Below, in pieces: positions 1 to 64,000 of a DNA stretch of 64,000 nt (the first letter of the stretch is position 1; each line of letters begins with the position of its first letter). The stretch comes from Soehngenia sp. Lineage in GTDB: Bacteria; Bacillota; Clostridia; Tissierellales; Tissierellaceae. A program made the position numbers and the translations under genes. The notes under the pieces were generated by a model. That model saw only the letters and a program-made list of their open reading frames with translations, searched no databases and was not told the DNA's origin. The stretch is from positions 1 through 64,000 of the forward strand of contig JAGXFX010000019.1 of NCBI GenBank assembly GCA_024637045.1, given 5' to 3'.

Positions 1-164
1 ATATTATTGGTTTTGATAGTCAGATTTACGGAAAAGAAATTGAGATATTCTTCCTGGAATATGTAAGGCCAGAGAAAAAATTTGATTCAATTGATGAACT
101 TAAGAAAAAAATGCAGGAAGATATCCGGTATGTTGAGCAAAATACAGATTTACATTTAAAGTGA
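1..164 (+). CDS. ribF: C-terminal end of bifunctional riboflavin kinase/FAD synthetase (partial)
   Basis: The window opens inside a + strand gene read from base 3 and stopping with TGA at 162-164; 53 residues remain. The fragment contains 'DSQIYGKEIEIFFLEYVRPE' followed by a 'FDSIDELKKKMQEDI' segment. This is the usual end of the riboflavin kinase domain of RibF, where a beta strand with an R-P/E-x-K-F motif leads into a last helix that counts off 'eL..qI..Di'. RibF makes FMN and FAD from riboflavin in the cytoplasm. In Bacillota ribF commonly sits directly upstream of rpsO, as here. The flavokinase active site and the whole adenylyltransferase domain lie outside the window. Confidence 0.75.
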   Translation, partial: IIGFDSQIYGKEIEIFFLEYVRPEKKFDSIDELKKKMQEDIRYVEQNTDLHLK

Positions 165-193
165 AGTATGATAGACTTTATATGTTAAGGATT

Positions 194-240
194 ACCTTTA
201 GCAATGCTTGCCGTTCCTCAGCGCTTGCATAGCTGATGGT
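194..240 (+). promoter_or_regulatory. Hairpin in the rpsO leader, possible S15 autoregulatory element
   Basis: Arms 194-202 and 232-240 pair over nine positions with one U-U mismatch, and an inner helix forms between 204-207 and 227-230. The structure ends about 13 bases before the rpsO Shine-Dalgarno and has no U-run, so it is not a terminator. Ribosomal protein S15 commonly represses its own mRNA by binding leader structures of this kind. The assignment rests on position and pairing only. Confidence 0.4.
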
Positions 241-266
241 GAATAAAAAAAATGGAGGTGCAATTA

Positions 267-533
267 ATGTTAACAAGAGAAGAAAAAGACAAGATTATGG
301 AAGATTACCAAATGCACGAAGGTGATACAGGATCACCAGAGGTACAAATTGCATTGCTTACTCACAGGATTATTTCTGTAAATGATCACTTGCAGACACA
401 CAAGAAAGATCATCACTCAAGAAGAGGTCTTCTTAAGATGGTTGGACAAAGAAGAAATCTTTTAAGATATTTACAGAATAAGGATATTGAGAGATATCGT
501 TCTTTAATTGAAAAACTAGGCATCAGAGGTTAA
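267..533 (+). CDS. rpsO: 30S ribosomal protein S15
   Basis: An 88-residue protein, the normal length for S15 (E. coli 89), beginning [10 protein letters not shown]. It carries the conserved '[17 protein letters not shown]' and '[20 protein letters not shown]' blocks that bind the 16S rRNA three-way junction. S15 is a primary binding protein in assembly of the small-subunit platform. An upstream in-frame ATG at 252 overlaps the Shine-Dalgarno GGAGGTG (254-260), so the start at 267, seven bases after that site, is preferred. The gene is followed by a hairpin and then pnp, the classic rpsO-pnp pair. Confidence 0.97.
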
Positions 534-535
534 TT

Positions 536-555
536 AGAGCGGGACATCCCGCTCT
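536..555 (+). terminator. Hairpin between rpsO and pnp
   Basis: Perfect 8-bp inverted repeat AGAGCGGG/CCCGCTCT with a four-base loop, starting three bases after the rpsO stop. It is followed by ATTAGTTTA rather than a solid U-run, so termination may be partial. The rpsO-pnp gap is an RNase processing region in other bacteria. Confidence 0.55.
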
Positions 556-614
556 ATTAGTTTATAGACTATATGTTACAGACGAGAAAAGAAGAATTTA
601 CAAGGAGGTATTTT

Positions 615-2729
615 ATGGAAAGAAAATTCCACTACACCTTGGCAGGAAGAGAACTAACCATAACCACAGGAAAAGTCGCTGAACAGGCAAGCGGAGCATG
701 TCTTGTTCAATACGGTGATACCGTTGTTGTGGTAACAGCTACTCAGTCAAAGAAACCAAAAGAAGGTTTAGACTTTTTCCCGTTAAGTTGTGATTACGAA
801 GAAAAACTATACTCAGTTGGTAAAATCCCAGGGGGATTTATCAAAAGAGAGGGTAGACAAAGCGAAAGAGCAATACTGACATCCAGACTTATTGACAGAC
901 CAATCAGACCATTGTTTCCTGATGGATTTAGGAATGAAGTGCAGATAGTTGCTACTGTTATGTCCGTTGATCAGGACAACAGCCCAGAAATATCAGCAAT
1001 GATAGGATCATCTATCGCATTGTCAATATCTGACATACCATTTCCAGAACCTACAGCATCAGTAAATGTAGGACTTGTAAATGGAGATATAGTTATAAAT
1101 CCAGATAGCAATCAAAGAGAAGTGTCAGAACTTGATCTTGTTGTGTCCGGAACAAAAGATGCAATAATGATGGTAGAAGCAGGTGCGAAGTTTGTAACTG
1201 AGGAAACCATGCTGAAAGCAATACTGGCAGGACATGCTGAAATAAAAAAACTATGCATGTTTATCGATGAAATAGTCCATGCAGTAGGCAAAGAGAAAGT
1301 AGAATATAAACTTTTCCTTCCAGCGGAAGAAATTCAATCAAAGGTTGAAGAACTTGGCAAGGCAAAACTGGCACTGGCACTTAACACCGAAGATAAGGTG
1401 GAGAGAGAAGAAAAGTTATCTGCTGTTAAGGATGAAATACTTCAGGCAGCATTGGAAATATTCCCTGATAACGAGAAACATATAAAAGAAGTAATGGGCA
1501 ATATAATTAAAAGTAATGTTAGAAGGCTTATAACTGAGGAATCGAGAAGACCAGACAACAGAGAACTTGATGAAATTAGACCAATCAGCTCAGAGGTAGG
1601 CTTGCTGCCAAGAGTCCACGGTTCAGGATTATTCAATCGAGGACAGACTCAGGTTCTTACAATAGCTACTCTTGGAGCATCAGGAGATATGCAGATAGTT
1701 GATGGAATCGGAGACGATGAGTCCAAGAGGTATATGCATCATTACAATTTCCCGGCGTATTCTGTAGGTGAAACCAGACCCATGAGGGGACCTGGAAGAC
1801 GTGAAATTGGCCACGGAGTTCTCGCTGAAAGAGCCCTTGAACCCGTAATACCACCAGAAGCTGAATTCCCTTATACATTGAGATTGGTATCAGAGGTTCT
1901 CAGCTCTAATGGTTCAACATCGCAAGCAAGTGTATGCGGTAGTACTCTCGCATTACTTGATGCAGGAGTACCAATAAAAGCATCGGTAGCAGGTATTGCA
2001 ATGGGTCTAATCAAAGAGAATGACAAAATTGCTATTTTGACTGATATTCAAGGTCTTGAAGATCATCTTGGAGATATGGACTTTAAAGTTGCCGGAACCA
2101 GTGAAGGTATCACGGCTATCCAGATGGACATCAAGATTTCAGGAATCAGCGAGGAAATAATGAGAGTGGCACTTGAGAAGGCAAGAATTGCAAGGCTGCA
2201 CATTCTTGGAAAAATGGATGAGACCATATCACAACCTCGAGAAGAGATGTCACCATATGCACCAAGAATACAGACGCTTCAGGTACATCCTGATAAAATC
2301 AGAATGATAATTGGACCTGGAGGAAAGGTAATAAACAAAATAATCGATGAGACTGGCGTTAAAATTGATATCGATGACACTGGTAAGGTTTCTATTGTAT
2401 CAAACGATGGCGAAGGTAGTAAAAAAGCTATTGAAATGATAGAAAACATAATTAAGGAAGTTGAAGCTGGTGAAACATACAAAGGTAAAGTTACCAAGAT
2501 AATGAATTTTGGAGCTTTTGTAGAGGTACTACCAGGCAAGGAAGGACTTGTTCACATATCCCAGCTTGCCAAGGAAAGAGTCAATAAGGTAGAAGACGTC
2601 GTTGCTGTTGGAGATGAGATTATGGTGAAAGTCATGGAGATAGACAAACAAGGTAGAATAAACCTATCTAGAAAAGCTCTCCTAAAAGATGAACCTAAAT
2701 CAGAAGACGATAGCGAGAAAAAAGACTAA
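615..2729 (+). CDS. pnp: Polyribonucleotide nucleotidyltransferase (PNPase)
   Basis: A 704-residue phosphorolytic 3'-5' exoribonuclease that degrades RNA to nucleoside diphosphates. Two RNase PH-like domains are visible: the first near residues 10-140 ('[19 protein letters not shown]', '[17 protein letters not shown]') and the second near 310-540 ('[20 protein letters not shown]', '[10 protein letters not shown]'). They are followed by a KH domain ('[17 protein letters not shown]') and a C-terminal S1 domain ('[18 protein letters not shown]'). The order and length match the bacterial family. The start at 615 is set by the SD AAGGAGG at 602-608; the longer open frame from 573 has no ribosome site. 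It probably acts as a trimer and may cooperate with RNase Y, encoded further downstream. Confidence 0.97.
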
Positions 2730-2738
2730 TAGAAACAG

Positions 2739-2772
2739 AACATGAACCTTTAAACGGTTCATGTTTATTTTT
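2739..2772 (+). terminator. Terminator after pnp
   Basis: Perfect 10-bp arms AACATGAACC (2739-2748) and GGTTCATGTT (2756-2765) with a 7-base loop, then TATTTTTG. It ends the rpsO-pnp unit. Confidence 0.85.
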
Positions 2773-2832
2773 GTTAACAAACAAGTTTATAATTGATAAA
2801 ATAGTATTTGAAATTAATAGTTGGAGGGAAAT

Positions 2833-4107
2833 ATGCATACAATAAGAAAATTGGATAATGGTATTAGAGTAATTATGCACGAAATCCCCTATTTGAAATC
2901 AGCAACACTTGGTATAATAACAAACAGCGGATCTTTTTATGAAAACAGTATTAATAATGGTGTTTCTCATTTTATTGAACATATGCTTTTCAAAGGTACA
3001 AAAAAAAGAAATTCACGAGAAATTGCAGAAGCTATGGATGACATCGGAGGTCAGATAAATGCTTTTACCAGCAAGGAGCATACTTGTTTTTACGGTAAAG
3101 TCATCGATGAACATTTACCGATAGCTATCGATGTACTAAGTGACATGATTACCAACTCAAATTTTGACGAGAATGAAATTCAAAAGGAAAAGGGAGTCAT
3201 AATTGAGGAAATTAATATGTACAAGGATTTTCCAGAGGACTTGGTTTTTGAAATGCTCACTGAACAAACCTATAGAGAAATCAGTCTTGCTTATCCAATT
3301 CTTGGTACGACTGACACAGTTAAGAGTTTTGATAAAGACATTTTGTATTCCTACTTTAAAAAGAGATATACACCGGATCAAATGGTAATCTCAATCGTAG
3401 GAAGTTTTTCTGAAGATGAAACAATAAAGCTTCTTAATGAAACTTTTGGGAACTTTAATAATTATGGTAAAAGCGACGAAGAACGTGTTTCTTATGATTT
3501 TGAACCCGCAAATTCAATAAATGGTCTGAGCAAAGATATTGAGCAATTTAATCTTGCTCTGGGATTTCAAGGACCATCTACCTATTCTGATGATATCTTC
3601 CCGATGATGATTGTAAACAATATTATTGGAGGAACAATAAGTTCGAGACTATTTCAGGAAATAAGAGAAGAAAAAGGTCTTGTTTACACAATCGAGTCAT
3701 CTCTTTCATCATATAACGGTGCAGGTATGTTTTCAATTTATGCGGGTTTAACCGAAGAAAATGCAACAACTGTAGCAGAATTAATCAAGTCGGGAATTGA
3801 TAAGCTAAAGGATGAACTTATTACTGGCTCAGAACTTGAAAAAGCGAAGGAACAACTTAAAGGTTCATACATTTTGAGCCTGGAGGGAACATTTAATAAG
3901 ATGTATGAACTGGGCAAGAACTTGTTGCATGACAAACCCATCGAAACACCGGAAATGGTTTTGCATCATATCAATAATATTAAGTTGACAGACATCGAAA
4001 AAGTTGTCTATAAATATCTAGATTGGAATCAGATGAATCTATCTTATGTTGGTCCAGTAAAAAACACTGAGGTATTTGATGAAAGTATTAGAAATATATT
4101 TTATTGA
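2833..4107 (+). CDS. M16 family zinc protease (MlpA/YmxG-like)
   Basis: A 424-residue member of the insulinase/mitochondrial processing peptidase family. The inverted zinc motif HxxEH appears as HFIEH at residues 46-50, and the downstream glutamate is supplied by the 'IIEEINMYKD' region. The second half carries the family's inactive-lobe pattern, including 'LFQEIREEKGLVYTIESSLS', which forms the R/Y substrate pocket. In B. subtilis the equivalent gene also sits just after rpsO-pnp, which supports the MlpA/YmxG assignment; the physiological substrate is unknown. The start is ATG 2833, six bases after GGAGGG; a TTG at 2821 lies over the ribosome site. No signal peptide, so it is probably cytoplasmic. 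dut follows 14 bases later. Confidence 0.9.
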   Translation: MHTIRKLDNGIRVIMHEIPYLKSATLGIITNSGSFYENSINNGVSHFIEHMLFKGTKKRNSREIAEAMDDIGGQINAFTSKEHTCFYGKVIDEHLPIAIDVLSDMITNSNFDENEIQKEKGVIIEEINMYKDFPEDLVFEMLTEQTYREISLAYPILGTTDTVKSFDKDILYSYFKKRYTPDQMVISIVGSFSEDETIKLLNETFGNFNNYGKSDEERVSYDFEPANSINGLSKDIEQFNLALGFQGPSTYSDDIFPMMIVNNIIGGTISSRLFQEIREEKGLVYTIESSLSSYNGAGMFSIYAGLTEENATTVAELIKSGIDKLKDELITGSELEKAKEQLKGSYILSLEGTFNKMYELGKNLLHDKPIETPEMVLHHINNIKLTDIEKVVYKYLDWNQMNLSYVGPVKNTEVFDESIRNIFY

Positions 4108-4121
4108 TTGGAGGAATATAA

Positions 4122-4553
4122 ATGAAAGTAAAAATTGTTAACAATGGGAATCTACCATTACCTGAGTACAAGACTCATGGAGCATCAGGTATCGATCTTA
4201 TGGCTAATCTGGAAACGACAATAGTTCTTCAACCTATGGACAGATACCTTGTCCCAACTGGTCTACATGTTGAGATTCCAGATGGTTTTGAAGCCCAGAT
4301 AAGGGGCAGGAGCGGTCTGGCTGCAAAGAATGGTATAACACTTGCCAACGGAGTTGGAACCATCGACAGCGACTATAGAGGAGAAATAAAGGTAATACTA
4401 ATTAATCTGGGTACGGAACCTTTTGAAATCAAACATGGTGACAGGATTGCTCAGATGATACTTGCAAAATATGAGAAAATACAATTCCAGCCTGTCAATT
4501 CATTGGAAGATACGGATAGAGGAGCAGGAGGATTTGGCCATACTGGCAAGTAG
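4122..4553 (+). CDS. dut: dUTP diphosphatase
   Basis: A 143-residue trimeric-type dUTPase that hydrolyses dUTP to dUMP and diphosphate, keeping uracil out of DNA and feeding thymidylate synthesis. The family motifs occur in order: 'GASGIDLMAN' (I), 'IRGRSGLAAKNGI' (II), 'GTIDSDYRGEI' (III, with the catalytic Asp and Tyr pocket), 'GDRIAQMIL' (IV) and the glycine-rich C-terminal arm 'RGAGGFGHTGK' (V). Length is standard. The SD TTGGAGG lies 8 bases upstream of the ATG, and the M16 protease gene ends 14 bases before, so the two are probably co-transcribed. Confidence 0.96.
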   Translation: MKVKIVNNGNLPLPEYKTHGASGIDLMANLETTIVLQPMDRYLVPTGLHVEIPDGFEAQIRGRSGLAAKNGITLANGVGTIDSDYRGEIKVILINLGTEPFEIKHGDRIAQMILAKYEKIQFQPVNSLEDTDRGAGGFGHTGK

Positions 4554-4593
4554 ATTGCTATTTAATGTTATAGATTTAAATCCAAGCAATCAT

Positions 4594-4622
4594 TTGACCT
4601 TAAGATGATATCAGAGTATAAA
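4594..4622 (+). promoter_or_regulatory. Predicted sigma-A promoter for uppP-ftsK operon
   Basis: TTGACC (4594-4599), 17-base spacer, TATAAA (4617-4622). A second -10-like TATAAT lies at 4628-4633 without a matching -35. This leaves a leader of about 170 bases before uppP in which I see no clear structure. Confidence 0.6.
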
Positions 4623-4797
4623 TGTGTTATAATCAATTTGTGGAGACATTATCAAAACTAAGTATACTAGCGCGAGTTTTCATATAACAACTAATGGAAA
4701 ATAAATATTCATTGAGTTAAATTAATTTTTGCATAGGAATTTCCAAAGGCTATTATATCACGTCTGCATATGCTTGCTTTTGAAGGAGGACATTAAT

Positions 4798-5622
4798 TTG
4801 AATTGGATAGAAGCAATTATTTTAGGAATATTTCAAGGAGTAGCTGAGTTCTTGCCGATTAGCAGTTCAGGGCATCTAGCTCTATTGCAGCATTTGTTTG
4901 GTATAACTGAAGGCAATTTATTTTTCACGGAAATGCTTCATTTTGGAACTTTGATTTCAATAATTATAGTTTATTTTAATGATGTTAAAAAGATTATAAT
5001 TGAATTTTTAGTTTTATTGGGTGACTTGATCATGAGAAGAAAAGTTGATGAGTTGACTGATCATCAGAAACTCGGACTTTTGATACTCTCAGGATCAGTT
5101 CCCACAGCAATAATAGGAATAACATTCGAAGATTTTTTTGAATCTTTATACACCTCACTTATCCCCATTGGAATTGCACTATTGTTTACAGGATTTCTTC
5201 TTTGGTTTGCAGAGAAAAAAGGTTCGGAACATAAAGATATAAAGAAAATGTCTTTTTTCGATTCACTAATTATTGGTACATTCCAGGGTATGGCAATAAT
5301 ACCAGGAATCTCAAGATCCGGTTCAACAATAGTAGCAGGACTGCTTAGGGGACTAAAAAAACCACTTACAACTGAATTCTCATTTCTCCTAGCACTACCT
5401 GCCACGTTTGGGGCATTTCTCCTCGGTATAATTAAAGTCATCAGAGGTGGAGAAGGAGTAATTGTAAACATGCCACTTTTTACTGGTATTGCTTTATCGA
5501 CTCTCGTTGGAGTAGTCTCAATTAAAGCACTAATAAAAATTTTGAATAAGAATAAACTGCACTATTTCTCATATTATCTTTGGGTTGTCGGTACACTTAC
5601 AATAATTAGTCAGCTTATATGA
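4798..5622 (+). CDS. uppP: Undecaprenyl-diphosphate phosphatase
   Basis: A 274-residue polytopic membrane protein of the UppP/BacA family. It recycles undecaprenyl pyrophosphate to the monophosphate lipid carrier used for peptidoglycan and other envelope polymers; overproduction gives bacitracin resistance in other species. The signature 'EFLPISSSGH' is at residues 17-26 and the second motif 'PGISRSGSTI' lies in the middle of the protein. Hydrophobic segments cover most of the length. The start is a TTG at 4798, eight bases after the strong SD GAAGGAGG (4782-4789); the open frame extends upstream to 4729 but that part lacks a ribosome site and does not match the family. ftsK follows after 14 bases. 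Confidence 0.94.
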   Translation: MNWIEAIILGIFQGVAEFLPISSSGHLALLQHLFGITEGNLFFTEMLHFGTLISIIIVYFNDVKKIIIEFLVLLGDLIMRRKVDELTDHQKLGLLILSGSVPTAIIGITFEDFFESLYTSLIPIGIALLFTGFLLWFAEKKGSEHKDIKKMSFFDSLIIGTFQGMAIIPGISRSGSTIVAGLLRGLKKPLTTEFSFLLALPATFGAFLLGIIKVIRGGEGVIVNMPLFTGIALSTLVGVVSIKALIKILNKNKLHYFSYYLWVVGTLTIISQLI

Positions 5623-5636
5623 CAGAGGTGAATTAA

Positions 5637-7862
5637 ATGAAAAAGAAAGTTCCTACTACGAAAAACAAAAATAAATCCAACAACCTATCAAATAAGATGA
5701 ATACTGATATTCTGGGGATGATAATCCTTGCTGTTGGAGTAATAATACTTATCAGTCTGTTCAGCACAAGAATGGGAATAATCGGAAACGCAGTCAATGG
5801 GACCACTTTTTCAATGATGGGCTTCGGAGGCTATTTCTTTCCATTATTTATTATAGGTACTGGAATAGTCCTTATGCTCGAAAGATTTGACAGTATTCAG
5901 CTAAGAATAATCATTGCTCTTTCAATTATATTTATTGGATTTCTTATAGTATTGGATGGTATAAATTCACTTGACTTAACATTTCTAGAAAGAATAAGAC
6001 AGGGAGTGGAGATTTCAAAGGCAAATAGGGGAGGGGGCTTAATAGGTAGCTTTTTTGGGTTCTTTTTCTACAAACTTTTTGGATCAATAGGTACATATGT
6101 AGTTGTAGCATTTGCAATTACTGTAAGCTTGCTTATAATAACAAATCTTACAGTTAAAGAAGTTGTCTCAAAAGCAAAGATGATTTCACATCAGCGTGAT
6201 AATAGTTCCCGGAAGGAATCAGTAATGAAATCTACACCTAACGATTCATCCCTAGATAAATCAAAATCATCAGGGCATACTGATGAACAAATACGAATAA
6301 CGGACTATTCATCTCAGACACAGAGTGATGGTAAGGAAGATATTCAGCAGAAGCAAATCAAGAAAAAACCTGTACTCGATGAGAAAAGTGTCAAAAAAGA
6401 AAGTGTGCAAATTGATTCCCACGTTCGTGAAAAACATGAACAGGCACAGAAGATTATATACAGAATTCCTCCAATGACATTCTTGAACTCACCAGGAAAA
6501 AAAGGAGAGTCAAACGACAGAAAAACAATACTTGAAAATGCACGAATGATCGAGGAAACAATGAAAAACTTTGGAATTGATGCTTCAATTTCTCATATAA
6601 ATGTTGGACCTACAATAACATGTTATGAACTTTCACCTGCTCCAGGAATCAAATTGAGTAGAATTGTGTCTTTATCTGATAATATTGCCTTAAGCCTTGC
6701 CTCTTCTGATATACGTATTGAAGCACCAATTCCAGGAAAGGCAGCTGTTGGAATTGAGGTGCCAAACAAGATAAAAGATATGGTGTTTTTCAAGGAGCTT
6801 ATCCAATCCAGGGAGTTTTCAGATATACAGACAGACATACCACTTGCTCTGGGAAAAGACATTAATGGGAAAGTAGTTGTATCTTCAATAGATAAAATGC
6901 CACATCTATTGATAGCGGGCGCCACAGGATCTGGTAAAAGCGTCTGTATAAACACCATTATAATGAGTCTTGTATATAAGAGTTCACCTGAGGATGTCAA
7001 ACTTCTACTTATTGACCCAAAGGTTGTAGAGCTAAGTGTTTACAATGGTATTCCACACCTTCTGATCCCAGTGGTAACTGATGCTAAAAAAGCAGCATTC
7101 GCACTTAACTGGGCAGTTGGTGAAATGGAAAAGAGATATAAAATATTTGCTAAAAATAATGTAAGAGATATAAAGTCATATAACGAAAAACACGCAGAAG
7201 ATGGTGAAAAGCTACCCAAAATTGTGATTATCATTGATGAACTTGCTGATCTTATGATGATAGCAGCTCAGGAAATCGAAGAATACATTGCTAGACTTGC
7301 TCAAATGGCTAGAGCTGCTGGCATGTACCTTATAGTAGCTACTCAAAGACCTTCAGTGGATGTAATAACTGGTACCATAAAGGCTAACATCCCGTCTAGA
7401 ATAAGCTTTGCTGTATCATCTCAAGTTGATTCAAGGACAATACTTGACATGTCCGGGGCTGAAAAACTACTTGGGCAAGGAGATATGCTTTTTTATCCTT
7501 CAAGCTATTCAAAACCTGTAAGACTGCAGGGAGCATTTATATCCAACAAAGAGGTGGAGGATGTCGTATCATTTCTCCATGATCAGAATGAGACAATGTA
7601 TGACGAAGATGTAATAGAAGTTGTACAGAATACCAAAAATATGGATATGCATGAAACAGATGAGCTTCTATCAGAAGCTATAAGCCTGGTTATAAATGAA
7701 GGGGTGGCCTCCATATCGTTACTTCAGAGAAAACTCCGCATAGGCTATGCTAGAGCCGCCAGATTAATTGATGAGATGGAGGTTAGAGGGATAGTAGGAG
7801 GTTTTGAAGGTAGTAAACCTAGAAAAGTGCTTGTCAGTGAAGAAGATTTTGAACAAGATTAG
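5637..7862 (+). CDS. ftsK: DNA translocase FtsK/SpoIIIE
   Basis: A 741-residue septal DNA pump. The N-terminal 180 residues contain about four membrane spans. A charged linker rich in Lys, Ser and Gln follows (roughly 185-280), then the RecA-like motor with Walker A 'GATGSGKS' at 428-435 and Walker B 'KIVIIIDELADLMM'. The C-terminal winged-helix gamma domain ('LRIGYARAARLIDEMEVRGI') reads polar DNA sequences and directs transport. Length and layout match Bacillota SpoIIIE/SftA-type proteins with membrane anchors. Sequence alone does not separate a vegetative FtsK from a sporulation SpoIIIE. SD GAGGTG precedes the ATG by 7 bases; rimO starts 10 bases after the stop. Confidence 0.95.
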   Translation: MKKKVPTTKNKNKSNNLSNKMNTDILGMIILAVGVIILISLFSTRMGIIGNAVNGTTFSMMGFGGYFFPLFIIGTGIVLMLERFDSIQLRIIIALSIIFIGFLIVLDGINSLDLTFLERIRQGVEISKANRGGGLIGSFFGFFFYKLFGSIGTYVVVAFAITVSLLIITNLTVKEVVSKAKMISHQRDNSSRKESVMKSTPNDSSLDKSKSSGHTDEQIRITDYSSQTQSDGKEDIQQKQIKKKPVLDEKSVKKESVQIDSHVREKHEQAQKIIYRIPPMTFLNSPGKKGESNDRKTILENARMIEETMKNFGIDASISHINVGPTITCYELSPAPGIKLSRIVSLSDNIALSLASSDIRIEAPIPGKAAVGIEVPNKIKDMVFFKELIQSREFSDIQTDIPLALGKDINGKVVVSSIDKMPHLLIAGATGSGKSVCINTIIMSLVYKSSPEDVKLLLIDPKVVELSVYNGIPHLLIPVVTDAKKAAFALNWAVGEMEKRYKIFAKNNVRDIKSYNEKHAEDGEKLPKIVIIIDELADLMMIAAQEIEEYIARLAQMARAAGMYLIVATQRPSVDVITGTIKANIPSRISFAVSSQVDSRTILDMSGAEKLLGQGDMLFYPSSYSKPVRLQGAFISNKEVEDVVSFLHDQNETMYDEDVIEVVQNTKNMDMHETDELLSEAISLVINEGVASISLLQRKLRIGYARAARLIDEMEVRGIVGGFEGSKPRKVLVSEEDFEQD

Positions 7863-7872
7863 GAGAGATTAA

Positions 7873-9210
7873 ATGAATAGAAGAACTGTAAACATTGTTA
7901 CTTTGGGTTGTTCAAAGAATGAAGTAGATTCTGAGTTAATGCAAAGTATACTTGATAAAGAAAATTTTGGTTACTCAGAAAATCCAATGGAAGCAGATAT
8001 TATAATAGTAAACACTTGTGGATTTATAGAAGCCGCTAAAGAAGAATCAATAGATACAATACTTGAAATGTCAAAATACAAGACAGATGGTAATTGCGAA
8101 CATCTGATTCTAGCAGGTTGTCTTGCGCAAAGATATTCAAATGAATTGATGGATGAAATGCCGGAAGTTGATGCAATAATGGGCACGGGCAATATTAAGG
8201 ATTTAAACGGCATATTAACCGGTCTGCAAGAAAAAAAGAGAATTATTCAGTCGGATGATGTAGATAGTCCATATATTGAAGGAGTTAAAAGAATTGTTAC
8301 ATCTCCAACATCCTATGTAAGAATATCTGAAGGATGTGATAATCTTTGTACCTATTGCATAATTCCTTCATTAAGAGGTAAACACAGGAGCAGAAAAATT
8401 GAGGATATTGTAAATGAAGTTATTAATCTTTCTGATCAAGGGGTAAAAGAAGTAATCCTAATTGCTCAAAACACCTCAGATTATGGTATAGACATTTATG
8501 GTGAATACAGTCTACATCTGCTTCTTGACAAACTAAACAAGGTAGATGGCATTGAGTTTATAAGGTTGCTATATCTCTACCCCGACAATATTGACGGCAA
8601 GCTGATAGAAAGTATGAAAAGAAACGCAAAGGTAGCTCATTATCTGGACATACCTCTTCAACATGCAAGCGACAACGTGTTGAAACTGATGAACAGAAGA
8701 ACTACAAACAAAGCAATTCGAAGAACTATCCTTAACCTAAGGAGAGAAATACCTGACATAGTAATCAGAACAACTTTCATAGTAGGGTTTCCTGGTGAAA
8801 CTGAAGAGGATTTTCGAGAGCTTTACAATTTCGTTGAAGAAATAAAGTTCGACAAGTTAGGTGTTTTCACCTATTCCAAGGAGGAAAATACTCCTGCTTA
8901 CAGTATGCCTAATCAGATCGATGAGAATGTCAAAGAAGAGCGTAGAGACAGACTCATGGAGTTACAAAAATCAATATCTGAGAACCTGATGAGCAGCAAA
9001 GTTGGAAAGGTATATAAAGTAATGGTGGATGAACTTGCTGACGATGGTCTATATACAGGAAGAAGTTTCATGGATAGCCCTGAAATTGATGGAGTTATTT
9101 ATTTTAAATCCGATATAAATCATGAAATAGGAGATATAGTAAAGGTAAAGACTACAGAATATCTAGAGTATGATCTATTGGGGGAGTTGGCTGATGAATC
9201 TGGCAAATAA
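7873..9210 (+). CDS. rimO: Ribosomal protein S12 methylthiotransferase
   Basis: A 445-residue radical-SAM methylthiotransferase that modifies the conserved Asp of ribosomal protein S12. The N-terminal UPF0004 domain has the Cys ligands in 'LGCSKNEVDSE', 'NTCGFIEAAKEESID' and 'AGCLAQRY'. The radical-SAM cluster motif CxxxCxxC is 'CDNLCTYC' in 'EGCDNLCTYCIIPSLRGKHR'. A TRAM domain closes the protein ('GRSFMDSPEIDGVIYF'). The 'GFIEAAKEESID' segment is typical of RimO rather than MiaB, whose own gene lies at 29.8-31.1 kb. The SD AGGAGA is 6 bases upstream. The last 17 bases overlap pgsA. Confidence 0.95.
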   Translation: MNRRTVNIVTLGCSKNEVDSELMQSILDKENFGYSENPMEADIIIVNTCGFIEAAKEESIDTILEMSKYKTDGNCEHLILAGCLAQRYSNELMDEMPEVDAIMGTGNIKDLNGILTGLQEKKRIIQSDDVDSPYIEGVKRIVTSPTSYVRISEGCDNLCTYCIIPSLRGKHRSRKIEDIVNEVINLSDQGVKEVILIAQNTSDYGIDIYGEYSLHLLLDKLNKVDGIEFIRLLYLYPDNIDGKLIESMKRNAKVAHYLDIPLQHASDNVLKLMNRRTTNKAIRRTILNLRREIPDIVIRTTFIVGFPGETEEDFRELYNFVEEIKFDKLGVFTYSKEENTPAYSMPNQIDENVKEERRDRLMELQKSISENLMSSKVGKVYKVMVDELADDGLYTGRSFMDSPEIDGVIYFKSDINHEIGDIVKVKTTEYLEYDLLGELADESGK

Positions 9211-9739
9211 GATAACCTTATTCAGAGTATTTTTGGTTCCGATTTTTATGATATCTTTTCTCTTGGAAAGTCCAGGTCCAACTTATATTTCTGCAGCAAT
9301 TTTTGTATTTGCTTCCTTGACAGATACGCTGGATGGATATATAGCTAGAAGCAGAAATCTTGTAACAAACTTCGGCAAGTTTGTAGACCCATTGGCAGAT
9401 AAGGTTTTAACTTCTGCAGCATTAATTCTTTTAGTTGGTACTGGTACTATTCCATCCTGGGTTGTAATACTTATAATAACCAGGGAATTTACCATATCCG
9501 GTTTCAGAATTATAGCAGCATCAGAAGGTATTACCATTGCTGCAAGTCCATGGGGAAAACTTAAGACTATAACCCAGCTGATAGCCATAGTACTGCTTTT
9601 GCTTGATAATTTTCCATTCAATTATCTATCAATACCTATGGATATGATTATGTTATATATAGCTCTTATACTAACAATAATTTCCGGTGTGGACTATATA
9701 GTTCGTAATATAGGAAATATAAACATGAATGATATTTGA
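9194..9739 (+). CDS. pgsA: CDP-diacylglycerol-glycerol-3-phosphate 3-phosphatidyltransferase
   Basis: A 181-residue integral membrane enzyme that makes phosphatidylglycerophosphate, the committed step to phosphatidylglycerol. The CDP-alcohol phosphatidyltransferase signature D-x2-DG-x2-AR-x8-G-x3-D-x3-D is complete: it begins 'DTLDGYIARSRN' and ends 'GKFVDPLADK'. Hydrophobic segments flank it. The start at 9194 follows a GGGGGAG site and overlaps the rimO end, implying translational coupling; the open frame from 9170 has no such site. The rimO-pgsA-cinA-recA order is common in Bacillota. Confidence 0.95.
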   Translation: MNLANKITLFRVFLVPIFMISFLLESPGPTYISAAIFVFASLTDTLDGYIARSRNLVTNFGKFVDPLADKVLTSAALILLVGTGTIPSWVVILIITREFTISGFRIIAASEGITIAASPWGKLKTITQLIAIVLLLLDNFPFNYLSIPMDMIMLYIALILTIISGVDYIVRNIGNINMNDI

Positions 9740-9753
9740 TTGGAGATGTATCA

Positions 9754-10998
9754 ATGAAAGCAGAAATTATAACTATCGGCACTGAAATTATGTTGGGTAG
9801 CATTTTAAATACAAATGTAACATATCTGTCCAGACGACTTATGGAACTTGGCATTGAAACTATTTATCACACATCAGTAGATGATGATTATTACAGGCTT
9901 GAAAAATCGCTTGAACTTGCGATGGGAAGGGTTGATGTAATTATAACTACAGGTGGTCTTGGACCAACAGATGATGACCTTACAAAGGAAGCATTGTCCA
10001 ATGTCACCACTAAGAAAATGATTTCGGACATCGACATGGAAAATCATATAAAACAATATTTTGCATATTCAAAAAGAGAAATGACATCAAATAACTTAAA
10101 GCAGGCTATGAAACCTGAAGGATCTGAATTCATCGAGAATCCAAGAGGAACTGCACCGGGCATTTACTTGAAGTGGAATAACAAAAAAATAATTATGTTG
10201 CCAGGACCTCCACGTGAGATGAAACCTATGTTTGAGGATAGTGTTGTAAATTTGATCAAAGATGATCATATCATAATTGTTAAGTCTATTAATACTTCTG
10301 GTTTGGGTGAATCTACACTTGAAACTCAACTAAAGGAATTGGATTTATCATATCCTGAATTTACAATAACTACCTATGCAGGTTCTGGTAGTGTTGAAAT
10401 AAAAGTTATTGGCAGGGGAAAGGATATATCTAAGCTGGAAAGTGAATCAACAAAAATTATTGAACTCATAAGAGCTAGAATTGGTGAACATATATATGGA
10501 TACAATAATTCTTCTTTGGAGAATGTAATAATTGATAAGTTAATTCAAAACAAAATGAAAATTTCTGTTTGTGAATCGGTTACAGGTGGAAGTATCTCAA
10601 AAAGACTTACTAGTATACCTGGAGCATCTCTTGTATTTGATAGAGGAATCGTAGCATATAGCAATCAATCAAAGATTACAGAACTTGGAGTACTTGCTTC
10701 ATCATTAAATGAGTATGGTGCAGTGAGTTCAACAGTGGCTTTCGAAATGGCTGCGGGATTGCTGAAAAAAACTGATTCTGATATTGTAATTTCAACTACT
10801 GGATATGCAGGACCGAATAAAGAGGAAAATATAACTACAGGACTTGTTTATGTGTGTGTTATGTCGAGAGACCATCATGAAGTATTTGAAAGAATATTTC
10901 CCGGTGACAGAGATACAATACAGGAAAGGACTACAAATTTTGCTCTTTGGAATGGATTTCAATTTTTAAATAATAAGTTGACTTCTAGTTCTCGGTAG
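9754..10998 (+). CDS. cinA: CinA family protein: competence/damage-inducible protein with NMN amidase domain
   Basis: A 414-residue two-domain protein. The N-terminal MoCF-like (COG1058) domain has 'IGTEIMLGSILNTN', 'TTGGLGPTDDD' and 'MLPGPPREMKPMF', features linked to ADP-ribose pyrophosphatase activity in the family. The C-terminal CinA/PncC domain, from about residue 260, has 'VCESVTGGSISKRLTSIPGA' and 'TGYAGPN', the nicotinamide-mononucleotide deamidase fold used in pyridine nucleotide salvage. Start 9754 uses SD TTGGAG. It sits immediately upstream of recA, as in B. subtilis and Streptococcus, but here recA has its own SOS-type promoter overlapping the cinA 3' end. Confidence 0.94.
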   Translation: MKAEIITIGTEIMLGSILNTNVTYLSRRLMELGIETIYHTSVDDDYYRLEKSLELAMGRVDVIITTGGLGPTDDDLTKEALSNVTTKKMISDIDMENHIKQYFAYSKREMTSNNLKQAMKPEGSEFIENPRGTAPGIYLKWNNKKIIMLPGPPREMKPMFEDSVVNLIKDDHIIIVKSINTSGLGESTLETQLKELDLSYPEFTITTYAGSGSVEIKVIGRGKDISKLESESTKIIELIRARIGEHIYGYNNSSLENVIIDKLIQNKMKISVCESVTGGSISKRLTSIPGASLVFDRGIVAYSNQSKITELGVLASSLNEYGAVSSTVAFEMAAGLLKKTDSDIVISTTGYAGPNKEENITTGLVYVCVMSRDHHEVFERIFPGDRDTIQERTTNFALWNGFQFLNNKLTSSSR

Positions 10999-11006
10999 TG
11001 TAACAT
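10978..11006 (+). promoter_or_regulatory. Predicted recA promoter
   Basis: TTGACT (10978-10983), 17-base spacer, TAACAT (11001-11006). The -35 lies inside the last codons of cinA. The LexA box begins ten bases after the -10, so bound repressor would block a starting polymerase. Confidence 0.6.
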
Positions 11007-11015
11007 ATATTTAAA

Positions 11016-11029
11016 AGAACTAACGTTCG
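11016..11029 (+). promoter_or_regulatory. LexA (SOS) box of recA
   Basis: AGAACTAACGTTCG matches the Bacillota LexA consensus CGAAC-N4-GTTCG at nine of ten defined positions. lexA itself is in this window (22146-22763). Confidence 0.8.
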
Positions 11030-11069
11030 AATAATTGAAAGGGGTGAATCCAGTTTAACTGGAGATAAT

Positions 11070-12101
11070 ATGGCAGATAACAACGATAGAAAAAAAGCAC
11101 TGGATCTGGCTCTAAGTCAGATAGAAAAGCAATTTGGAAAAGGATCAATTATGAGATTAGGAGAAGATGCCAAATTGAATCTGGATTACATACCAACCGG
11201 TTCAATGGATTTAGACATTGCTCTTGGTATTGGAGGCGTTCCTAGAGGTAGAATTGTAGAAATATACGGGCCTGAGTCTTCTGGAAAGACAACAATAGCC
11301 CTTCATATCATAGCAGAGGCTCAAAAAAAAGGCGGGGTTGCCGCTTTTATAGATGCTGAACATGCACTTGATCCAGGATATGCAAAAAAACTTGGCGTTG
11401 ATATTGAAAACCTAATTATTTCACAGCCTGACACTGGTGAACAAGCTCTTGAAATAACTGAAGCCCTTGTCAGAAGTGGTGCTGTCGATGTTACTGTTAT
11501 TGACTCAGTTGCAGCTCTTGTTCCAAAGGCTGAAATCGAAGGTGAGATGGGTGACACCCATGTTGGTCTGCAAGCAAGACTTATGTCTCAAGCATTGAGA
11601 AAGCTTGCTGGAGCAATTAGTAAATCACATACAACTTGCATTTTTATTAACCAGCTAAGAGAAAAAGTTGGAGTTATGTTTGGTAGCCCAGAAACTACTT
11701 CCGGAGGTAGAGCCTTAAAGTTCTACGCCAGTGTTAGACTTGATGTTAGACGTATCGAATCTATCAAACAAGGTGACCAGGTTACTGGAAACAGAACTAG
11801 GGTCAAGGTAGTTAAGAATAAAATAGCACCACCATTCAAACAGGCTGAGTTTGATATAATGTACGGAAAGGGAATTTCGCGAGAAGGAAGCATCATTGAC
11901 ACTGGTGTAACTTGCGGAGTAGTAAATAAGGCTGGATCATGGTTCAGTTACAATGACCAGAAACTAGGTCAGGGGCGTGAGAATTCAAAAGATTTCCTTA
12001 GGGAGAATCCTGAATTAGCTCAAGAACTTGAACTAAAAATTAGAAGAGAGTTTGGTCTGGAAACGGATAATGAGGTCGCAGCAATTTCAGAACAAAAGTA
12101 A
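11070..12101 (+). CDS. recA: Recombinase RecA
   Basis: A 343-residue DNA strand-exchange ATPase and co-protease for LexA cleavage. Walker A GPESSGKT lies at residues 67-74. The canonical '[15 protein letters not shown]', '[20 protein letters not shown]' and '[20 protein letters not shown]' blocks follow, with a normal acidic-to-basic C-terminal tail. There is no intein. The likely SD is GGAG (11061-11064), which sits on the 3' arm of a small hairpin (11050-11054 with 11058-11062), so the site may be partly masked. A clear hairpin terminator follows at once, making recA a single-gene unit before the SbcCD-like cluster. Confidence 0.98.
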
Positions 12102-12134
12102 AATGAAGCCTCCTTTAAAGGAGGCTTCATTTGT
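12102..12134 (+). terminator. Terminator after recA
   Basis: Perfect 12-bp arms AATGAAGCCTCC (12102-12113) and GGAGGCTTCATT (12120-12131) around TTTAAA. The U-run is short (ATTTG), so some read-through into the following phosphoesterase gene is plausible. Confidence 0.75.
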
Positions 12135-12146
12135 ATGGAGGTTTAT

Positions 12147-13115
12147 ATGCGAATACTATATTTTACCGATACTCATATAAGAGGCACAAACCCCAAAAAT
12201 AGGAAAGATGATTTTTTGGATAGTCTAGAAGAAAAATTCAAGGAAATAGTGTCTATTGTCAATAAAAAGAATATTGATTTCGTAATACATGGAGGTGATA
12301 TTTTTGATAGGCCTGATATATCCATTTCTGTTGTCAGTAGGTTCACTTCAATACTTAAGAATATTGACAGGCCAATTTTCATAGTTAGTGGAAACCATGA
12401 TATATTTGGTCATAATCCCTCCACAATAGACAGAACAATGCTTGGACTTCTTAAGAGTCTAGATTTTCTAAATGTAATTTCCAACGATGATAGAGTAGTA
12501 ATTGAAAAAAATGGCATTAAAGTAGGACTTACCGGTTTACCTTACACTTATGATATTGATTCATCACCTGAGGGGTATATACTTAAAGAAGTCCAAGAAG
12601 ATGTAAATTACTCTATCCATATTGTTCATGGCATGCTATTGGATAGGCCTTTTGTAAAAGGTATTCCGTATACTTTAATTGATGATATTGTCCATACCAA
12701 GGCGGATATTACTCTTTCAGGTCACTACCATGCCGGCTTCAAGACAATTGAGAAGGATGGAAAGTATTTTGTCAATCCAGGAAGTCTGGTTAGAATAACC
12801 AATAGCTTGAAAGAAATTGAAAGAATTCCAAAGGTTGCCATAATTAATCTTGATGAAAATATCAGTGTAGAGATCCTGCCTCTTTTATCTGCTAAGCCTG
12901 GTGAAGACGTACTTGACAGAACTGAAATGGAAAACAGTTCACTCAGGAGTGAAAGGATTGTTGAGTTCAAACATTCTATAGATTCTACCATGAATTTTGA
13001 AAAGATGGATTTAAATGATATTCTTATTGAAGTAACATTGTCGGAAGGGGTCTCTAACAAGGTGAAAGAAGAAGCCTTGAAAAGAATTGCTAAATCGCAG
13101 ATGAAGAGATATTAG
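12147..13115 (+). CDS. Mre11/SbcD-like metallophosphoesterase
   Basis: A 322-residue calcineurin-like phosphoesterase with all metal-binding motifs of the Mre11/SbcD nuclease family: 'FTDTHIRG' (Asp8, His10), 'GGDIFDRPD', 'SGNHD' and 'SGHYH', the last followed by 'YFVNPGSLVR'. The C-terminal part is shorter than in SbcD (about 380-400 residues). It stands ten bases upstream of an SbcC/Rad50-like ATPase, so the pair probably forms an SbcCD-type complex that opens and trims DNA ends or hairpins. The start at 12147 follows TGGAGGT. It is read immediately downstream of the recA terminator, and no promoter of its own was found. Confidence 0.85.
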   Translation: MRILYFTDTHIRGTNPKNRKDDFLDSLEEKFKEIVSIVNKKNIDFVIHGGDIFDRPDISISVVSRFTSILKNIDRPIFIVSGNHDIFGHNPSTIDRTMLGLLKSLDFLNVISNDDRVVIEKNGIKVGLTGLPYTYDIDSSPEGYILKEVQEDVNYSIHIVHGMLLDRPFVKGIPYTLIDDIVHTKADITLSGHYHAGFKTIEKDGKYFVNPGSLVRITNSLKEIERIPKVAIINLDENISVEILPLLSAKPGEDVLDRTEMENSSLRSERIVEFKHSIDSTMNFEKMDLNDILIEVTLSEGVSNKVKEEALKRIAKSQMKRY

Positions 13116-13124
13116 GGGTGCAAA

Positions 13125-14573
13125 ATGAAGTATATTCATAAAGTAGTTCTTGAAAATTTTCAAAGTCACATCTACTCTGAAATTGAGTTCGGTCCCGAAT
13201 TAAACGTTATTGTTGGCCCTTCTGATTCAGGAAAATCTGCAATAATAAGAGCTTTGAAATGGGTGATGTATAATGAACCATCGGGTGACTTTTTTATTCG
13301 TGAAGGAGAAAAAGAATGTAGAGTAACTGTTGAATTAAGCGATGGTACTAAACTACAGAGATATAGGACAAAGAGTAAAAATGGTTATAGATTAATTGAC
13401 ATCAGTGGGAACGAATCAGTGTTCGAAGGAATTGGATTAACTGTGCCTCAAGAGATAATTGATATTACAGGCATTACAAAAATTCAATTGGATAGTGATT
13501 CTGAAAATGCAATCAATTTAGGAGAACAGCTTGAAGGACCATTTCTATTGACTGAGAAGGCATCTACCAGAGCTAATGCAATTGGAAGACTTGTTGGTGT
13601 AGATTTGGTAGATGATGCTTTAAGAGATGTGTTGAGAGATATCCGTTCACTAAATCAAACCAGGAAACAGAAAGAGGAAACACTACAGGAAACCAATATA
13701 AGGATTGCGGAATTCGATTATATTGAACAGATAAAAAAAATATATGAGCAAACACACTCAATTATTGAAAAAGCAAACCAGTTGGATGAAAAAATTAATA
13801 TCCTGCAAGGCATTAGAAAATCCATTGATAGTTTGAGTGATGAAATAACAAGAGTTGGAGTTGTTATTGAAAGATTAAAGAATATTGAAAAACTTCAAAG
13901 AACGCTTGATCAATTGAATAGCAACGTCAGGAATTATAACAATTACCTAGGTATATATAATTTAATGAAAGTCAATGCACTTGCTAAAGCTAAAACTCAA
14001 TTGATTTTAGATAATTTATCTGAATTTGAAAAGGCATATCCTCTGGAATCAGCCATTGTACGTAGCATTTTGTTTTATGATCGATTAAGGCTTACTTCTA
14101 ATCAAATATCTACCATCAGCAAAGAAATCTTGTATCTTGATAAAGTGAATATAGGGCTTGCTAAATTAGGACATATCGCCAATTTGATTGAATCTGTTCA
14201 AATCAAGCTTGTATTCTTAAAAGATTTGGTTAACATATCAAAAAAATATACATCTGTCAATAATAGCTTAATTAGAGGCAAAGCATATATTATGAAATTG
14301 GACCAGTTATCAGCAAACGACGATATGATAAAAGAATTGGACAATAAAGTAAGTTTGTTAACGGAAGTTCATAAACTTTATATCAAAATAGATAAATTTT
14401 CAAAGGAAATTAGAAAAACTGAATTATTATTAGAAGAAAACAATAAAAATCTTAATGATATTTTAAGGGAGTATAAAAAACTTCTACTTAAGATTGAAAA
14501 ATGTCCAATTTGCCTTGGAGATATAGATGAAGTTACAATCGAACATATTATGACTCACCACTTAGGGGGATAA
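13125..14573 (+). CDS. SbcC/Rad50-like ATPase, N-terminal half with zinc-hook motif
   Basis: 482 residues. The start 'MKYIHKVVLENFQSHIYSEI' and Walker A GPSDSGKS (31-38), followed by 'AIIRALKWVMYN', are typical of SMC/Rad50 N-terminal lobes. From about residue 170 to 455 the sequence is coiled coil (heptad-like Leu/Ile/Lys/Glu). Near the end is CPIC (460-463), the CxxC zinc hook through which two Rad50/SbcC arms join, followed by a His-rich tail (HIMTHHLGG). There is no Walker B or signature motif here: these are in the third gene downstream. So this is one half of an ATPase normally encoded as a single chain of about 850-1150 residues. SD AGGGGTG precedes the ATG. The end is a true stop, with the next gene two bases on and carrying its own SD. 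Confidence 0.82.
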   Translation: MKYIHKVVLENFQSHIYSEIEFGPELNVIVGPSDSGKSAIIRALKWVMYNEPSGDFFIREGEKECRVTVELSDGTKLQRYRTKSKNGYRLIDISGNESVFEGIGLTVPQEIIDITGITKIQLDSDSENAINLGEQLEGPFLLTEKASTRANAIGRLVGVDLVDDALRDVLRDIRSLNQTRKQKEETLQETNIRIAEFDYIEQIKKIYEQTHSIIEKANQLDEKINILQGIRKSIDSLSDEITRVGVVIERLKNIEKLQRTLDQLNSNVRNYNNYLGIYNLMKVNALAKAKTQLILDNLSEFEKAYPLESAIVRSILFYDRLRLTSNQISTISKEILYLDKVNIGLAKLGHIANLIESVQIKLVFLKDLVNISKKYTSVNNSLIRGKAYIMKLDQLSANDDMIKELDNKVSLLTEVHKLYIKIDKFSKEIRKTELLLEENNKNLNDILREYKKLLLKIEKCPICLGDIDEVTIEHIMTHHLGG

Positions 14574-14575
14574 TT

Positions 14576-14827
14576 ATGGATTATGAAAAAGACTTAAATG
14601 ATTTAAAAGAAAACCTTGAAAAAGCCAAGAACTTGAAATACAGAGCTGAAGCCAGGATGGAACAACTAAAAAAGCAAGAGGATGAAATAATAACAGAACT
14701 AAATAAACTGGGAGTCAAACCAGAAATGCTGGATCAGGAGATTATAAGACTTAAGAATGAAATTGAAAGTCTTCTTAAAGAGGCAAATGAACTGTTACCT
14801 AAAGATTTATTAGAAAAGCAGGGATAA
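14576..14827 (+). CDS. Small coiled-coil protein between the two SbcC-like halves
   Basis: An 83-residue, highly charged protein that is helical and coiled coil throughout ('KDLNDLKENLEKAKNLKYRA', 'RLKNEIESLLKEANELLPKD'). It has no catalytic motif, cysteine or membrane segment. It starts two bases after the preceding stop with SD AGGGGG (14565-14570) and ends two bases before the next start, so the three genes are translationally coupled. By position it corresponds to the descending coiled-coil arm that would follow the zinc hook in an intact SbcC. I infer a structural subunit of the split complex; it could instead be an accessory factor. I do not recognise a named family. Confidence 0.75.
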   Translation: MDYEKDLNDLKENLEKAKNLKYRAEARMEQLKKQEDEIITELNKLGVKPEMLDQEIIRLKNEIESLLKEANELLPKDLLEKQG

Positions 14828-14829
14828 CC

Positions 14830-15486
14830 ATGAATGAAAATATTAGGTTACTTGAACAAAATCTAAATAATTTTGGTAGCTTTATACACAGACAGGAAGG
14901 TAAGCGAGATCAATTAGTAGAATTGAAACAAACCTATGAGAATGAACTTACCATAATAATAGAAGATCTTGATTTATTGGAACAAGTTATGATTTTATTT
15001 CAGAAAACATCTGAATATGCAAGGAACCAAGCTAAGTACCAAATTGAAAATTTGGTTACTAAGTGCCTTCAGTATATATTTGAAACAAATATCGAATTTA
15101 AAATTGAAATTGAAGAATTAAGAAATAAAGCAAGTGCTGAGTTCTATGTCATAAATGACACGCCAGATTTCTTTTTAAAAACAAAACCCGAGCAATCACG
15201 GGGGGGAGGCATAGTTGATATAGTATCTTTGGCATTGAGAATTTCATTTATGCAGACACATAAACCTGCTATCGAAGGTCCTTTAATCCTTGATGAACCA
15301 GCAAAACATGTGAGCGAGGATTATATTTATAATGTTGGAGATTTTTTAAGGCAATCCTCTGAAATGTTTAACCGTCAAATTATTATGGTTACACATAATT
15401 CTCATTTAGCATCTTTGTCAGAAAATACTCATCGAGTTGAATTATCCGGAACCTCAAGTGTTGTAAGACCTGCAAAGAATTTATAA
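14830..15486 (+). CDS. SbcC/Rad50-like ATPase, C-terminal half
   Basis: 218 residues. Residues 1-75 are coiled coil. The rest is the C-terminal ABC lobe: signature region SRGGGIVDIVSLALRI (123-138), Walker B 'PLILDEP' (151-157) followed by the D-loop 'AKHVSED', and the switch histidine in 'IIMVTHNSHL'. There is no Walker A, which lies in the gene at 13125. The two polypeptides must combine to make one nucleotide-binding site. A preceding SD (AGCAGGGA) and clean junctions show a stable split, not a sequencing frameshift. The signature has three Gly in place of the usual S-G-G-E/Q, as in some RecF/phage-type relatives. The gene is followed by a weak hairpin and a new promoter for rny. Confidence 0.82.
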   Translation: MNENIRLLEQNLNNFGSFIHRQEGKRDQLVELKQTYENELTIIIEDLDLLEQVMILFQKTSEYARNQAKYQIENLVTKCLQYIFETNIEFKIEIEELRNKASAEFYVINDTPDFFLKTKPEQSRGGGIVDIVSLALRISFMQTHKPAIEGPLILDEPAKHVSEDYIYNVGDFLRQSSEMFNRQIIMVTHNSHLASLSENTHRVELSGTSSVVRPAKNL

Positions 15487-15562
15487 AGATTTTTAAAGAT
15501 TATTACAAAGTAGTTTAATTTGATATTATAGTATACTCAACTTGTTGAACTTAACTTCATAA

Positions 15563-15590
15563 AGCCTCTACTTTAAGCTATTTAGAGGCT
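15563..15590 (+). terminator. Weak terminator-like hairpin after the SbcC-like genes
   Basis: Arms AGCCTCTA (15563-15570) and TAGAGGCT (15583-15590), followed by a pyrimidine-rich stretch (TCTTCTTCTTT) rather than a U-run. It lies in the 339-base gap 15487-15825, which also holds the rny promoter and leader. Confidence 0.45.
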
Positions 15591-15620
15591 GCCAGTATCT
15601 TCTTCTTTATTACAAACACC

Positions 15621-15649
15621 TTGACAGAAACTACTAAAAGTAATAAAAT
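15621..15649 (+). promoter_or_regulatory. Predicted sigma-A promoter for rny
   Basis: Consensus TTGACA (15621-15626), 17-base spacer, TAAAAT (15644-15649). The implied leader of about 170 bases contains a hairpin CCCATAATGGG near 15694-15704 and a long-range pairing ATTCCGT/ACGGAAT spanning roughly 15710-15749. Confidence 0.7.
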
Positions 15650-15825
15650 TAACTTGTATGTACCCATACAAAATATACAACCTTATCTAATCCCATAATG
15701 GGAGTTGTATTCCGTATAGAATATCTATGATTGTAGGTACACGGAATAGGATGATCAATTCTAAATATGAAGTGGTCTTAGTTGATTAAGTATAATTATG
15801 ATATGGAACTTGAAAACTAAATAAG

Positions 15826-17373
15826 ATGGAGGTGTTTCCTATTGAATCTTTAATTTATGCGATTCTTGGCTTAGTTATTGGAATTATCGCTGGATATTTT
15901 ATCAGAAGGTATATAGGCGAAGGGAAAATAAAGAACGCTGAAGAGTTGTCAAAAAAAATTACTGAAGATGCTATTAAAGAAGGTGAAGCTCGAAAGAAAG
16001 AGCTTCTATTAGAAGCCAAAGAAGAAATTCACAAAACCAGAAGTGATCTCGAAAAGGAAATCAAGGAAAGAAGAAATGAAATCCAAAAAATGGAGAGAAG
16101 ACTTCAGAACAAAGAAGAAACAATTGACAGAAGAAATGAGTCAATTGAGCGAAAAGAGGATACACTCGCTAAAAAGCTTAAAAGTCTTGAGGATAAAGAA
16201 GAAGCTATCAATGAATTGTATGAGAAGCAAACACACGAACTTGAGAAACTTTCAGGTTTAACCTCAGATGAAGCTAAAGAACTTTTGTTGAATGAGACTC
16301 GTAAGGAGCTTATTCAGGAATCAGCTATGATGATCAAAGAAATGGAGTCCAAGACAAGAGAAGAAGCTGACAAGAAAGCAAGAGAAATAATTTCTACAAC
16401 AATCCAAAGGGTTGCTGCAGATCATGTTGCTGAAACAACTGTTACAGTTGTAACTCTGCCAAATGATGAAATGAAAGGCAGAATAATCGGTAGAGAAGGT
16501 AGAAATATTAGAACTCTAGAAACTCTTACCGGCATTGACCTAATTATAGACGACACTCCTGAAGCTGTAGTACTTTCAGGATTTGATCCAATCAGAAGAG
16601 AAGTAGCTAGGATAGCATTGGAAAAGCTAATTGTTGACGGAAGAATCCATCCTGCAAGAATCGAAGAGATGGTAGAAAAGGCTCAAAAAGAAGTTGAAAA
16701 TACCATCCGAGAAGCAGGAGAACAAGCATCTTTTGATGCAAATGTACATGGATTGCATCCTGAAATTATAAGACTTCTTGGACGACTTAAGTACAGAACA
16801 AGTTATGGTCAAAACGTGTTAAAACATGCAGTTGAAGTATCTCACCTTGCTGGGGTTATGGCAACAGAACTTGGTGCAGATATAAAGATTGCAAGAAGAG
16901 CTGGTTTACTACACGATCTTGGTAAATCAATTGACCACGAGGTAGAAGGACCACACGTTGAAATAGGGGTTGACCTAGCAAGAAAATACAAGGAGAGCAA
17001 GGAAGTACTTCATGCCATGGAAGCGCATCATGGAGATGTTGAACCAACTACAGTAGAAGCTATACTGGTACAAGCGGCAGATGCTATTTCAGCAGCCAGA
17101 CCTGGAGCAAGAAGAGAAACTCTAGAGTCATATATCAAAAGACTTGAAAAACTTGAAGAGATTGCAAACTCCTTTACAGGAGTAGAAAGATCCTTTGCTA
17201 TTCAAGCCGGAAGAGAAATTCGAATCATGGTAAAACCTGAAGACATCAGCGAAGCTCAGTTGATCCACACAGCCCGCGATATTGTTAAGAAAATTGAGTC
17301 TGAACTGGATTATCCTGGTCAGATAAAAGTTAATATCATTAGAGAAACAAGAGCAGTGGAATATGCAAAGTAG
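15826..17373 (+). CDS. rny: Ribonuclease Y
   Basis: A 515-residue membrane-anchored endoribonuclease that initiates mRNA decay in Bacillota. It has an N-terminal transmembrane segment (about residues 8-27), a long coiled coil (30-200), a KH domain with '[19 protein letters not shown]', and an HD domain with '[13 protein letters not shown]' and later 'AHHGDVEP'. The only in-frame ATG is 15826, but the SD GGAGGTG (15828-15834) begins in that codon. The ribosome spacing instead points to an in-frame ATT at 15841, giving a protein five residues shorter; I list the ATG with that caution. A strong promoter at 15621 and a terminator at 17407 make it a single-gene unit. Confidence 0.93.
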
Positions 17374-17406
17374 AGCTTCCTAATAAACATGATCAAATGC
17401 TTGACT

Positions 17407-17434
17407 AAAGCCTGCCGTTCACGGCAGGCTTTAA
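17407..17434 (+). terminator. Terminator after rny
   Basis: Perfect 12-bp arms AAAGCCTGCCGT (17407-17418) and ACGGCAGGCTTT (17421-17432), GC-rich, followed by AACTAT. Only nine bases separate it from the SD of the PHP gene. Confidence 0.75.
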
Positions 17435-17467
17435 CTATAAAAAAGGAGGGATAGCATTCAAATAGAT

Positions 17468-18262
17468 ATGCACACACATACAACGGCATCTGATGGCTTG
17501 CTTACTCCAACAGAACTCGTATTAAAAGCTTATCAAAGAAGGTTGGATGGTATCGCAATAACTGACCATGATTCAATTGAAGGAATAAATGAAGCTCTCA
17601 TTGAATCTATTAAGATTCCAGGTTTTTTAGTAATTCCAGGAGTAGAAATGGGCTGTTCCCATAAAGATGAAGAGGTGCACATCCTTGGATATTTCTTGGA
17701 TTGTAATAATGAAAAACTAAAAGCCATATTGTCTACATTAAGAAATTCGAGATGGCAAAGAGGTGTTGCAATACTTCAAGAGCTTAAAAATCTCGGGATG
17801 GAGTTACCTGTAGATGAAATACTGGAGAAATCAAAGAAAACCGATTTCATAGGTAGGGCAACGATTGCAAGAGAGATGCATAATCGCGGTTACGTAAAGA
17901 GTATTAAGGAAGCATTTGATAAATATCTTGATGTGAATAAGCCAGCATATGTTGAAAGATTTAAATTCACCGTCGAAGAAACAATTGATCTAATTCATAT
18001 TAGTGGTGGGATTTCAGTATTGGCTCATCCCGGAATACTTGTTAATAAAGAGATTCTGGCTTACTGTGTTGAAAAAGGTATAATGGGTATAGAATGTTAT
18101 CATTCCAAACATACAAAAAACGATGAGAAGATGCTTACTTCATTTGCAGAAAGAAACAATCTAATCATTACTGGTGGTTCAGATTTTCACGGTGATATAG
18201 ATATCCTAGGAGACCATGTAACCGATATTGATAATATACCGGCATTCAAGGAGAGGTTATAA
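17468..18262 (+). CDS. PHP-domain phosphoesterase
   Basis: 264 residues by the ATG at 17468. The four PHP metal motifs are present: 'HTHTTASDG' near the start, 'ITDHDSIEG', the 'IPGVEMGC' and 'HILGYFLD' strands, and 'GGSDFHGD' close to the end, with 'LAHPGI' before it. This class resembles RNase AM/YciV-type 5'-3' nucleases or nucleoside bisphosphate phosphatases. The specific substrate cannot be told from sequence. The strong SD AAGGAGGG at 17443-17450 is 17 bases from the ATG but five bases from an in-frame ATT at 17456. That start would give the family-typical 'IQIDMHTHT' opening, so the true start may be ATT. The gene overlaps the PadR gene by one base. Confidence 0.85.
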   Translation: MHTHTTASDGLLTPTELVLKAYQRRLDGIAITDHDSIEGINEALIESIKIPGFLVIPGVEMGCSHKDEEVHILGYFLDCNNEKLKAILSTLRNSRWQRGVAILQELKNLGMELPVDEILEKSKKTDFIGRATIAREMHNRGYVKSIKEAFDKYLDVNKPAYVERFKFTVEETIDLIHISGGISVLAHPGILVNKEILAYCVEKGIMGIECYHSKHTKNDEKMLTSFAERNNLIITGGSDFHGDIDILGDHVTDIDNIPAFKERL

Positions 18263-18639
18263 TGTATAAAAGCGAAAGACAAAGACAATTTCCAACAACA
18301 ATAAGTACAACTTCTTTTGTTAAACTTTATATTCTACATCTATTGAATCAGAAAGATTATTATGGCAATAGACTGAAGTATGAAATTAGCAGGAGACTAG
18401 ATGGAAAATGGAGTCCAAGTCCAGGTATGATCTATCCTATGCTCAACAATCTGGAGCAGGAGGGTTATATAATAGGAAATTGGGAAGAACCTACAAAAAG
18501 AACGAAGAGAGTCTACAGTATTACAGATGAAGGCCGAAAACACTACGCTAATATCAAGAGAATGAACAAATCGTCATTCGACGATTCTCTATTCATAATC
18601 AAGAGCGTTCTCAAGGATATTTACGATATTTCAATTTAA
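18262..18639 (+). CDS. PadR family transcriptional regulator
   Basis: A 125-residue winged-helix protein. The PadR core is clear: 'FVKLYILHLLNQKDYYGNRL', 'SPGMIYPMLNNLEQEGYI' and 'RVYSITDEGRKHYANI', where the last is the wing and the start of the dimer helix. PadR proteins usually repress transporter or detoxification genes and often their own operon. No transporter lies nearby. The gene is translationally coupled to the PHP gene (ATGA-type overlap of one base) and followed after 20 bases by an aminotransferase, so its target is not evident here. Confidence 0.85.
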   Translation: MYKSERQRQFPTTISTTSFVKLYILHLLNQKDYYGNRLKYEISRRLDGKWSPSPGMIYPMLNNLEQEGYIIGNWEEPTKRTKRVYSITDEGRKHYANIKRMNKSSFDDSLFIIKSVLKDIYDISI

Positions 18640-18659
18640 TCTAATAGGAGGTTATAAAA

Positions 18660-19856
18660 ATGGGTTTGGAGTTATCAAGAAAAGGAAAATCTATTGAACC
18701 ATCGGTAACCATGGCGATTACTGCAAAAGCGAATGCTATGAAAAAAGCAGGTGAAAATGTAATAAGTTTCAGTGCTGGTGAACCAGACTTCAATACTCCT
18801 GAAAATATACAAAATTCAGGTATTGAAGCTATCCGGTCAGGATTTACGAAGTATACGGCTGCATCAGGTACACCTGAACTAAAAGAAGCAATCTGTGAAA
18901 AACTAAAAAGAGATAACAATCTTGATTACAAGTCTTCTGAAATAATTGTCTCTAATGGAGGTAAACACTCATTATTTAATACTCTTATGGCTATTCTTAA
19001 CCCAGGGGATGAAGTTATTTTCAGTATTCCTTACTGGGTAAGTTATCCTGAATTAATCATGATTGCAGGTGGAGAACCAGTAATGCTTAAAACTAACGAA
19101 AAACAAGAATTTAAATTCAATTCTTCTGATCTTGACAAGGTAAAAACCGATAAAACAAAAGCTGTAATACTAAACAGTCCAAATAATCCTACCGGATCTG
19201 TTTACACCAGAGAAGAACTTCAAGACATTGCTAATTGGGCTGTTAAAAACAATATTTTTATTATCTCAGATGAATTGTATGAGAAACTTGTATATGATGG
19301 ACTTGATCATATTAGTATCGCATCTTTAAATGATGATATAAAGAAACTTACAATTACAGTAAATGGCATGGCAAAAGCTTACGCCATGACAGGTTGGAGA
19401 ATTGGCTATGCGGCTGCAGACGAAAAAATCGTAAAAATTATGAGTAATATACAGAGTCATACAACTTCTAACCCCAACTCAATTGCTCAATATGCCAGCA
19501 TAGAGGGTCTTTTAGGTAGTCAAGAAAGCATCATGGCTATGAAGCGAGAATTTGACAAGAGAAGAAAGATCATGGCTAATCTAATTAATAATATTGACGG
19601 CATTAGTTGTATGGTGCCAAAAGGTGCGTTTTATGTTATGTTAAATTCTTCACAATTGTATGGGACGGAAATAGAAGGGGTGAAGATAGATTCATCAATT
19701 GATTTTGCAAATCTTTTACTTGATAAATGCAAAGTCGCCGTTGTACCTGGAGTAGCTTTTGGAGATGACGATTATGTAAGATTATCCTACGCAACATCAC
19801 CTGAAAATATCAATGAAGGCTTAAACAGAGTCAAAGAATTATTAGGTTCAAAATAG
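18660..19856 (+). CDS. Class I pyridoxal-phosphate aminotransferase (aspartate type)
   Basis: 398 residues, fold type I. It begins with the typical substrate-arm 'SFSAGEPDFNTPENI'. 'NSPNNPTGSVYTREEL' and 'IISDELYEKLVYDG' give the cofactor-binding Asn and Asp/Tyr. The Schiff-base lysine is in 'NGMAKAYAMTGWRIGYAA', and the carboxylate-binding arginine is in the C-terminal 'DDYVRLSYAT'. This pattern is that of subgroup I-gamma aspartate/prephenate aminotransferases, which exchange amino groups between aspartate or aromatic amino acids and 2-oxoglutarate. Exact specificity is not resolved. SD TAGGAGG precedes the start, and a strong terminator follows. Confidence 0.9.
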   Translation: MGLELSRKGKSIEPSVTMAITAKANAMKKAGENVISFSAGEPDFNTPENIQNSGIEAIRSGFTKYTAASGTPELKEAICEKLKRDNNLDYKSSEIIVSNGGKHSLFNTLMAILNPGDEVIFSIPYWVSYPELIMIAGGEPVMLKTNEKQEFKFNSSDLDKVKTDKTKAVILNSPNNPTGSVYTREELQDIANWAVKNNIFIISDELYEKLVYDGLDHISIASLNDDIKKLTITVNGMAKAYAMTGWRIGYAAADEKIVKIMSNIQSHTTSNPNSIAQYASIEGLLGSQESIMAMKREFDKRRKIMANLINNIDGISCMVPKGAFYVMLNSSQLYGTEIEGVKIDSSIDFANLLLDKCKVAVVPGVAFGDDDYVRLSYATSPENINEGLNRVKELLGSK

Positions 19857-19868
19857 ATTAAATAAACT

Positions 19869-19908
19869 TAAGAAATAAATATTCTATATAAGAAATAAAT
19901 ATTCTATA
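19869..19908. repeat. Exact 20-bp tandem duplication
   Basis: The 20 bases at 19869-19888 (TAAGAAATAAATATTCTATA) are repeated without change at 19889-19908, between the aminotransferase stop and its terminator. Very AT-rich; probably replication slippage. Confidence 0.9.
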
Positions 19909-19926
19909 ATTAAGAAAATCTATAAT

Positions 19927-19976
19927 AAAGAGACATGGTTTACGTAATAATATTATGTATACCATGTCTCTTTTTG
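19927..19976 (+). terminator. Terminator after the aminotransferase gene
   Basis: Perfect 13-bp arms AAAGAGACATGGT (19927-19939) and ACCATGTCTCTTT (19961-19973), with the inner loop also partly paired, followed by TTTTTG. Confidence 0.88.
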
Positions 19977-19977
19977 C

Positions 19978-20574
19978 GATCAAAATTTTGAATCAATTAC
20001 TGAAATATTTATAGAGATGAGATTTCTTTAAATCTTTTAATACAACAGTAGTTACTTTATTATTACTTAGTATTGTTAGGATAGTAGCCTTCACCTTTGT
20101 TTTTTACGCCTCCTGCAAGAGTATTTATGTAAATTTTAGGTGATTTCGATTTAGGAAAGTATCTCGATAAAAACGAGGCTCTATATTGCGATATAAGGCG
20201 TCTATTAATAAATATTAATGGGATTCCATGTCTAAAGCATTGAAAAGTCTCATTCAAGCCTATAGAGGCTTATATATCACAATTAATGAAAAATGGCATT
20301 GTATAAGCGTCCAAATGCGATAATGCTTTTAATTCAGCATGAATGATCAAGATTAAGCGAGAATCTTATGCAATTAATAGTTTTTTAGTCGACAATATAA
20401 TTAAAGTGGAAGAATCGGTTTGATGATAAATAACATTTGAAGATAAATTATGAATAATTGAATTTATTAAATAGTCGTATGGAGTTGAAAGATCTTAGAA
20501 TTATTTAGAATTATATAGTAAAAGTTAAAGTTACAACAAGTGAGAAGAATTAAAATAAATATTACGCAAAACGA
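19978..20574. other. AT-rich gene-poor gap of about 600 bases
   Basis: No convincing gene. A 64-codon open frame on the - strand (20063-20257) lacks a good ribosome site and matches no family I know. A small hairpin AAGCCT/AGGCTT occurs at 20256-20271, and the decamer TTAGAATTAT repeats near 20495-20510. The gap looks like decayed sequence, but no transposase or repeat ends are recognisable. Confidence 0.5.
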
Positions 20575-20603
20575 TTGCATGATAAAAGACTTTATGGTAA
20601 AAT
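20575..20603 (+). promoter_or_regulatory. Predicted promoter of the tyrosine recombinase
   Basis: TTGCAT (20575-20580), 17-base spacer, TAAAAT (20598-20603). A perfect inverted repeat begins three bases downstream. Confidence 0.6.
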
Positions 20604-20605
20604 AT

Positions 20606-20639
20606 TATTAGTCACAAAATAGTTATTTTGTGACTAATA
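20606..20639. repeat. Perfect 15-bp inverted repeat at the recombinase transcription start
   Basis: Arms TATTAGTCACAAAAT (20606-20620) and ATTTTGTGACTAATA (20625-20639) with loop AGTT. It covers the expected start of the transcript, so it could be an operator, a 5'-terminal stabilising hairpin or a recombinase-binding site. No U-run follows on the + strand. Confidence 0.75.
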
Positions 20640-20670
20640 TACCAAAAATATTGCAAAAATAGGGGTTTTT

Positions 20671-21636
20671 ATGAAAATACCAATAATGCTTGAAGATTAT
20701 CTCGATTATATGGAAACAATTAAAGGTACCTCCTCCAATACTGTCAAAGAATACTTCCTTGACCTGCGTACATTTTTACGTTTTTTAAAAATTAGATTTA
20801 AACTTGTAGATTCTGATATTGAATTCAATGATATTGAAATTGATGATATTGATCTTGAAGTTATAAAACGAGTTACAATTCAGGATTTGCATGCCTATAT
20901 TTCCTATACCGACAAGAAACGTTCAAACTCTAGCTCTACCAGAGCTCGTAAGGTTGCTTCAGTCAGGTCCTTTTTTAAATATCTTCATGCAAGAGTGAAT
21001 CTGCTTGACAAGAACCCTGCACTATACCTGGAGTTTCCAAAAACAGATGCACGACATCCTGTCTATCTTACCTTGGATCAATCAGAAAAATTACTTAATT
21101 CAGCCCTTCTAAATCCTAACGAGCTATTTCGATCAAGAGATTATGCAATTATCATGTTGTTCTTAAATTGTGGTCTGCGTCTCTCCGAACTTTCCAGCAT
21201 AGATCTGGATAAGATCAACGGCGAAGATACTTTAACAGTTATTGGTAAAGGAAATAAGGAAAGAACAATTTTCCTAAACAATGCCTGTGTTCAGGCTATC
21301 AATGATTATCTGGAGCTCAGACCTGTTGTACCTGGTGAAAAAGCATTGTTCCTAAGCAAAAGAAAACTAAGGTTAAGCAACCGTGCAATCCAGCATATGA
21401 TAGACAAATATCTTGAAAAATCTGGACTGGACCCACATGTTTATTCAACTCACAAGTTGAGACATACTGCTGCAACACTCATGTACAAATATGGCAACGT
21501 TGATATCAGAGCTCTCCAGGAAATACTTGGGCATGAATCTGTTGCAACAACTCAGATATATACTCATCTAGATGATCAAAGACTCAGGGATGCAGTAAAA
21601 AGCAATCCACTGGCCAACAGAATTAAAGATAAATAA
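20671..21636 (+). CDS. Tyrosine recombinase/integrase, XerC/XerD-like
   Basis: 321 residues. It has an N-terminal SAM-like core-binding domain ('YMETIKGTSSNTVKEYFLDL', 'KVASVRSFFKYLH') and a C-terminal catalytic domain carrying the full set: Arg in 'NCGLRLSELSSID', Lys in 'VIGKGNKERTIFL', His-x-x-Arg in 'STHKLRHTAATLMY', His in 'EILGHESVATTQ' and the nucleophile Tyr in 'IYTHL'. It is about 20 residues longer than XerD because of an acidic insert near residues 50-70. The position next to yneA-lexA is seen for chromosomal XerC-type genes in Clostridia, so dimer resolution is likelier than prophage integration; no phage genes or attachment repeats are near. SD is AGGGG. Confidence 0.85.
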   Translation: MKIPIMLEDYLDYMETIKGTSSNTVKEYFLDLRTFLRFLKIRFKLVDSDIEFNDIEIDDIDLEVIKRVTIQDLHAYISYTDKKRSNSSSTRARKVASVRSFFKYLHARVNLLDKNPALYLEFPKTDARHPVYLTLDQSEKLLNSALLNPNELFRSRDYAIIMLFLNCGLRLSELSSIDLDKINGEDTLTVIGKGNKERTIFLNNACVQAINDYLELRPVVPGEKALFLSKRKLRLSNRAIQHMIDKYLEKSGLDPHVYSTHKLRHTAATLMYKYGNVDIRALQEILGHESVATTQIYTHLDDQRLRDAVKSNPLANRIKDK

Positions 21637-21653
21637 AAAGGGCTTTTCAGCCC
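21635..21653 (-). terminator. Terminator after the yneA-like gene
   Basis: On the - strand GGGCT-GAAA-AGCCC is followed by TTTTT, directly after the stop. The same short stem faces the end of the convergent recombinase gene. Confidence 0.65.
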
Positions 21654-21971
21654 CTAATCCATTACTGCAACTACTGGGATCAGCAACTTATCTCCTTGAT
21701 AAATCATGCTGGTCTCCATTTTATTGTGCTCCTTTATATCAAATATGAATTTTCTTGTATCGTAACCTTCCGGAGCAAACTTCCCAGCGATATCCCAAAG
21801 TGTATCTCCTTGTTTAATCCAGTATTCTTCGAAGTGTTCTACTGACGTCATTGAATATGCACCAGTCATGGACATTATCGAAAACATTACCAAGGCAATA
21901 ATTGTAACCAATAAAGTTATAAATAAGAAAAATCGTCTACTATCTACTATTACATATCTCTTGCTCCTCAT
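21654..21971 (-). CDS. yneA: LysM-domain SOS cell-division suppressor, YneA-like
   Basis: 105 residues, the same size as B. subtilis YneA. A basic N-terminus (MRSKRYVIVDSRRFF) precedes one membrane segment (about residues 16-36), then a short extracellular LysM domain ('YWIKQGDTLWDIAGKFAPEG', 'NKMETSMIYQGDKLLIPV'). It is divergent from lexA across a shared control region with LexA boxes, the same arrangement as B. subtilis yneA-lexA, where YneA delays septation during DNA damage. Start 21971 follows SD GAGGTG; an upstream TTG at 21992 overlaps that site. The function is inferred from size, domain order and context. Confidence 0.82.
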   Translation of the reverse strand: MRSKRYVIVDSRRFFLFITLLVTIIALVMFSIMSMTGAYSMTSVEHFEEYWIKQGDTLWDIAGKFAPEGYDTRKFIFDIKEHNKMETSMIYQGDKLLIPVVAVMD

Positions 21972-21994
21972 TTTATACACCTCACTATTCAATA

Positions 21995-22008
21995 AGTACG
22001 TTTGTTCG
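21995..22008. promoter_or_regulatory. Candidate LexA box 1 (yneA-proximal)
   Basis: AGTACGTTTGTTCG matches CGAAC-N4-GTTCG at eight of ten positions; it lies in the yneA leader. Confidence 0.5.
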
Positions 22009-22017
22009 ATTAATTAT

Positions 22018-22046
22018 ATTGTACACGAACGTATGTACTATGTCAA
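22018..22046 (-). promoter_or_regulatory. Predicted yneA promoter
   Basis: Read on the - strand: TTGACA (22041-22046), 17-base spacer, TACAAT (22018-22023). A candidate LexA box (22026-22039) fills the spacer. Confidence 0.7.
22026..22039. promoter_or_regulatory. Candidate LexA box 2
   Basis: CGAACGTATGTACT has a perfect left half-site and matches eight of ten positions overall. It lies between the -35 and -10 of the yneA promoter. Confidence 0.6.
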
Positions 22047-22065
22047 CAGTTTTTGACAAATTAAT

Positions 22066-22079
22066 CGAACTCTTGTTTG
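22066..22079. promoter_or_regulatory. LexA box 3 (lexA-proximal)
   Basis: CGAACTCTTGTTTG matches nine of ten consensus positions and overlaps the -35 of the lexA promoter, as expected for autorepression. Confidence 0.75.
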
Positions 22080-22105
22080 ATTAATTTTATTTACTATGAT
22101 ATAAT
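22077..22105 (+). promoter_or_regulatory. Predicted lexA promoter
   Basis: TTGATT (22077-22082), 17-base spacer, TATAAT (22100-22105). Confidence 0.65.
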
Positions 22106-22145
22106 CAACTAAACAGTACATTAAAATATCAGTGAGGTGAATTCA

Positions 22146-22763
22146 ATGTACGATAATCTATCCAAAAAGCAAACAGAAATATTACTATACATTAAAAGAG
22201 AAGCTTCAAATAAAGGTTATCCCCCTACAGTTAGAGAAATCTGTGTTGGTGTAAACCTGAGATCCCCTTCTTCCGTACATGCACATCTCAATACCCTTGA
22301 AAAAAAGGGATATATTCGTAAAGATGCTACCAAACCTAGAGCAATTGAAATTATCAACTACGATGATGGCATGATTATGGTTAAGAAGAAGACTGTTGAT
22401 GTTCCAATATTGGGACGGGTTACAGCTGGAGCGCCAATACTTGCTGTAGAGAATATTGAGGATACCTACCCCATCCCTCAGGAAGAAGCTGAAGGGGACG
22501 ATGTATTTATGCTTAAAATTCAAGGTGAAAGCATGATCGATGCTGGAATAATGGATGGAGATCTTGTACTTGTTAAGGAACAATCGCACGCACGTGACGG
22601 AGATATAGTTGTTGCACTATTGGGCGAAGAAGCTACAGTTAAAAGATTTTACAAAGAAAAGGATAGAATAAGACTCCAACCTGAAAACCAGTTTATGGAG
22701 CCAATATATGCTCGAGATGTTAGAATACTTGGCAAGATTAAAGGACTTTATAGAAAATACTAA
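22146..22763 (+). CDS. lexA: SOS repressor LexA
   Basis: 205 residues, identical in length to B. subtilis LexA. The N-terminal winged helix ('YPPTVREICVGVNLRSPSSV') binds SOS boxes. The S24-type latent protease follows: cleavage site Ala94-Gly95 in 'RVTAGAPI', nucleophile Ser129 in 'IQGESMIDAG' and general base Lys166 in 'EATVKRFY'. RecA filaments on single-stranded DNA trigger self-cleavage and derepression. The start at 22146 follows SD GAGGTG; the GTG at 22137 is inside that site. Likely targets seen here are lexA itself, yneA and recA. Confidence 0.97.
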   Translation: MYDNLSKKQTEILLYIKREASNKGYPPTVREICVGVNLRSPSSVHAHLNTLEKKGYIRKDATKPRAIEIINYDDGMIMVKKKTVDVPILGRVTAGAPILAVENIEDTYPIPQEEAEGDDVFMLKIQGESMIDAGIMDGDLVLVKEQSHARDGDIVVALLGEEATVKRFYKEKDRIRLQPENQFMEPIYARDVRILGKIKGLYRKY

Positions 22764-22808
22764 AAAATACGGCATTGACAGAAATATTACTGTCAATGCC
22801 GTATTTTA
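22764..22808. terminator. Bidirectional terminator between lexA and the ynbB-like gene
   Basis: Perfect 18-bp inverted repeat (22764-22781 with 22790-22807), A-rich on one side and T-rich on the other, directly after lexA and seven bases from the convergent gene's stop. Confidence 0.88.
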
Positions 22809-22814
22809 ATTTAC

Positions 22815-24110
22815 CTATTTAACAAGATCTACAAGATTCTTTCTGTACAGATTATCAAGTGATTTAATTACACCCAATTTGCAGTGATCGTAGGTCAAAC
22901 CTCCCTGATAATACGCATAATATGGCTCCCTCATTGGTCCATCAGCACTTAGTTCTATGGATGAACCCTCAATAAACCCTCCTGCAGCCATTATTATTCT
23001 ATCAGCATAGCCTGGCATATCCCATGCTTCAGGTACTACGTATGAGTCTACAGTAGATGCTGCCTGTATTCCCTTGCAGAATTCACTAACCCTTTCTTCC
23101 GTCAAGAATTCAATTCCCTGAATAATATCACTTCTCTTGTCATCAAGCTCCGGTACAATATTAAAGCCAAGACTCTTGTATGTCATAGCTACCAACAATG
23201 CACCTTTCACTGCCTCAGAAACTACATGCGGAGCCATAAACAAACCCTGCAAAGTAGTCCGTGTGGTACCGAATGTAAGGCCTGTATCCTTGCCTAAGCC
23301 AGGTGCTGTTAGTCTGTTGGCAACTATGTCAATTAAGTCCTCTCTACCGGCAGCGTAGCCTCCAGACAGTGCTAATCCCCCTCCTGGGTTCTTAATAAGG
23401 GATCCAGCAATAATGTCTGCACCAGCTTCAATTGGTTCCCTTGTATCCAGGAATTCTCCGTAACAATTATCCACCATAACTATAATATTTGGATACTCCT
23501 TCTTGATCCTATGAATTACAGTCTGTATTTCATCAATTGTAAGAGCCCGTCTATCACTATAGCCAGTTGACCTTTGAATGGCAACTATTTTTGTAGAGTT
23601 ATTTATACTGCTCAAAACTTTTTCAATGTCTATGCTGTTATTCAAAAGCGGGACCTCGTCATACAGCACTCCATAATCCATAAGACTTCCAGGTGCACTT
23701 CCCTTTTTTCCAATAACTTTCTGCAATGTATCATATGGAGCTCCTGTGATATAGAGCAATTGGTCTCCAGGACGTAGAATGCCCGATAGCACCAGGTTTA
23801 ATGCATGAGTTCCTGATGCGATTGCAGGTCTTACAAGTGCTGATTCAGCTTTGAAAATATTAGCAAATATTGACTCAACCTTTTCCCTTCCAATATCACC
23901 ATAACCATAACCCGTAGTCCAGTGAAAGTCAGTTGATCCAAGTCTATTGTCCTGCATGGCGCCGATAACCTTATATTGATTGAACTCTCTGATTTCCTCA
24001 AGTGGTTTAAATCTGTTTTCTACCCTAGCTTCCATATCATTGACAAATTGAACAACTTCTTGTTTTACATCATACTGTTTACATAAATAATTTATGGTTA
24101 ACTCGTTCAT
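22815..24110 (-). CDS. YnbB-like PLP enzyme (aluminium-resistance / methionine gamma-lyase family)
   Basis: 431 residues, a fold-type I PLP enzyme of the family annotated as 'aluminum resistance protein' or 'methionine gamma-lyase family protein'. Motifs: 'RLGSTDFHWTTGYGYGDIGR' near the N-terminus, 'RPAIASGTHALNLVLSGILR' (cofactor phosphate region), 'VMVDNCYGEFLDTREP' (Asp for the pyridine nitrogen) and the Schiff-base lysine in 'IIAGSLIKNPGGGLAL'. Despite the family name its reaction is not established. In B. subtilis ynbB also lies close to the hfq (ymaH)-miaA region. SD AAGGAG precedes the start. Confidence 0.88.
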   Translation of the reverse strand: MNELTINYLCKQYDVKQEVVQFVNDMEARVENRFKPLEEIREFNQYKVIGAMQDNRLGSTDFHWTTGYGYGDIGREKVESIFANIFKAESALVRPAIASGTHALNLVLSGILRPGDQLLYITGAPYDTLQKVIGKKGSAPGSLMDYGVLYDEVPLLNNSIDIEKVLSSINNSTKIVAIQRSTGYSDRRALTIDEIQTVIHRIKKEYPNIIVMVDNCYGEFLDTREPIEAGADIIAGSLIKNPGGGLALSGGYAAGREDLIDIVANRLTAPGLGKDTGLTFGTTRTTLQGLFMAPHVVSEAVKGALLVAMTYKSLGFNIVPELDDKRSDIIQGIEFLTEERVSEFCKGIQAASTVDSYVVPEAWDMPGYADRIIMAAGGFIEGSSIELSADGPMREPYYAYYQGGLTYDHCKLGVIKSLDNLYRKNLVDLVK

Positions 24111-24144
24111 ATATTCTCCTTATTATATAATGGATTTTCTCATT

Positions 24145-24174
24145 AACATGGTCCCTGTCACCAGAGACCATGTT
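24145..24174 (-). terminator. Hairpin after hfq
   Basis: On the - strand AACATGGTC/GACCATGTT arms (24166-24174 and 24145-24153) directly after the hfq stop, without a strong U-run; possibly only a partial terminator or an mRNA end-protecting stem. Confidence 0.5.
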
Positions 24175-24396
24175 CTAATACTCAAAGTTTATTACTGTAT
24201 TCGGAATAATCGTAGATATTGCGTGTTTGTAAACAAGCTGCTGCTTATCATCTGCATCCAGCACAATCGTATAGCTGTCAAATCCCTTCACATGACCCTT
24301 GATTTGATAGCCGTTCACAAGAAAAACTGTAATCAATATATTTTCACGTCTTGCTGTATTAAGAAACTGATCTTGCAAATTTACACCCTGTTTCAT
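24175..24396 (-). CDS. hfq: RNA chaperone Hfq
   Basis: 73 residues, compact like other Bacillota Hfq proteins. The Sm1 ('[13 protein letters not shown]', '[20 protein letters not shown]') and Sm2 ('[13 protein letters not shown]') motifs are intact, including the YKHA signature. It forms a hexameric ring that binds small RNAs and mRNA A-rich tails. SD GGGGGAT lies 7 bases upstream. It follows miaA after 16 bases, the usual miaA-hfq pairing, and belongs to the miaB-mutS-mutL-miaA-hfq run. Confidence 0.97.
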
Positions 24397-24412
24397 TTGG
24401 ATATCCCCCTTT

Positions 24413-25351
24413 TTAATGGAAATGCGTCTTTATATCTTCTATTATATACTCAACAAGTTCGACCTTGTTTTTATAAGACTCCACATCTAACCATTTTATC
24501 CGATTATCTCGTCTGAACCATGTAAGCTGCCTCTTTGCATAATTTCTGGATAATTTCTTGATTTTTTCAACTGTCGTTTCATAGCTTTCATCTCCATCAA
24601 GATGCTCCATAATTTGTTTATACCCAATTGCTTTCATGGACACCAAATCTTTCCCATAACCTGAATCCATAAGGTTTTTTACCTCTTCCATAAACCCCAT
24701 CTCAAGCATTATGTCCACTCTTTTGTTTATTCTTTCATAAAGATTTTGTCTGTCCATATTAAGACAATAAATCAGAACATCATATTTATCATTTGCGACC
24801 CTGAAGTTACTTCCATATTCGTCAAATGTCTTACCGGAAATTGTCGTAATTTCAATTGCTCTTACAATTCTTTGAATATCATTCTCTGTATAACGTTCAG
24901 CAGCAACCGAATCAATTTCATGTAACATATCGAGTAATGTCTTTTTCCCTTGCATCTCTGCAATATTTTCAAGTTTATCCCTCAATTCCTGATTTGGAGG
25001 GACATCTACAAAATTCAACTCATAGACCAAGGAGTTGATATACAAACCGGTTCCTCCTACTATTATAGGTAATTTCCCTATATTATTAAGAGATGTTATT
25101 AACTTTGTTGCATTTTCTTTATAATCAGCTACGGTAAACTGTTCATCCGGGTTTATAAAGTCAATAAGGTGATGCTCAACACCTTCCATTTCTTCTTCTG
25201 TAACTTTTGCTGTACCAATATCCATACCCTTATATATTTGCATTGAGTCAGCTGATATTATTTCACCATTCATTGACTTGGCAAGAGCGATGGATACAGC
25301 AGTTTTTCCTACAGCTGTTGGACCAGTAATTATAATTAATCTTTCTTTCAT
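24413..25351 (-). CDS. miaA: tRNA dimethylallyltransferase
   Basis: 312 residues; transfers a dimethylallyl group to N6 of A37 in tRNAs reading UNN codons. The P-loop GPTAVGKT is at residues 10-17, followed by '[20 protein letters not shown]' (catalytic Asp and tRNA contact), '[11 protein letters not shown]', '[12 protein letters not shown]' and the C-terminal '[14 protein letters not shown]'. An upstream extension of the frame overlaps mutL and has no ribosome site; the start at 25351 lies eight bases after the mutL stop. MiaB, which thiomethylates the same base, is encoded at the head of this operon. Confidence 0.95.
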
Positions 25352-25359
25352 ATTCTCAC

Positions 25360-27171
25360 CTATAAAACCCGGAGGAACCTTTTCTCCAGTTCCTTTCTTG
25401 TCATTTCTATTATTGTAGGCCTGCCATGCGGGCATGTATACGGATTATCACAGTCTTCCAACTGACTGAGGAGAGCACTTGCTTCAATATCTGCAACACT
25501 ATCCCCTGCTTTAATTGCACTTGTGCATGCAAGCATGATTATTTTTTCTATTCTTGTTTCATAACTAGATGGAAGTCTTTCATCCATCTGATCCAGTAAA
25601 TCTAAAAATAATCTCTTGTTATCCGGACTTCCAAAAATTAGAGGTACTCCTCTCAATATAATGCTTTTATCGCCAAAACTTTCCACTATGAATCCAATTT
25701 TTTTGAAATGTCCAATATTATCCATTGTAGTATTGTATTCTGTCTGCCCCAAATCCAAGACAATTGGCTGAAGAAGCTGCTGCACATGAACGGACTCTTT
25801 TTCAAATCCTTTTAGAAGCCTTTCATACATAATACGCTCATGGGCTGCATGCTGATCAATAATGTAAATCTTTGATGTTGATACATCCTCAGTAATGATA
25901 TAGGTTTTAAAAGCCGTCCCTATAGTTCGGAGTGAAGTGAATAGAATCTTTGGTTTGTTATATTCTTCCTGATTCTCCTTCAACTGCTCTTCAGATTCAT
26001 TAATGATTTCTATGTCTTTTGAAGAGTAGTCAACGAATACAATACTTTTTTCATCAACAACATCTATATTTTCATTTCTATCCTTGGTATTGTAGTTATT
26101 GCTGCTATCAAGATCCCAAATAGGTGGATGTATCTCCTTTTCAGCTTTCAATTTAGGTTTTGAATCTGCATTAGGAATACGCATAATTGCATCAATATTA
26201 TTTCTCAATGCAGCTTCCAGTTTCTGATAGATATTCGTATCATTTGTAAACTTAATTTCCTGTTTTGTTGGGTGTATATTTACATCCACATCTGATGGAT
26301 CTATTTCAATAAATAGTACAAATACAGGATATCTGTTTATCGGTATCAGAGTATTATATTGCTTTTCAAGTATTTTTGAGAGTCTGTAATCAACAACGTA
26401 TCTGCCATTTACATAAAGATACTGATGATGCCTATTGCTTCTGTATAGATTATTGTCAGATATGTGACCGTTTATTTTAAAGTCTACTGTTGAGATTGAT
26501 ATCTTTTTCAAACCCGAAGCTAGTTCTTTACCTAACAGCTGAAATATTGTGTTTTTAACATTTCCGGTTCCAGTCGTGTTAAAAATCACTCTATTGTCTT
26601 TAATGTATTTAAATGCAATGCTTGGATTCCCCACCGCAAGTCTTGTAACAATCTCTGTAATTGCATTATCTTCTGCGACCTTGCTTTTCATAAATCTTTT
26701 TCTTACAGGCAAGTTGTAGAAAAGCTTTCTTATTATCATTGTAGTACCAACTGGTGCACCAGTTGGTGTAATAGATTTAAGAATACCATCTTCGACAAAT
26801 CCCATGAGGCCGGCATCCATGCCTTTTTGTCTTGTAAGTACTTCAATTTTTGAAACGGCACAGATACTTGATAGTGCTTCCCCCCTGAATCCCATAGTCA
26901 GTATTCTACCAAGGTCTTCGACCGAAAATAGTTTGGAAGTAGTGTGTCTCTCGAAAGCAAGCTTAAGATCTGATTCATCCATACCTTCTCCATTATCGGT
27001 TATCCTGATAAAGTCTTTACCGGCATCGGAAATTTCAATGATAATCTGATCCCCTCCTGCGTCAATAGCGTTTTCAATCAGTTCCTTAACAATAGATGCC
27101 GGTCTCTCAATTACTTCCCCTGCAGCTATTTTTTGTATGGTAAGATTGTCCAGTACTTTAATTTTACTCAT
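25360..27171 (-). CDS. mutL: DNA mismatch repair protein MutL
   Basis: 603 residues. The GHKL ATPase domain shows 'ELIENAIDAGG', 'RITDNGEGMDESD' and 'TMGFRGEALSSI'. After a variable linker (about 330-410) the C-terminal domain carries the endonuclease motif 'DQHAAHERIMYE' (around residue 438), together with 'ACTSAIKAGDS' and 'CPHGRP' that complete the metal site. This is therefore a nicking MutL, as expected in bacteria without MutH. It starts four bases after the mutS stop with SD AAGGAG. Confidence 0.96.
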   Translation of the reverse strand: MSKIKVLDNLTIQKIAAGEVIERPASIVKELIENAIDAGGDQIIIEISDAGKDFIRITDNGEGMDESDLKLAFERHTTSKLFSVEDLGRILTMGFRGEALSSICAVSKIEVLTRQKGMDAGLMGFVEDGILKSITPTGAPVGTTMIIRKLFYNLPVRKRFMKSKVAEDNAITEIVTRLAVGNPSIAFKYIKDNRVIFNTTGTGNVKNTIFQLLGKELASGLKKISISTVDFKINGHISDNNLYRSNRHHQYLYVNGRYVVDYRLSKILEKQYNTLIPINRYPVFVLFIEIDPSDVDVNIHPTKQEIKFTNDTNIYQKLEAALRNNIDAIMRIPNADSKPKLKAEKEIHPPIWDLDSSNNYNTKDRNENIDVVDEKSIVFVDYSSKDIEIINESEEQLKENQEEYNKPKILFTSLRTIGTAFKTYIITEDVSTSKIYIIDQHAAHERIMYERLLKGFEKESVHVQQLLQPIVLDLGQTEYNTTMDNIGHFKKIGFIVESFGDKSIILRGVPLIFGSPDNKRLFLDLLDQMDERLPSSYETRIEKIIMLACTSAIKAGDSVADIEASALLSQLEDCDNPYTCPHGRPTIIEMTRKELEKRFLRVL

Positions 27172-27175
27172 AGAG

Positions 27176-29788
27176 TCACTCCTTAAGCTTTCTTGCGTCC
27201 TCTACCAGATTGTTGAGGGTATTGAGGGCATCCATTGGTGTCAACCCGTTTATATCTATATTTCTCACTCGATCTATATAAAAGTCTTTTCTGTAATCCA
27301 TTAAGTTCATTTGCTTTTGGTTCTTTTTTTGAACAGGTTCATCCATATTTATCTCATGTGAGTTTTCAATCATCGCCAAAACCTCATTAGCCCTCTGGAT
27401 TACCTCTTTTCTAATACCAGCAAGCTTCGCAACCTGTATTCCAAAACTTTGGTTTGTACTGCCCATGACTATCTTTCTGAGGAAAATGATATCATCCCCC
27501 TGTTCTTCAGCTGTAATGGTAAAGTTTTTTACTCCTTTAAGCTTGACTTGCAACTGAGTTAATTCGTGGTAATGAGTTGCAAACAAAGTTTTAGCCTTGA
27601 TTTTATCTGATATATATTCCACCACAGCCCAAGCTATGCTAAGACCGTCATATGTGCTTGTTCCTCTTCCTACCTCATCCAGGATTATTAAACTTCTTGG
27701 GGTTGCAAATCTGAGAATGTTTGAAACCTCGTTCATTTCAACCATAAAAGTACTTTCACCTTGAGACAGATTATCCGAGGCACCGATTCTAGTAAAAATC
27801 CTGTCCACTATTCCAATATCCGCTCGTTTTGATGGAACAAATGAACCAATTTGTGCAAGAAGCACGATTATTGCTATTTGTCTCATAAAAGTTGACTTTC
27901 CTGCCATATTTGGCCCAGTAATTATATGAAGCATATCATCTCTTGTGTCCATATATGCATCATTTGGTACAAATAACTGGTGTTTTATTGTAGCTTCAAC
28001 AACGGGATGCCTTCCTTCTTCAATATCAATAATTCCTTTTGTATTTAAACCTGGTCTAGTAAAGTTATTTGCATTGGCTACAATTGCAAAACTCATTACA
28101 ACATCCAATACTGCCAGTAATTTGCTGGTCCGTTGAAGTCTTTCAATCTCTTTCTTAATTATCTCACGAATCTCCTGGAACAATTCATATTCAAGCTGGA
28201 TTGCCTTGTCATCAGCGCCCAGAATTCTATCTTCGATTTCTTTAAGCTCGGTTGTATAATACCTTTCGGAGTTTGCCAAAGTTTGTTTCCGAATATAATT
28301 CTCCGGTACCGAGTCAATATTGGATTTTCTAATATCAATGTAATATCCCATTACTCTGTTGAAGCCGACTTTAAGTGTTTTTATGCCTGAACGGCTTCTC
28401 TCCTCTGCTTCAAGCCTGGCCAACCACTCTTTGCCTTTCAACTTGCTGTCTCTCAGCTCATCAAGATACTCATTGTATCCTTCCTTGATCATCCCACCTT
28501 CTTTTACTGATAAGGGTGGATTGTCACCCAGCGAATCATTTAAAATTGTGTGAATATCAATAAGATCATCCATATCCTCCTGAAGTTTAACAAACTGACT
28601 CAATTCTGTTGCCAAAAGAACACCCTTAAGTCCTGGTATATGCTCAATTGATTGTCTTAAAGCTACCATATCTCTTCCACTGGAATTTCCATTAGAAATC
28701 TTGCTTATTAATCTTTCAATATCGTATACGGTTTTTAAAATATCCCTAATTTCTTCAAGCTGAAATGGATTATTCTTTAAAAATTCAACCATATTCAATC
28801 TGTTTTCAATTTGTTTTTTATCCAGCAACGGTTGTTCAAGCCATTTTCTTAACAATCTTCCACCCATTGCAGTTTGAGTTTTATCTAGAATACCAATAAG
28901 TGCTCCTCTTTTTTCCTTTGACCTCATAGTTTCATGGATTTCAAGATTTGTTCTTGTGTTGATATCCATAAGCATATAATGCTCAGGTTCATAATACTGC
29001 AACTCCTTGATATGATCAACAGCATTGAACTGAGTATCCTTCAAATAATTCAGCAACTTCCCTAATGATAATGTAGAGTATATTTTTTCTTTCAGCCTTG
29101 CTGTTTTAATGTTTTTATCACTGAAGAAACCACTTATTAATGCATTGTAGTTTTCAACATCATTTGATGAATCATCCATTGTGTTGATATATGGATTAAT
29201 CTTATCCATTATTATATTTATCAGCTTCTTATTTCTGGTTAATCCTTTATTGCAGACTATTTCCGAGGGCATTATTTTCCCCAGTTCATCAAGTATAAAT
29301 CTACCGCTGTTTTCTTCTTCACCAATAAACTCTGTTGTAAACATTTCTCCTGTGGAATTGTCTACATATGACAGTCCAACACCATACTCATCCAGAAATA
29401 TACTAGCTAAAAAGTTATTTGCCTTTTCGTCCAGAAGGCTACCATCCATTATTGTACCAGGTGTAACAATTCTTACTACTTCGCGCTTTACAAGGCCTTT
29501 TGCCAAGGCAGGGTCTTCTACCTGCTCACAAACAGCAACTTTGTAACCTCGGTCTACAAGTCTGGATATATATGTTTCAGCAACATGATGAGGCACACCA
29601 CACATTGGTGCTTTTTCATCAAGACCGCAATCTCTGCTGGTAAGAGCTATTTCAAGCTCTCTAGAAGCAATTTTAGCATCTTCAAAAAACATTTCATAGA
29701 AATCCCCTAGCCTAAAAAAAAGCAATGCATCGTTGTACTTTTCTTTGGTATCTACGTATTGTTGCATCATTGGAGTTAGAGTAGCCAT
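27176..29788 (-). CDS. mutS: DNA mismatch repair protein MutS
   Basis: 870 residues, normal size. It begins 'LTPMMQQYVDTKEKYNDALL' and includes the mismatch-probing 'LFFRLGDFYEMF' (Phe and Glu of the F-x-E motif), 'SRDCGLDEKAPMCGVPHHV', then clamp and lever domains. The ABC ATPase has Walker A 'GPNMAGKST' (about residue 625), signature 'LSQGESTFMVEM' and Walker B 'LIILDEVGRGTSTYDGLS'. A short tail ends with helices for tetramer or MutL contact. SD GGAGGAC is directly upstream; miaB ends nine bases before. Confidence 0.97.
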   Translation of the reverse strand: MATLTPMMQQYVDTKEKYNDALLFFRLGDFYEMFFEDAKIASRELEIALTSRDCGLDEKAPMCGVPHHVAETYISRLVDRGYKVAVCEQVEDPALAKGLVKREVVRIVTPGTIMDGSLLDEKANNFLASIFLDEYGVGLSYVDNSTGEMFTTEFIGEEENSGRFILDELGKIMPSEIVCNKGLTRNKKLINIIMDKINPYINTMDDSSNDVENYNALISGFFSDKNIKTARLKEKIYSTLSLGKLLNYLKDTQFNAVDHIKELQYYEPEHYMLMDINTRTNLEIHETMRSKEKRGALIGILDKTQTAMGGRLLRKWLEQPLLDKKQIENRLNMVEFLKNNPFQLEEIRDILKTVYDIERLISKISNGNSSGRDMVALRQSIEHIPGLKGVLLATELSQFVKLQEDMDDLIDIHTILNDSLGDNPPLSVKEGGMIKEGYNEYLDELRDSKLKGKEWLARLEAEERSRSGIKTLKVGFNRVMGYYIDIRKSNIDSVPENYIRKQTLANSERYYTTELKEIEDRILGADDKAIQLEYELFQEIREIIKKEIERLQRTSKLLAVLDVVMSFAIVANANNFTRPGLNTKGIIDIEEGRHPVVEATIKHQLFVPNDAYMDTRDDMLHIITGPNMAGKSTFMRQIAIIVLLAQIGSFVPSKRADIGIVDRIFTRIGASDNLSQGESTFMVEMNEVSNILRFATPRSLIILDEVGRGTSTYDGLSIAWAVVEYISDKIKAKTLFATHYHELTQLQVKLKGVKNFTITAEEQGDDIIFLRKIVMGSTNQSFGIQVAKLAGIRKEVIQRANEVLAMIENSHEINMDEPVQKKNQKQMNLMDYRKDFYIDRVRNIDINGLTPMDALNTLNNLVEDARKLKE

Positions 29789-29797
29789 TTGGTCCTC

Positions 29798-31117
29798 CTA
29801 GTCAATCATTATTCCCTCAAGTGTAAATGTTTTTACCTTATCTATTCTTACATTGACGATTTTACCAATTAATTCTTCTCCACCCTTAAAATGGATAAGC
29901 TTGGCACTTCCTGTTCTTCCACTCATCACTTCACTGTCATTCTTGCTTACCTCTTCGACCATAACTTTCTGAATAGTGCCAAGAAGCTTCTGATTCAGTT
30001 TTAAACTAATTGGGTTGAGAGTGTCTAGTAGTCTTTGGAATCTTTCATGCTTGACCTGATCAGGCACCTGTTCTTCCATTTTCGCAGCAGTGGTTCCCTC
30101 TCTTACTGAATAAAGAAATGTATATGCCAGATCGAATTCCACTTCCTTGACCAAATCCAATGTTTCCTGGAAGTCTTGTTCAGTTTCACCAGGAAAACCA
30201 ACTATTATATCGGTACTTATCGCGATGTTGGGTAACAAGTTTTTGATTTTATTTGTTTTCTCGAGATATTCATCCCGGGTATACTTCCTGTTCATAAGCT
30301 TAAGCATCCTGTTGCTCCCTGACTGCACTGGTAGATGCAAGTGGGGGCTTAGCTTGTCTAACTCTATATAAGCCTCTATAAGCCTGTCTGTGAAGTCCTT
30401 GGGATGTGATGTCATAAACCTGATTCGCTGGAGTCCATCAATTTCATTTATCTCTCTTAGTAAATCTGGAAAACTGTAATCAACTGATAGTGTCTTACCA
30501 TAGGAATTAACATTCTGACCGAGCAATGTTATTTCTTTCACCCCTGATTGGACAAGCTTGATTACTTCATCAAGTATTACTTTTGGTTCTCTGCTTCTTT
30601 CTCTACCTCTTGTATAAGGAACAATGCAATAGGTACAATAGTTGTCACAACCATACATTATATCAACATAAGCTTTATATGAATATTTTCTATGTGCATC
30701 AATGCTCTCATCGATTTCCCTTGTGTCTTCAACAATATCAATAATTGTCTGTCCTGTTTCATGTTGTCTGGTTATCAATTGAGGTAGCTTGTGAATATTA
30801 TTAGTTCCAAAAACCAGATCAATATGCTTATGTTTCGATAAAAAGAACTCCCTGATGTCATCACGTTGCATCATGCATCCACATATCCCTAAAACCATAT
30901 CCGGTTTTCTTCTCTTCAGTTCCTTCAATTCTCCCAACTGCCCAAATACCTTGTCCTCTGCACTTTTCCTTACAGCACAGGTATTAAAAAGTATTATGTC
31001 TGCCTGTTCCTTGTCATCAGTAGGCTCATAACCCATTGTATCCAAAACCCATGAAATTTTGTCTGAATCCAGCTCATTAGCCTGACAACCAGATGTATTA
31101 ATAAGATATTTCTTCAT
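29798..31117 (-). CDS. miaB: tRNA-2-methylthio-N6-dimethylallyladenosine synthase
   Basis: 439 residues. A radical-SAM methylthiotransferase acting on the i6A37 base made by MiaA. The N-terminal cluster ligands are in 'TSGCQANELDSDK', 'FNTCAVRKSAED' and 'GICGCMMQRD'. The radical-SAM motif is in 'GCDNYCTYCIVPYTRGRERS'. The C-terminal TRAM domain includes 'GRTGSAKLIHFKGG'. The S-GCQ/NTCAVR pattern distinguishes it from RimO (7873-9210). First gene of the miaB-mutS-mutL-miaA-hfq operon; SD AAGGAG. Confidence 0.95.
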   Translation of the reverse strand: MKKYLINTSGCQANELDSDKISWVLDTMGYEPTDDKEQADIILFNTCAVRKSAEDKVFGQLGELKELKRRKPDMVLGICGCMMQRDDIREFFLSKHKHIDLVFGTNNIHKLPQLITRQHETGQTIIDIVEDTREIDESIDAHRKYSYKAYVDIMYGCDNYCTYCIVPYTRGRERSREPKVILDEVIKLVQSGVKEITLLGQNVNSYGKTLSVDYSFPDLLREINEIDGLQRIRFMTSHPKDFTDRLIEAYIELDKLSPHLHLPVQSGSNRMLKLMNRKYTRDEYLEKTNKIKNLLPNIAISTDIIVGFPGETEQDFQETLDLVKEVEFDLAYTFLYSVREGTTAAKMEEQVPDQVKHERFQRLLDTLNPISLKLNQKLLGTIQKVMVEEVSKNDSEVMSGRTGSAKLIHFKGGEELIGKIVNVRIDKVKTFTLEGIMID

Positions 31118-31164
31118 TTTATATATCTCCTTGCTATTCCTTTTATTGAATCGCTTTATCCTTA

Positions 31165-31173
31165 ATTATAGCA
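31165..31173 (-). promoter_or_regulatory. Extended -10 promoter candidate for the miaB-hfq operon
   Basis: On the - strand TGC-TATAAT, an extended -10 element, lies about 50 bases before miaB; no good -35 is present. It follows the terminator of the M42 gene. Confidence 0.4.
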
Positions 31174-31183
31174 TATATCAATA

Positions 31184-31236
31184 GAAAAAGTCTGCTGACA
31201 GAAACCAATACTTGATTCTGAATCAAACAGACTTTT
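31184..31236 (-). terminator. Terminator after the M42 peptidase cluster
   Basis: On the - strand arms AAAAGTCTG (31228-31236) and CAGACTTTT (31186-31194), with further inner pairing TTGATTC/GAATCAA, followed by TTTTTC. Confidence 0.75.
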
Positions 31237-31262
31237 CATTTTTCTCATTCAATCGTGTACTA

Positions 31263-32255
31263 CTAATGCTTCATTGTCAAATATGCTACCAACAGGGTTA
31301 TGCTGTTTTCAATGTCCTCCTTTGATGCCATCTCAACAGTTGAATGCACGTATCTTGTTGGTATTGAAATTACACCAGAAGGAACTCCTGCTTTTGTAAC
31401 ATGAATGGCACCTGAATCCGTTCCACCGAATTCCAGAACCTCCAATTGATAAGGAATGTCTCTTTCCTTGGCAATTTCTATCAGTGCATTCCTTACTGAT
31501 GGATGAGTTATTATCGAATTGTCTTTAACTTTGATGGCTGCTCCCTTGTGGAGTCCTATTGCAAATCTCTTGGCCTTTGGTGTATCTCCATGAGCAGTAA
31601 CATCTACAGCTATTCCATAATCAGGTTCTATCCCGTAGGCAGCGGTTCTTGCACCTCTTAATCCAACCTCTTCCTGAACAGAAAATACAAAATAAATATC
31701 ATTATCTGTATCGGAAAGCCTTTTCAATGCCTCAATTGCAACAAAACATCCTGCTCTATCATCCAGATAAGGTGTAAAAATAACATTGTCATTATTTGCA
31801 AATGGACTGTAGTAAATACACATATCTCCTAAATTTACAAGTTTTTCTGCCTCTTCCTTATTCTTGGCACCAATATCAATATACATATTTTCTAATTTTC
31901 TCTCAGAAGACTTTTCTATGGGTTCTGAGAAGATTGCCCCTACAGTTCCATTCTTAAAAATTACCTTCTGGCTTAAACTTATATCAGGAGATATCCCTCC
32001 TACGTTTCCGAATCTCAAAAAACCTTCCTTATCAACATCAGTTACAATAAAACCTATCTGATCCATATGAGCAGAAACCATTATTTTTTTTCCGCTGCCT
32101 TTTTTTCTTGCTATCAGATTTCCCAGGGCATCAGTGTTTATTTCATCAACATACTCTGAAATTTCCTGACGGATTGTAGCGCTTATTAATGATTCATCTC
32201 CAGATGGTCCGTATACTGACACTAATTTATGTAGTAAATCAACATTGAAATCCAT
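31263..32255 (-). CDS. M42 family metallopeptidase, copy 3 of a tandem trio
   Basis: 330 residues of the M42 (glutamyl/deblocking aminopeptidase, CelM/FrvX) family. Dizinc-site motifs: 'MVSAHMDQIGFIV', 'TPYLDDRAGCFVAIEAL', 'VFSVQEEVGLRGARTAAY' (catalytic Glu pair) and 'AVDVTAHGDTP', with 'TDSGAIHVTKAGVPSGVISI' and 'RYVHS' near the end. Such enzymes form dodecameric tetrahedral shells that trim peptides in the cytoplasm. Its ATG directly abuts the stop of the upstream paralogue (zero spacing), with SD AAGGGG inside that gene, so expression is coupled. Confidence 0.9.
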   Translation of the reverse strand: MDFNVDLLHKLVSVYGPSGDESLISATIRQEISEYVDEINTDALGNLIARKKGSGKKIMVSAHMDQIGFIVTDVDKEGFLRFGNVGGISPDISLSQKVIFKNGTVGAIFSEPIEKSSERKLENMYIDIGAKNKEEAEKLVNLGDMCIYYSPFANNDNVIFTPYLDDRAGCFVAIEALKRLSDTDNDIYFVFSVQEEVGLRGARTAAYGIEPDYGIAVDVTAHGDTPKAKRFAIGLHKGAAIKVKDNSIITHPSVRNALIEIAKERDIPYQLEVLEFGGTDSGAIHVTKAGVPSGVISIPTRYVHSTVEMASKEDIENSITLLVAYLTMKH

Positions 32256-33278
32256 TTATATTGCCCCTTTCTTTAATTCTTCAATCAAAGATAATACCAA
32301 TCTGTATGTGTTGTAATAGTCAGCTCTGCTTATAACAGACAAAGGACTGTGAATATATCTTGTTGGAACTGATATTCCAGCCGTTGCACAACCAGTACCT
32401 GAAATATGAATTTTACCAGAGTCATTTCCACCCATGGCTGTTTTTCTGTACTGATACGGTATGTTGTTTGCTTCAGCAATACTAACAATCTCGTCTCTTA
32501 AATCTCTATTGTATACTGTAGTTCTATCTATTAATGAAATTGCAGGCCCTTCACCTAGTTTTGTAGGCATCTGGTGTGAATCCAACTCATCTGTTTCAAA
32601 GCAAATTGTTCCTTCAAGTACTATTGCAACATCAGGTTTTATTTGATAAGCTGCTGGTCCCGCTCCCACAAGTCCTACTTCCTCCATTACGGTAAAAGCA
32701 CCGTATATATCAGCATCAATATCTGATCTCAATATATCTAGAAGTATTGAACATCCAACTCTGTCATCAAGGGCTTTTGCCTTAATAATCCCATCTCCAA
32801 TTTCATCGTATTCAGTATCAAAAGCAACATAATCACCAATTGACACGTGTTTTTCAGCATCTTCCTTTGATGAGGCTCCAATATCTATATATAGATCATC
32901 TATATCTAATACCTTCGACCATTCATTTTTCTTTTGAAGATGTATGGGCTTAGCACCAATAACTCCAGGTAGTTTTTTATCTCCAACAGTGACAGCCTTT
33001 GATACAAGTATTCTCTTGTCAACACCTCCAACAGGAATGAACTTTATCAAACCAGATGAATCAATATCTTTTACCAGCAAGCCAATCTCATCCATATGCG
33101 CAGCTATCATAAGTGTTTTTCCACTTGGATTGCTTGCTTTCTTATGGACAATTAGATTTCCAATTCTGTCGACTTTAATTTCATCTACATATCCTTCAAG
33201 GGCTTCTTTAATAAAATCTCTTACTTCTTTTTCGTTGCCTGATACACCGGAGGCTTCAGTAAGTTCTTTTAGAAACAT
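32256..33278 (-). CDS. M42 family metallopeptidase, copy 2 of a tandem trio
   Basis: 340 residues, M42 family. The motifs are 'MIAAHMDEIGLLV', 'ALDDRVGCSILLDIL', 'FTVMEEVGLVGAGPAAYQI', 'IVLEGTICFET' (in place of the more usual V-D metal strand, supplying Glu) and 'GGNDSGKIHISGTGCATAGI', ending with 'RYIHSP'. Its start lies inside the last codons of the preceding copy (10-base overlap). Replacement of 'ALDV' by 'VLEG' hints at a different metal ligand and perhaps a different substrate from its neighbours. Confidence 0.9.
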   Translation of the reverse strand: MFLKELTEASGVSGNEKEVRDFIKEALEGYVDEIKVDRIGNLIVHKKASNPSGKTLMIAAHMDEIGLLVKDIDSSGLIKFIPVGGVDKRILVSKAVTVGDKKLPGVIGAKPIHLQKKNEWSKVLDIDDLYIDIGASSKEDAEKHVSIGDYVAFDTEYDEIGDGIIKAKALDDRVGCSILLDILRSDIDADIYGAFTVMEEVGLVGAGPAAYQIKPDVAIVLEGTICFETDELDSHQMPTKLGEGPAISLIDRTTVYNRDLRDEIVSIAEANNIPYQYRKTAMGGNDSGKIHISGTGCATAGISVPTRYIHSPLSVISRADYYNTYRLVLSLIEELKKGAI

Positions 33279-34321
33279 AGTAATCCCTCCAATTCATTTT
33301 CCAATATGGATGAGCCGAAGAAAGCAAGAAGTTTAGCAGTTTGTGACACATCATTTAGATCCAGGACCTCAACGGATGTATGCATATACCTTAAAGGTAT
33401 TGACAATACTAAAGCAGGCACTCCATCCCTTGTAATTTGCATAGCCCTTGCATCAGTACCACTTGGACCTGGCCATACATTAGTCTGTACAGAAATATTG
33501 TAATCCCCGGCAACAGAAACAAGTCTTTTTCTTAGTCCTGGATGAATATTCCCACCTAGGAGCACTCCTGGACCTTTACCCATCTCAATTGAATTGGAAT
33601 TATTTAGCTCAGGTGTTTTTCCAAATCCAACATCCACCGCAATTCCGATATCAGGATCTACACCATATGTTGCAGTCAACGCACCGGCCATTGTTACTTC
33701 CTCCTGGATAGTGGCAACAAAATATATATCCGCGTAGTGATTCATTTTAGACATCTCAAGCATGGTTTCATAAAGAGCAGCCACACCTGCCCTGTCATCC
33801 ATGGCTTTGCCTGTAACTCTATTATTTAGAAGGGATTTCATCTTTCTATCTACTGTTATCGAATCTCCTATTGATACAACTTCAGATACTCTATCCTTAT
33901 CGAACCCTGTATCGATTATCATATCTTCCATTTTAATCGATACTTCTTGTTCTGATTCTTCTTGCAAATGAGGTGGTTTTGATCCAATTACTCCTTTAAT
34001 GTCTTTATTTCCATGAATCATAACTTCCTGGGCAAGAATAGTTCTTGGGTCTATACCACCGATATTGGTAAAATGAATAAATCCCTTTTTATCAATATCC
34101 TTGACCATAAATCCAATTTCATCCATATGAGCTGCCATCAGAATCTTAACAGCACCATTCCCTGTCCCTTTTTTGTGGGCAATTATATTACCTAGTTTGT
34201 CTACAGTGATGGAATCCGTATATTGGCTAAATGCATCCATTATAGTTTCCTTAAGGTTAAATTCAAAGCCTGAGACGCCGTTACCATTTGACAACAACTC
34301 CAGGAATTCCTTGGTATTCAT
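33269..34321 (-). CDS. M42 family metallopeptidase, copy 1 of a tandem trio
   Basis: 350 residues and first in the transcript. Motifs: 'MAAHMDEIGFMV', 'KAMDDRAGVAALYETML', 'VATIQEEVTMAGALTATYGV', 'IAVDVGFGKTPE' and 'GTDARAMQITRDGVPALVLS'. The position normally read as D-S-G is D-A-R here. The three copies are clearly diverged, not recent duplicates. They may assemble as hetero-oligomers, as M42 enzymes do in some archaea; that is inference. SD GGGAGG precedes the start. Confidence 0.9.
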   Translation of the reverse strand: MNTKEFLELLSNGNGVSGFEFNLKETIMDAFSQYTDSITVDKLGNIIAHKKGTGNGAVKILMAAHMDEIGFMVKDIDKKGFIHFTNIGGIDPRTILAQEVMIHGNKDIKGVIGSKPPHLQEESEQEVSIKMEDMIIDTGFDKDRVSEVVSIGDSITVDRKMKSLLNNRVTGKAMDDRAGVAALYETMLEMSKMNHYADIYFVATIQEEVTMAGALTATYGVDPDIGIAVDVGFGKTPELNNSNSIEMGKGPGVLLGGNIHPGLRKRLVSVAGDYNISVQTNVWPGPSGTDARAMQITRDGVPALVLSIPLRYMHTSVEVLDLNDVSQTAKLLAFFGSSILENELEGLLCF

Positions 34322-34344
34322 CTATTAACCTCCCTATTGTCTTC

Positions 34345-34378
34345 AAAAAAATGGGTTAAAATTTAATTTAACCCATTT
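34345..34378 (-). terminator. Terminator after ispH-rpsA
   Basis: On the - strand arms AAATGGGTTAAA and TTTAACCCATTT (34367-34378, 34349-34360) followed by seven T. It also separates the M42 trio from the upstream operon. Confidence 0.88.
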
Positions 34379-34400
34379 CGCTTCATATATTTGTCTGATA

Positions 34401-36398
34401 TTAGTCTTCCTTTGTAAGCTCTTCAACAGATGTATTAAAATCTCCAGCTTCATAAGCTTCTTCAGTTTCTTCTTTCTCAACAGCAGGAGCTTCTTCTTCT
34501 GAAGTCTCTTCAGGTTCTGCAGCATCCTTTGCACTAAGACTAATTTTCTTATCAGCTTCGTTAATTTCCGTAATTTTAACAGTTACCTTGTCTCCAACCT
34601 TTAGTACATCTGAAGGCTTCTCAACATGGTCCTTTGAAATCTGTGATACGTGAAGAAGTCCATCAACTCCCTTAATTACTCTGACGAATGCACCAAAGTC
34701 AAGAATATTTACTACTTCACCATCAATTACATCCCCAACCTTATATTCCTTAAGGAATATTATCCAAGGCTCTTCAGTAGTTTGTTTAAGGCCTAGTGAT
34801 ATTCTGTTCTTCTCTTTATCAAAGGCAAGAACCTTAACTTCTACATTATCTCCTTCTTTCAATACCTCTGAAGGATGCTTAACTCTGAACCAAGCAAGAT
34901 CTGAAATGTGAATAAGTCCATCAATTCCTCCAAGGTCAACAAAAGCTCCGAAGTCGGTAAGTCTTTGAACAACTCCTGTAAGAGTTATTCCTTCTTCGAT
35001 TGTCTCCCAAAGTTTAGCTCTCTTCTTCTCTACCTCAACCTTTTCAACAGCTTTTCTTGATAATATCATTCTTCTCTTTTGAATATCGAAATCTATAATT
35101 TTTGCACTTAAAGTTTGTCCCTTGAATTGATTAAGGTCTGATACATAATTCATTGATATTTGTGATGCAGGCATAAATCCATTCACACTATTAACAAGAA
35201 CCGTAAGTCCACCTTTTACAGCATTTAAAACTTTAACTTCTAGAATTTCTTCTTCTTTGTATGATTCTTCAAGAACTTCCCAGTCTTTTATAAAGTCAAC
35301 CCTCTTAGCTGAAAGTACAACATTACCCTCACCATCATCAAGTTTCATTACATATACGTCTATTTCATCTCCTACACTAAAAAGTTCTTTTGGATTTGGA
35401 TCTGACTCTTTTGTCATCTCGCTTTTAACAATAATTCCATCACTCTTGTAGTTGATGTTAACCATTACCTCATTGTTTGTTACATAAAGCACTGTTCCTT
35501 TCAGAACGTCACCTCTGTTGATCCTTTTAAAGGAACTCTCAATTGCTTCCATCATTTCATCTTGATTATAATTCTCCATTACCTTAACAGCCTCCTTAAT
35601 TATCCAATCAGGTGTTGAAGCACCTGCGGTTATACCTATTGTATTAAAATTTTGTAGCTCTTGTAAAGCTAATTCTTCAATAGTTTCTATATGAAATACA
35701 TTTTTGCAGTATTTACTGCTAATCTCAGCCAATTTGATTGTATTTGAGCTGTGCTTTCCACCAATTACTATCATTGCATCAGCTTTTTTTGAGACATCTT
35801 CAGCAGCTTCCTGCCTCAGTTTGGTAGCGGTGCAAATGGTGTTGAATAAGACAACCTTATCTGACTTTTCCTCGACAATTCTACTAAGTTCAATAAACTT
35901 GTCAAGTCTGTTTGTTGTTTGTGATACAACACAGGATTTGTCCATACTGGGTAACTCCAAAGCTTCATCACGGCTATTTACTATATATGCTTTGTCTTCG
36001 CACCAACCATTTATACCAATTACTTCTGGATGCTCTCTGTCTCCAATTATTACTATGTTATAGCCATCCGAGCAGTAATCTTCGACTCTTTTGTGAACAG
36101 CCTTTACGTAAGGGCAGGTACAGTCAACCAAATGTAATTCTGATTCTTCAATCTCTTTAATGACATCTTTAGAGACGCCGTGTGATCTTACTATTATTCT
36201 TCCTTCTGGAATCTCTGAGAAGGCATCAATTGTCTCAAGTCCTTTGTCTTCCAGTGACTTTACTACCTGCGGGTTATGAATCAGTGGTCCATAAGAATAT
36301 ACCTTTAATCCATCCTGGGACAATTCATATTCTGTCATTTTGACTGCTCTGTCTACTCCGAAACAGAATCCTGCATTCTCAGCCAATATAATTTCCAA
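34401..36398 (-). CDS. ispH: IspH (HMBPP reductase) fused to ribosomal-protein-S1-like domains
   Basis: 665 residues. Residues 1-280 are IspH/LytB, the 4Fe-4S enzyme making IPP and DMAPP in the last step of the MEP pathway. The cluster cysteines are Cys12 in 'ENAGFCFGVDRAV', the one in 'LVDCTCPYV' and the one in 'NTICTATKLRQ'. Four S1 RNA-binding repeats follow (about 300-370, 385-450, 470-540, 555-625), e.g. 'LTGVVQRLTDFGAFVDLGG' and 'IDGEVVNILDFGAFVRVI'. An acidic tail closes the chain. Fused IspH-S1 proteins are standard in Clostridia and replace a separate rpsA. It starts three bases after plsC; the order cmk-plsC-ispH/rpsA echoes the widespread cmk-rpsA pairing. Confidence 0.95.
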   Translation of the reverse strand: MEIILAENAGFCFGVDRAVKMTEYELSQDGLKVYSYGPLIHNPQVVKSLEDKGLETIDAFSEIPEGRIIVRSHGVSKDVIKEIEESELHLVDCTCPYVKAVHKRVEDYCSDGYNIVIIGDREHPEVIGINGWCEDKAYIVNSRDEALELPSMDKSCVVSQTTNRLDKFIELSRIVEEKSDKVVLFNTICTATKLRQEAAEDVSKKADAMIVIGGKHSSNTIKLAEISSKYCKNVFHIETIEELALQELQNFNTIGITAGASTPDWIIKEAVKVMENYNQDEMMEAIESSFKRINRGDVLKGTVLYVTNNEVMVNINYKSDGIIVKSEMTKESDPNPKELFSVGDEIDVYVMKLDDGEGNVVLSAKRVDFIKDWEVLEESYKEEEILEVKVLNAVKGGLTVLVNSVNGFMPASQISMNYVSDLNQFKGQTLSAKIIDFDIQKRRMILSRKAVEKVEVEKKRAKLWETIEEGITLTGVVQRLTDFGAFVDLGGIDGLIHISDLAWFRVKHPSEVLKEGDNVEVKVLAFDKEKNRISLGLKQTTEEPWIIFLKEYKVGDVIDGEVVNILDFGAFVRVIKGVDGLLHVSQISKDHVEKPSDVLKVGDKVTVKITEINEADKKISLSAKDAAEPEETSEEEAPAVEKEETEEAYEAGDFNTSVEELTKED

Positions 36399-36401
36399 TT
36401 C

Positions 36402-36980
36402 TTAGCCTCCCAACTTATATATCTTAGCCAGAATTTCCTGGCTTATATTGCTATATTCCTCATTGCCCAACTTACCAGTGTACTCTTTGTGATACTCTAG
36501 AGGTTCACCAATAGTTATTCTTAATATGCTGAACAATTTATAACTACCCTCGATATAAACCGGTAAAACGGGTGCCTTTGATTTCATTGCCAATAAAGCT
36601 ACTCCGGCCTTTGCATTCTCCGGATTAAATTCCTTTACCCGAGTTCCCTCAGGAAAGATTCCCAGTACCTTTTCTGCCTTCAGTATTCTCAAAGCAGTTT
36701 TTACAGCTGAAATATCAGCAACTTGCCTGTCTACTGGAAATACTCCAAGCCAGCTGAGTGATGCTTTAAGTAATTTGTTCTCAAAAAGCTCCTTTTTACC
36801 CATCCATGCAATTTTCCTTGGAAATACTGATGCTAAAATCAGTGGATCCCAATTGCTTTTATGATTGGAGCAAAGGACAAGCCTGCCACTTACTGGAATT
36901 TGCTCTTTGCCTTCAACTTTAATTCTAAAAACAAAATTGAAAATAACAAAGGCAATAGCTTTTACCAATGAATAAAACAA
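36402..36980 (-). CDS. plsC: 1-acyl-sn-glycerol-3-phosphate acyltransferase
   Basis: 192 residues. A membrane-associated PlsC-family acyltransferase that makes phosphatidic acid. The catalytic HxxxxD motif is 'NHKSNWDP' and the glycerophosphate-binding motif is 'GIFPEGTRVKEF', with 'AKAGVALLAMKSKAPVLPVY' beyond. A hydrophobic N-terminal segment anchors it to the membrane. The start appears to be TTG at 36980, preceded by GGGGGAG at the end of cmk, two bases after the cmk stop. It probably supplies phospholipid precursors together with pgsA. Confidence 0.9.
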   Translation of the reverse strand: MFYSLVKAIAFVIFNFVFRIKVEGKEQIPVSGRLVLCSNHKSNWDPLILASVFPRKIAWMGKKELFENKLLKASLSWLGVFPVDRQVADISAVKTALRILKAEKVLGIFPEGTRVKEFNPENAKAGVALLAMKSKAPVLPVYIEGSYKLFSILRITIGEPLEYHKEYTGKLGNEEYSNISQEILAKIYKLGG

Positions 36981-36982
36981 TC

Positions 36983-37645
36983 CTATTCTCCCCCCTTTAC
37001 CAGGTCGATAATCATGTCAACAGTTTCTTCGATGCTAAGATCGGTTGTATCTACAAGTACTGAATCTTCAGTTCTTGTAAGAGGTGACTCTTCTCTGGTG
37101 CTGTCAATTTCATCCCGTCTTCTGATATTCTCAATGACACTTTGGAGGGTTATGTCTTGTACACCCTTGTTCATTAATTCCAGATATCTTCTGTTACCTC
37201 TTTCTTCAACCGATGCCGTGACATAAAACTTATAATCTGCTTTTGGCAGAACAACTGTTGTTATATCCCGGCCATCCATCACTACAGATTTACTTGCCGC
37301 CATCTTTTGTTGAAGCGATACCATCTTTGACCTCACTTCCTTGATGCTGGCAATATAAGAGACATTATCGCTGATACGATTGTCTCTAATTTCATCGTCA
37401 ATCATTTTACCATCAAGGTAAATTTGATTGTCAACGAAATATATATCAGTAGAATCAAGAAGAGATTTTACCTCATTCTGATTTTCAGGATCAAGATTAT
37501 TTTGCAGTACTTTCAGGGTATAGGCTCTATACATGGCTCCTGTATCAATATATTCAAAGTTTAGCTTCTTAGCCACAATCTTAGCTACTGTGCTCTTTCC
37601 AGCTCCAGCAGGTCCATCTATCGCAATAGAATAATTCCTGGTCAT
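36983..37645 (-). CDS. cmk: Cytidylate kinase
   Basis: 220 residues. Phosphorylates CMP and dCMP with ATP. The P-loop is 'IDGPAGAGKST' (residues 10-19), followed by 'YIDTGAMYRAYTLKVLQ', 'MDGRDITTVVLPKADYKFYV' and 'RRRDEIDSTREESPL', all diagnostic. The start at 37645 has the SD GGAGG seven bases upstream; an extension to 37693 runs through the upstream terminator-like stem and is rejected. First gene of the cmk-plsC-ispH/rpsA operon, behind an unusually long structured leader. Confidence 0.95.
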   Translation of the reverse strand: MTRNYSIAIDGPAGAGKSTVAKIVAKKLNFEYIDTGAMYRAYTLKVLQNNLDPENQNEVKSLLDSTDIYFVDNQIYLDGKMIDDEIRDNRISDNVSYIASIKEVRSKMVSLQQKMAASKSVVMDGRDITTVVLPKADYKFYVTASVEERGNRRYLELMNKGVQDITLQSVIENIRRRDEIDSTREESPLTRTEDSVLVDTTDLSIEETVDMIIDLVKGGE

Positions 37646-37654
37646 AATCTGCCT

Positions 37655-37917
37655 CCGTATAAAAAAGAATAACCACCGCGAGGTGGCTTGCAATCAAGTA
37701 GCGTTTAAGGCCTAAGACTATTGACATCTCCAGAATTTAAATTCCAGAGTTAGACTCGGTCCAGATATATTGTAGCAGAAAAAATCATGCTGATAACCTT
37801 ATCCATATTAAATGGTTTCGTCGTCAATCTTCCTCATAATCCATTCCCCTCATATGAAAATGGATTCTTATCTACAGTAATAGCCCTCTTATATACTACA
37901 GTTCCACAAACTCTCCT
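37655..37917 (-). promoter_or_regulatory. Long structured cmk leader with attenuator-like hairpin
   Basis: About 270 bases lie between the predicted transcription start and cmk. A hairpin AATCCATT/AATGGATT occurs in the first half. The last part has CCACC-TCGC-GGTGG (37673-37686) followed by TTATTCTTTTTT, ending only about ten bases before the SD. The segment at 37755-37762 (GGACCGAG on the - strand) can pair with part of that stem, an antiterminator-like alternative. It matches no riboswitch class I can recognise. Confidence 0.5.
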
Positions 37918-37922
37918 AACTA

Positions 37923-37951
37923 ATTATATAATAAATACGCCATATAAACAA
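37923..37951 (-). promoter_or_regulatory. Predicted promoter of the cmk operon
   Basis: On the - strand TTGTTT (37946-37951), 17-base spacer, TATAAT (37923-37928), just beyond the stop of the upstream flavoprotein gene. Confidence 0.6.
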
Positions 37952-37956
37952 GTTAT

Positions 37957-39177
37957 TTATGCATTTATTCCAGCCAAATATCCGGTTGAATAAGCTATTT
38001 GAAGATTATATCCTCCCGTGAGTGCATCAATGTCAATAATCTCTCCTGCAAAGAATAAACCAGGGATTATTTTTGACTCCATAGTAGATGGATTTATTTC
38101 CTTTACATTGATTCCTCCTGATGTAACAATTCCTTCCTCAATTGGTCTGAACCCCTTGAAATGGAGAGGGAAATTTTTTAATGCTTCAACAAGTTGCTCT
38201 CTTTCATCTTTGGTGATCTGGTGAACTACTTTTTCAGGATAAATCCCGGATGATTCGATAACCCACGGAATGAGCTTTTGTGGCAACAAATCATTTAAAG
38301 CATTTTTAAGCTGTTTATTGCTGTACTCTGTAAAATCTCTAATAATCCTGGCATCCAGCTTCTCTCTGTCAAGTGCAGGCTTAAGGTCCAGAGCTAGTCT
38401 AAGTTTTGATTTAACGTTATTTATATAGTTGCTTATTGAAAGTACAATTGGACCTGAAATTCCGTAATGTGTAAATATCATTTCTCCAAATTCACTGTGG
38501 ACTTCCTTTTTACCAGAATAAGCAGTCAAGGAAACATTTCGCAGGGACAAACCCATTAAGTCGTTAATCCAAGAATCATTTAACTCAATAGGTACTAGAC
38601 TTGGTCTTAAATCTGTGACAGTGTGCCCCAGAGATTTGGCGAATAAATACCCATCTCCTGTTGATCCGGTAGCGGGATAGCTCTTGCCTCCTGTTGTGAT
38701 AATAAGCCTGTCAAATTGATAGCTTTCATCATCCTTAATGAATACTTTGAAACTCTTGCCATCAAACTTGATGTGGGTCACATTTGAATTTAATTTAATA
38801 TCGACGTCTGAATCATTCAGATACTTTTTAAAAGCTTTTATTACATCACTTGATTTGTCAGTTTCTGGAAATACTCTGTTTCCTCTTTCAATCTTCAATT
38901 TCAAACCATATTTTTGAAGCAATTCCATTATGGCATTATTGTCAAAAGTATACAGACTGCTATATAAGAAATTATTGTTGGTAACTACGTTATCAAAAAA
39001 TTCCTCAATGGGTGCAGCATTTGTTATATTGCACCTTCCTTTACCTGTTATAAACAGTTTTTTTCCCAATTGGTCGTTCTTTTCAATTAATGTAACATCA
39101 TGCCCATTGCTTGCAGCAGCTCCAGCAGCCATAATTCCTGCCGGTCCTCCTCCAATGATTCCAATCTTTAATTTCAT
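37957..39177 (-). CDS. NAD(P)/FAD-dependent oxidoreductase, HI0933/BaiN family
   Basis: 406 residues. The N-terminal Rossmann motif 'IGIIGGGPAGIMAAGAAASN' and 'LIEKNDQLGKKLFITGKGRC' ('GKGRCN') are the family signature. 'ITTGGKSYPATGSTGDGY' and the C-terminal FAD contact 'GLFFAGEIIDIDALTGGYNL' follow. Family members include the bile-acid dehydroxylation flavoprotein BaiN and E. coli YhiN; physiological substrates are mostly unknown. It usually precedes cmk in Clostridia, as here. The start at 39177 follows SD GGAGAGG; the longer frame to 39282 has no site. Confidence 0.88.
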   Translation of the reverse strand: MKLKIGIIGGGPAGIMAAGAAASNGHDVTLIEKNDQLGKKLFITGKGRCNITNAAPIEEFFDNVVTNNNFLYSSLYTFDNNAIMELLQKYGLKLKIERGNRVFPETDKSSDVIKAFKKYLNDSDVDIKLNSNVTHIKFDGKSFKVFIKDDESYQFDRLIITTGGKSYPATGSTGDGYLFAKSLGHTVTDLRPSLVPIELNDSWINDLMGLSLRNVSLTAYSGKKEVHSEFGEMIFTHYGISGPIVLSISNYINNVKSKLRLALDLKPALDREKLDARIIRDFTEYSNKQLKNALNDLLPQKLIPWVIESSGIYPEKVVHQITKDEREQLVEALKNFPLHFKGFRPIEEGIVTSGGINVKEINPSTMESKIIPGLFFAGEIIDIDALTGGYNLQIAYSTGYLAGINA

Positions 39178-39294
39178 AAAAATCCTCTCCTTAAAAACCC
39201 TCATTAAAAGAATAATAACACAAAAGCAAAAAAATTGCTTATCATTTATGATATTATTATCTATGACACTTTTACTATTCATTATATAATTACA

Positions 39295-39325
39295 TAAAAA
39301 ATCCGCTGCTTTTTACACAGCGGAT
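39295..39325 (-). terminator. Terminator after rpiR gene
   Basis: On the - strand ATCCGCTG/CAGCGGAT arms (39318-39325, 39301-39308) followed by TTTTTTA. Confidence 0.85.
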
Positions 39326-39347
39326 CATAAAAACTAGAATTTATTTT

Positions 39348-40214
39348 TTATATGCTATTTTGATCGTATATGCTATAAGTTTTCCAGACATGTTCCAACT
39401 CTTCAAAGTATGGTGTAATATCTTCCTTCTTCTCACTGCCTAATGCAATTATAAATGCATTAATCAAGCTCATTGGAGCAACCAGCGAATCCACGAATGA
39501 TAACATGTCACTTCTTGCAATAATGCTTACATCTGACTTGTCTGAAGCAGGTGAAATAAGACTGTCTGTAAAACTGATAACTCTACAACCCTTATTCTTG
39601 GTATAATCAAGTGCTTCCAGTGTCCTCTTGGAATACCTTGGATATGTCAGACAGATAATTATATCCTCTTCCGTCACCTTTGCAAGTTGCTCGAATATAT
39701 CGTTGGCTCCTGGTTGCACAAGTCTTACATTATCAAATATGAAGCTCATATAAAAAGCCATATATCCCGATAAAAATGAAGAACTCCGAAGACCCATAAT
39801 ATAGATCTGTTTAGCTTTTAATGTCATGTCAACTGCATTGTAAAACTTGTCAAAATCAATCTCAGAAAGAGTCTTTCTAAGATTCTCAACATCTTTTTCC
39901 ATTACTTTTACTATGGAATGTTCAGTCTTGGAATAATCTTCAGATAAGTTCAACCTTTGAACAGTAGTCAGCTTGTTTCTGATTAATTCCTGAAGTTCTC
40001 TCTGCAGTTCTTTATAACCAGAATAACCCAGCGCATTGGCAAACCTAACCACAGTTGATTCACTTATGTTCAAATTTTTGCCAAGGCTTGCAGCGGTCAT
40101 AAATGCAGCCTTGTCATAATGATTAATCATGTACTCGGCAATAATCTTCTGACCCTTGCTCAGTCTGGAATAGTTATCCTGAATATTCTGTATTACATTT
40201 TGATTTGACACCAT
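39348..40214 (-). CDS. MurR/RpiR family transcriptional regulator
   Basis: 288 residues. The N-terminal RpiR helix-turn-helix is clear ('SRLSKGQKIIAEYMINHYDK', 'LNISESTVVRFANALGYSGY'). A SIS sugar-phosphate-binding domain begins near residue 125 ('AKQIYIMGLRSSSFLSGYMA', 'DIIICLTYPRYSKRTLEALD'). RpiR proteins usually sense phosphosugars. This one is the last gene after the ferredoxin oxidoreductase set, 15 bases downstream of the gamma-subunit gene, which suggests co-transcription and perhaps control of that operon by a carbon signal. Effector unknown. Confidence 0.88.
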   Translation of the reverse strand: MVSNQNVIQNIQDNYSRLSKGQKIIAEYMINHYDKAAFMTAASLGKNLNISESTVVRFANALGYSGYKELQRELQELIRNKLTTVQRLNLSEDYSKTEHSIVKVMEKDVENLRKTLSEIDFDKFYNAVDMTLKAKQIYIMGLRSSSFLSGYMAFYMSFIFDNVRLVQPGANDIFEQLAKVTEEDIIICLTYPRYSKRTLEALDYTKNKGCRVISFTDSLISPASDKSDVSIIARSDMLSFVDSLVAPMSLINAFIIALGSEKKEDITPYFEELEHVWKTYSIYDQNSI

Positions 40215-40229
40215 CAGACAACAACCTTT

Positions 40230-40757
40230 CTACTTAACAAGTTCATAGCCTTCTTTTAAGGCTACTTTGTTCAATTCTTCAGTTCCCTTGGGCACTCTTG
40301 AAAGAACCGCTTTTTGAAGGGATTCCTGAGAAACTATACTGGTAATACTATGAATTGCACCAAGAGCGATTATATTTGCAACCATTGGTTTTCCGAGCTT
40401 AGTAGTTGCTGTTGAAAGTATTGGAATGCTAAATATTTTGATATCGTCTCTTTCAGGAGTCACCACTGAATCATCTATTACAAGTATTCCACCAGGTTTA
40501 AGTGTCTCCAAATATTTATCACAGGAAAGTTGTGTCAAGGATAATAACAAATCACAACGTCCTACCTTTGGAAAAGATATTTCTTCATCACTTATAATAA
40601 CTTCTGCCTTACTAGCGCCTCCTCTTGCTTCTGGCCCGTAGGACTGTGACTGGAGGGCATTTTTGCCATCTAGAATGGCTGCTTCAGCAAGAATTATTCC
40701 CCCTGTTATCAGACCTTGTCCACCGGCACCTGAAAATCTCAATTCCCAACGTTTCAT
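40230..40757 (-). CDS. korC: 2-oxoacid:ferredoxin oxidoreductase, gamma subunit
   Basis: 175 residues. 'WELRFSGAGGQGLITGGIIL' and 'YGPEARGGASKAEVIISDEE' are the signatures of the gamma (PFOR-gamma/EKR-less) subunit. Together with the alpha, beta and ferredoxin-like subunits encoded immediately upstream it forms a heterotetrameric enzyme. That enzyme reversibly decarboxylates a 2-oxoacid to an acyl-CoA while reducing ferredoxin. 2-oxoglutarate is the likeliest substrate from the subunit layout; a branched-chain 2-oxoacid is possible. Starts one base after the beta-subunit stop. Confidence 0.88.
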   Translation of the reverse strand: MKRWELRFSGAGGQGLITGGIILAEAAILDGKNALQSQSYGPEARGGASKAEVIISDEEISFPKVGRCDLLLSLTQLSCDKYLETLKPGGILVIDDSVVTPERDDIKIFSIPILSTATTKLGKPMVANIIALGAIHSITSIVSQESLQKAVLSRVPKGTEELNKVALKEGYELVK

Positions 40758-40758
40758 A

Positions 40759-41580
40759 TTAGCCCTCCTTCCTTACTGATGCTATAAGCTTGCCATATTC
40801 CTCAGTATATTCAGGTCTCACTATATTGTGTAACTCACCTATCACAAACTTTCCTTCTTTTTTCTCTTCAGGAAGTTTGTCCCAGGCAACTTTATTTATT
40901 GCACTTTCCTTAAGATAAGTTGTCATATCAACAGCAGTACCTTTTTTATTTTTTCTACCATAGTATGTTGGACATGTTGACATAGCCTCAATAAATGAGA
41001 ATCCTTTATTCTCTATACCTGCAATTATGTTTTTTTCAAGCATATTTGCAGCAAAAATTGTTCCCTTTGCTACGTATGATGCTCCTGCTGCTTTTGCAAG
41101 ATTGCATAGATCAAAGTTTGGATCAATGCTTCCATAAGGAGCAGTTGTTCCTTTGTCACCAGTTGGTGTTGTTGGTGAGAACTGTCCTCCAGTCATCCCG
41201 TAAGTATTATTGTTAAAAACGATTGTCGTAATATCAATATTTCTTCTTGCAGCATGTATAAGGTGGTTTCCACCTATTGCAGAAGAGTCTCCATCTCCAG
41301 TAACTACGATGACTTTAAGCTCAGGATTTGCCATCTTTATACCAGTTGCAAATGCAAGTGCTCTTCCGTGAGTAGTGTGAAGAGTATTGAAGTCCAAATA
41401 ACCCGGTGCTCTTGAGGAACAACCTATACCCGATACAATACAGACGTTGTCCTTATCAAGACCAAGTGTGTCAATAGCTTTTACCAATGCCCTTGTAACA
41501 ATTCCATTACCGCAACCAGGACACCATATATGAGGCAGATTCTGGGTTCTAAAATACTTATTTACTAATTCACTAGGCAT
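40759..41580 (-). CDS. korB: 2-oxoacid:ferredoxin oxidoreductase, beta subunit
   Basis: 273 residues; binds thiamine diphosphate. 'HIWCPGCGNGIVTRALVKAI' begins the subunit, 'VSGIGCSSRAPGYLDFNTLH' follows. The TPP motif is 'VVTGDGDSSAIGGNHLIHAA' through 'FNNNTYGMTGGQFSPTTP'. The cysteine set is that of four-subunit KorB/VorB enzymes. The first eight bases overlap the end of korA; SD AAGGAGGA. Confidence 0.9.
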   Translation of the reverse strand: MPSELVNKYFRTQNLPHIWCPGCGNGIVTRALVKAIDTLGLDKDNVCIVSGIGCSSRAPGYLDFNTLHTTHGRALAFATGIKMANPELKVIVVTGDGDSSAIGGNHLIHAARRNIDITTIVFNNNTYGMTGGQFSPTTPTGDKGTTAPYGSIDPNFDLCNLAKAAGASYVAKGTIFAANMLEKNIIAGIENKGFSFIEAMSTCPTYYGRKNKKGTAVDMTTYLKESAINKVAWDKLPEEKKEGKFVIGELHNIVRPEYTEEYGKLIASVRKEG

Positions 41581-42709
41581 TTTGATCCTCCTTCACAACT
41601 GCTACAATCTCATCAGGAGTGATAATATCTCCATTTATTTTTCCATATTTATTAACCTTTGTATGCTTTCCAGCAATTCTGTCAACTTCAAGAAAATACT
41701 GACCAGCATTCAACTCAACTACGAAAATTTTCTTCATTTTTTTGCCAAGTTCTTCTAGTTGATCTTCAGCAGAAGGCCAAATGGTAATCGGTCTGAAAAG
41801 ACCTACTTTATAACCTTGACTTCTCAATGAATCTACTGCGCTTTTAGCAGATCTGGCAATTGATCCAAATGAAACGATTGCTATGTCAGCGTCATCCAAC
41901 ATATATTCCTCATACGTTACAATATCTTCTTTATTATTCTCAATTTTATCAATCAGTCTGTTCAGAAGTTTATCAGCTACCAGTTCATTCCCTGAAGGAA
42001 ATCCTGTCTCGTCATGAACAAGTCCAGTCACGTGGTATCTGTATCCTTCTCCAAATGCTGCCATCTCAGGAACAACATCTCCATCCTGAACTTTAAAAGC
42101 CTTGTATTCTGAAGGTGAGCAAGTCGGTTTTTTTCTGTCTATTATTTCAACATCGTCATTTTCTGGGATTTCAATTTTTTCTCGCATGTGACCGATGATT
42201 TCATCCAATAGCAATATTACAGGTGTTCTATATTTTTCAGCCAGATTAAATGCTCTAATTGTCGTATAGTAGATTTCCTTTACAGATGATGGATAAAGAA
42301 CTATTATCGAATGGTCTCCATGAGTTCCCCATCGAGCCTGCATTATGTCTCCCTGTGCAGGTGAAGTAGGAAGGCCAGTACTTGGACCACTTCTTTGAAC
42401 ATTTACTATTACACATGGAGTTTCAGTAATAATACCGTACCCGATATTTTCCTGCTTGAGACTAAATCCAGGACCTGAAGTTGCTGTCATAGATTTAAGA
42501 CCAGCCAATGATCCTCCCAGTGTTGCCGCAATACCAGCGATTTCATCTTCCATCTGTATGAATTTTCCTCCTACTTTTGGCAATTCCTCGGCTGATAATT
42601 CAGCGATTTCAGTAGAAGGTGTAATAGGATATCCTGCATAAAACTTCATTCCAGCCTTAAGTGCTCCGGCGACGCAGGCTTCATTACCCTGCATTAATTT
42701 TACAGTCAT
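41573..42709 (-). CDS. korA: 2-oxoacid:ferredoxin oxidoreductase, alpha subunit
   Basis: 378 residues. The PFOR domain I features are 'QGNEACVAGALKAGMKFYAG', 'YPITPSTEIAE', 'FIQMEDEIAGIAATLGGSLA' and 'TATSGPGFSLKQENIGYG', continuing with 'QRSGPSTGLPTSPAQGD'. Domain II closes with 'VGLFRPITIWPS'. The start at 42709 follows GGGAGGA and lies two bases past the ferredoxin-subunit stop. It supplies the catalytic Glu and substrate pocket to the complex. Closest in pattern to KorA of 2-oxoglutarate oxidoreductases, but not decisive. Confidence 0.9.
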   Translation of the reverse strand: MTVKLMQGNEACVAGALKAGMKFYAGYPITPSTEIAELSAEELPKVGGKFIQMEDEIAGIAATLGGSLAGLKSMTATSGPGFSLKQENIGYGIITETPCVIVNVQRSGPSTGLPTSPAQGDIMQARWGTHGDHSIIVLYPSSVKEIYYTTIRAFNLAEKYRTPVILLLDEIIGHMREKIEIPENDDVEIIDRKKPTCSPSEYKAFKVQDGDVVPEMAAFGEGYRYHVTGLVHDETGFPSGNELVADKLLNRLIDKIENNKEDIVTYEEYMLDDADIAIVSFGSIARSAKSAVDSLRSQGYKVGLFRPITIWPSAEDQLEELGKKMKKIFVVELNAGQYFLEVDRIAGKHTKVNKYGKINGDIITPDEIVAVVKEDQNA

Positions 42710-42711
42710 CT

Positions 42712-42912
42712 TTATTCCTCCCTTAAGTAAATTGCATAATCCGGACAACGCAATTCACATTGGCCACACTTTATGCATGCTTCCAGATCCACAATCTCCA
42801 CTTTACCATCTTTCAAAGCAAGAACACTTTTAGGACAATATGCTACGCAAATGCCACAGCCCTTGCACCATTCTTTTTCAACGGTAACGATTTTTTCCTT
42901 CTTATCTGGCAT
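42712..42912 (-). CDS. korD: Ferredoxin-like delta subunit (two 4Fe-4S clusters)
   Basis: 66 residues. Two cluster motifs are complete: 'CKGCGICVAYCP' and 'CIKCGQCELRCP'. A small electron-transfer subunit for the 2-oxoacid oxidoreductase whose other subunits follow. It is the first gene of the korDABC-rpiR operon, with SD GGAGGG and a good promoter upstream. Confidence 0.9.
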   Translation of the reverse strand: MPDKKEKIVTVEKEWCKGCGICVAYCPKSVLALKDGKVEIVDLEACIKCGQCELRCPDYAIYLREE

Positions 42913-42950
42913 CGTTTTCCCTCCTATAGGTAACTTGTTTGCTTAACTAA

Positions 42951-42979
42951 ATAATAACAAAGTAAGGAGTGTTTTGCAA
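42951..42979 (-). promoter_or_regulatory. Predicted promoter of the kor operon
   Basis: On the - strand TTGCAA (42974-42979), 17-base spacer, TATTAT (42951-42956). The upstream region 43002-43042 contains nested inverted repeats (CGTTCAAT..ATTGAA and GTTTG-CTTT-CAAAC) that could be an operator. Confidence 0.6.
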
Positions 42980-43088
42980 GATTTATTTCATAATTTACCA
43001 ACGTTCAATGTTTTTTGCAAGTTTGCTTTCAAACGATTGAATATATGGACATTAAGATACCTTGTTTTTTAATAATAATTTTACATTT

Positions 43089-43139
43089 TGACAAAAAAAC
43101 AAGCCCATCTAGACTGAAATTTGTCAATTGGGCTTGTTT
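43089..43139 (-). terminator. Terminator after the carboxyltransferase gene
   Basis: On the - strand AAACAAGCCC/GGGCTTGTTT arms (43130-43139, 43097-43106) followed by TTTTTTTG. Confidence 0.88.
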
Positions 43140-43168
43140 GAATTTGTATGTCAAATCAGTTAACTTTT

Positions 43169-44566
43169 TTATACAGGATGTGTTTGGTTTTCCTGATCTA
43201 GTAGGTCTGTTTCAATCTTATACTTGGCAGCCATACGCTGCTTGAAGAATGGTATAGCAACCTGCGGGAATAATGCATAACTTAAAACATCTTCATCCTG
43301 TTCAATATATTCACTTATTTCTTTTCTATAATTGTCCAACTGTGGTTCCAGCATATCAGCAGGTCTTCCCTCAAAAACCTCGTCATCTCCGATTATTTTC
43401 TTTCTTATTTCATCTGAGATTGGCTTTGGTGGTCTACCATACAATCCTTTAACATAATTCTTGGTTTCTGTTGGAACCATTTTGTATCTCTCACCTGTGA
43501 TTACATTGAAGAGAGCAGTTGTACCCACCATCTGACTCATAGGTGTTACAAGTGGTGGGAATCCTAATTCTTCTCTTACTTTTGGAATCTCTTTCAATAC
43601 TTCATCATAAAGCTCCTCTTTACCTTGAGTTTTCAACTGGGATACAAGGTTTGACAACATTCCTCCGGGAACCTGATACTTCAGGGTATTAACATCAACA
43701 TACAGCACCTTTGAATCAAGCAATCCAGCTTTCATGTATTTGTCTCTAAGTTCCTTAAAGTACTCAGAAATTTCAAGAAGCAGATCAAAATCAATGTCTG
43801 GATAATATTCAGTACCTTCCAATGCTGCAATCATAGGTTCGGTTGCCGGCTGGCTAGTTCCATTGCCAAGAGGTGATATTGCAGTATCAATAATATCAGC
43901 ACCCGCTTCAATCGATTTCAGGTAAGTTAAGTTTGCTATTCCACTAGTAAAGTGAGAGTGCACTTCTATTGGAACTTCAACAGCAGATTTTAGGTCCTTT
44001 ACTAAATCATATGCCACATAAGGAAGTAAAATCCCTGACATATCCTTGATACATATTGAATCAACTCCCATTTGGACCATTTCCTTTGCAAGGCTCACAT
44101 AGTAATCGTTGTTGTGAACAGGACTTACTGTATAGGATATTGCTCCCTGAGCATGACCACCATATTTCTTTACAGCCTTGATGGATGTTTCAAGATTTCT
44201 TAAATCGTTTAGTGCATCAAATATTCTTACAATATCTATCCCATTCTCTATTGCTTTCTTTACAAATTCCTCTACAACATCATCCGGATAATGTTTATAC
44301 CCTAGAATATTCTGTCCTCGTAAAAGCATCTGCAGCTTTGTGTTCTTGAATGCCTTCCTAAGCTCTCTTAGTCTTTCCCATGGATCCTCGTTCAGGAACC
44401 TAAGACAAGAATCAAATGTAGCTCCTCCCCACACTTCCAATGCATAGTAGCCTACCTTATCCAATTTTTCAGCTATTGGAATCATTTCTTCAGTAGTCAT
44501 TCTAGTTGCTATAAGCGACTGGTGAGCGTCTCTTAATGCTGTCTCCATAATCTTTACCTTTGCCAT
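43169..44566 (-). CDS. Pyruvate/oxaloacetate carboxyltransferase subunit without biotin domain
   Basis: 465 residues. The carboxyltransferase TIM barrel is complete: 'ETALRDAHQSLIATRMTTEE' (metal Asp), 'ALEVWGGATFDSCLRFLNED', 'MLLRGQNILGY', 'CIKDMSGILLPY' (the Lys carboxylated in the family) and 'IEVHSHFTSGIANLTYLKSI' (metal His pair). A conserved C-terminal PYC_OADA region follows, ending with 'DQENQTHPV'. It lacks the C-terminal biotinyl domain (no A-M-K-M) found in OadA and PycB of about 600 residues. This resembles transcarboxylase 5S or the split decarboxylases whose biotin carrier is separate. No carrier or membrane pump gene is near. The reaction is thus likely carboxyl transfer between oxaloacetate/pyruvate and a separate biotin protein. 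Overlaps mnmM by 13 bases. Confidence 0.88.
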   Translation of the reverse strand: MAKVKIMETALRDAHQSLIATRMTTEEMIPIAEKLDKVGYYALEVWGGATFDSCLRFLNEDPWERLRELRKAFKNTKLQMLLRGQNILGYKHYPDDVVEEFVKKAIENGIDIVRIFDALNDLRNLETSIKAVKKYGGHAQGAISYTVSPVHNNDYYVSLAKEMVQMGVDSICIKDMSGILLPYVAYDLVKDLKSAVEVPIEVHSHFTSGIANLTYLKSIEAGADIIDTAISPLGNGTSQPATEPMIAALEGTEYYPDIDFDLLLEISEYFKELRDKYMKAGLLDSKVLYVDVNTLKYQVPGGMLSNLVSQLKTQGKEELYDEVLKEIPKVREELGFPPLVTPMSQMVGTTALFNVITGERYKMVPTETKNYVKGLYGRPPKPISDEIRKKIIGDDEVFEGRPADMLEPQLDNYRKEISEYIEQDEDVLSYALFPQVAIPFFKQRMAAKYKIETDLLDQENQTHPV

Positions 44567-45141
44567 GTTTTACCTCCTCTAACTTCCACTCCTATTGTTA
44601 CAGGTGGATTGTTCTTTTGATTTATAAATGTAAATTCAAATACATTGTATTTTTTCTGATCGAGTTCTTCTGTGATTCCTTTTACTGATTCATACTCGAG
44701 AAGTCCACCTTCGTGTCCCCTGTATGCAGTTATTAGCATTATTGCACCGGGTGCCATTATTTCCAGAGTGTTCTTTATGCTTTCTATTGTAGTACCAGCA
44801 TCCGTTCTTATTGATTTGTCTCCTCCGGGAAGATACCCCAGATTATATACAACAAAATCAATCTTTCGGGTGATGAATTCCTGGATGTCTACATGACTAT
44901 TGGGAATCAATTCTACCCTGTGTCTTATTTTTTTCTGCAATAGAAGCTCTTCTGTATTTTTGATAGCTTCTTTCTGAATGTCAAAACTGTAGACTAAACC
45001 ACTATCTCCAACAAAGTTGGCAAGGGTTAGTGTATCTTTTCCATTTCCTGCTGTCGCATCAACACAAATTTGACCTTTCTTGACAAAGCATTCCATTAGA
45101 ATTTCTACGAATTGTGTTGCGTTATTAAGTTTATCATTCAT
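44554..45141 (-). CDS. mnmM: Class I SAM-dependent methyltransferase, MnmM (YtqB) family
   Basis: 195 residues. 'CVDATAGNGKDTLTLANFVG' is the SAM-binding motif I and 'VVYNLGYLPGGDKSI' is the hallmark of the YtqB/rRNA_methylase family, now known in B. subtilis as the enzyme methylating nm5(s2)U34 of tRNA to mnm5. Other conserved parts are 'TDAGTTIESIKNTLEIMAPG' and 'NQKNNPPVTIGVE'. It overlaps both neighbours by a few bases (GNAT gene and carboxyltransferase gene), so translation is coupled. Confidence 0.85.
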   Translation of the reverse strand: MNDKLNNATQFVEILMECFVKKGQICVDATAGNGKDTLTLANFVGDSGLVYSFDIQKEAIKNTEELLLQKKIRHRVELIPNSHVDIQEFITRKIDFVVYNLGYLPGGDKSIRTDAGTTIESIKNTLEIMAPGAIMLITAYRGHEGGLLEYESVKGITEELDQKKYNVFEFTFINQKNNPPVTIGVEVRGGKTWQR

Positions 45142-45532
45142 GATGCTTATCTACGCAGCAGGAGCAGCCACCTGAAAACATCTTTTTCAGATCACAGTAA
45201 TATTCGTTCTGATTCATCGAAAACCCTATTTTTTCAAGATAATCGTTATCAATCTTGGAATAGACCATATGAAAACCGTTCAATTCAAGCTTGTTCAACA
45301 AAGATCTTACCATGGCATTGCCTAAACCCTGACCTCTATATTCTTCATCCAGATAAATATACTGGACGTATGCCTTACCATCTTCGAGTACAATCTGTGT
45401 TGTACCAAACAGAATCCCGTCATTGAATGCTCCAAAAAAAAGACCCTTTGAACTGAATCTATCCCCTATATCATTCTTGTGCAGAAATTTTTTTATCATA
45501 TCAATATCTGAAACATCTTTGAAACTAAGCAT
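45134..45532 (-). CDS. GNAT family N-acetyltransferase with Cys-rich tail
   Basis: 132 residues. The acetyl-CoA loop is visible in 'YLDEEYRGQGLGNAMVRSLL' (R/Q-x-x-G-x-G/A), with 'FFGAFNDGILFGTTQIVLED' as the preceding beta strands and 'YLEKIGFSM' closing the fold. The last 13 residues form 'SGGCSCCVDKHHE', a cysteine/histidine tail outside the GNAT fold that looks like a metal-binding appendix. Substrate unknown. SD GAGGTG; stop overlaps mnmM. Confidence 0.82.
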   Translation of the reverse strand: MLSFKDVSDIDMIKKFLHKNDIGDRFSSKGLFFGAFNDGILFGTTQIVLEDGKAYVQYIYLDEEYRGQGLGNAMVRSLLNKLELNGFHMVYSKIDNDYLEKIGFSMNQNEYYCDLKKMFSGGCSCCVDKHHE

Positions 45533-45591
45533 CGATTCACCTCTTAATATTGGTAATAATATTGGTAATAAATATTTTTGAACCCGACTAA

Positions 45592-46317
45592 TTACTTAAG
45601 AGATTTTATATAGTCCAGTTCTTCATCGTTAAGATATCTCCAGTTTCCTGATTCCAAACCTCCAAGCTCAATCTCTCCAAAGGAAATTCTCTTTAGTTTC
45701 TTAACAGGATGGTTTATTGTTTCACACATCTTTTTCACCTGTCTATTTCTTCCCTCGTGAATCTGTATATCCAGAATTGAGTCTTCTCCAAAGTTTTTTA
45801 GTACCTTAACCTTTGCTGGTGCAGTCATTCTACCCTCAAGTTTGATACCGTTTCTCAACCTTTCAAGTTCTGCCTTGTTTGGAAGTCCTTCAACAATTGC
45901 AATATACCTCTTATATACCATCTTGCTTGGATGAGTCAGTTTAAATGCAAGGTCTCCATCGTTGGTTAAGAGTACCAAACCACTTGTATCAGCATCGAGT
46001 CTGCCAACTGGATAAATTCGTTCCTCAACCTCTTCAATAAGGTCAGTCACGACTGTTCTTCCCTTCTCATCCTTTGCACTTGTAACAATCCCTACTGGCT
46101 TGTTAAGGATTACATAGACCTTGTTGCTCTCAGGTTTGATATTCATTCCATCTACCTTAACCTTGTCTTTGCCAGGTATTATTGTAATACCCATTTCAGT
46201 CACTACATTTCCGTTAACTGAAACCTTGCCTTCCTTGATAAGCTCTTCTGATGCTCTTCTTGAAGCTACACCACTCATTGCCATGAACTTTTGTAATCTT
46301 ATTGGTTTATCCTTCAT
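45592..46317 (-). CDS. rluB: 23S rRNA pseudouridine synthase (RluB family)
   Basis: 241 residues. An N-terminal S4 domain ('IRLQKFMAMSGVASRRASEE') precedes the RsuA/RluB catalytic domain with 'YPVGRLDADTSGLVLLTNDG' (catalytic Asp), 'HPSKMVYKRYIAIVEG' and 'IHEGRNRQVKKMCETINHPV'. In Bacillota this gene (B. subtilis ypuL/rluB) follows scpA-scpB, as here. It modifies a uridine near position 2605 of 23S rRNA in family members. SD GAGGAG. Confidence 0.93.
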   Translation of the reverse strand: MKDKPIRLQKFMAMSGVASRRASEELIKEGKVSVNGNVVTEMGITIIPGKDKVKVDGMNIKPESNKVYVILNKPVGIVTSAKDEKGRTVVTDLIEEVEERIYPVGRLDADTSGLVLLTNDGDLAFKLTHPSKMVYKRYIAIVEGLPNKAELERLRNGIKLEGRMTAPAKVKVLKNFGEDSILDIQIHEGRNRQVKKMCETINHPVKKLKRISFGEIELGGLESGNWRYLNDEELDYIKSLK

Positions 46318-46329
46318 ATCAAAACTCCT

Positions 46330-46866
46330 CTATTCTTCTTCTATTTCTTCTATTCTAAAATCATCTATCGGTGGCAGTTCTTTCAGAGATTCAAGACCAA
46401 AGTATCTTAAAAACTCATCTGTCGTACCGTACAAGTTTGGTTTTCCAGGCTTATCCAGCTTGCCAACTTCTTTTGCCAAGCGTCTTCCAATCAGCGTTTC
46501 CAGACTTCTGTCACTCTTAACTCCTCTGATGTGGTCAATATCAGCCTTGGTAACAGGCTGTTTATATGCGACAATTGAAAGTGTTTCCAAAGCTGCATTA
46601 GACAATGATCTTGTATTCCTTCCTTGAACAATCTGCTTTATCCACTCGTGGTGCTCAGGTCTGGTACCCAATTGAAAAGAATTATTAAACCGTATAATTC
46701 TGATTCCTCTACGATTGAAGTCAAATTCATCTTTCATTTCCAATAAAATTGATAGCACTTCCTTATTGGGAATTCCAAGAACCTTTGCTACTTCATTGCA
46801 GTCAATAGGTTCTCCAAAAGTAAAAAGCAAACCTTCAATTATTGATTTTATTTCTCGTTTGTCCAT
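46330..46866 (-). CDS. scpB: Segregation and condensation protein B
   Basis: 178 residues with two winged-helix units: 'SIIEGLLFTFGEPIDCNEVA' and the conserved 'LETLSIVAYKQPVTKADIDH', 'IRGVKSDRSLETLIGR' and 'LYGTTDEFLRYFGLESLKEL'. ScpB binds ScpA and, with SMC, forms the condensin that organises newly replicated origins. Its gene starts three bases after scpA ends; rluB follows after 12. Confidence 0.95.
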   Translation of the reverse strand: MDKREIKSIIEGLLFTFGEPIDCNEVAKVLGIPNKEVLSILLEMKDEFDFNRRGIRIIRFNNSFQLGTRPEHHEWIKQIVQGRNTRSLSNAALETLSIVAYKQPVTKADIDHIRGVKSDRSLETLIGRRLAKEVGKLDKPGKPNLYGTTDEFLRYFGLESLKELPPIDDFRIEEIEEE

Positions 46867-46869
46867 GAA

Positions 46870-47601
46870 CTAAATTCCCCTCATCTCAATAATCAAATCT
46901 GAAAAGCTGTCATTTTGTCTAACATATATAAATCTTGTTCTCATTAGCTCAAGCAATGATAAAAAGTAAGCGATTATTCTTGATCTGGATGCTTGGGCAG
47001 TGATTATATCACTGAATTTGATTTTCCCATTGATTTTAACCTGGTCTTCGATATCTCTGGTACATTCTTCAAGACTGACTTCTTCTCTTCTGATTTCAAA
47101 GAAGTTTTCCTGAGGATTATCGTACCTATGTCTCTGAAGTATGTTTTGCAATGTATCAACAAGATCCATAAGCTGCACTGCATTCAATTCCTCAAATGGA
47201 TCCCTGAAGTCACTGACATCCTCCTGAGGCTTGTAATACACTTTGCTGTAGACATCTTCTGATGATTTAAGACTTTCTGAAATATCCTTGTACAGCTTGT
47301 ATTCAATCAGGCGCATCACAAGTTCTTCCCTTGGATCAAGATGTACTTCCTCTCCATCAACCAAAACAATCTCTTTAGGAAGCAGCATTTTGGATTTTAT
47401 TTCAATTAGTGTAGCAGCCATAATAATAAAGTCGCTGGCCACTTCAAGGTTCATGTCCTCCCACTTTCTCAATTGTGAAACAAACTGGTCTGTAACAGTA
47501 TTGATGGGAATATCATATATGTCTATTTCATTTTTATCTATAAGATTTAACAATAGGTCCATTGGACCTTCAAAAACCTCAACACTGACATTATAGCTCA
47601 T
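46870..47601 (-). CDS. scpA: Segregation and condensation protein A
   Basis: 243 residues; the kleisin of the SMC complex. The N-terminus 'VEVFEGPMDLLLNLIDKNEI' and 'YDIPINTVTDQFVSQL' is the strongest family block, followed by 'ASDFIIMAATLIEIKSKMLL' and the C-terminal SMC-binding winged helix 'ILAYFLSLLEL'-like region ('IIAYFLSLLELMRTRFIYVR'). The central region is acidic. SD AGGAG. smc itself is not in the window. Confidence 0.95.
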   Translation of the reverse strand: MSYNVSVEVFEGPMDLLLNLIDKNEIDIYDIPINTVTDQFVSQLRKWEDMNLEVASDFIIMAATLIEIKSKMLLPKEIVLVDGEEVHLDPREELVMRLIEYKLYKDISESLKSSEDVYSKVYYKPQEDVSDFRDPFEELNAVQLMDLVDTLQNILQRHRYDNPQENFFEIRREEVSLEECTRDIEDQVKINGKIKFSDIITAQASRSRIIAYFLSLLELMRTRFIYVRQNDSFSDLIIEMRGI

Positions 47602-47610
47602 GGCATGCTC

Positions 47611-48198
47611 CTATATTAATAGATTAATTATAAGACTGTATACAAAATCCACTAATGGTCCAAGTATTCTTTGTATTCCCCTGGTTGCTATAAGGAAAAT
47701 AAGAATCAGGTAAAAATACTTTTCGTATTTGTAAAACAAGTATTCAATCTTAACAGGTAAGAGGCTGGCAACTACCTTTGATCCGTCAAGTGGCGGGAAT
47801 GGCATAAGATTGAAGACTCCCAGCATTATATTGTACCAAAGGGTTATTACAAGCATCTGTGCGATAATTTCATTTTTGATTGGTGCATGTACCAAGATGG
47901 CTCCAGTTATTATTGCAATTATAAAATTGGTGGTTACCCCTGCAATTGATACCAATATTGTATCTCTTTTCCTATTTTTAAAGTAACTAGCGTTGATAGG
48001 GACAGCTTTTGCCCATCCAAATCTGAAGATCAACATAAACAAGAACCCCATCGGATCAATGTGCTTGATGGGATTGAGTGTCAGTCTCCCAGCATTCTTT
48101 GCGGTTGGGTCTCCAAGCCAGTAGGCAGTAAGCCCATGTGCCAGCTCGTGAAAAATTATCGCTATAAGAAGTCCGGGCAAACTAATAATATATTCCAT
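47611..48198 (-). CDS. Site-2 protease family (M50) membrane metalloprotease
   Basis: 195 residues and about five hydrophobic segments. The zinc motif HExxH is 'HELAHGL' at residues 18-24, the third ligand Asp is in 'NLMPFPPLDGSKV', and 'GRLTLNPIKHIDPMGFLF' is the YwhC/rseP-like conserved loop. It lacks a PDZ domain, placing it with the small YwhC/Rip3-like S2P proteins often found upstream of scpA in Clostridia. Substrate unknown. SD AGAGGAC. Confidence 0.9.
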   Translation of the reverse strand: MEYIISLPGLLIAIIFHELAHGLTAYWLGDPTAKNAGRLTLNPIKHIDPMGFLFMLIFRFGWAKAVPINASYFKNRKRDTILVSIAGVTTNFIIAIITGAILVHAPIKNEIIAQMLVITLWYNIMLGVFNLMPFPPLDGSKVVASLLPVKIEYLFYKYEKYFYLILIFLIATRGIQRILGPLVDFVYSLIINLLI

Positions 48199-48301
48199 AT
48201 AAGTCCTCTACTTTCAAATTTCTTTTCATATTCAGAACAAATGAATCCTCATCCAATTCGATTAGGATTTGGAATCAGTTTCGTTGCGTAATAATAATGT
48301 A

Positions 48302-48323
48302 CCCCGACTCTATCTTGTCGAGG
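48302..48323 (-). terminator. Possible terminator after pdp
   Basis: On the - strand CCTCGAC/GTCGGGG arms (48317-48323, 48302-48308; one G-U pair) followed by TACATTATTATT. Weak U-run. Confidence 0.5.
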
Positions 48324-48337
48324 CATTATAGACTAAC

Positions 48338-49639
48338 CTATTTTATTATATTATATATATATGGTTTTGTCTTTGGTTTTTCATTGGAGATCACGTAAGC
48401 TTTCTGGATTCTTTCAATAGCATCATCATACTCATCAAGATTTGTCATTAAGGTACAGATCGTCTCACCCTTCTTAACAGAATCACCGATTTTCTTTTTA
48501 AGCGTGATCCCAGCTCCGTAATCAATCTTGTCATCTTTGGTCCTTCTTCCGGCTCCAAGAAGCATTGCACTTATTCCGACTGACTCAGCATCTATTTCAA
48601 AGACATATCCATCCTTTTCAGCAAGAACATCATAAGAGTTCTTTGCTCCTGGCAAAAGATCTGGATTGTCAACAACTTCGGGATTTCCTCCCTGTATTAG
48701 GATCAATTCTTTTAGCTTCTCAATGGCTTTGCCCGAATCAATGGTTTCCTTGAGACTTTTATAAGCAGTATCAAAATCATCGAAAGCTCCTCCAAGCACA
48801 CACATATGTGAGGCAATGGTAAGGGCGATTGTAGTTTCATCTTCTGAACCATTGCCAGCCAGAACTTTAATGGCTTCTTTTACTTCATTGCTATTTCCAA
48901 CCTGGTTTCCAAGGGGTTGATCCATGTTTGTAATAACGGCTACAGTATTCCTATTCAGGTTCTTTCCTATTCCTACCATGGTCTTTGCAAGCTTCTCTGC
49001 TTCTTCAATAGTCTTCATGAATGCACCAGAGCCCATCTTTACATCAAGAACTATGGCATCTGCACCTGAAGCAATTTTTTTGCTCATTATTGAGCTGGCT
49101 ATCAATGGAATACTGTCAATTGTAGATGTCACATCCCTAAGGGCATAAATCTTCTTGTCGGCAGGTGTAAGATTTGCTGTCTGGCCTACTATTGCCATTT
49201 TGTACTTGTTGACATTGTTGATAAACTCTTCTGATGTCAATTCAGTTCTGAAACCCTCAATTGACTCAAGTTTATCGATTGTGCCGCCAGTGTGCCCAAG
49301 ACCTCTTCCGCTCATCTTTGCAACGGGAACTCCTGCTCCTGCTACCAGCGGGAGTACTATTAGACTAATCTTATCTCCAACTCCTCCAGTAGAGTGTTTA
49401 TCTACCTTTATACCTTTTATTGGTGATAGGTCTACCTGATCACCAGAATTTACAAAACTCTCAGTCAGATATGCAATTTCATCCTCATTCATTCCGTTGA
49501 AATAAATAGTCATCAGGAAGGCTGACATTTGATAATCAGGTATCTCATCCTTGGTATATCCTGAAATAATAAATTCAATTTCTTCCTTTGAAAGACTTTC
49601 AGCGTGTTTCTTCTTTTCAATTATATCAACTGCTCTCAT
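48338..49639 (-). CDS. pdp: Pyrimidine-nucleoside phosphorylase
   Basis: 433 residues, matching Pdp of Bacillus in length. It splits uridine and thymidine/deoxyuridine with phosphate. Signatures: 'KHSTGGVGDKISLIVLPLVA' (phosphate loop), 'KMSGRGLGHTGGTIDKLESI', 'RDVTSTIDSIPLIASSIMSK' (pyrimidine pocket) and the C-terminal alpha/beta domain 'DYGAGITLKKKIGDSVKKGE'. Distinguished from DeoA by the Lys/Ser pocket pattern only tentatively. It follows the XerD-like gene after 11 bases; in Bacillota xerD-deoB-punA-pdp clusters are common. Confidence 0.92.
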   Translation of the reverse strand: MRAVDIIEKKKHAESLSKEEIEFIISGYTKDEIPDYQMSAFLMTIYFNGMNEDEIAYLTESFVNSGDQVDLSPIKGIKVDKHSTGGVGDKISLIVLPLVAGAGVPVAKMSGRGLGHTGGTIDKLESIEGFRTELTSEEFINNVNKYKMAIVGQTANLTPADKKIYALRDVTSTIDSIPLIASSIMSKKIASGADAIVLDVKMGSGAFMKTIEEAEKLAKTMVGIGKNLNRNTVAVITNMDQPLGNQVGNSNEVKEAIKVLAGNGSEDETTIALTIASHMCVLGGAFDDFDTAYKSLKETIDSGKAIEKLKELILIQGGNPEVVDNPDLLPGAKNSYDVLAEKDGYVFEIDAESVGISAMLLGAGRRTKDDKIDYGAGITLKKKIGDSVKKGETICTLMTNLDEYDDAIERIQKAYVISNEKPKTKPYIYNIIK

Positions 49640-49650
49640 TATTGACCCTC

Positions 49651-50532
49651 CTATGCTCTTGGATGAGCCTTTTTGTAGACTTCTTCCGTATTATCTTTTG
49701 CTTCAGTCATGGTGTAAACCTGGGTTGATGCAATATCAGAATGACCCATAATTTCCTGAACCGTCTTGATATCGGCGCCATGACTCAATATATGTGCTGC
49801 AAATGAGTTTCTTAGAATCTGGGGAGTAATGCTCTTGCTCCCAGATACCTTGTCGGCATAAGCCCCAATTATTTTCCAAAGTCCCTGCCTTGTAAGCTTC
49901 TGTCCATTGTAATTTACAAACAATGGTGCTTCAACATTATTCTCATCCCTATAATTTTTCAAGTAATGTGCAATACTGTTAATTGCTTTTGAGCCAACAG
50001 GTATTCTTCTAATCCCATCATTCTTTGACAATATTATTGTACCCTTCGAAAGCAGTACATCACCAATCTTAAGGGAATTAATCTCAGATGCTCTCAATCC
50101 TGAAGAATAAGACAACTCCAGCAAGGCTCTGTCCCTGCAGCCTTTTGCATTGGTTAAATCTGGAACACTCATAAGTTTGGTTATTTCATCTTCAGTTAGA
50201 ATCTGAGGTGTTTTTTTCTCCTTTTTGGGAGGTTTCAAGTTTAGAGTAGGATTTTCTTTAACAATACTATTGTTAATAAGGTACTCGAATAGACATCTTA
50301 TACTTGCAAGATGTCTTGAAATTGTGGAATTAGATCTACCTTCTCTTTGTAACTGCAGCAAGTATCTTATTACATGTGTGTTATTCACATGATCTGCATT
50401 ATTGATGCCTGAATCATTCATAAAATTTCTAAATTTTACAATGTCACTTGTATAGGCTTCAACAGTGTTCTTGCTAAGCTTTTTTTGCTTTTCTATATAA
50501 CTTGTATAATCATCCATTATACCTTTTAACAT
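49651..50532 (-). CDS. xerD: XerD-like tyrosine recombinase with altered catalytic His
   Basis: 293 residues, the usual XerD length. The N-terminal domain ('SYIEKQKKLSKNTVEAYTSD', 'STISRHLASIRCLFEYLI') and catalytic Arg ('SSGLRASEINSLKIGD'), Lys ('IILSKNDGIRRIPV'), Arg, second His ('EIMGHSDIASTQVYT') and Tyr are present. The normally invariant His of H-x-L-R is Gln: 'ITPQILRNSFAAHILSHGAD', and the following R-H-S is R-N-S. The protein may be catalytically weakened or use a different activator. The context (NUDIX-xerD-pdp) is that of chromosomal xerD in Bacillota. SD AGGGGG. Confidence 0.85.
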   Translation of the reverse strand: MLKGIMDDYTSYIEKQKKLSKNTVEAYTSDIVKFRNFMNDSGINNADHVNNTHVIRYLLQLQREGRSNSTISRHLASIRCLFEYLINNSIVKENPTLNLKPPKKEKKTPQILTEDEITKLMSVPDLTNAKGCRDRALLELSYSSGLRASEINSLKIGDVLLSKGTIILSKNDGIRRIPVGSKAINSIAHYLKNYRDENNVEAPLFVNYNGQKLTRQGLWKIIGAYADKVSGSKSITPQILRNSFAAHILSHGADIKTVQEIMGHSDIASTQVYTMTEAKDNTEEVYKKAHPRA

Positions 50533-50556
50533 AGTATACCCCCTTTACTCCAAACT

Positions 50557-51093
50557 TTATTCTGCAAATCTATTTATCAAAGCCTGTATTCCAATAATGG
50601 TTTTTGCATCCATTATTTCTCCTCTTCGAAGCAGTTTCTCAACCTCTTTAATTGTATAGCTTTCAACGTCAATAAATTCACCTGATTCAAGCTCCTGTTC
50701 TCCAGGTTGTAGATTTTCACCGTAGAAAAGATACAACTTTTCACTGCTAAATCCCGGTGAAGTGTAAAACTCCATTAGGTACTCCAATTTTTCAGCTGAA
50801 TATCCTGTTTCTTCCTTTAATTCCCTATATGCAGTTTCTTTTGGTTCCTCATTAACCTCGAGCTTGCCTGCAGGTAGTTCCAGAAGAACTTTATCAGTCG
50901 CTTTTCTGTACTGCCTTACCAACAGTATTTTTTTGTCCTCAGTCAGTGCAACAATTCCAACACCACCTGGATGTTCAACAATCTCCCTCTTTGAATACTT
51001 CTTGTCAGGAAGTTCCACGGTGTCAATTCTAAGGTTTAAAATCTTGCCTTCATATATCCTGTCACACTTCATGGTTTTCTCTTCGTAAGTCAT
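50557..51093 (-). CDS. NUDIX hydrolase, ADP-ribose pyrophosphatase type
   Basis: 178 residues. The Nudix box G-x5-E-x7-REUxEExGU starts at 'GKLEVNEEPKETAYREL' and continues KEETGY. 'RVDTVELPDGK'-like N-terminal strands ('LRIDTVELPDKKYSKREIVE'), 'RQYRKATDKVLLELPAGKLE' and the downstream 'FYTSPGFSSEKLYLFYGENL' (the proline position used to define ADP-ribose specificity) match B. subtilis NudF. It hydrolyses ADP-ribose to AMP and ribose-5-phosphate. First gene after the recN-side promoter. Confidence 0.9.
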   Translation of the reverse strand: MTYEEKTMKCDRIYEGKILNLRIDTVELPDKKYSKREIVEHPGGVGIVALTEDKKILLVRQYRKATDKVLLELPAGKLEVNEEPKETAYRELKEETGYSAEKLEYLMEFYTSPGFSSEKLYLFYGENLQPGEQELESGEFIDVESYTIKEVEKLLRRGEIMDAKTIIGIQALINRFAE

Positions 51094-51136
51094 ACAGATC
51101 CCCCTAATTATTATTCCTAACTTTACATATACATTG

Positions 51137-51145
51137 ATTATAGCA
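51137..51145 (-). promoter_or_regulatory. Extended -10 promoter candidate for NUDIX-xerD-pdp
   Basis: On the - strand TGC-TATAAT about 45 bases before the NUDIX start, in the 60-base gap after recN. No clear -35. Identical in form to the element before miaB. Confidence 0.45.
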
Positions 51146-51153
51146 TAAAGACG

Positions 51154-52833
51154 CTATTTCTTCATCTTATTTGACATTTGCAGCATTTCAGTTGCATGTC
51201 TCCTTGTGGTTTCAGTTACCTCAACCCCTCCAAGAAGTCTTGCCAATTCATCTACCCTCTCATCTTCAAGCAAGCGTTCTACCTTTGTTATGGTACCTTT
51301 TTTATCCGATGCTTTTCTTATGACAAAATGTGTATCCGCAAGAGCTGCGATTTGAGGAAGATGAGAAATTGAAATAACCTGATGTGATTTTGATATCCTT
51401 CTGATCTTTTCTCCTACAACCTGTGCTGTCCTTCCACTGATTCCAGTGTCAATCTCATCAAATACAAGAGTTGGCATATTGTCCATATCAGCAAGTATAC
51501 CTTTGAAAGCCAGCATTATTCTGGACATCTCTCCACCTGATATAATCCTTGAAAGAGGTTTTAAATCTTCTCCTGGATTTGTTGAAATCAAAAATTCAAC
51601 CTTATCCACCCCTCTGTCAGTTGGCTCGCTAAGCATCTTAAAATCCACCTTGAATTTTACATTGTCCATATTGAGGGTAAGAAGCTCTTTTTCCATGTCC
51701 TTCTGTAGCTTTCCCGCTACTTTTTTTCTAATAATGCTCAGGTTCTCAGAGTCGACTAAAAGCTTCTTTTTGTTCGCAAGGATATCTTCCTCAAGTCTTT
51801 CAAGCTCCTTGTCAATATTGATCAGTCTGTCGTACCTCTCTTTTGTTACATCCCTATAGGATAATATCTGTTCAACAGATGATCCGTACTTTTTCTTGAG
51901 TGTATTGACAAGGTCAAGTCTTTCTCTAAGCAGAAATAGTTCTTCTTCATCAATATCCAAGCCTTCAATATATCCACTTATTCCACGGTACAATTCCTGC
52001 AATTCATATAACAGTGCCTGAAGACTGTTCCCATGTTCCTGAAGAATCTGATCATATCTGCCAGAATGACCGATTATTTCAATTGATTTTTGAATAAGAG
52101 AAATTGCAGCTGGACTCTCATAATCATCGTTCAATAATGCCAATGCCTGATATGACTGGGCAATAGTGTCTTTTAGATTATCAAGTCTCTTGAACTGCTG
52201 TTCAATAGCTTCATCGTCATCTTCTTTCAAGTGTGCATCATCAATTTCATCAATCTGGAATTTTAAAAGATCCAGCTCTCGCTCTCTTTCCTGTGATGAT
52301 ACTGAGAGGTCCTTTAGCTTTTTCTGAAGTTCTCTGTAATCTAAATATGCCTCCTTGATGTTACGAAGAAGTGTCTTTCCTTCTTGCGTTATCAAAGAGT
52401 CGATAATAATTATATGATTGCCAGTATCAAGAAGAGACTGGTGCTCATGCTGTCCAAATATGTCTACCATTCTATTGGTAAGTGTTTTTAAAATATTTAG
52501 GGTTAAAGGTCTGCCGTTTATTCTTGAAACACTGGGATATCCGTCTGAAATTTCTTTAGTAAGAATAAGAACATCACTCTGCTCATATCCCATTTCATAA
52601 AGTTGTTTCTGCAGATTTTCGTCAACAAAAAACATTGCTTCGATTACTGCCTTGTCCTGTCCAGAGCGTATCATTTCACGACTTGCCCTTCCACCCAGAA
52701 CCATTTCAAGTGCTTCAATGATTATGGATTTTCCGGAGCCAGTCTCTCCTGTGAGAAGATTTAGACCTTCAGTAAAATCGATTGTCAGATTATCAATAAT
52801 TGCGAAATTTCTAATCCTAAGCTCTTTGAGCAT
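51154..52833 (-). CDS. recN: DNA repair protein RecN
   Basis: 559 residues. An SMC-like repair ATPase recruited to double-strand breaks. It has Walker A GETGSGKS (residues 29-36), a long central coiled coil (about 155-370), signature 'ISGGEMSRIMLAFKGILADM' and Walker B 'PTLVFDEIDTGISGRTAQVV', followed by 'QVISISHLPQIAALADTHFV'. Complete and normal in size. It ends the long xseAB-ispA-OLE-oapA-tlyA-recN gene run; in other Bacillota recN is SOS-controlled, but no LexA box is visible upstream here. Confidence 0.95.
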   Translation of the reverse strand: MLKELRIRNFAIIDNLTIDFTEGLNLLTGETGSGKSIIIEALEMVLGGRASREMIRSGQDKAVIEAMFFVDENLQKQLYEMGYEQSDVLILTKEISDGYPSVSRINGRPLTLNILKTLTNRMVDIFGQHEHQSLLDTGNHIIIIDSLITQEGKTLLRNIKEAYLDYRELQKKLKDLSVSSQERERELDLLKFQIDEIDDAHLKEDDDEAIEQQFKRLDNLKDTIAQSYQALALLNDDYESPAAISLIQKSIEIIGHSGRYDQILQEHGNSLQALLYELQELYRGISGYIEGLDIDEEELFLLRERLDLVNTLKKKYGSSVEQILSYRDVTKERYDRLINIDKELERLEEDILANKKKLLVDSENLSIIRKKVAGKLQKDMEKELLTLNMDNVKFKVDFKMLSEPTDRGVDKVEFLISTNPGEDLKPLSRIISGGEMSRIMLAFKGILADMDNMPTLVFDEIDTGISGRTAQVVGEKIRRISKSHQVISISHLPQIAALADTHFVIRKASDKKGTITKVERLLEDERVDELARLLGGVEVTETTRRHATEMLQMSNKMKK

Positions 52834-52847
52834 AAGCCTACCTCCAT

Positions 52848-53645
52848 CTATTTAAGGTTTTCGTGTGCCTTGTTAATAACCTGGTCTATTGTATTTTCAT
52901 CAATACGAGCCTCCTCTTTCTTAAGGAGAAGTAAAAACTCAATATTTCCAGTGGTTCCCGTTATAGGTGAAAAGGTGAGTCCATGAGGGTAGAATCCAAT
53001 TTTTCCACTAAAATCAAGAACGTTTTCTATTACCTCTTTATGTGTTGATTTCTCTCTTACTATACCTTTTTTCCCGACCTTGTTCCTTCCAGCTTCAAAT
53101 TGCGGCTTTACCAAAGCTACAACTGATCCTTCATCCTTTAAGAGTCTATAGGCAACTGGCAGTATAAGTTTGAGACTAATAAAACTTACATCAATTGAAA
53201 TAAAATCGATCTTATCCGGAATGGACTCGGTATCCATATGCCTTATATTGGTTCTTTCATGTACTACAACACGATCATCGCTACGAAGCTTCCAATCAAG
53301 TTGTCCATAACCAACATCCACTGCATAGACTTTGCTGGCACCTGACCTAAGCATGCAGTCAGTGAACCCACCCGTCGATGCACCCATATCCATACATACA
53401 GATTCATCAAGTTTTAGTTCAAATTCCTCCATTGCCTTTTCAAGCTTCAGTCCGCCTCTACTAACATACTTCAGTGGATTGCTTCTGATCTTGATTTCTA
53501 TATCATCCGAGTACTTTTCACCAGGTTTATCTACTCTGGTTTCTCCAATATAAACAGAACCTTCCATTATTATTCTTTTTCCCTTTTCCCTTGACTCAAC
53601 AAGTCCCTTTTCAAAGAGAATAACGTCTGCCCTTTTCTTTTCCAT
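52848..53645 (-). CDS. tlyA: TlyA family rRNA 2'-O-methyltransferase / S4-domain protein
   Basis: 265 residues. An N-terminal S4 RNA-binding domain ('KRADVILFEKGLVESREKGK') and FtsJ-like methyltransferase fold with 'CMDMGASTGGFTDCMLRSGA' (SAM motif), 'VYAVDVGYGQLDWKLRSDDR' and 'LVKPQFEAGR'. Annotated in this family as 16S/23S rRNA cytidine-2'-O-methyltransferase or hemolysin A. It starts one base after the oapA stop, with SD in the oapA end; the open frame continuing to 53741 overlaps oapA and is rejected. Position between oapA and recN is typical of OLE-bearing loci. Confidence 0.92.
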   Translation of the reverse strand: MEKKRADVILFEKGLVESREKGKRIIMEGSVYIGETRVDKPGEKYSDDIEIKIRSNPLKYVSRGGLKLEKAMEEFELKLDESVCMDMGASTGGFTDCMLRSGASKVYAVDVGYGQLDWKLRSDDRVVVHERTNIRHMDTESIPDKIDFISIDVSFISLKLILPVAYRLLKDEGSVVALVKPQFEAGRNKVGKKGIVREKSTHKEVIENVLDFSGKIGFYPHGLTFSPITGTTGNIEFLLLLKKEEARIDENTIDQVINKAHENLK

Positions 53646-53646
53646 T

Positions 53647-54261
53647 CTATTTCTCCTTGTCCTTCCTGTCCTTGGATTTCTTTTTAGTTTTAAAAATTTC
53701 CACTTTAAAAACTTTCTCGGCAAAATTGACAATTCTTGCAACCTGATAGATTATGTGCTCGTGGTGATATTCTGCTATTGATTTTCCAACACCCTTGCCG
53801 CCTACTGTAAGAGCAGCAGTAAAGGCAGTCAACAGAATTGTAAGTATTGTTCCATCCGCAATCCCAACAATCACTACAACTCTGAATACAATACTTGTTG
53901 CTACGGCGCCTGAAATAATTCCACTGATATCTCCAATAACATCATTGCAAAAGTTACTTACCTGACTGGAGTTTCTTACAAGTTTTATCGCAGTTCTCGC
54001 TTCATCTATTTTGTTGGCAGCCATTGCATGAAATGGCCTTTCACTAGCAGCTGTAACTGCTATACCTATTGTATCAAATAATATACCTGTAAATACAATA
54101 ATAAGAAGTATTAAAAACGCAAAAAGGACATCAAGATTTTGCACCAGATTTTCTGCAATTATAGAAATTCCGATAGCAAGCAAAAACGTCCAGAAGGTTA
54201 TAAATAATACCCATTTCATATTGTACTTTATGTAAAAACTTACATCATCCTTCTTAGCCAT
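53647..54261 (-). CDS. oapA: OLE-associated membrane protein OapA
   Basis: 204 residues. Four hydrophobic segments (about 17-36, 43-69, 112-133, 138-154) are followed by a strongly basic tail (FKTKKKSKDRKDKEK), fitting an RNA-binding membrane protein. The D-x-x-x-D motif reported as essential in OapA is present as Asp107-VIG-Asp111 in 'CNDVIGDISG'. The gene lies directly downstream of the OLE RNA and upstream of tlyA and recN, the established order for this family. OapA anchors OLE RNA to the membrane; the complex is linked to tolerance of alcohols, cold and magnesium stress in Bacillus halodurans. 'LFDTIGIAVTAASERPFHAM' resembles part of CNNM/DUF21 transporters. SD GGGGGAT. Confidence 0.88.
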   Translation of the reverse strand: MAKKDDVSFYIKYNMKWVLFITFWTFLLAIGISIIAENLVQNLDVLFAFLILLIIVFTGILFDTIGIAVTAASERPFHAMAANKIDEARTAIKLVRNSSQVSNFCNDVIGDISGIISGAVATSIVFRVVVIVGIADGTILTILLTAFTAALTVGGKGVGKSIAEYHHEHIIYQVARIVNFAEKVFKVEIFKTKKKSKDRKDKEK

Positions 54262-54281
54262 TCCTATCCCCCTATATAGAT

Positions 54282-54308
54282 AAAAAAGCTGATAGCTCAG
54301 CTATCAGC
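54282..54308 (-). terminator. Terminator at the OLE RNA 3' end
   Basis: On the - strand GCTGATAGC-TGA-GCTATCAGC (54308-54288) is followed by TTTTTTA, 21 bases before the oapA start. Confidence 0.85.
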
Positions 54309-54896
54309 CCAATAATGTGGTAGTAATCTGAGTAAATCTTACGGCTTCAGGTCCAGCAGGATTTCCCTGGAAAGAGCTGCCTGTCGCCAGCTCAGCGGTT
54401 TCCCTTTAATCTCTCCACTGCCCTGTTGCCAAAGGCAGAACTGGATTACCACTTAGTCCGCACTGTAATCCTCCGATTACCTCATAATGAACAGTCTAGG
54501 AGTTTTCCTCCACAGCCAGTCTATTCCCTAGCCTCTTTTGCAGATTAGATTTCGATAACAAAACCGGGCAAAACCGGGCCCTGGTTAAACCAAGTCGAAC
54601 TTATCATCCGCGCTACTCCACTCAAGGCAGGCTACTCTGCACTTTTAATTAAAAATTTATGTCTTGCAGGTTTATCACTGCAGGGTACTATTTATCACCC
54701 TGCAATGTCTCCACGAAGGTAGGGTCTCGCCTGCATGCCATTGCAGATCGCCCCATCCTTCTTACTCCTTATGAAGACCCACGACTGGGCGTCGCAAGCC
54801 ACACACAAAGAACTTCATCGATATGCCCTTTGACGGATTTTTAGCCCCGCCTTCAAGAATAGTTGTGCTGACTAGAATACTGTACCACTAGTTACT
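54282..54896 (-). ncRNA. ole: OLE RNA (ornate, large, extremophilic)
   Basis: A 675-base stretch without a gene separates ispA from oapA. On the - strand it begins a few bases after a promoter, contains GGGGCTAAAAATCCGTCAAA near 54848-54829 and many short complementary segments, and ends in a terminator. Its length of about 615 bases, orientation and neighbours (xseA-xseB-ispA upstream, oapA-tlyA-recN downstream) match the known OLE RNA locus. I recognised it by context and length; a covariance-model score would settle it. The RNA is thought to act at the membrane bound to OapA. OapB and OapC partners are not encoded in the window. Confidence 0.85.
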
Positions 54897-54902
54897 AAGC
54901 TG

Positions 54903-54931
54903 ATTATATCATGCTTTCAGTTAAATATCAA
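54903..54931 (-). promoter_or_regulatory. Predicted OLE RNA promoter
   Basis: On the - strand TTGATA (54926-54931), 17-base spacer, TATAAT (54903-54908), just downstream of the ispA stop. It places the RNA start near 54896. Confidence 0.7.
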
Positions 54932-54936
54932 TATTT

Positions 54937-55791
54937 CTAGACTTCCCTGTGGATAAGTTCTCTTGTAAGATTCTGAAAAAATTTAGTGTCAAGATGCTTA
55001 AGATTCTGGAGAATGGATATTGCTCCATCGCTTAATTCTCGAATCATTTCTCTGGTTTCATCTTCACCATGAAAACTGAGGTAAGTACTCTTGTCAATTT
55101 CACTGTCCTCCTGGTAATCCAGAAGATCGTCCTGCAGTTGATAGGCAATTCCAAGCTTTTCTCCGAATAACCTAAGTGCGACAACATCATCATCAGAAGC
55201 ACCACCTGCTATGGCTCCAGCCAGGATACTCGCTTGGATCAATGCTGCTGTTTTCCCTCTGTACATCTGAAACAACTGGTCTTCGGACATTTTAACATCT
55301 TCGCCTTTTATGTCGAGTACCTGACCGCCTATCATTCCTGAATGTCCGGAAGCTTTTGCTATTTCATATCCAGCTCTTGCTGCTCTGTTGTTGTTGCTGG
55401 ATATTGCTTCTTTAAAGATGCTCTGAAAGGCCAGATTCAATAGAGCGTCTCCCGTAAGTATTGCCATTGCCTCACCAAATTTCTTATGACAGGTTGGCTT
55501 GCCTCTTCTAAAATCATCGTTATCCATAGCTGGAAGATCATCGTGAATCAAGGAATATGTATGAATCATTTCAATTGCCATGGCATATGGCATGGCATCG
55601 TGTATATAGCTATGGTACATTTCGTATGCCTTTAAAGTCATAAGTGGTCTTAATCGTTTACCACCAGTGAAAAGACAGTACTCCATGGTTTCCTGAAGGT
55701 GATTTTCATAGTTGTTCCCAGCCTTTATTGTCTCCTTCAAATAATGATCTATCAAGTCAAGATACTCCTTAAAGTCTTTAAAACTCGTCAT
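54937..55791 (-). CDS. ispA: Polyprenyl diphosphate synthase (farnesyl/geranyl type)
   Basis: 284 residues. A head-to-tail prenyl transferase of the IspA class, condensing IPP with DMAPP/GPP. First Asp-rich motif 'HDDLPAMDNDDFRRGKPTCH', second 'QLQDDLLDYQED', with 'GGKRLRPLMTLKAYEM' and 'MIGGQVLDIKGEDV'. The DDxxxxD form of the first motif is typical of short-chain bacterial FPP synthases. Its start overlaps the end of xseB by 14 bases. It would use the IPP/DMAPP made by the IspH encoded at 34.4-36.4 kb. Confidence 0.92.
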   Translation of the reverse strand: MTSFKDFKEYLDLIDHYLKETIKAGNNYENHLQETMEYCLFTGGKRLRPLMTLKAYEMYHSYIHDAMPYAMAIEMIHTYSLIHDDLPAMDNDDFRRGKPTCHKKFGEAMAILTGDALLNLAFQSIFKEAISSNNNRAARAGYEIAKASGHSGMIGGQVLDIKGEDVKMSEDQLFQMYRGKTAALIQASILAGAIAGGASDDDVVALRLFGEKLGIAYQLQDDLLDYQEDSEIDKSTYLSFHGEDETREMIRELSDGAISILQNLKHLDTKFFQNLTRELIHREV

Positions 55792-56032
55792 CAGGTTCCT
55801 CCGCTAACATCCCAGGAAAATCAACTTCTTCTACATCAATTCCCTTATCTAGAATCATCTTCACGTCACCTTCTGCTTTAGTCAGTATTTCATTGCAGTG
55901 ATCATACACTTTCATTGCTTCTTTAAACTTCTTAATGGTTTCATCAAGTTTAAGATCATCTTTTTCAAGATCATCCAACAACTCCTGTAACAATTTCATT
56001 CCTTCTTCATATGTAAGCTCATTGGTATTCAT
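55778..56032 (-). CDS. xseB: Exodeoxyribonuclease VII small subunit
   Basis: 84 residues. 'LTYEEGMKLLQELLDDLEKD', 'LKLDETIKKFKEAMKVYDHC' and 'NEILTKAEGDVKMI' make up the helical XseB fold. Several copies wrap each XseA to form the exonuclease that digests single-stranded DNA from both ends. The start at 56032 is set by GAGGAG in the end of xseA, which it overlaps by 14 bases; the open frame to 56080 is read-through of xseA sequence. Confidence 0.93.
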   Translation of the reverse strand: MNTNELTYEEGMKLLQELLDDLEKDDLKLDETIKKFKEAMKVYDHCNEILTKAEGDVKMILDKGIDVEEVDFPGMLAEEPDDEF

Positions 56033-57233
56033 TCTTCTCCTCCTCTGTATCAATAACCACCACATCTGCCTTGCCATCAATCATCCTGATATAAAGACGT
56101 TCATCCTTATTCAGCTCAGAAACAGCTTTTCTCACATTTCCCTTGTGGTCTGTAATAATTCCGTATCCCTTTGCCAAAACACGTTCAGGATTTGCAATAT
56201 GCAGTTTGTTCTCAAATGCAAAAAGTTTTCGTTCTTCCCTCATTAGCTTCTTTTCGATATTGTGCTGGATTTCTCTTAAAACATTGTCAATATCCATTTT
56301 TCTGTCCATTATTCTCTGTTCAGGACTTAGGAAAGACAAGGTCCTGTTGTGTGAAACTAGAGTTCTTCGTTCATCAGTCAGTGATCTTTCAACAATGCTT
56401 TCTACTGTCCATCCCATACTTCTAAGTTCTTCCAGCAAACTTTCCTTATCTGGCACTGCAAGCTCTGCTGCTGCAGAAGGAGTTGAAGCTCTTACATCCG
56501 CTACGAAATCAGCAATTGTAAAATCTGATTCGTGACCCACTGCGGATATAACAGGAGTCTTTAGCCCAAAGATACATCTGGCTAGTTTCTCATCGTTAAA
56601 TGCAAACAATTCTTCCATGGAGCCTCCTCCACGTCCCGTTATTATTAGGTCTATGTCATCCCTGTCATCCAGCATCCTTAGACCCTTGATAATGTTTGAT
56701 GGAGCTCCCTCGCCTTGTACAAGCGCCGGATACACCACTATTTTAACCGGGGGATATCTTCTCTTTAAGATGCTTACTATGTCCCTTATGGCCGCTCCTG
56801 TGGATGATGTTACAACACCAATGGTCCTTGGAAGGGCTGGCAATTCTTTCTTAAACTCTGAGTCGAAAAGACCTTCCTCTTCCAGTTTTTCCTTAAGAAG
56901 ATTGAATGCCCTGTACAAATCTCCGATTCCCTGCTTTTCCATCTTTCGTACATATACCTGGTAGCTTCCGTCTTTTTCGTAAACAGAAATACTACCGGTT
57001 ACGGTTACCTTAGCGCCATCCTTGGGTCTGAAATTCACATTGACATTATCGCTATTGAACATAACACATCTGATTCGGCTTTTTTCATCCTTCAAGCTGA
57101 AATACATATGCCCGCTATAATGGTGCGTGTAATTGGATATCTCACCCTCAATTTGGATTGAGTTAAGAAGCATATCACTTGAAATCAGCTTTTTTATGTA
57201 TTGATTGACTTCACTTACCATTAGTGGTCTCAT
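56019..57233 (-). CDS. xseA: Exodeoxyribonuclease VII large subunit
   Basis: 404 residues. An OB-fold ('IQIEGEISNYTHHYSGHMYF', 'SLKDEKSRIRCVMF') leads to the catalytic domain with 'TIGVVTSSTGAAIRDIVSIL', 'LIITGRGGGSMEELFAFNDE' and 'ISAVGHESDFTIADFVADVR'. A long helical region carries the XseB sites. The start at 57233 lies three bases past the upstream gene's stop and uses GGGAGG from it; translation is coupled. Confidence 0.95.
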   Translation of the reverse strand: MRPLMVSEVNQYIKKLISSDMLLNSIQIEGEISNYTHHYSGHMYFSLKDEKSRIRCVMFNSDNVNVNFRPKDGAKVTVTGSISVYEKDGSYQVYVRKMEKQGIGDLYRAFNLLKEKLEEEGLFDSEFKKELPALPRTIGVVTSSTGAAIRDIVSILKRRYPPVKIVVYPALVQGEGAPSNIIKGLRMLDDRDDIDLIITGRGGGSMEELFAFNDEKLARCIFGLKTPVISAVGHESDFTIADFVADVRASTPSAAAELAVPDKESLLEELRSMGWTVESIVERSLTDERRTLVSHNRTLSFLSPEQRIMDRKMDIDNVLREIQHNIEKKLMREERKLFAFENKLHIANPERVLAKGYGIITDHKGNVRKAVSELNKDERLYIRMIDGKADVVVIDTEEEKNEYQ

Positions 57234-57235
57234 GG

Positions 57236-58177
57236 CTATTCCTCCCATCCTTTTTTGCAGGCTGCAAGGTATGCAACACCAACACCATTGTCAGTTGACA
57301 AGGTCTTCTCTGGAAAAATGACTTCATTGTCATAAATCCCATTTTCCAGACTTTTTCTGATTATGGAGTTTGCTGAAACTCCCCCTACAACATATATCTT
57401 ATCTACAGAATTATCTTTTAGTTGGGCTTTTATTAATTCCCTGATCATCCCTCCAAGATGCACAAACATAGTGTAGATTACATCTTCTTTTCTAAATTCA
57501 CCATCACTGAGAAGCTTCTTAAAAAGATTCTCGTATCCTGATAAATTAATCCAGCCATCTGTCGATTTAAACTGAAGTTTCTTGACAATCTTATCTCCAT
57601 TTCCGGCTATTCTGTCAAGCTCCATTCCACATGGAAAATCAATGCCCAAATACACGCCAATTCTATCTATCAGTTGCCCCATGCTGATATCAAGCGTTCC
57701 TCCAACAGAGTGGGTCAAGAGATTCTCTTCCCCATTTCTTGTATATACAACTTCAGTTGTACCTCCTGAAAGATGCAAGGACAGTGAAGCTTCGTCTTCT
57801 GTATTTCCGAGGATGCAACACCCAATATGCCCTTCCTGATGTGAAAATCTCTTTAAGGGTGCACCGAGTGATTTTGAAAGAATTCTGCCAGTATTTTCAC
57901 CTGCTAAAAATACAGGCATATATGATCCTTCAATTGTCCTTGGTCTTGTACTCACTCCAATCGCCTTTATCAATGTCAAATCAGTGGATATTTCTTCCAG
58001 AAGCTCAGGCAGGTTCTTTATATGTTGAAACAGGGCCTCCTGCTGTCTGAGCCCCTTCTTGCCGCTCTCAACAAAAAGAGCACTTCTTTTGTCTTCAATT
58101 ATATTCCCAAGCTTATCTACAATCGCCAAAGAAGTGGTGTAATTGCTTGTATCGATTCCCAGATAAAGATCACTCAT
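57236..58177 (-). CDS. TsaD/Kae1-like ASKHA protein (second-type, not canonical TsaD)
   Basis: 313 residues. 'LYLGIDTSNYTTSLAIVDKL' is the ASKHA phosphate-1 loop, 'SHQEGHIGCC' carries the metal-binding H-x3-H of the Kae1/TsaD family, 'LSLHLSGGTTEVVYT' is phosphate-2 and 'VGGVSANSIIRKSL' the adenosine motif. It is shorter than TsaD (about 340) and has 'VSTRPRTIEGSYMPVF' where TsaD has the V-T-x-G-P-G-L segment. This subgroup in Clostridia is found beside xseA-nusB and its role is not established; t6A synthesis probably uses another TsaD elsewhere. Overlaps nusB by eight bases. Confidence 0.82.
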   Translation of the reverse strand: MSDLYLGIDTSNYTTSLAIVDKLGNIIEDKRSALFVESGKKGLRQQEALFQHIKNLPELLEEISTDLTLIKAIGVSTRPRTIEGSYMPVFLAGENTGRILSKSLGAPLKRFSHQEGHIGCCILGNTEDEASLSLHLSGGTTEVVYTRNGEENLLTHSVGGTLDISMGQLIDRIGVYLGIDFPCGMELDRIAGNGDKIVKKLQFKSTDGWINLSGYENLFKKLLSDGEFRKEDVIYTMFVHLGGMIRELIKAQLKDNSVDKIYVVGGVSANSIIRKSLENGIYDNEVIFPEKTLSTDNGVGVAYLAACKKGWEE

Positions 58178-58580
58178 CCTTATTCATGGACCTTACAAAT
58201 CCACCAAGTACTCCGTTTACATATTTATATGACTCATCTGTACTGTACTTCTTTGCAATCTCAATAGCTTCGTTGATTGAAACCTCAATTGGAATATCCT
58301 TCATATGTTGAATTTCAAATATCGCCAGCCTTAGAGTTGCCAGATCCACCTTTGCAATCCTATCCAACAACCATCCTTGAAGATTCTGCTGGATTGAGTT
58401 ATCAATTTCTTCCCTATTCTCCAATACACCTTCCACGATTGCTTCGATGTAATCTGTTTCACCTTTATCAAAAGGAAAATTTTCCAGATACATATCAAGA
58501 TTTTCTCTGGTGAATTCCTCATTGCTGTCCATCTGAAACAACAGCTGCATGGCTCCTTCTCTTGCTTGTTTTCTTCCCAT
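58170..58580 (-). CDS. nusB: Transcription antitermination factor NusB
   Basis: 136 residues, all helical. 'GRKQAREGAMQLLFQMDSNE' opens the protein and 'VDLATLRLAIFEIQHMKDIP', 'IEVSINEAIEIAKKYS' and 'KYVNGVLGGFVRSM' close it. NusB binds boxA RNA with S10 in rRNA antitermination complexes. SD GGAGT. It follows the Asp23 gene by 26 bases, as in many Clostridia. Confidence 0.94.
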   Translation of the reverse strand: MGRKQAREGAMQLLFQMDSNEEFTRENLDMYLENFPFDKGETDYIEAIVEGVLENREEIDNSIQQNLQGWLLDRIAKVDLATLRLAIFEIQHMKDIPIEVSINEAIEIAKKYSTDESYKYVNGVLGGFVRSMNKDE

Positions 58581-58606
58581 TTTTTACTCCTTAAAATGTA
58601 TTTCGA

Positions 58607-58993
58607 TTATAATCTAGAATCAGATTCTTCGTTTTTTGTTCTGCTGATTCCCTCTACATAAACATTTACAGTTTTTACGTCTAGATCTGTCATGTTCTCA
58701 ATAGCTTTTTTTGTCTCTTCCTGAACCTTCAGACTTACATCATTAAGCTTGGCTCCGTATTCAAGAAGGAGGTGCATTTCAACAGAAACTTCCTTGTCTC
58801 TAATATCCACCTTTACTCCCTTGCCAGGATTCTTCTTGCCCAAGAGTTCAGAAATTCCTCCAGCAAGGTTGCTGCTCATACCAACTACTCCTTCGACTTC
58901 CATTGCAGCTGTTCCTGCAATCGTTGCAATAACATCATTGGAAATCTGTATGCTTCCGTTTTCAATATATTCCATGTGGTCTTTTTCAGTCAT
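58607..58993 (-). CDS. Asp23/Gls24 family envelope stress protein
   Basis: 128 residues. The DUF322/Asp23 pattern is clear: 'GSIQISNDVIATIAGTAAME', 'EGVVGMSSNLAGGISELLG', 'VKVDIRDKEVSVEMHLLLEY' and 'VKTVNVYVEGI'. Members are abundant alkaline-shock or membrane-associated proteins (B. subtilis YqhY lies in the equivalent place before nusB and affects acetyl-CoA carboxylase). SD AGGGGTG and a good promoter lie upstream, making this the first gene of the long nusB-to-recN run. Confidence 0.9.
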   Translation of the reverse strand: MTEKDHMEYIENGSIQISNDVIATIAGTAAMEVEGVVGMSSNLAGGISELLGKKNPGKGVKVDIRDKEVSVEMHLLLEYGAKLNDVSLKVQEETKKAIENMTDLDVKTVNVYVEGISRTKNEESDSRL

Positions 58994-59027
58994 ATTGACA
59001 CCCCTCTGTATTTAATACGTATAATAC

Positions 59028-59056
59028 ATTATATCAAAGCCGGATATCCTTTACAA
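59028..59056 (-). promoter_or_regulatory. Predicted promoter of the asp23-nusB-xse-ispA operon
   Basis: On the - strand TTGTAA (59051-59056), 17-base spacer, TATAAT (59028-59033). Confidence 0.65.
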
Positions 59057-59072
59057 TACGGCTTGATTCCAG

Positions 59073-59100
59073 AGAAAAAGCCTAAAGCTAAGCTTTAGGC
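59073..59100 (-). terminator. Terminator after the acidic CD1247-type gene
   Basis: On the - strand GCCTAAAGC-TTA-GCTTTAGGC (59100-59080) followed by TTTTTCTC. Confidence 0.85.
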
Positions 59101-59106
59101 ATCTGA

Positions 59107-59481
59107 TTATTCCTCATCACTATCTTCATCACTGTCTTCGTCTTCGAATAATTCATTATCCTCGTCATGACCTTTGAAGCAATTGCAACCTTCATCATCA
59201 CAACAGTCATCAAAATCTTCGAAATCAAAATCCTCGTCAAAGTAGAAGTCTTCCTCATCTCCGTAGACGTCATCTTCTACGTCAGCAAGGTCCTCATCAA
59301 TAAAATTAACATACTCTTCAAGATCAATCTGATCCTCGACTACTTCTTCCATTACTTCTGCAAATTCCTCAATAGTTTCAACAATCGCCAATAGAAGCTT
59401 TCCTTCTTTGGTGGATTCATCGATTCCCAGGCCGTCTGCAAGACCTTTTAGATAAGATACCTTTTGAAATAAAAATTCCAT
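59107..59481 (-). CDS. Acidic protein with CD1247-type N-terminal domain
   Basis: 124 residues. The first 65 ('FQKVSYLKGLADGLGIDEST', 'VDDQIDLEEY'-like helices with 'NFIDEDLADVEDDVYGD') match the short domain known from Clostridioides CD1247. The remainder is an extreme run of Asp/Glu with a Cys cluster 'DDCCDDEGCNCFKGHDEDNE'. The tail could bind metal ions or mimic nucleic acid; no function is established. It lies 13 bases after efp with SD AAGGAGGGG, so is co-transcribed with it, and is closed by a terminator. Confidence 0.8.
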   Translation of the reverse strand: MEFLFQKVSYLKGLADGLGIDESTKEGKLLLAIVETIEEFAEVMEEVVEDQIDLEEYVNFIDEDLADVEDDVYGDEEDFYFDEDFDFEDFDDCCDDEGCNCFKGHDEDNELFEDEDSDEDSDEE

Positions 59482-59494
59482 TTTAACCCCTCCT

Positions 59495-60052
59495 TTAAAC
59501 TCTGGACAGATATTCTCCGGTCCTTGTGTCTATTTTTATTTTATCACCTATGTTCACAAAAAGCGGAACATAGATGGTAACACCAGTTTCACATACTGCA
59601 GCTTTAGTAGCTCCCTGTGCAGTATCTCCCTTAACTCCAGGCTCCGTCTCTGTTACTTCAAGCTCAACAAAGTTTGGAGGTGTAACATCAAAAGCCTTAC
59701 CTTGATAGAATTTTATTGTAGCTGTATCATTCTCTCTCAGGTATTGTATTGCTTCCTCAACTGAATCATGCTCCAGTGGAATCTGCTCATAGGTCTCATT
59801 GTCCATAAAATAATATAATTCACCATCTGAATAAAGATATTGCATTTCCTTGGTTTCAATAATTGCCTTTTCAAATTTTTCTGAAGGATTGAATGTAACT
59901 TCCTTGAATCCCCCGTTCATTACATTCCTAAGCTTTGTTCTAACAAATGCAGCTCCCTTGCCAGGTTTAACGTGCTGGAAGTCTACTATTTGAAATACAT
60001 TGCCATCCATTACAAATGTTATTCCATTTCTAAAATCTCCCGCTTGTATCAT
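59495..60052 (-). CDS. efp: Elongation factor P
   Basis: 185 residues, standard length. Three beta-barrel domains; the loop '[17 protein letters not shown]' carries the Lys that is modified in other species to stimulate proline-proline bond formation. '[20 protein letters not shown]' and the C-terminal '[17 protein letters not shown]' are diagnostic. It has its own promoter (60109-60137) and SD AGGAGGG. Confidence 0.97.
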
Positions 60053-60108
60053 CTATTCCCTCCTGTTCAATATTTCTTATTGAAAGATCAAAATCCCGTA
60101 TAGTAGTT

Positions 60109-60137
60109 ATTATATCAGTATAAGATGCCCGTAACAA
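60109..60137 (-). promoter_or_regulatory. Predicted efp promoter
   Basis: On the - strand TTGTTA (60132-60137), 17-base spacer, TATAAT (60109-60114). Confidence 0.65.
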
Positions 60138-60183
60138 GCTAAAAGTTAGTCTGCATCCATACTTTGTGTGGGTTCACCTTGCT

Positions 60184-61176
60184 TTAACGTATTGAGTCGA
60201 TGCCAGGGCTTATAAAACCAGGTAGAAATCTTGCCATTAGCCTTACATATTCCTGGTCGTATACGATTTCAATTCCTTCGCCAGGCTGATTGAAGTTATC
60301 CATTATTACCTTGCCTTTAATAAGGACTTCTCCATCACCTTCCTTTATAAGCTTTCCATTTTCAATTATAACAATACCAAAGATTCTCATATCACCGGAT
60401 ATAATTAAGTCCCCTTCTTCGATATAAATTATTCCCATGATATAACCATATGTCAAACTCCCTGATTGTTCTTCTAGTCTAATTATATCTCTGTTGAAAC
60501 CATCAAATTCTTTGAAAAGAACCAGTTTACCATTCCAAAAGCTGTATTTGGATATATGATCCCCTCTAATAAAATCGATGTATCTGTACCCTGAAGACTT
60601 AGCCCTGATTTCAACTTCATTTTCCAGGTAGTTATGTGCAAGGAAATAATCACTGGTTATTTCTTTCTCTTCAAATGTTTGTTTCATCTCGCTAAGAAAC
60701 ATATTAATCTCCTCAGATTCCTCAAGAGACTTCCCCTGAAGTGTAACTAGTCCATTTTCACAATGGTCAATTACTGGATTATACACATGACCAGTTGCTA
60801 TAATGGAGTCCTGGACTCCATTTCTTAAACCGTTTACAGTCATGGTATAGTTAATACTGCCTTCATCACATTCTGTAAAATCAATTATTCCACTAGTATT
60901 CTGCATCCCATCAATTGATAATGGGAAATTCGAAGGTTTGTATGTCTCAAGCTTATTGGAAGAGATGATATCTTTTACCAAATTTTGTGCATCCCCACTT
61001 TCTATAACCAGCTCTGCTACGATTCTTTCCAGTGACAACTCAGCTTGAATATTATCACGTCTGTTCAATACAAGCCTGTTTTGAATTAATACACTTTCCA
61101 TAGCAAAAGCAATTGTAGTCATACATACTGCACTGACAATTAACACTAACATAATAACGTTTCCGTCTCTCTTCAT
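60184..61176 (-). CDS. PilX-like pilus assembly protein with beta-helix C-terminus
   Basis: 330 residues from the ATG at 61176 (SD GGGGAG). One N-terminal membrane segment ('NVIMLVLIVSAVCMTTIAFA') without a prepilin cleavage motif of the F-T-L-I-E type, then an extracellular region. The C-terminal part repeats short hydrophobic strands with Gly turns ('GIIYIEEGDLIISGDMRIFG', 'IVIIENGKLIKEGDGEVLIK', 'GKVIMDN'), like the right-handed helix or polymer-forming modules seen in Firmicute PilX-type proteins. It is the last gene of the pilin-like cluster. Function in a type IV pilus or secretion pseudopilus is inferred from the neighbours. Confidence 0.65.
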   Translation of the reverse strand: MKRDGNVIMLVLIVSAVCMTTIAFAMESVLIQNRLVLNRRDNIQAELSLERIVAELVIESGDAQNLVKDIISSNKLETYKPSNFPLSIDGMQNTSGIIDFTECDEGSINYTMTVNGLRNGVQDSIIATGHVYNPVIDHCENGLVTLQGKSLEESEEINMFLSEMKQTFEEKEITSDYFLAHNYLENEVEIRAKSSGYRYIDFIRGDHISKYSFWNGKLVLFKEFDGFNRDIIRLEEQSGSLTYGYIMGIIYIEEGDLIISGDMRIFGIVIIENGKLIKEGDGEVLIKGKVIMDNFNQPGEGIEIVYDQEYVRLMARFLPGFISPGIDSIR

Positions 61177-61189
61177 ATGTTCTCCCCGG

Positions 61190-61783
61190 TCAGTATTTTC
61201 CAAGATATTTTGTTTCCATGAACTTGTATTCTTTATCGCTTTTAGGATCTCGATTTTCAATATCAATAAAAAGCATCTTGTCTTCCAAACAGTAATAACT
61301 ATCACCAATAGATATTACATTTTGAACCAATACATTGTTTCCTCCATTTGAAGGTGCATTCTCTGGCCTGTAGGTATTGTGACTGTATGTGCTTCTGAAA
61401 ATTACATCCCCTGTCAGTCTGTAGTAGATATATTTGTATTTGAAATACTTGTCGTAATCCTTTGTATCTGTGTTTACACCGTTATTATGATTTATCAGTA
61501 TAAACCCCAAAGTATCATTCTCTTGAATTCCTTCTGGATAATACTCCTCCGTACTCACAATTTCATCTGCCAGCATTACATCTTCTATTATGTATTCCGC
61601 TGCATACCTTCCATTAAGCATAAAGTCATCAAATCTTTGAATATGATTTGCCGAAACATCTGTTGATTTCATAATTGAAAAAAACATCACAATAGCCATT
61701 CCCATAAACCCGATTGCCAATACAATTTCAATAACTGTAAAACCTTTGTTATTTGAAGATCCTGGTAGCAACAAGTTCAACAT
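61190..61783 (-). CDS. Prepilin-type protein (PilW/GspJ-like)
   Basis: 197 residues. After a 13-residue leader with 'GSSNNKG' comes the type III prepilin signal 'GFTVIEIVLAIGFMGMAIVM' with the conserved Glu at +5, cleaved and methylated by a PilD-type peptidase. The C-terminal domain is beta-rich with several Tyr-rich strands and no known fold I can name. Its start overlaps the previous gene by 35 bases with SD GGGGGAGG. It is probably a minor pilin. Confidence 0.78.
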   Translation of the reverse strand: MLNLLLPGSSNNKGFTVIEIVLAIGFMGMAIVMFFSIMKSTDVSANHIQRFDDFMLNGRYAAEYIIEDVMLADEIVSTEEYYPEGIQENDTLGFILINHNNGVNTDTKDYDKYFKYKYIYYRLTGDVIFRSTYSHNTYRPENAPSNGGNNVLVQNVISIGDSYYCLEDKMLFIDIENRDPKSDKEYKFMETKYLGKY

Positions 61784-62123
61784 TAGAATCCTCCCCCTTT
61801 ACCATAACGGTATACGTCTGGATTCTATCGCCATGATCATCAAGTCTTACCAAAACCTCGGTGTTAGCAGGAGCATATGTACTGGGATAATGAATAAATC
61901 CATCATCATATGATAAACCCAGGAAAAATTCATTGTTTTCCTCTGAAGGAACCTTTAATTCCTCTGCTACTCTCTGGCAATTGTCCAAAAGAACTGACCT
62001 GTTTTCGATAATCCTGATACTCCTTGACGAAGTTGCAATAGAAGCATAAATAACAACTGCTAGAAGACCAAGAAGTCCCAGTCCAACAATGATATCAACA
62101 AGCAAAAAACCTCGTTTTTTCAA
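61749..62123 (-). CDS. Prepilin-like protein with Asp at +5
   Basis: 124 residues. A very short leader (MKKRG) precedes 'FLLVDIIVGLGLLGLLAVVI', the prepilin helix but with Asp in place of the usual Glu5. The remainder is a small beta domain ('TEVLVRLDDHGDRIQTYTVM'). It starts at TTG 62123 with SD GGGAGGT. In type II secretion and type IV pili, pseudopilins with an altered residue 5 often form the tip; this gene's place between two ordinary prepilins fits that idea but is inference. Confidence 0.72.
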   Translation of the reverse strand: MKKRGFLLVDIIVGLGLLGLLAVVIYASIATSSRSIRIIENRSVLLDNCQRVAEELKVPSEENNEFFLGLSYDDGFIHYPSTYAPANTEVLVRLDDHGDRIQTYTVMVKGEDSNVELVATRIFK

Positions 62124-62124
62124 C

Positions 62125-62580
62125 TTATTTTACCTCCCGAAGAGTAATTTCTGTTGTATTTACACCAACAGCAATATGGTATGTCCTGCCATCAGATTTT
62201 TTTAGTGCAACGGTGTTGGAGTTTCCAACCCTACCAGTCCCGTTGAATTTAAACCCAGATGTTCCGGCATGAAATATCCTTAAACCTGACTTTAGCTTAT
62301 AGACTTTAATTTTTTCGCTTTCACTATATTGAATAATATATTGATTTCCATCCACATAAAACGATACATCGATTAATCTGTTCTCAAGAATTGCCTTGTT
62401 CCTTGCTTGCCTTAAGTCCTTCTCAATCATTCTTAGTTCCTGTCTTTCATTAAAATTTCTAATAATAGCTGAATTGGGCAGTGTAATAGCTAAAAGCAAA
62501 GAAAAAAGAGCTACAACAACGATCAATTCGATCAGTGTGTAGCCCTTTTTGATTCCGTTCCTATCTGTCAATAACGCCAT
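62125..62580 (-). CDS. Prepilin-type protein (GspH/FimT-like)
   Basis: 151 residues. 'KKGYTLIELIVVVALFSLLL' is a standard type III prepilin signal with Glu5. The following 'RQELRMIEKDLRQARNKAIL' and C-terminal 'GTSGFKFNGTGRVGNSNTVA' match the GspH/FimT minor pseudopilins. The annotated ATG at 62580 lies inside the end of the SLH gene (13-base overlap) with no good SD; the leader before G-Y-T-L is long (12 residues). Confidence 0.8.
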   Translation of the reverse strand: MALLTDRNGIKKGYTLIELIVVVALFSLLLAITLPNSAIIRNFNERQELRMIEKDLRQARNKAILENRLIDVSFYVDGNQYIIQYSESEKIKVYKLKSGLRIFHAGTSGFKFNGTGRVGNSNTVALKKSDGRTYHIAVGVNTTEITLREVK

Positions 62581-64000
62581 TGATTAAGAACATAAAGCAT
62601 GTAAGCCACCTCTGCCCTGGTGATCTTGCTATTTATATTGTCTAAGCCTGGTGACCTGTATGACTTTTCATACATCATCTGGGTAGCGATTGTATTCCAT
62701 CTGAACCCATAGCTATTCATGACTCTTCCCATAATCAACTCAACTTCATAATATGATATTGGATTGTATGGTCTGAAAGTACCGTCAGCATAACCTATTA
62801 CATGACCCATGGAAAGACTGTAGCTAATTATCCTGTCATAACTGGCAAATTGAGCATAATCCTTAAAATGGGTAGCATTGACGATGTAGTTTGGCAGGGT
62901 CCAGTTTTCTATCCTGCTTAGAAGAATCAGGAACTCCGCCCTGGTTATACTCTGTGATGGTCTAAAAGTACCATCCAAAAGGGTATTTCCCGGGTATCCC
63001 AGTATAATATTTCTTCTTACCATTGTTTCAATTTCAGGATTAGCCCAGTGGTCCCTAACATCAGTTAGAATCCTTATGTTTTCATCCATAAAGACTGCGT
63101 ATACTCCCTCTCTGTTGGACATAGTGCTTGGAAGCACCTGAGCAGTAATTGTACCCTCTGCAACAGTTGAAGGAATATAGTACCATCTTTCATTTACAAG
63201 CTTGTATATGCCAGCTTTGTATTCATCTCCGTAATATGGGAAAGCTATTGTTATCTTCTTTTCATCATCCAGAGTGTTTGCAGGATTATCCAGTCTTATT
63301 GAATATATCTCTGATGCCCTGACATAAGATCCAAATCTGAAGTAATCTGTATTCTGCTGGTTAATTGTTACATACACAGGCATATAGAATGTCCCAGGCT
63401 CAATGTTAATTCCAACTGCATCTGCTGCTATTGCAGTGCCACCAGCTGGAGGTATTGTAGTAGACACCAATGCTGCCATTGACTGATCCTGACTTAGACT
63501 TCTGAATGTCTGATTATAAGAAATTTGGTATTGTTTCTTGAATCCTTCAACAAATGCATCCTTGTATTCGTTTGTTCCAAGATCAAGTCTATATCTTTCA
63601 ATTATTTCTGAGTCTCTAGGAAGGTCTCTTTCATAATTCATTGAATTCCTGAACATATAATCCCTTTCAGCAAAGGATGCTCCCAAAGCTGTCCCTGCTG
63701 CACCACCATCAGTGAGTCCTTGTGACATGCTATCCATGGGTGGTCTCAAAAGTGCTTGAATATATTCATCTTCATAGCCAGTTTTAAAGCCAGCTTTGAA
63801 TTCAGAAATAAAGCTATCTTCATAACTGCTGCTCATTCTGTCAAGCTCATACATACGACTGATACTTCTGTCGCTTGGTAGAGCATCGGTCCAGTCTGAA
63901 TCCTTTCCATCGTAATAATCATTCAATGCATATGTCCTTCCTAGGCTTTCACCCAGGCTTTTTGCATCAGCTGTATCCACATCACTACTTTTTGCATCTT
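62568..64000 (-). CDS. S-layer homology (SLH) domain protein (N-terminus outside window)
   Basis: At least 476 residues; the frame stays open to the window edge, so the start lies beyond 64000. The N-terminal half is polar with two imperfect repeats of about 90 residues ('GESLGRTYALNDYYDGKDSD' and 'GASFAERDYMFRNSMNYERD', each followed by a D-S/R-x-I-x-x-Y/E-x-L-D pattern and then 'F-x-x-G-F-K'). A beta domain lies at about 220-320. At least two SLH motifs follow: 'VRDHWANPEIETMVRRNIIL' with 'GTFRPSQSITRAEFLILLSR', and 'GHVIGYADGTFRPYNPISYY'; a third is cut short before 'ITRAEVAYMLYVLNQWRY'. SLH domains tie proteins to pyruvylated wall polymers. Immediately upstream of the pilin-like genes. 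Confidence 0.85.
   Translation of the reverse strand, partial: DAKSSDVDTADAKSLGESLGRTYALNDYYDGKDSDWTDALPSDRSISRMYELDRMSSSYEDSFISEFKAGFKTGYEDEYIQALLRPPMDSMSQGLTDGGAAGTALGASFAERDYMFRNSMNYERDLPRDSEIIERYRLDLGTNEYKDAFVEGFKKQYQISYNQTFRSLSQDQSMAALVSTTIPPAGGTAIAADAVGINIEPGTFYMPVYVTINQQNTDYFRFGSYVRASEIYSIRLDNPANTLDDEKKITIAFPYYGDEYKAGIYKLVNERWYYIPSTVAEGTITAQVLPSTMSNREGVYAVFMDENIRILTDVRDHWANPEIETMVRRNIILGYPGNTLLDGTFRPSQSITRAEFLILLSRIENWTLPNYIVNATHFKDYAQFASYDRIISYSLSMGHVIGYADGTFRPYNPISYYEVELIMGRVMNSYGFRWNTIATQMMYEKSYRSPGLDNINSKITRAEVAYMLYVLNQWRY

Follow-up and report, generated by a model that had tools for sequence, protein, structure and literature searches.

A full-length OLE RNA gene in a Tissierellaceae genome, ending in a hairpin shared by its clade

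We find that a gene-free region of about 615 bases on the minus strand of the window (the whole 64-kb stretch of DNA that was analysed) is very probably an OLE RNA gene, intact and full-length, from a Gudongella-like bacterium of the Tissierellaceae. When the whole window was searched with cmscan and Rfam 15, it matched the OLE covariance model RF01071 over the entire length of the model with 470.1 bits (E = 7.7e-135), against a gathering score of 50 bits, confirming the initial annotation, which had read the region as OLE RNA and had proposed the covariance model as a check. RF01071 was the sole Rfam family above its gathering score in the window, in which ARAGORN found no tRNA, and the genome assembly (93% complete, 27 contigs) contains one OLE match. 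The coordinates originally assigned to the locus, 54282–54931, span the sequence from the −35 element of the promoter to the last T of the terminator. The features of the locus and its neighbours are as follows.

56019–57248, minus strand: xseA, upstream neighbour (TIGR00237 over cut-off)
55778–56035, minus strand: xseB, upstream neighbour (TIGR01280 over cut-off)
54937–55791, minus strand: ispA (farnesyl diphosphate synthase), upstream neighbour (NF045485 over cut-off)
54903–54931, minus strand: predicted ole promoter, with −35 TTGATA at 54931–54926, 17 bases, and extended −10 TATAAT at 54908–54903 (11 of 12 consensus matches)
54301–54904, minus strand: OLE RNA by covariance model (RF01071, positions 1–616 of 616)
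54282–54896, minus strand: predicted OLE transcript of about 615 nt, its start placed some 7 bases beyond the −10 and its end at the T run
54869–54888, minus strand: conserved 5′ segment GTGGTACAGTATTCTAGTCA, the anchor for locus comparison
54282–54310, minus strand: predicted intrinsic terminator, an 11-bp hairpin (54310–54286) plus T run (sequence, folding, clade conservation)
53647–54261, minus strand: oapA, OLE-associated protein A, 204 aa, predicted CNNM-like membrane protein (position, relatives beside OLE, fold)
52848–53645, minus strand: tlyA, downstream neighbour (TIGR00478 over cut-off)
51154–52833, minus strand: recN, downstream neighbour (TIGR00634 over cut-off)

The locus is a new full-length member of an already known RNA class, genuine but ordinary. 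Since 2,822 hits in Bacillota had been reported by 2024 (PMC11332333, in excerpt), one more is of low interest, and the earlier statement that each new intact locus matters was too strong: thousands of genomes are already known to carry OLE, and a single locus adds little. Interest in this one is raised slightly by its conserved terminal hairpin and by an orphan copy of that hairpin in a relative, both described below.

The window locus agrees with the RF01071 OLE genes of Halalkalibacterium halodurans and Clostridium acetobutylicum in its full-length match, its conserved 5′ segment, ispA directly upstream and oapA directly downstream, as well as, in the case of H. halodurans, in having its own promoter. 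Unlike them, it has, in the covariance alignment, a P7 region that falls 13 nt short of the Rfam consensus and a poorly paired P8 (stem names throughout are our own assignment, guided by published papers), together with a 3′ terminator hairpin that is shared by its clade. The fragment containing P7 has a folding z of −3.4, and free folding of the P9 stretch at 54550–54640 gave a z of −0.5, no improvement over shuffles. Because the RF01071 alignment includes P7 to P9 as well as the P12.2/P13 region, the window OLE is of the full-length type and not variant 1 (TANB77) or variant 2 (RF39) of Fernando and Breaker 2024; according to excerpts of that paper (PMC11332333), the variants have the conserved core in common with the window RNA and differ from it in these regions and in OapB, which the window's genome encodes.

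For comparison between loci, at least 120 stretches from a pattern scan of genome contigs, 14 from a family search and the window itself gave 135 OLE loci; three copies with identical first 500 OLE bases were removed, leaving 132 distinct loci among the matches listed. The CTAAAAATCC of the A-rich L4, a predicted dimer contact, is intact in the window OLE, and GGGCCC in the middle of its P9 is the candidate counterpart of the self-complementary (palindromic) L9.3 kissing loop. GGCC or GCGC is found mid-P9 in 72 of the 75 loci with identifiable flanks (of the 132, among the matches listed), compared to a mean of 10.6 in shuffles.

The gene order on the minus strand, recovered through family matches and the identification of oapA, is xseA, xseB, ispA, OLE, oapA, tlyA and recN, which is the arrangement that had originally drawn attention to the region. 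The T run ends 20 bases before the oapA start codon. Among the matches listed, ispA lies directly upstream of OLE in 86 of the 132 compared loci. The OLE 3′ end could be placed in 123 of the 132 (nine were dropped); an OapA match follows downstream in 111 of these 123, no more than 200 bases from OLE in 105 of the 111, and the remaining 12 loci comprise eight that end too soon and four that have none (all among the matches listed). Among the matches listed, the closest named locus, L028, is from Gudongella sp. M17C-05, with OapA at 89% over 190 residues, TlyA at 85% and RecN at 74%. Gudongella is a member of the Tissierellaceae, and a genome sharing the OLE sequence of L028 belongs to the same genus as the window's genome.

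As a side observation on the segment between OLE and oapA, the word TACATA turns up in the 75 bases that follow the OLE 3′ end. It is present in 42 of 120 loci (L022, L074 and L089 are examples; among the matches listed), compared to about six when shuffled. By eye, the loci that bear it belong to Bacilli and some Clostridia, and it is perhaps a processing site or an element of the oapA leader.

The protein encoded by oapA has no NCBIfam match, no match to PDB sequences up to E 1 and a Pfam CNNM match below the cut-off (20.7 bits against 28.4, E = 3.5e-4); its identification rests on its position, on relatives beside OLE elsewhere and on its fold. The motif D-x-x-x-D, which the initial annotation put forward as a mark of OapA, is present as D107 and D111, and all 107 of the OapA proteins aligned share these residues and G110. 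A structural model (pLDDT 85.8, from 36 sequences) has long helices at residues 15–42, 45–71, 98–132 and 137–165, and the hydropathy windows and the model both fit four long helices, in keeping with the four hydrophobic segments described earlier.

In VIA-align comparisons of this model, the top four rows are all CNNM/CorC: 7m1t_A (Z 13.1, rmsd 2.6, 133 aligned), 7m1u_A (Z 12.8, rmsd 2.5, 131 aligned), 7cfg (Z 11.7, rmsd 6.2, 129 aligned) and 7cff (Z 11.4, rmsd 6.2, 132 aligned), followed from the fifth row onward by unrelated folds at Z 7.0 and lower. Foldseek returned nothing at E 0.001 or better for OapA, its best row being at 8.6e-3 and its first four rows CNNM. Because a Z of 13 can arise by chance between helical proteins, we place weight on the gap in Z below the CNNM rows, on the sub-threshold Pfam CNNM match and on the literature, where a CNNM-like nature of OapA is described (PMC11332333, in excerpt). 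The model therefore points to a CNNM-like fold, matching the membrane domain of MtCorB and of bacterial CorC among the CNNM/CorC/MpfA Mg2+ transporters. Unlike those transporters, OapA has no CBS or CorC_HlyC match and its CNNM match stays below the Pfam cut-off; helix 15–42 is also an addition, since the aligned range starts at residue 41–44.

Upstream of the RNA, TTGATA-N17-TATAAT with an upstream TG is the top-scoring of 26 promoter-like sites in 50000–60000, and since shuffles of that stretch yield 26.8 such sites, the match by itself proves little. Support comes from its placement. We scored a promoter-like pair as at least 9 of 12 matches with the −10 ending no more than 45 bases from the conserved GTGG, in the 126 distinct loci with enough upstream sequence (six of the 132 were dropped, among the matches listed). 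Such a pair is found upstream of OLE in 108 of the 126 loci (among the matches listed), compared to a mean of 19.5 and a largest count of 30 in 200 rounds of mononucleotide shuffles, and a mean of 17.9 and a largest count of 27 in 100 rounds of dinucleotide shuffles. The stretch 46–91 bases upstream has a pair in 22 of the 126 loci, and about the same farther stretch read on the opposite strand has one in 13 (both among the matches listed). With placement kept to this degree against the shuffles, a promoter of its own is a common trait of the sampled OLE genes, supporting the promoter that had been proposed just downstream of ispA. This suggests that a promoter at the very 5′ end is typical of OLE genes and not a peculiarity of H. 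halodurans, for which an own ole promoter, though within an operon, had already been reported (PMC9723947, in excerpt). As the H. halodurans gene has its own promoter yet lies in an operon, a longer transcript is possible at the window locus too. Separately, a pairing of the OLE 5′ end with the terminator arm, spotted by eye through AUCAGCUU directly behind the −10, was dropped because these bases precede the predicted transcription start.

At the other end of the RNA, the hairpin at 54310–54286 with its T run has a folding energy of −15.1 kcal/mol (z −3.8), and none of 200 shuffles was as good, bearing out the clean hairpin and T run that had been noticed at the OLE 3′ end; the 10 kb from 50000 to 60000 contain 10 terminator-like sites, with 5.1 expected. 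The RF01071 match stops within the 5′ arm of the hairpin, where the model has an unpaired tail and no hairpin. Among the matches listed, 35 of 111 loci have a terminator-like hairpin in the OLE–oapA interval (shuffle mean 0.6, largest 4, 50 rounds), and none was detected, with G-T pairs but no mismatch allowed, in the other 76, so that a terminator is not a general feature of OLE.

Within this set, GCTGATAG marks the OLE 3′ end in 22 of 123 loci (among the matches listed), the hairpin being GCTGATAG...CTATCAGC. On a tree of the 123 OLE sequences (among the matches listed), these 22 loci group together, requiring one change and with no member lacking the hairpin, and choosing loci by the 5′ arm thus hid no exceptions. 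An alignment of the 22 (21 distinct rows) shows all nine hairpin pairs forming in every sequence: six are constant, two change on a single side, and one is replaced on both sides (C-G to U-A) in three sequences. The invariance of the 5′ arm follows from the loci having been chosen by it; in the 3′ arm, which was not chosen for, six of eight bases show no variation and a seventh almost none. By comparison, 44% of the columns in the OLE body are invariant across these 22 loci. The pattern GCTGATAG-N3..10-CTATCAGC occurs once in the window, with 0 expected, and in 44 of 201 loci (loci of one genome overlap), 43 times behind an OLE 3′ end, the exception being L192. Since 78 stretches among all viral contigs also carry it, the hairpin sequence is rare but not unique to OLE. 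Across 181 kb of clade loci, the only other perfect T-run hairpin common to two loci has the arm AACCCTCTG and comes from two Alkaliphilus.

We tentatively suggest that in the clade of Tissierellaceae, Alkaliphilus and relatives, OLE may end in a hairpin (GCUGAUAG...CUAUCAGC) whose sequence is constrained beyond the needs of a terminator, either as a protein-binding or regulatory module of the mature RNA or as an attenuator that fixes the OLE:OapA ratio. In the literature searched, whose scope excludes the founding OLE papers, no title or abstract concerns an OLE terminator or its conservation. Lying outside the Rfam model, the conserved 3′ hairpin is a concrete, testable element for this OLE clade. 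The location of the hairpin, with OLE on one side and the oapA start codon 20 bases away on the other, and a stem sequence common to the clade, unlike the plain terminators in the same loci, would suit a regulated attenuator responding, for instance, to OLE folding or to OapA, through which OLE would control oapA in cis; with 76 of 111 OLE loci (among the matches listed) carrying no detectable hairpin, we consider this unlikely. As a separate observation, two further sets of OLE loci each have a shared hairpin of their own near the same place, one TACGCAC-like (seven loci: L024, L031, L049, L055, L063, L078 and L113) and the other GCCCACG (four loci: L040, L077, L099 and L114).

In the reading that we prefer, based on the sequence elements at the two ends, RNA polymerase would start near 54896 and mostly stop at the hairpin near 54282, yielding an RNA of about 615 nt. 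The 20 bases in front of oapA leave no room for a separate promoter, so oapA mRNA would arise from leaky read-through or from longer operon transcripts begun further upstream. The initial description of a complete OLE locus with its own promoter and terminator is therefore supported, the terminator by its sequence, with the qualification that a longer operon transcript may also be made.

Such a longer transcript is central to an alternative in which OLE is mainly processed from a long operon RNA begun further upstream, the promoter and hairpin being minor. The neighbours do lie on one strand and nearly abut, and in H. halodurans the cluster forms one polycistronic RNA (PMC12265935, in excerpt) and OLE is processed at its 3′ end (PMC11332333, in excerpt); against this stand the promoter placement kept in 108 of 126 loci (among the matches listed), the terminator hairpin conserved in the window's OLE clade and the own promoter reported for H. 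halodurans ole (PMC9723947, in excerpt), which together make this alternative distinctly improbable.

The window OLE would, by analogy with known OLE RNAs, act within a ribonucleoprotein. Excerpts of published work describe OLE RNA as dimeric (PMC12286853), with OapC binding its k-turn (PMC9723947) and bS21 binding at P6 (PMC12054373), and in the literature OapB binds P12.2/P13 and OapA tethers OLE to the membrane. The window OLE would accordingly dimerise and carry OapB at P12.2/P13, OapC at the k-turn and bS21 at P6, while being tethered to the membrane by OapA. Following published work, we infer that OLE would most likely serve as a scaffold RNA for assembling or gating the CNNM-like OapA, within a membrane device that acts in Mg2+ and stress homeostasis and that MpfA-type proteins could replace.

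Across 28 genomes of the family, 15 carry both OLE and OapA and the remaining 13 carry neither; G017 has a second, weak OapA match, which overlaps its CNNM protein. All 13 OLE-less genomes have tlyA behind ispA, separated by 11–75 bases in 12 of them and by 366 bases in G022; the tlyA starts used here are extrapolations from the alignment. In G022, an orphan hairpin with a T run (L192:1208–1229, G022:C19) lies in this gap, about 75 bases behind the ispA stop. OLE is absent from the two cmscan matches obtained in L192 up to E 10, and OapA was not found in G022 in the family genome search (assembly 88% complete, 7% contamination). The orphan hairpin is probably a fossil of a lost ole-oapA pair; defective ole genes in OapA-less organisms had earlier been noted in a general way (PMC11332333, in excerpt). 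With OLE-oapA in 15 of 28 genomes, absent from 13 and one terminator left over, the family provides a natural experiment on OLE replacement. That the window locus is itself a decaying copy is extremely improbable, for although loss is real in the family and one relative retains the hairpin alone, the window has a full-length OLE match with its conserved stretches intact and an intact OapA with its invariant residues, and both OLE and OapA are present in 3 of 3 congeners.

Additionally, the genome encodes an OapB of 95 aa (G000:C23:11661–11945), which matches 7k9b, the solved OLE-associated protein B, with E = 1.5e-14, and has no Pfam match. Its neighbours are genes that we take, from reading, to be adk and infA. 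OapB relatives are present in 26 of the 28 family genomes (14 of the 15 OLE genomes and 12 of the 13 OLE-less ones), so that the presence of OapB says little about OLE. The search for both partners that had been suggested for the rest of the genome thus recovered OapB; for OapC (YbxF, L7Ae) it gave 0 matches in the assembly, from which its usual slot is missing. L7Ae is present in 23 of 28 family genomes, including 3 of 3 congeners, in one of which it lies between genes that, on reading the translations, are presumably rpoC and rpsL. As rpsL is missing from the assembly as well, the lack of an OapC match is uninformative, and the idea that OapC is absent was set aside on that ground. bS21 is present, on the window's own contig.

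Each of the 13 OLE-less family genomes contains at least one protein of the MpfA type (over the Pfam cut-off, OapA excluded), and this type is missing in 4 of the 15 genomes with OLE (G001, G004, G011 and G019), two of which are from assemblies less than 90% complete. These counts agree with the published anticorrelation between OLE and MpfA (PMC11332333, in excerpt) but are too small to add to it. The window's genome has one full-length protein of this type, with CNNM, CBS and CorC_HlyC domains (G000:C12:16554–17126; L126:1022–2329), and a full-length MpfA/CorC-type protein therefore coexists with OLE in this organism.
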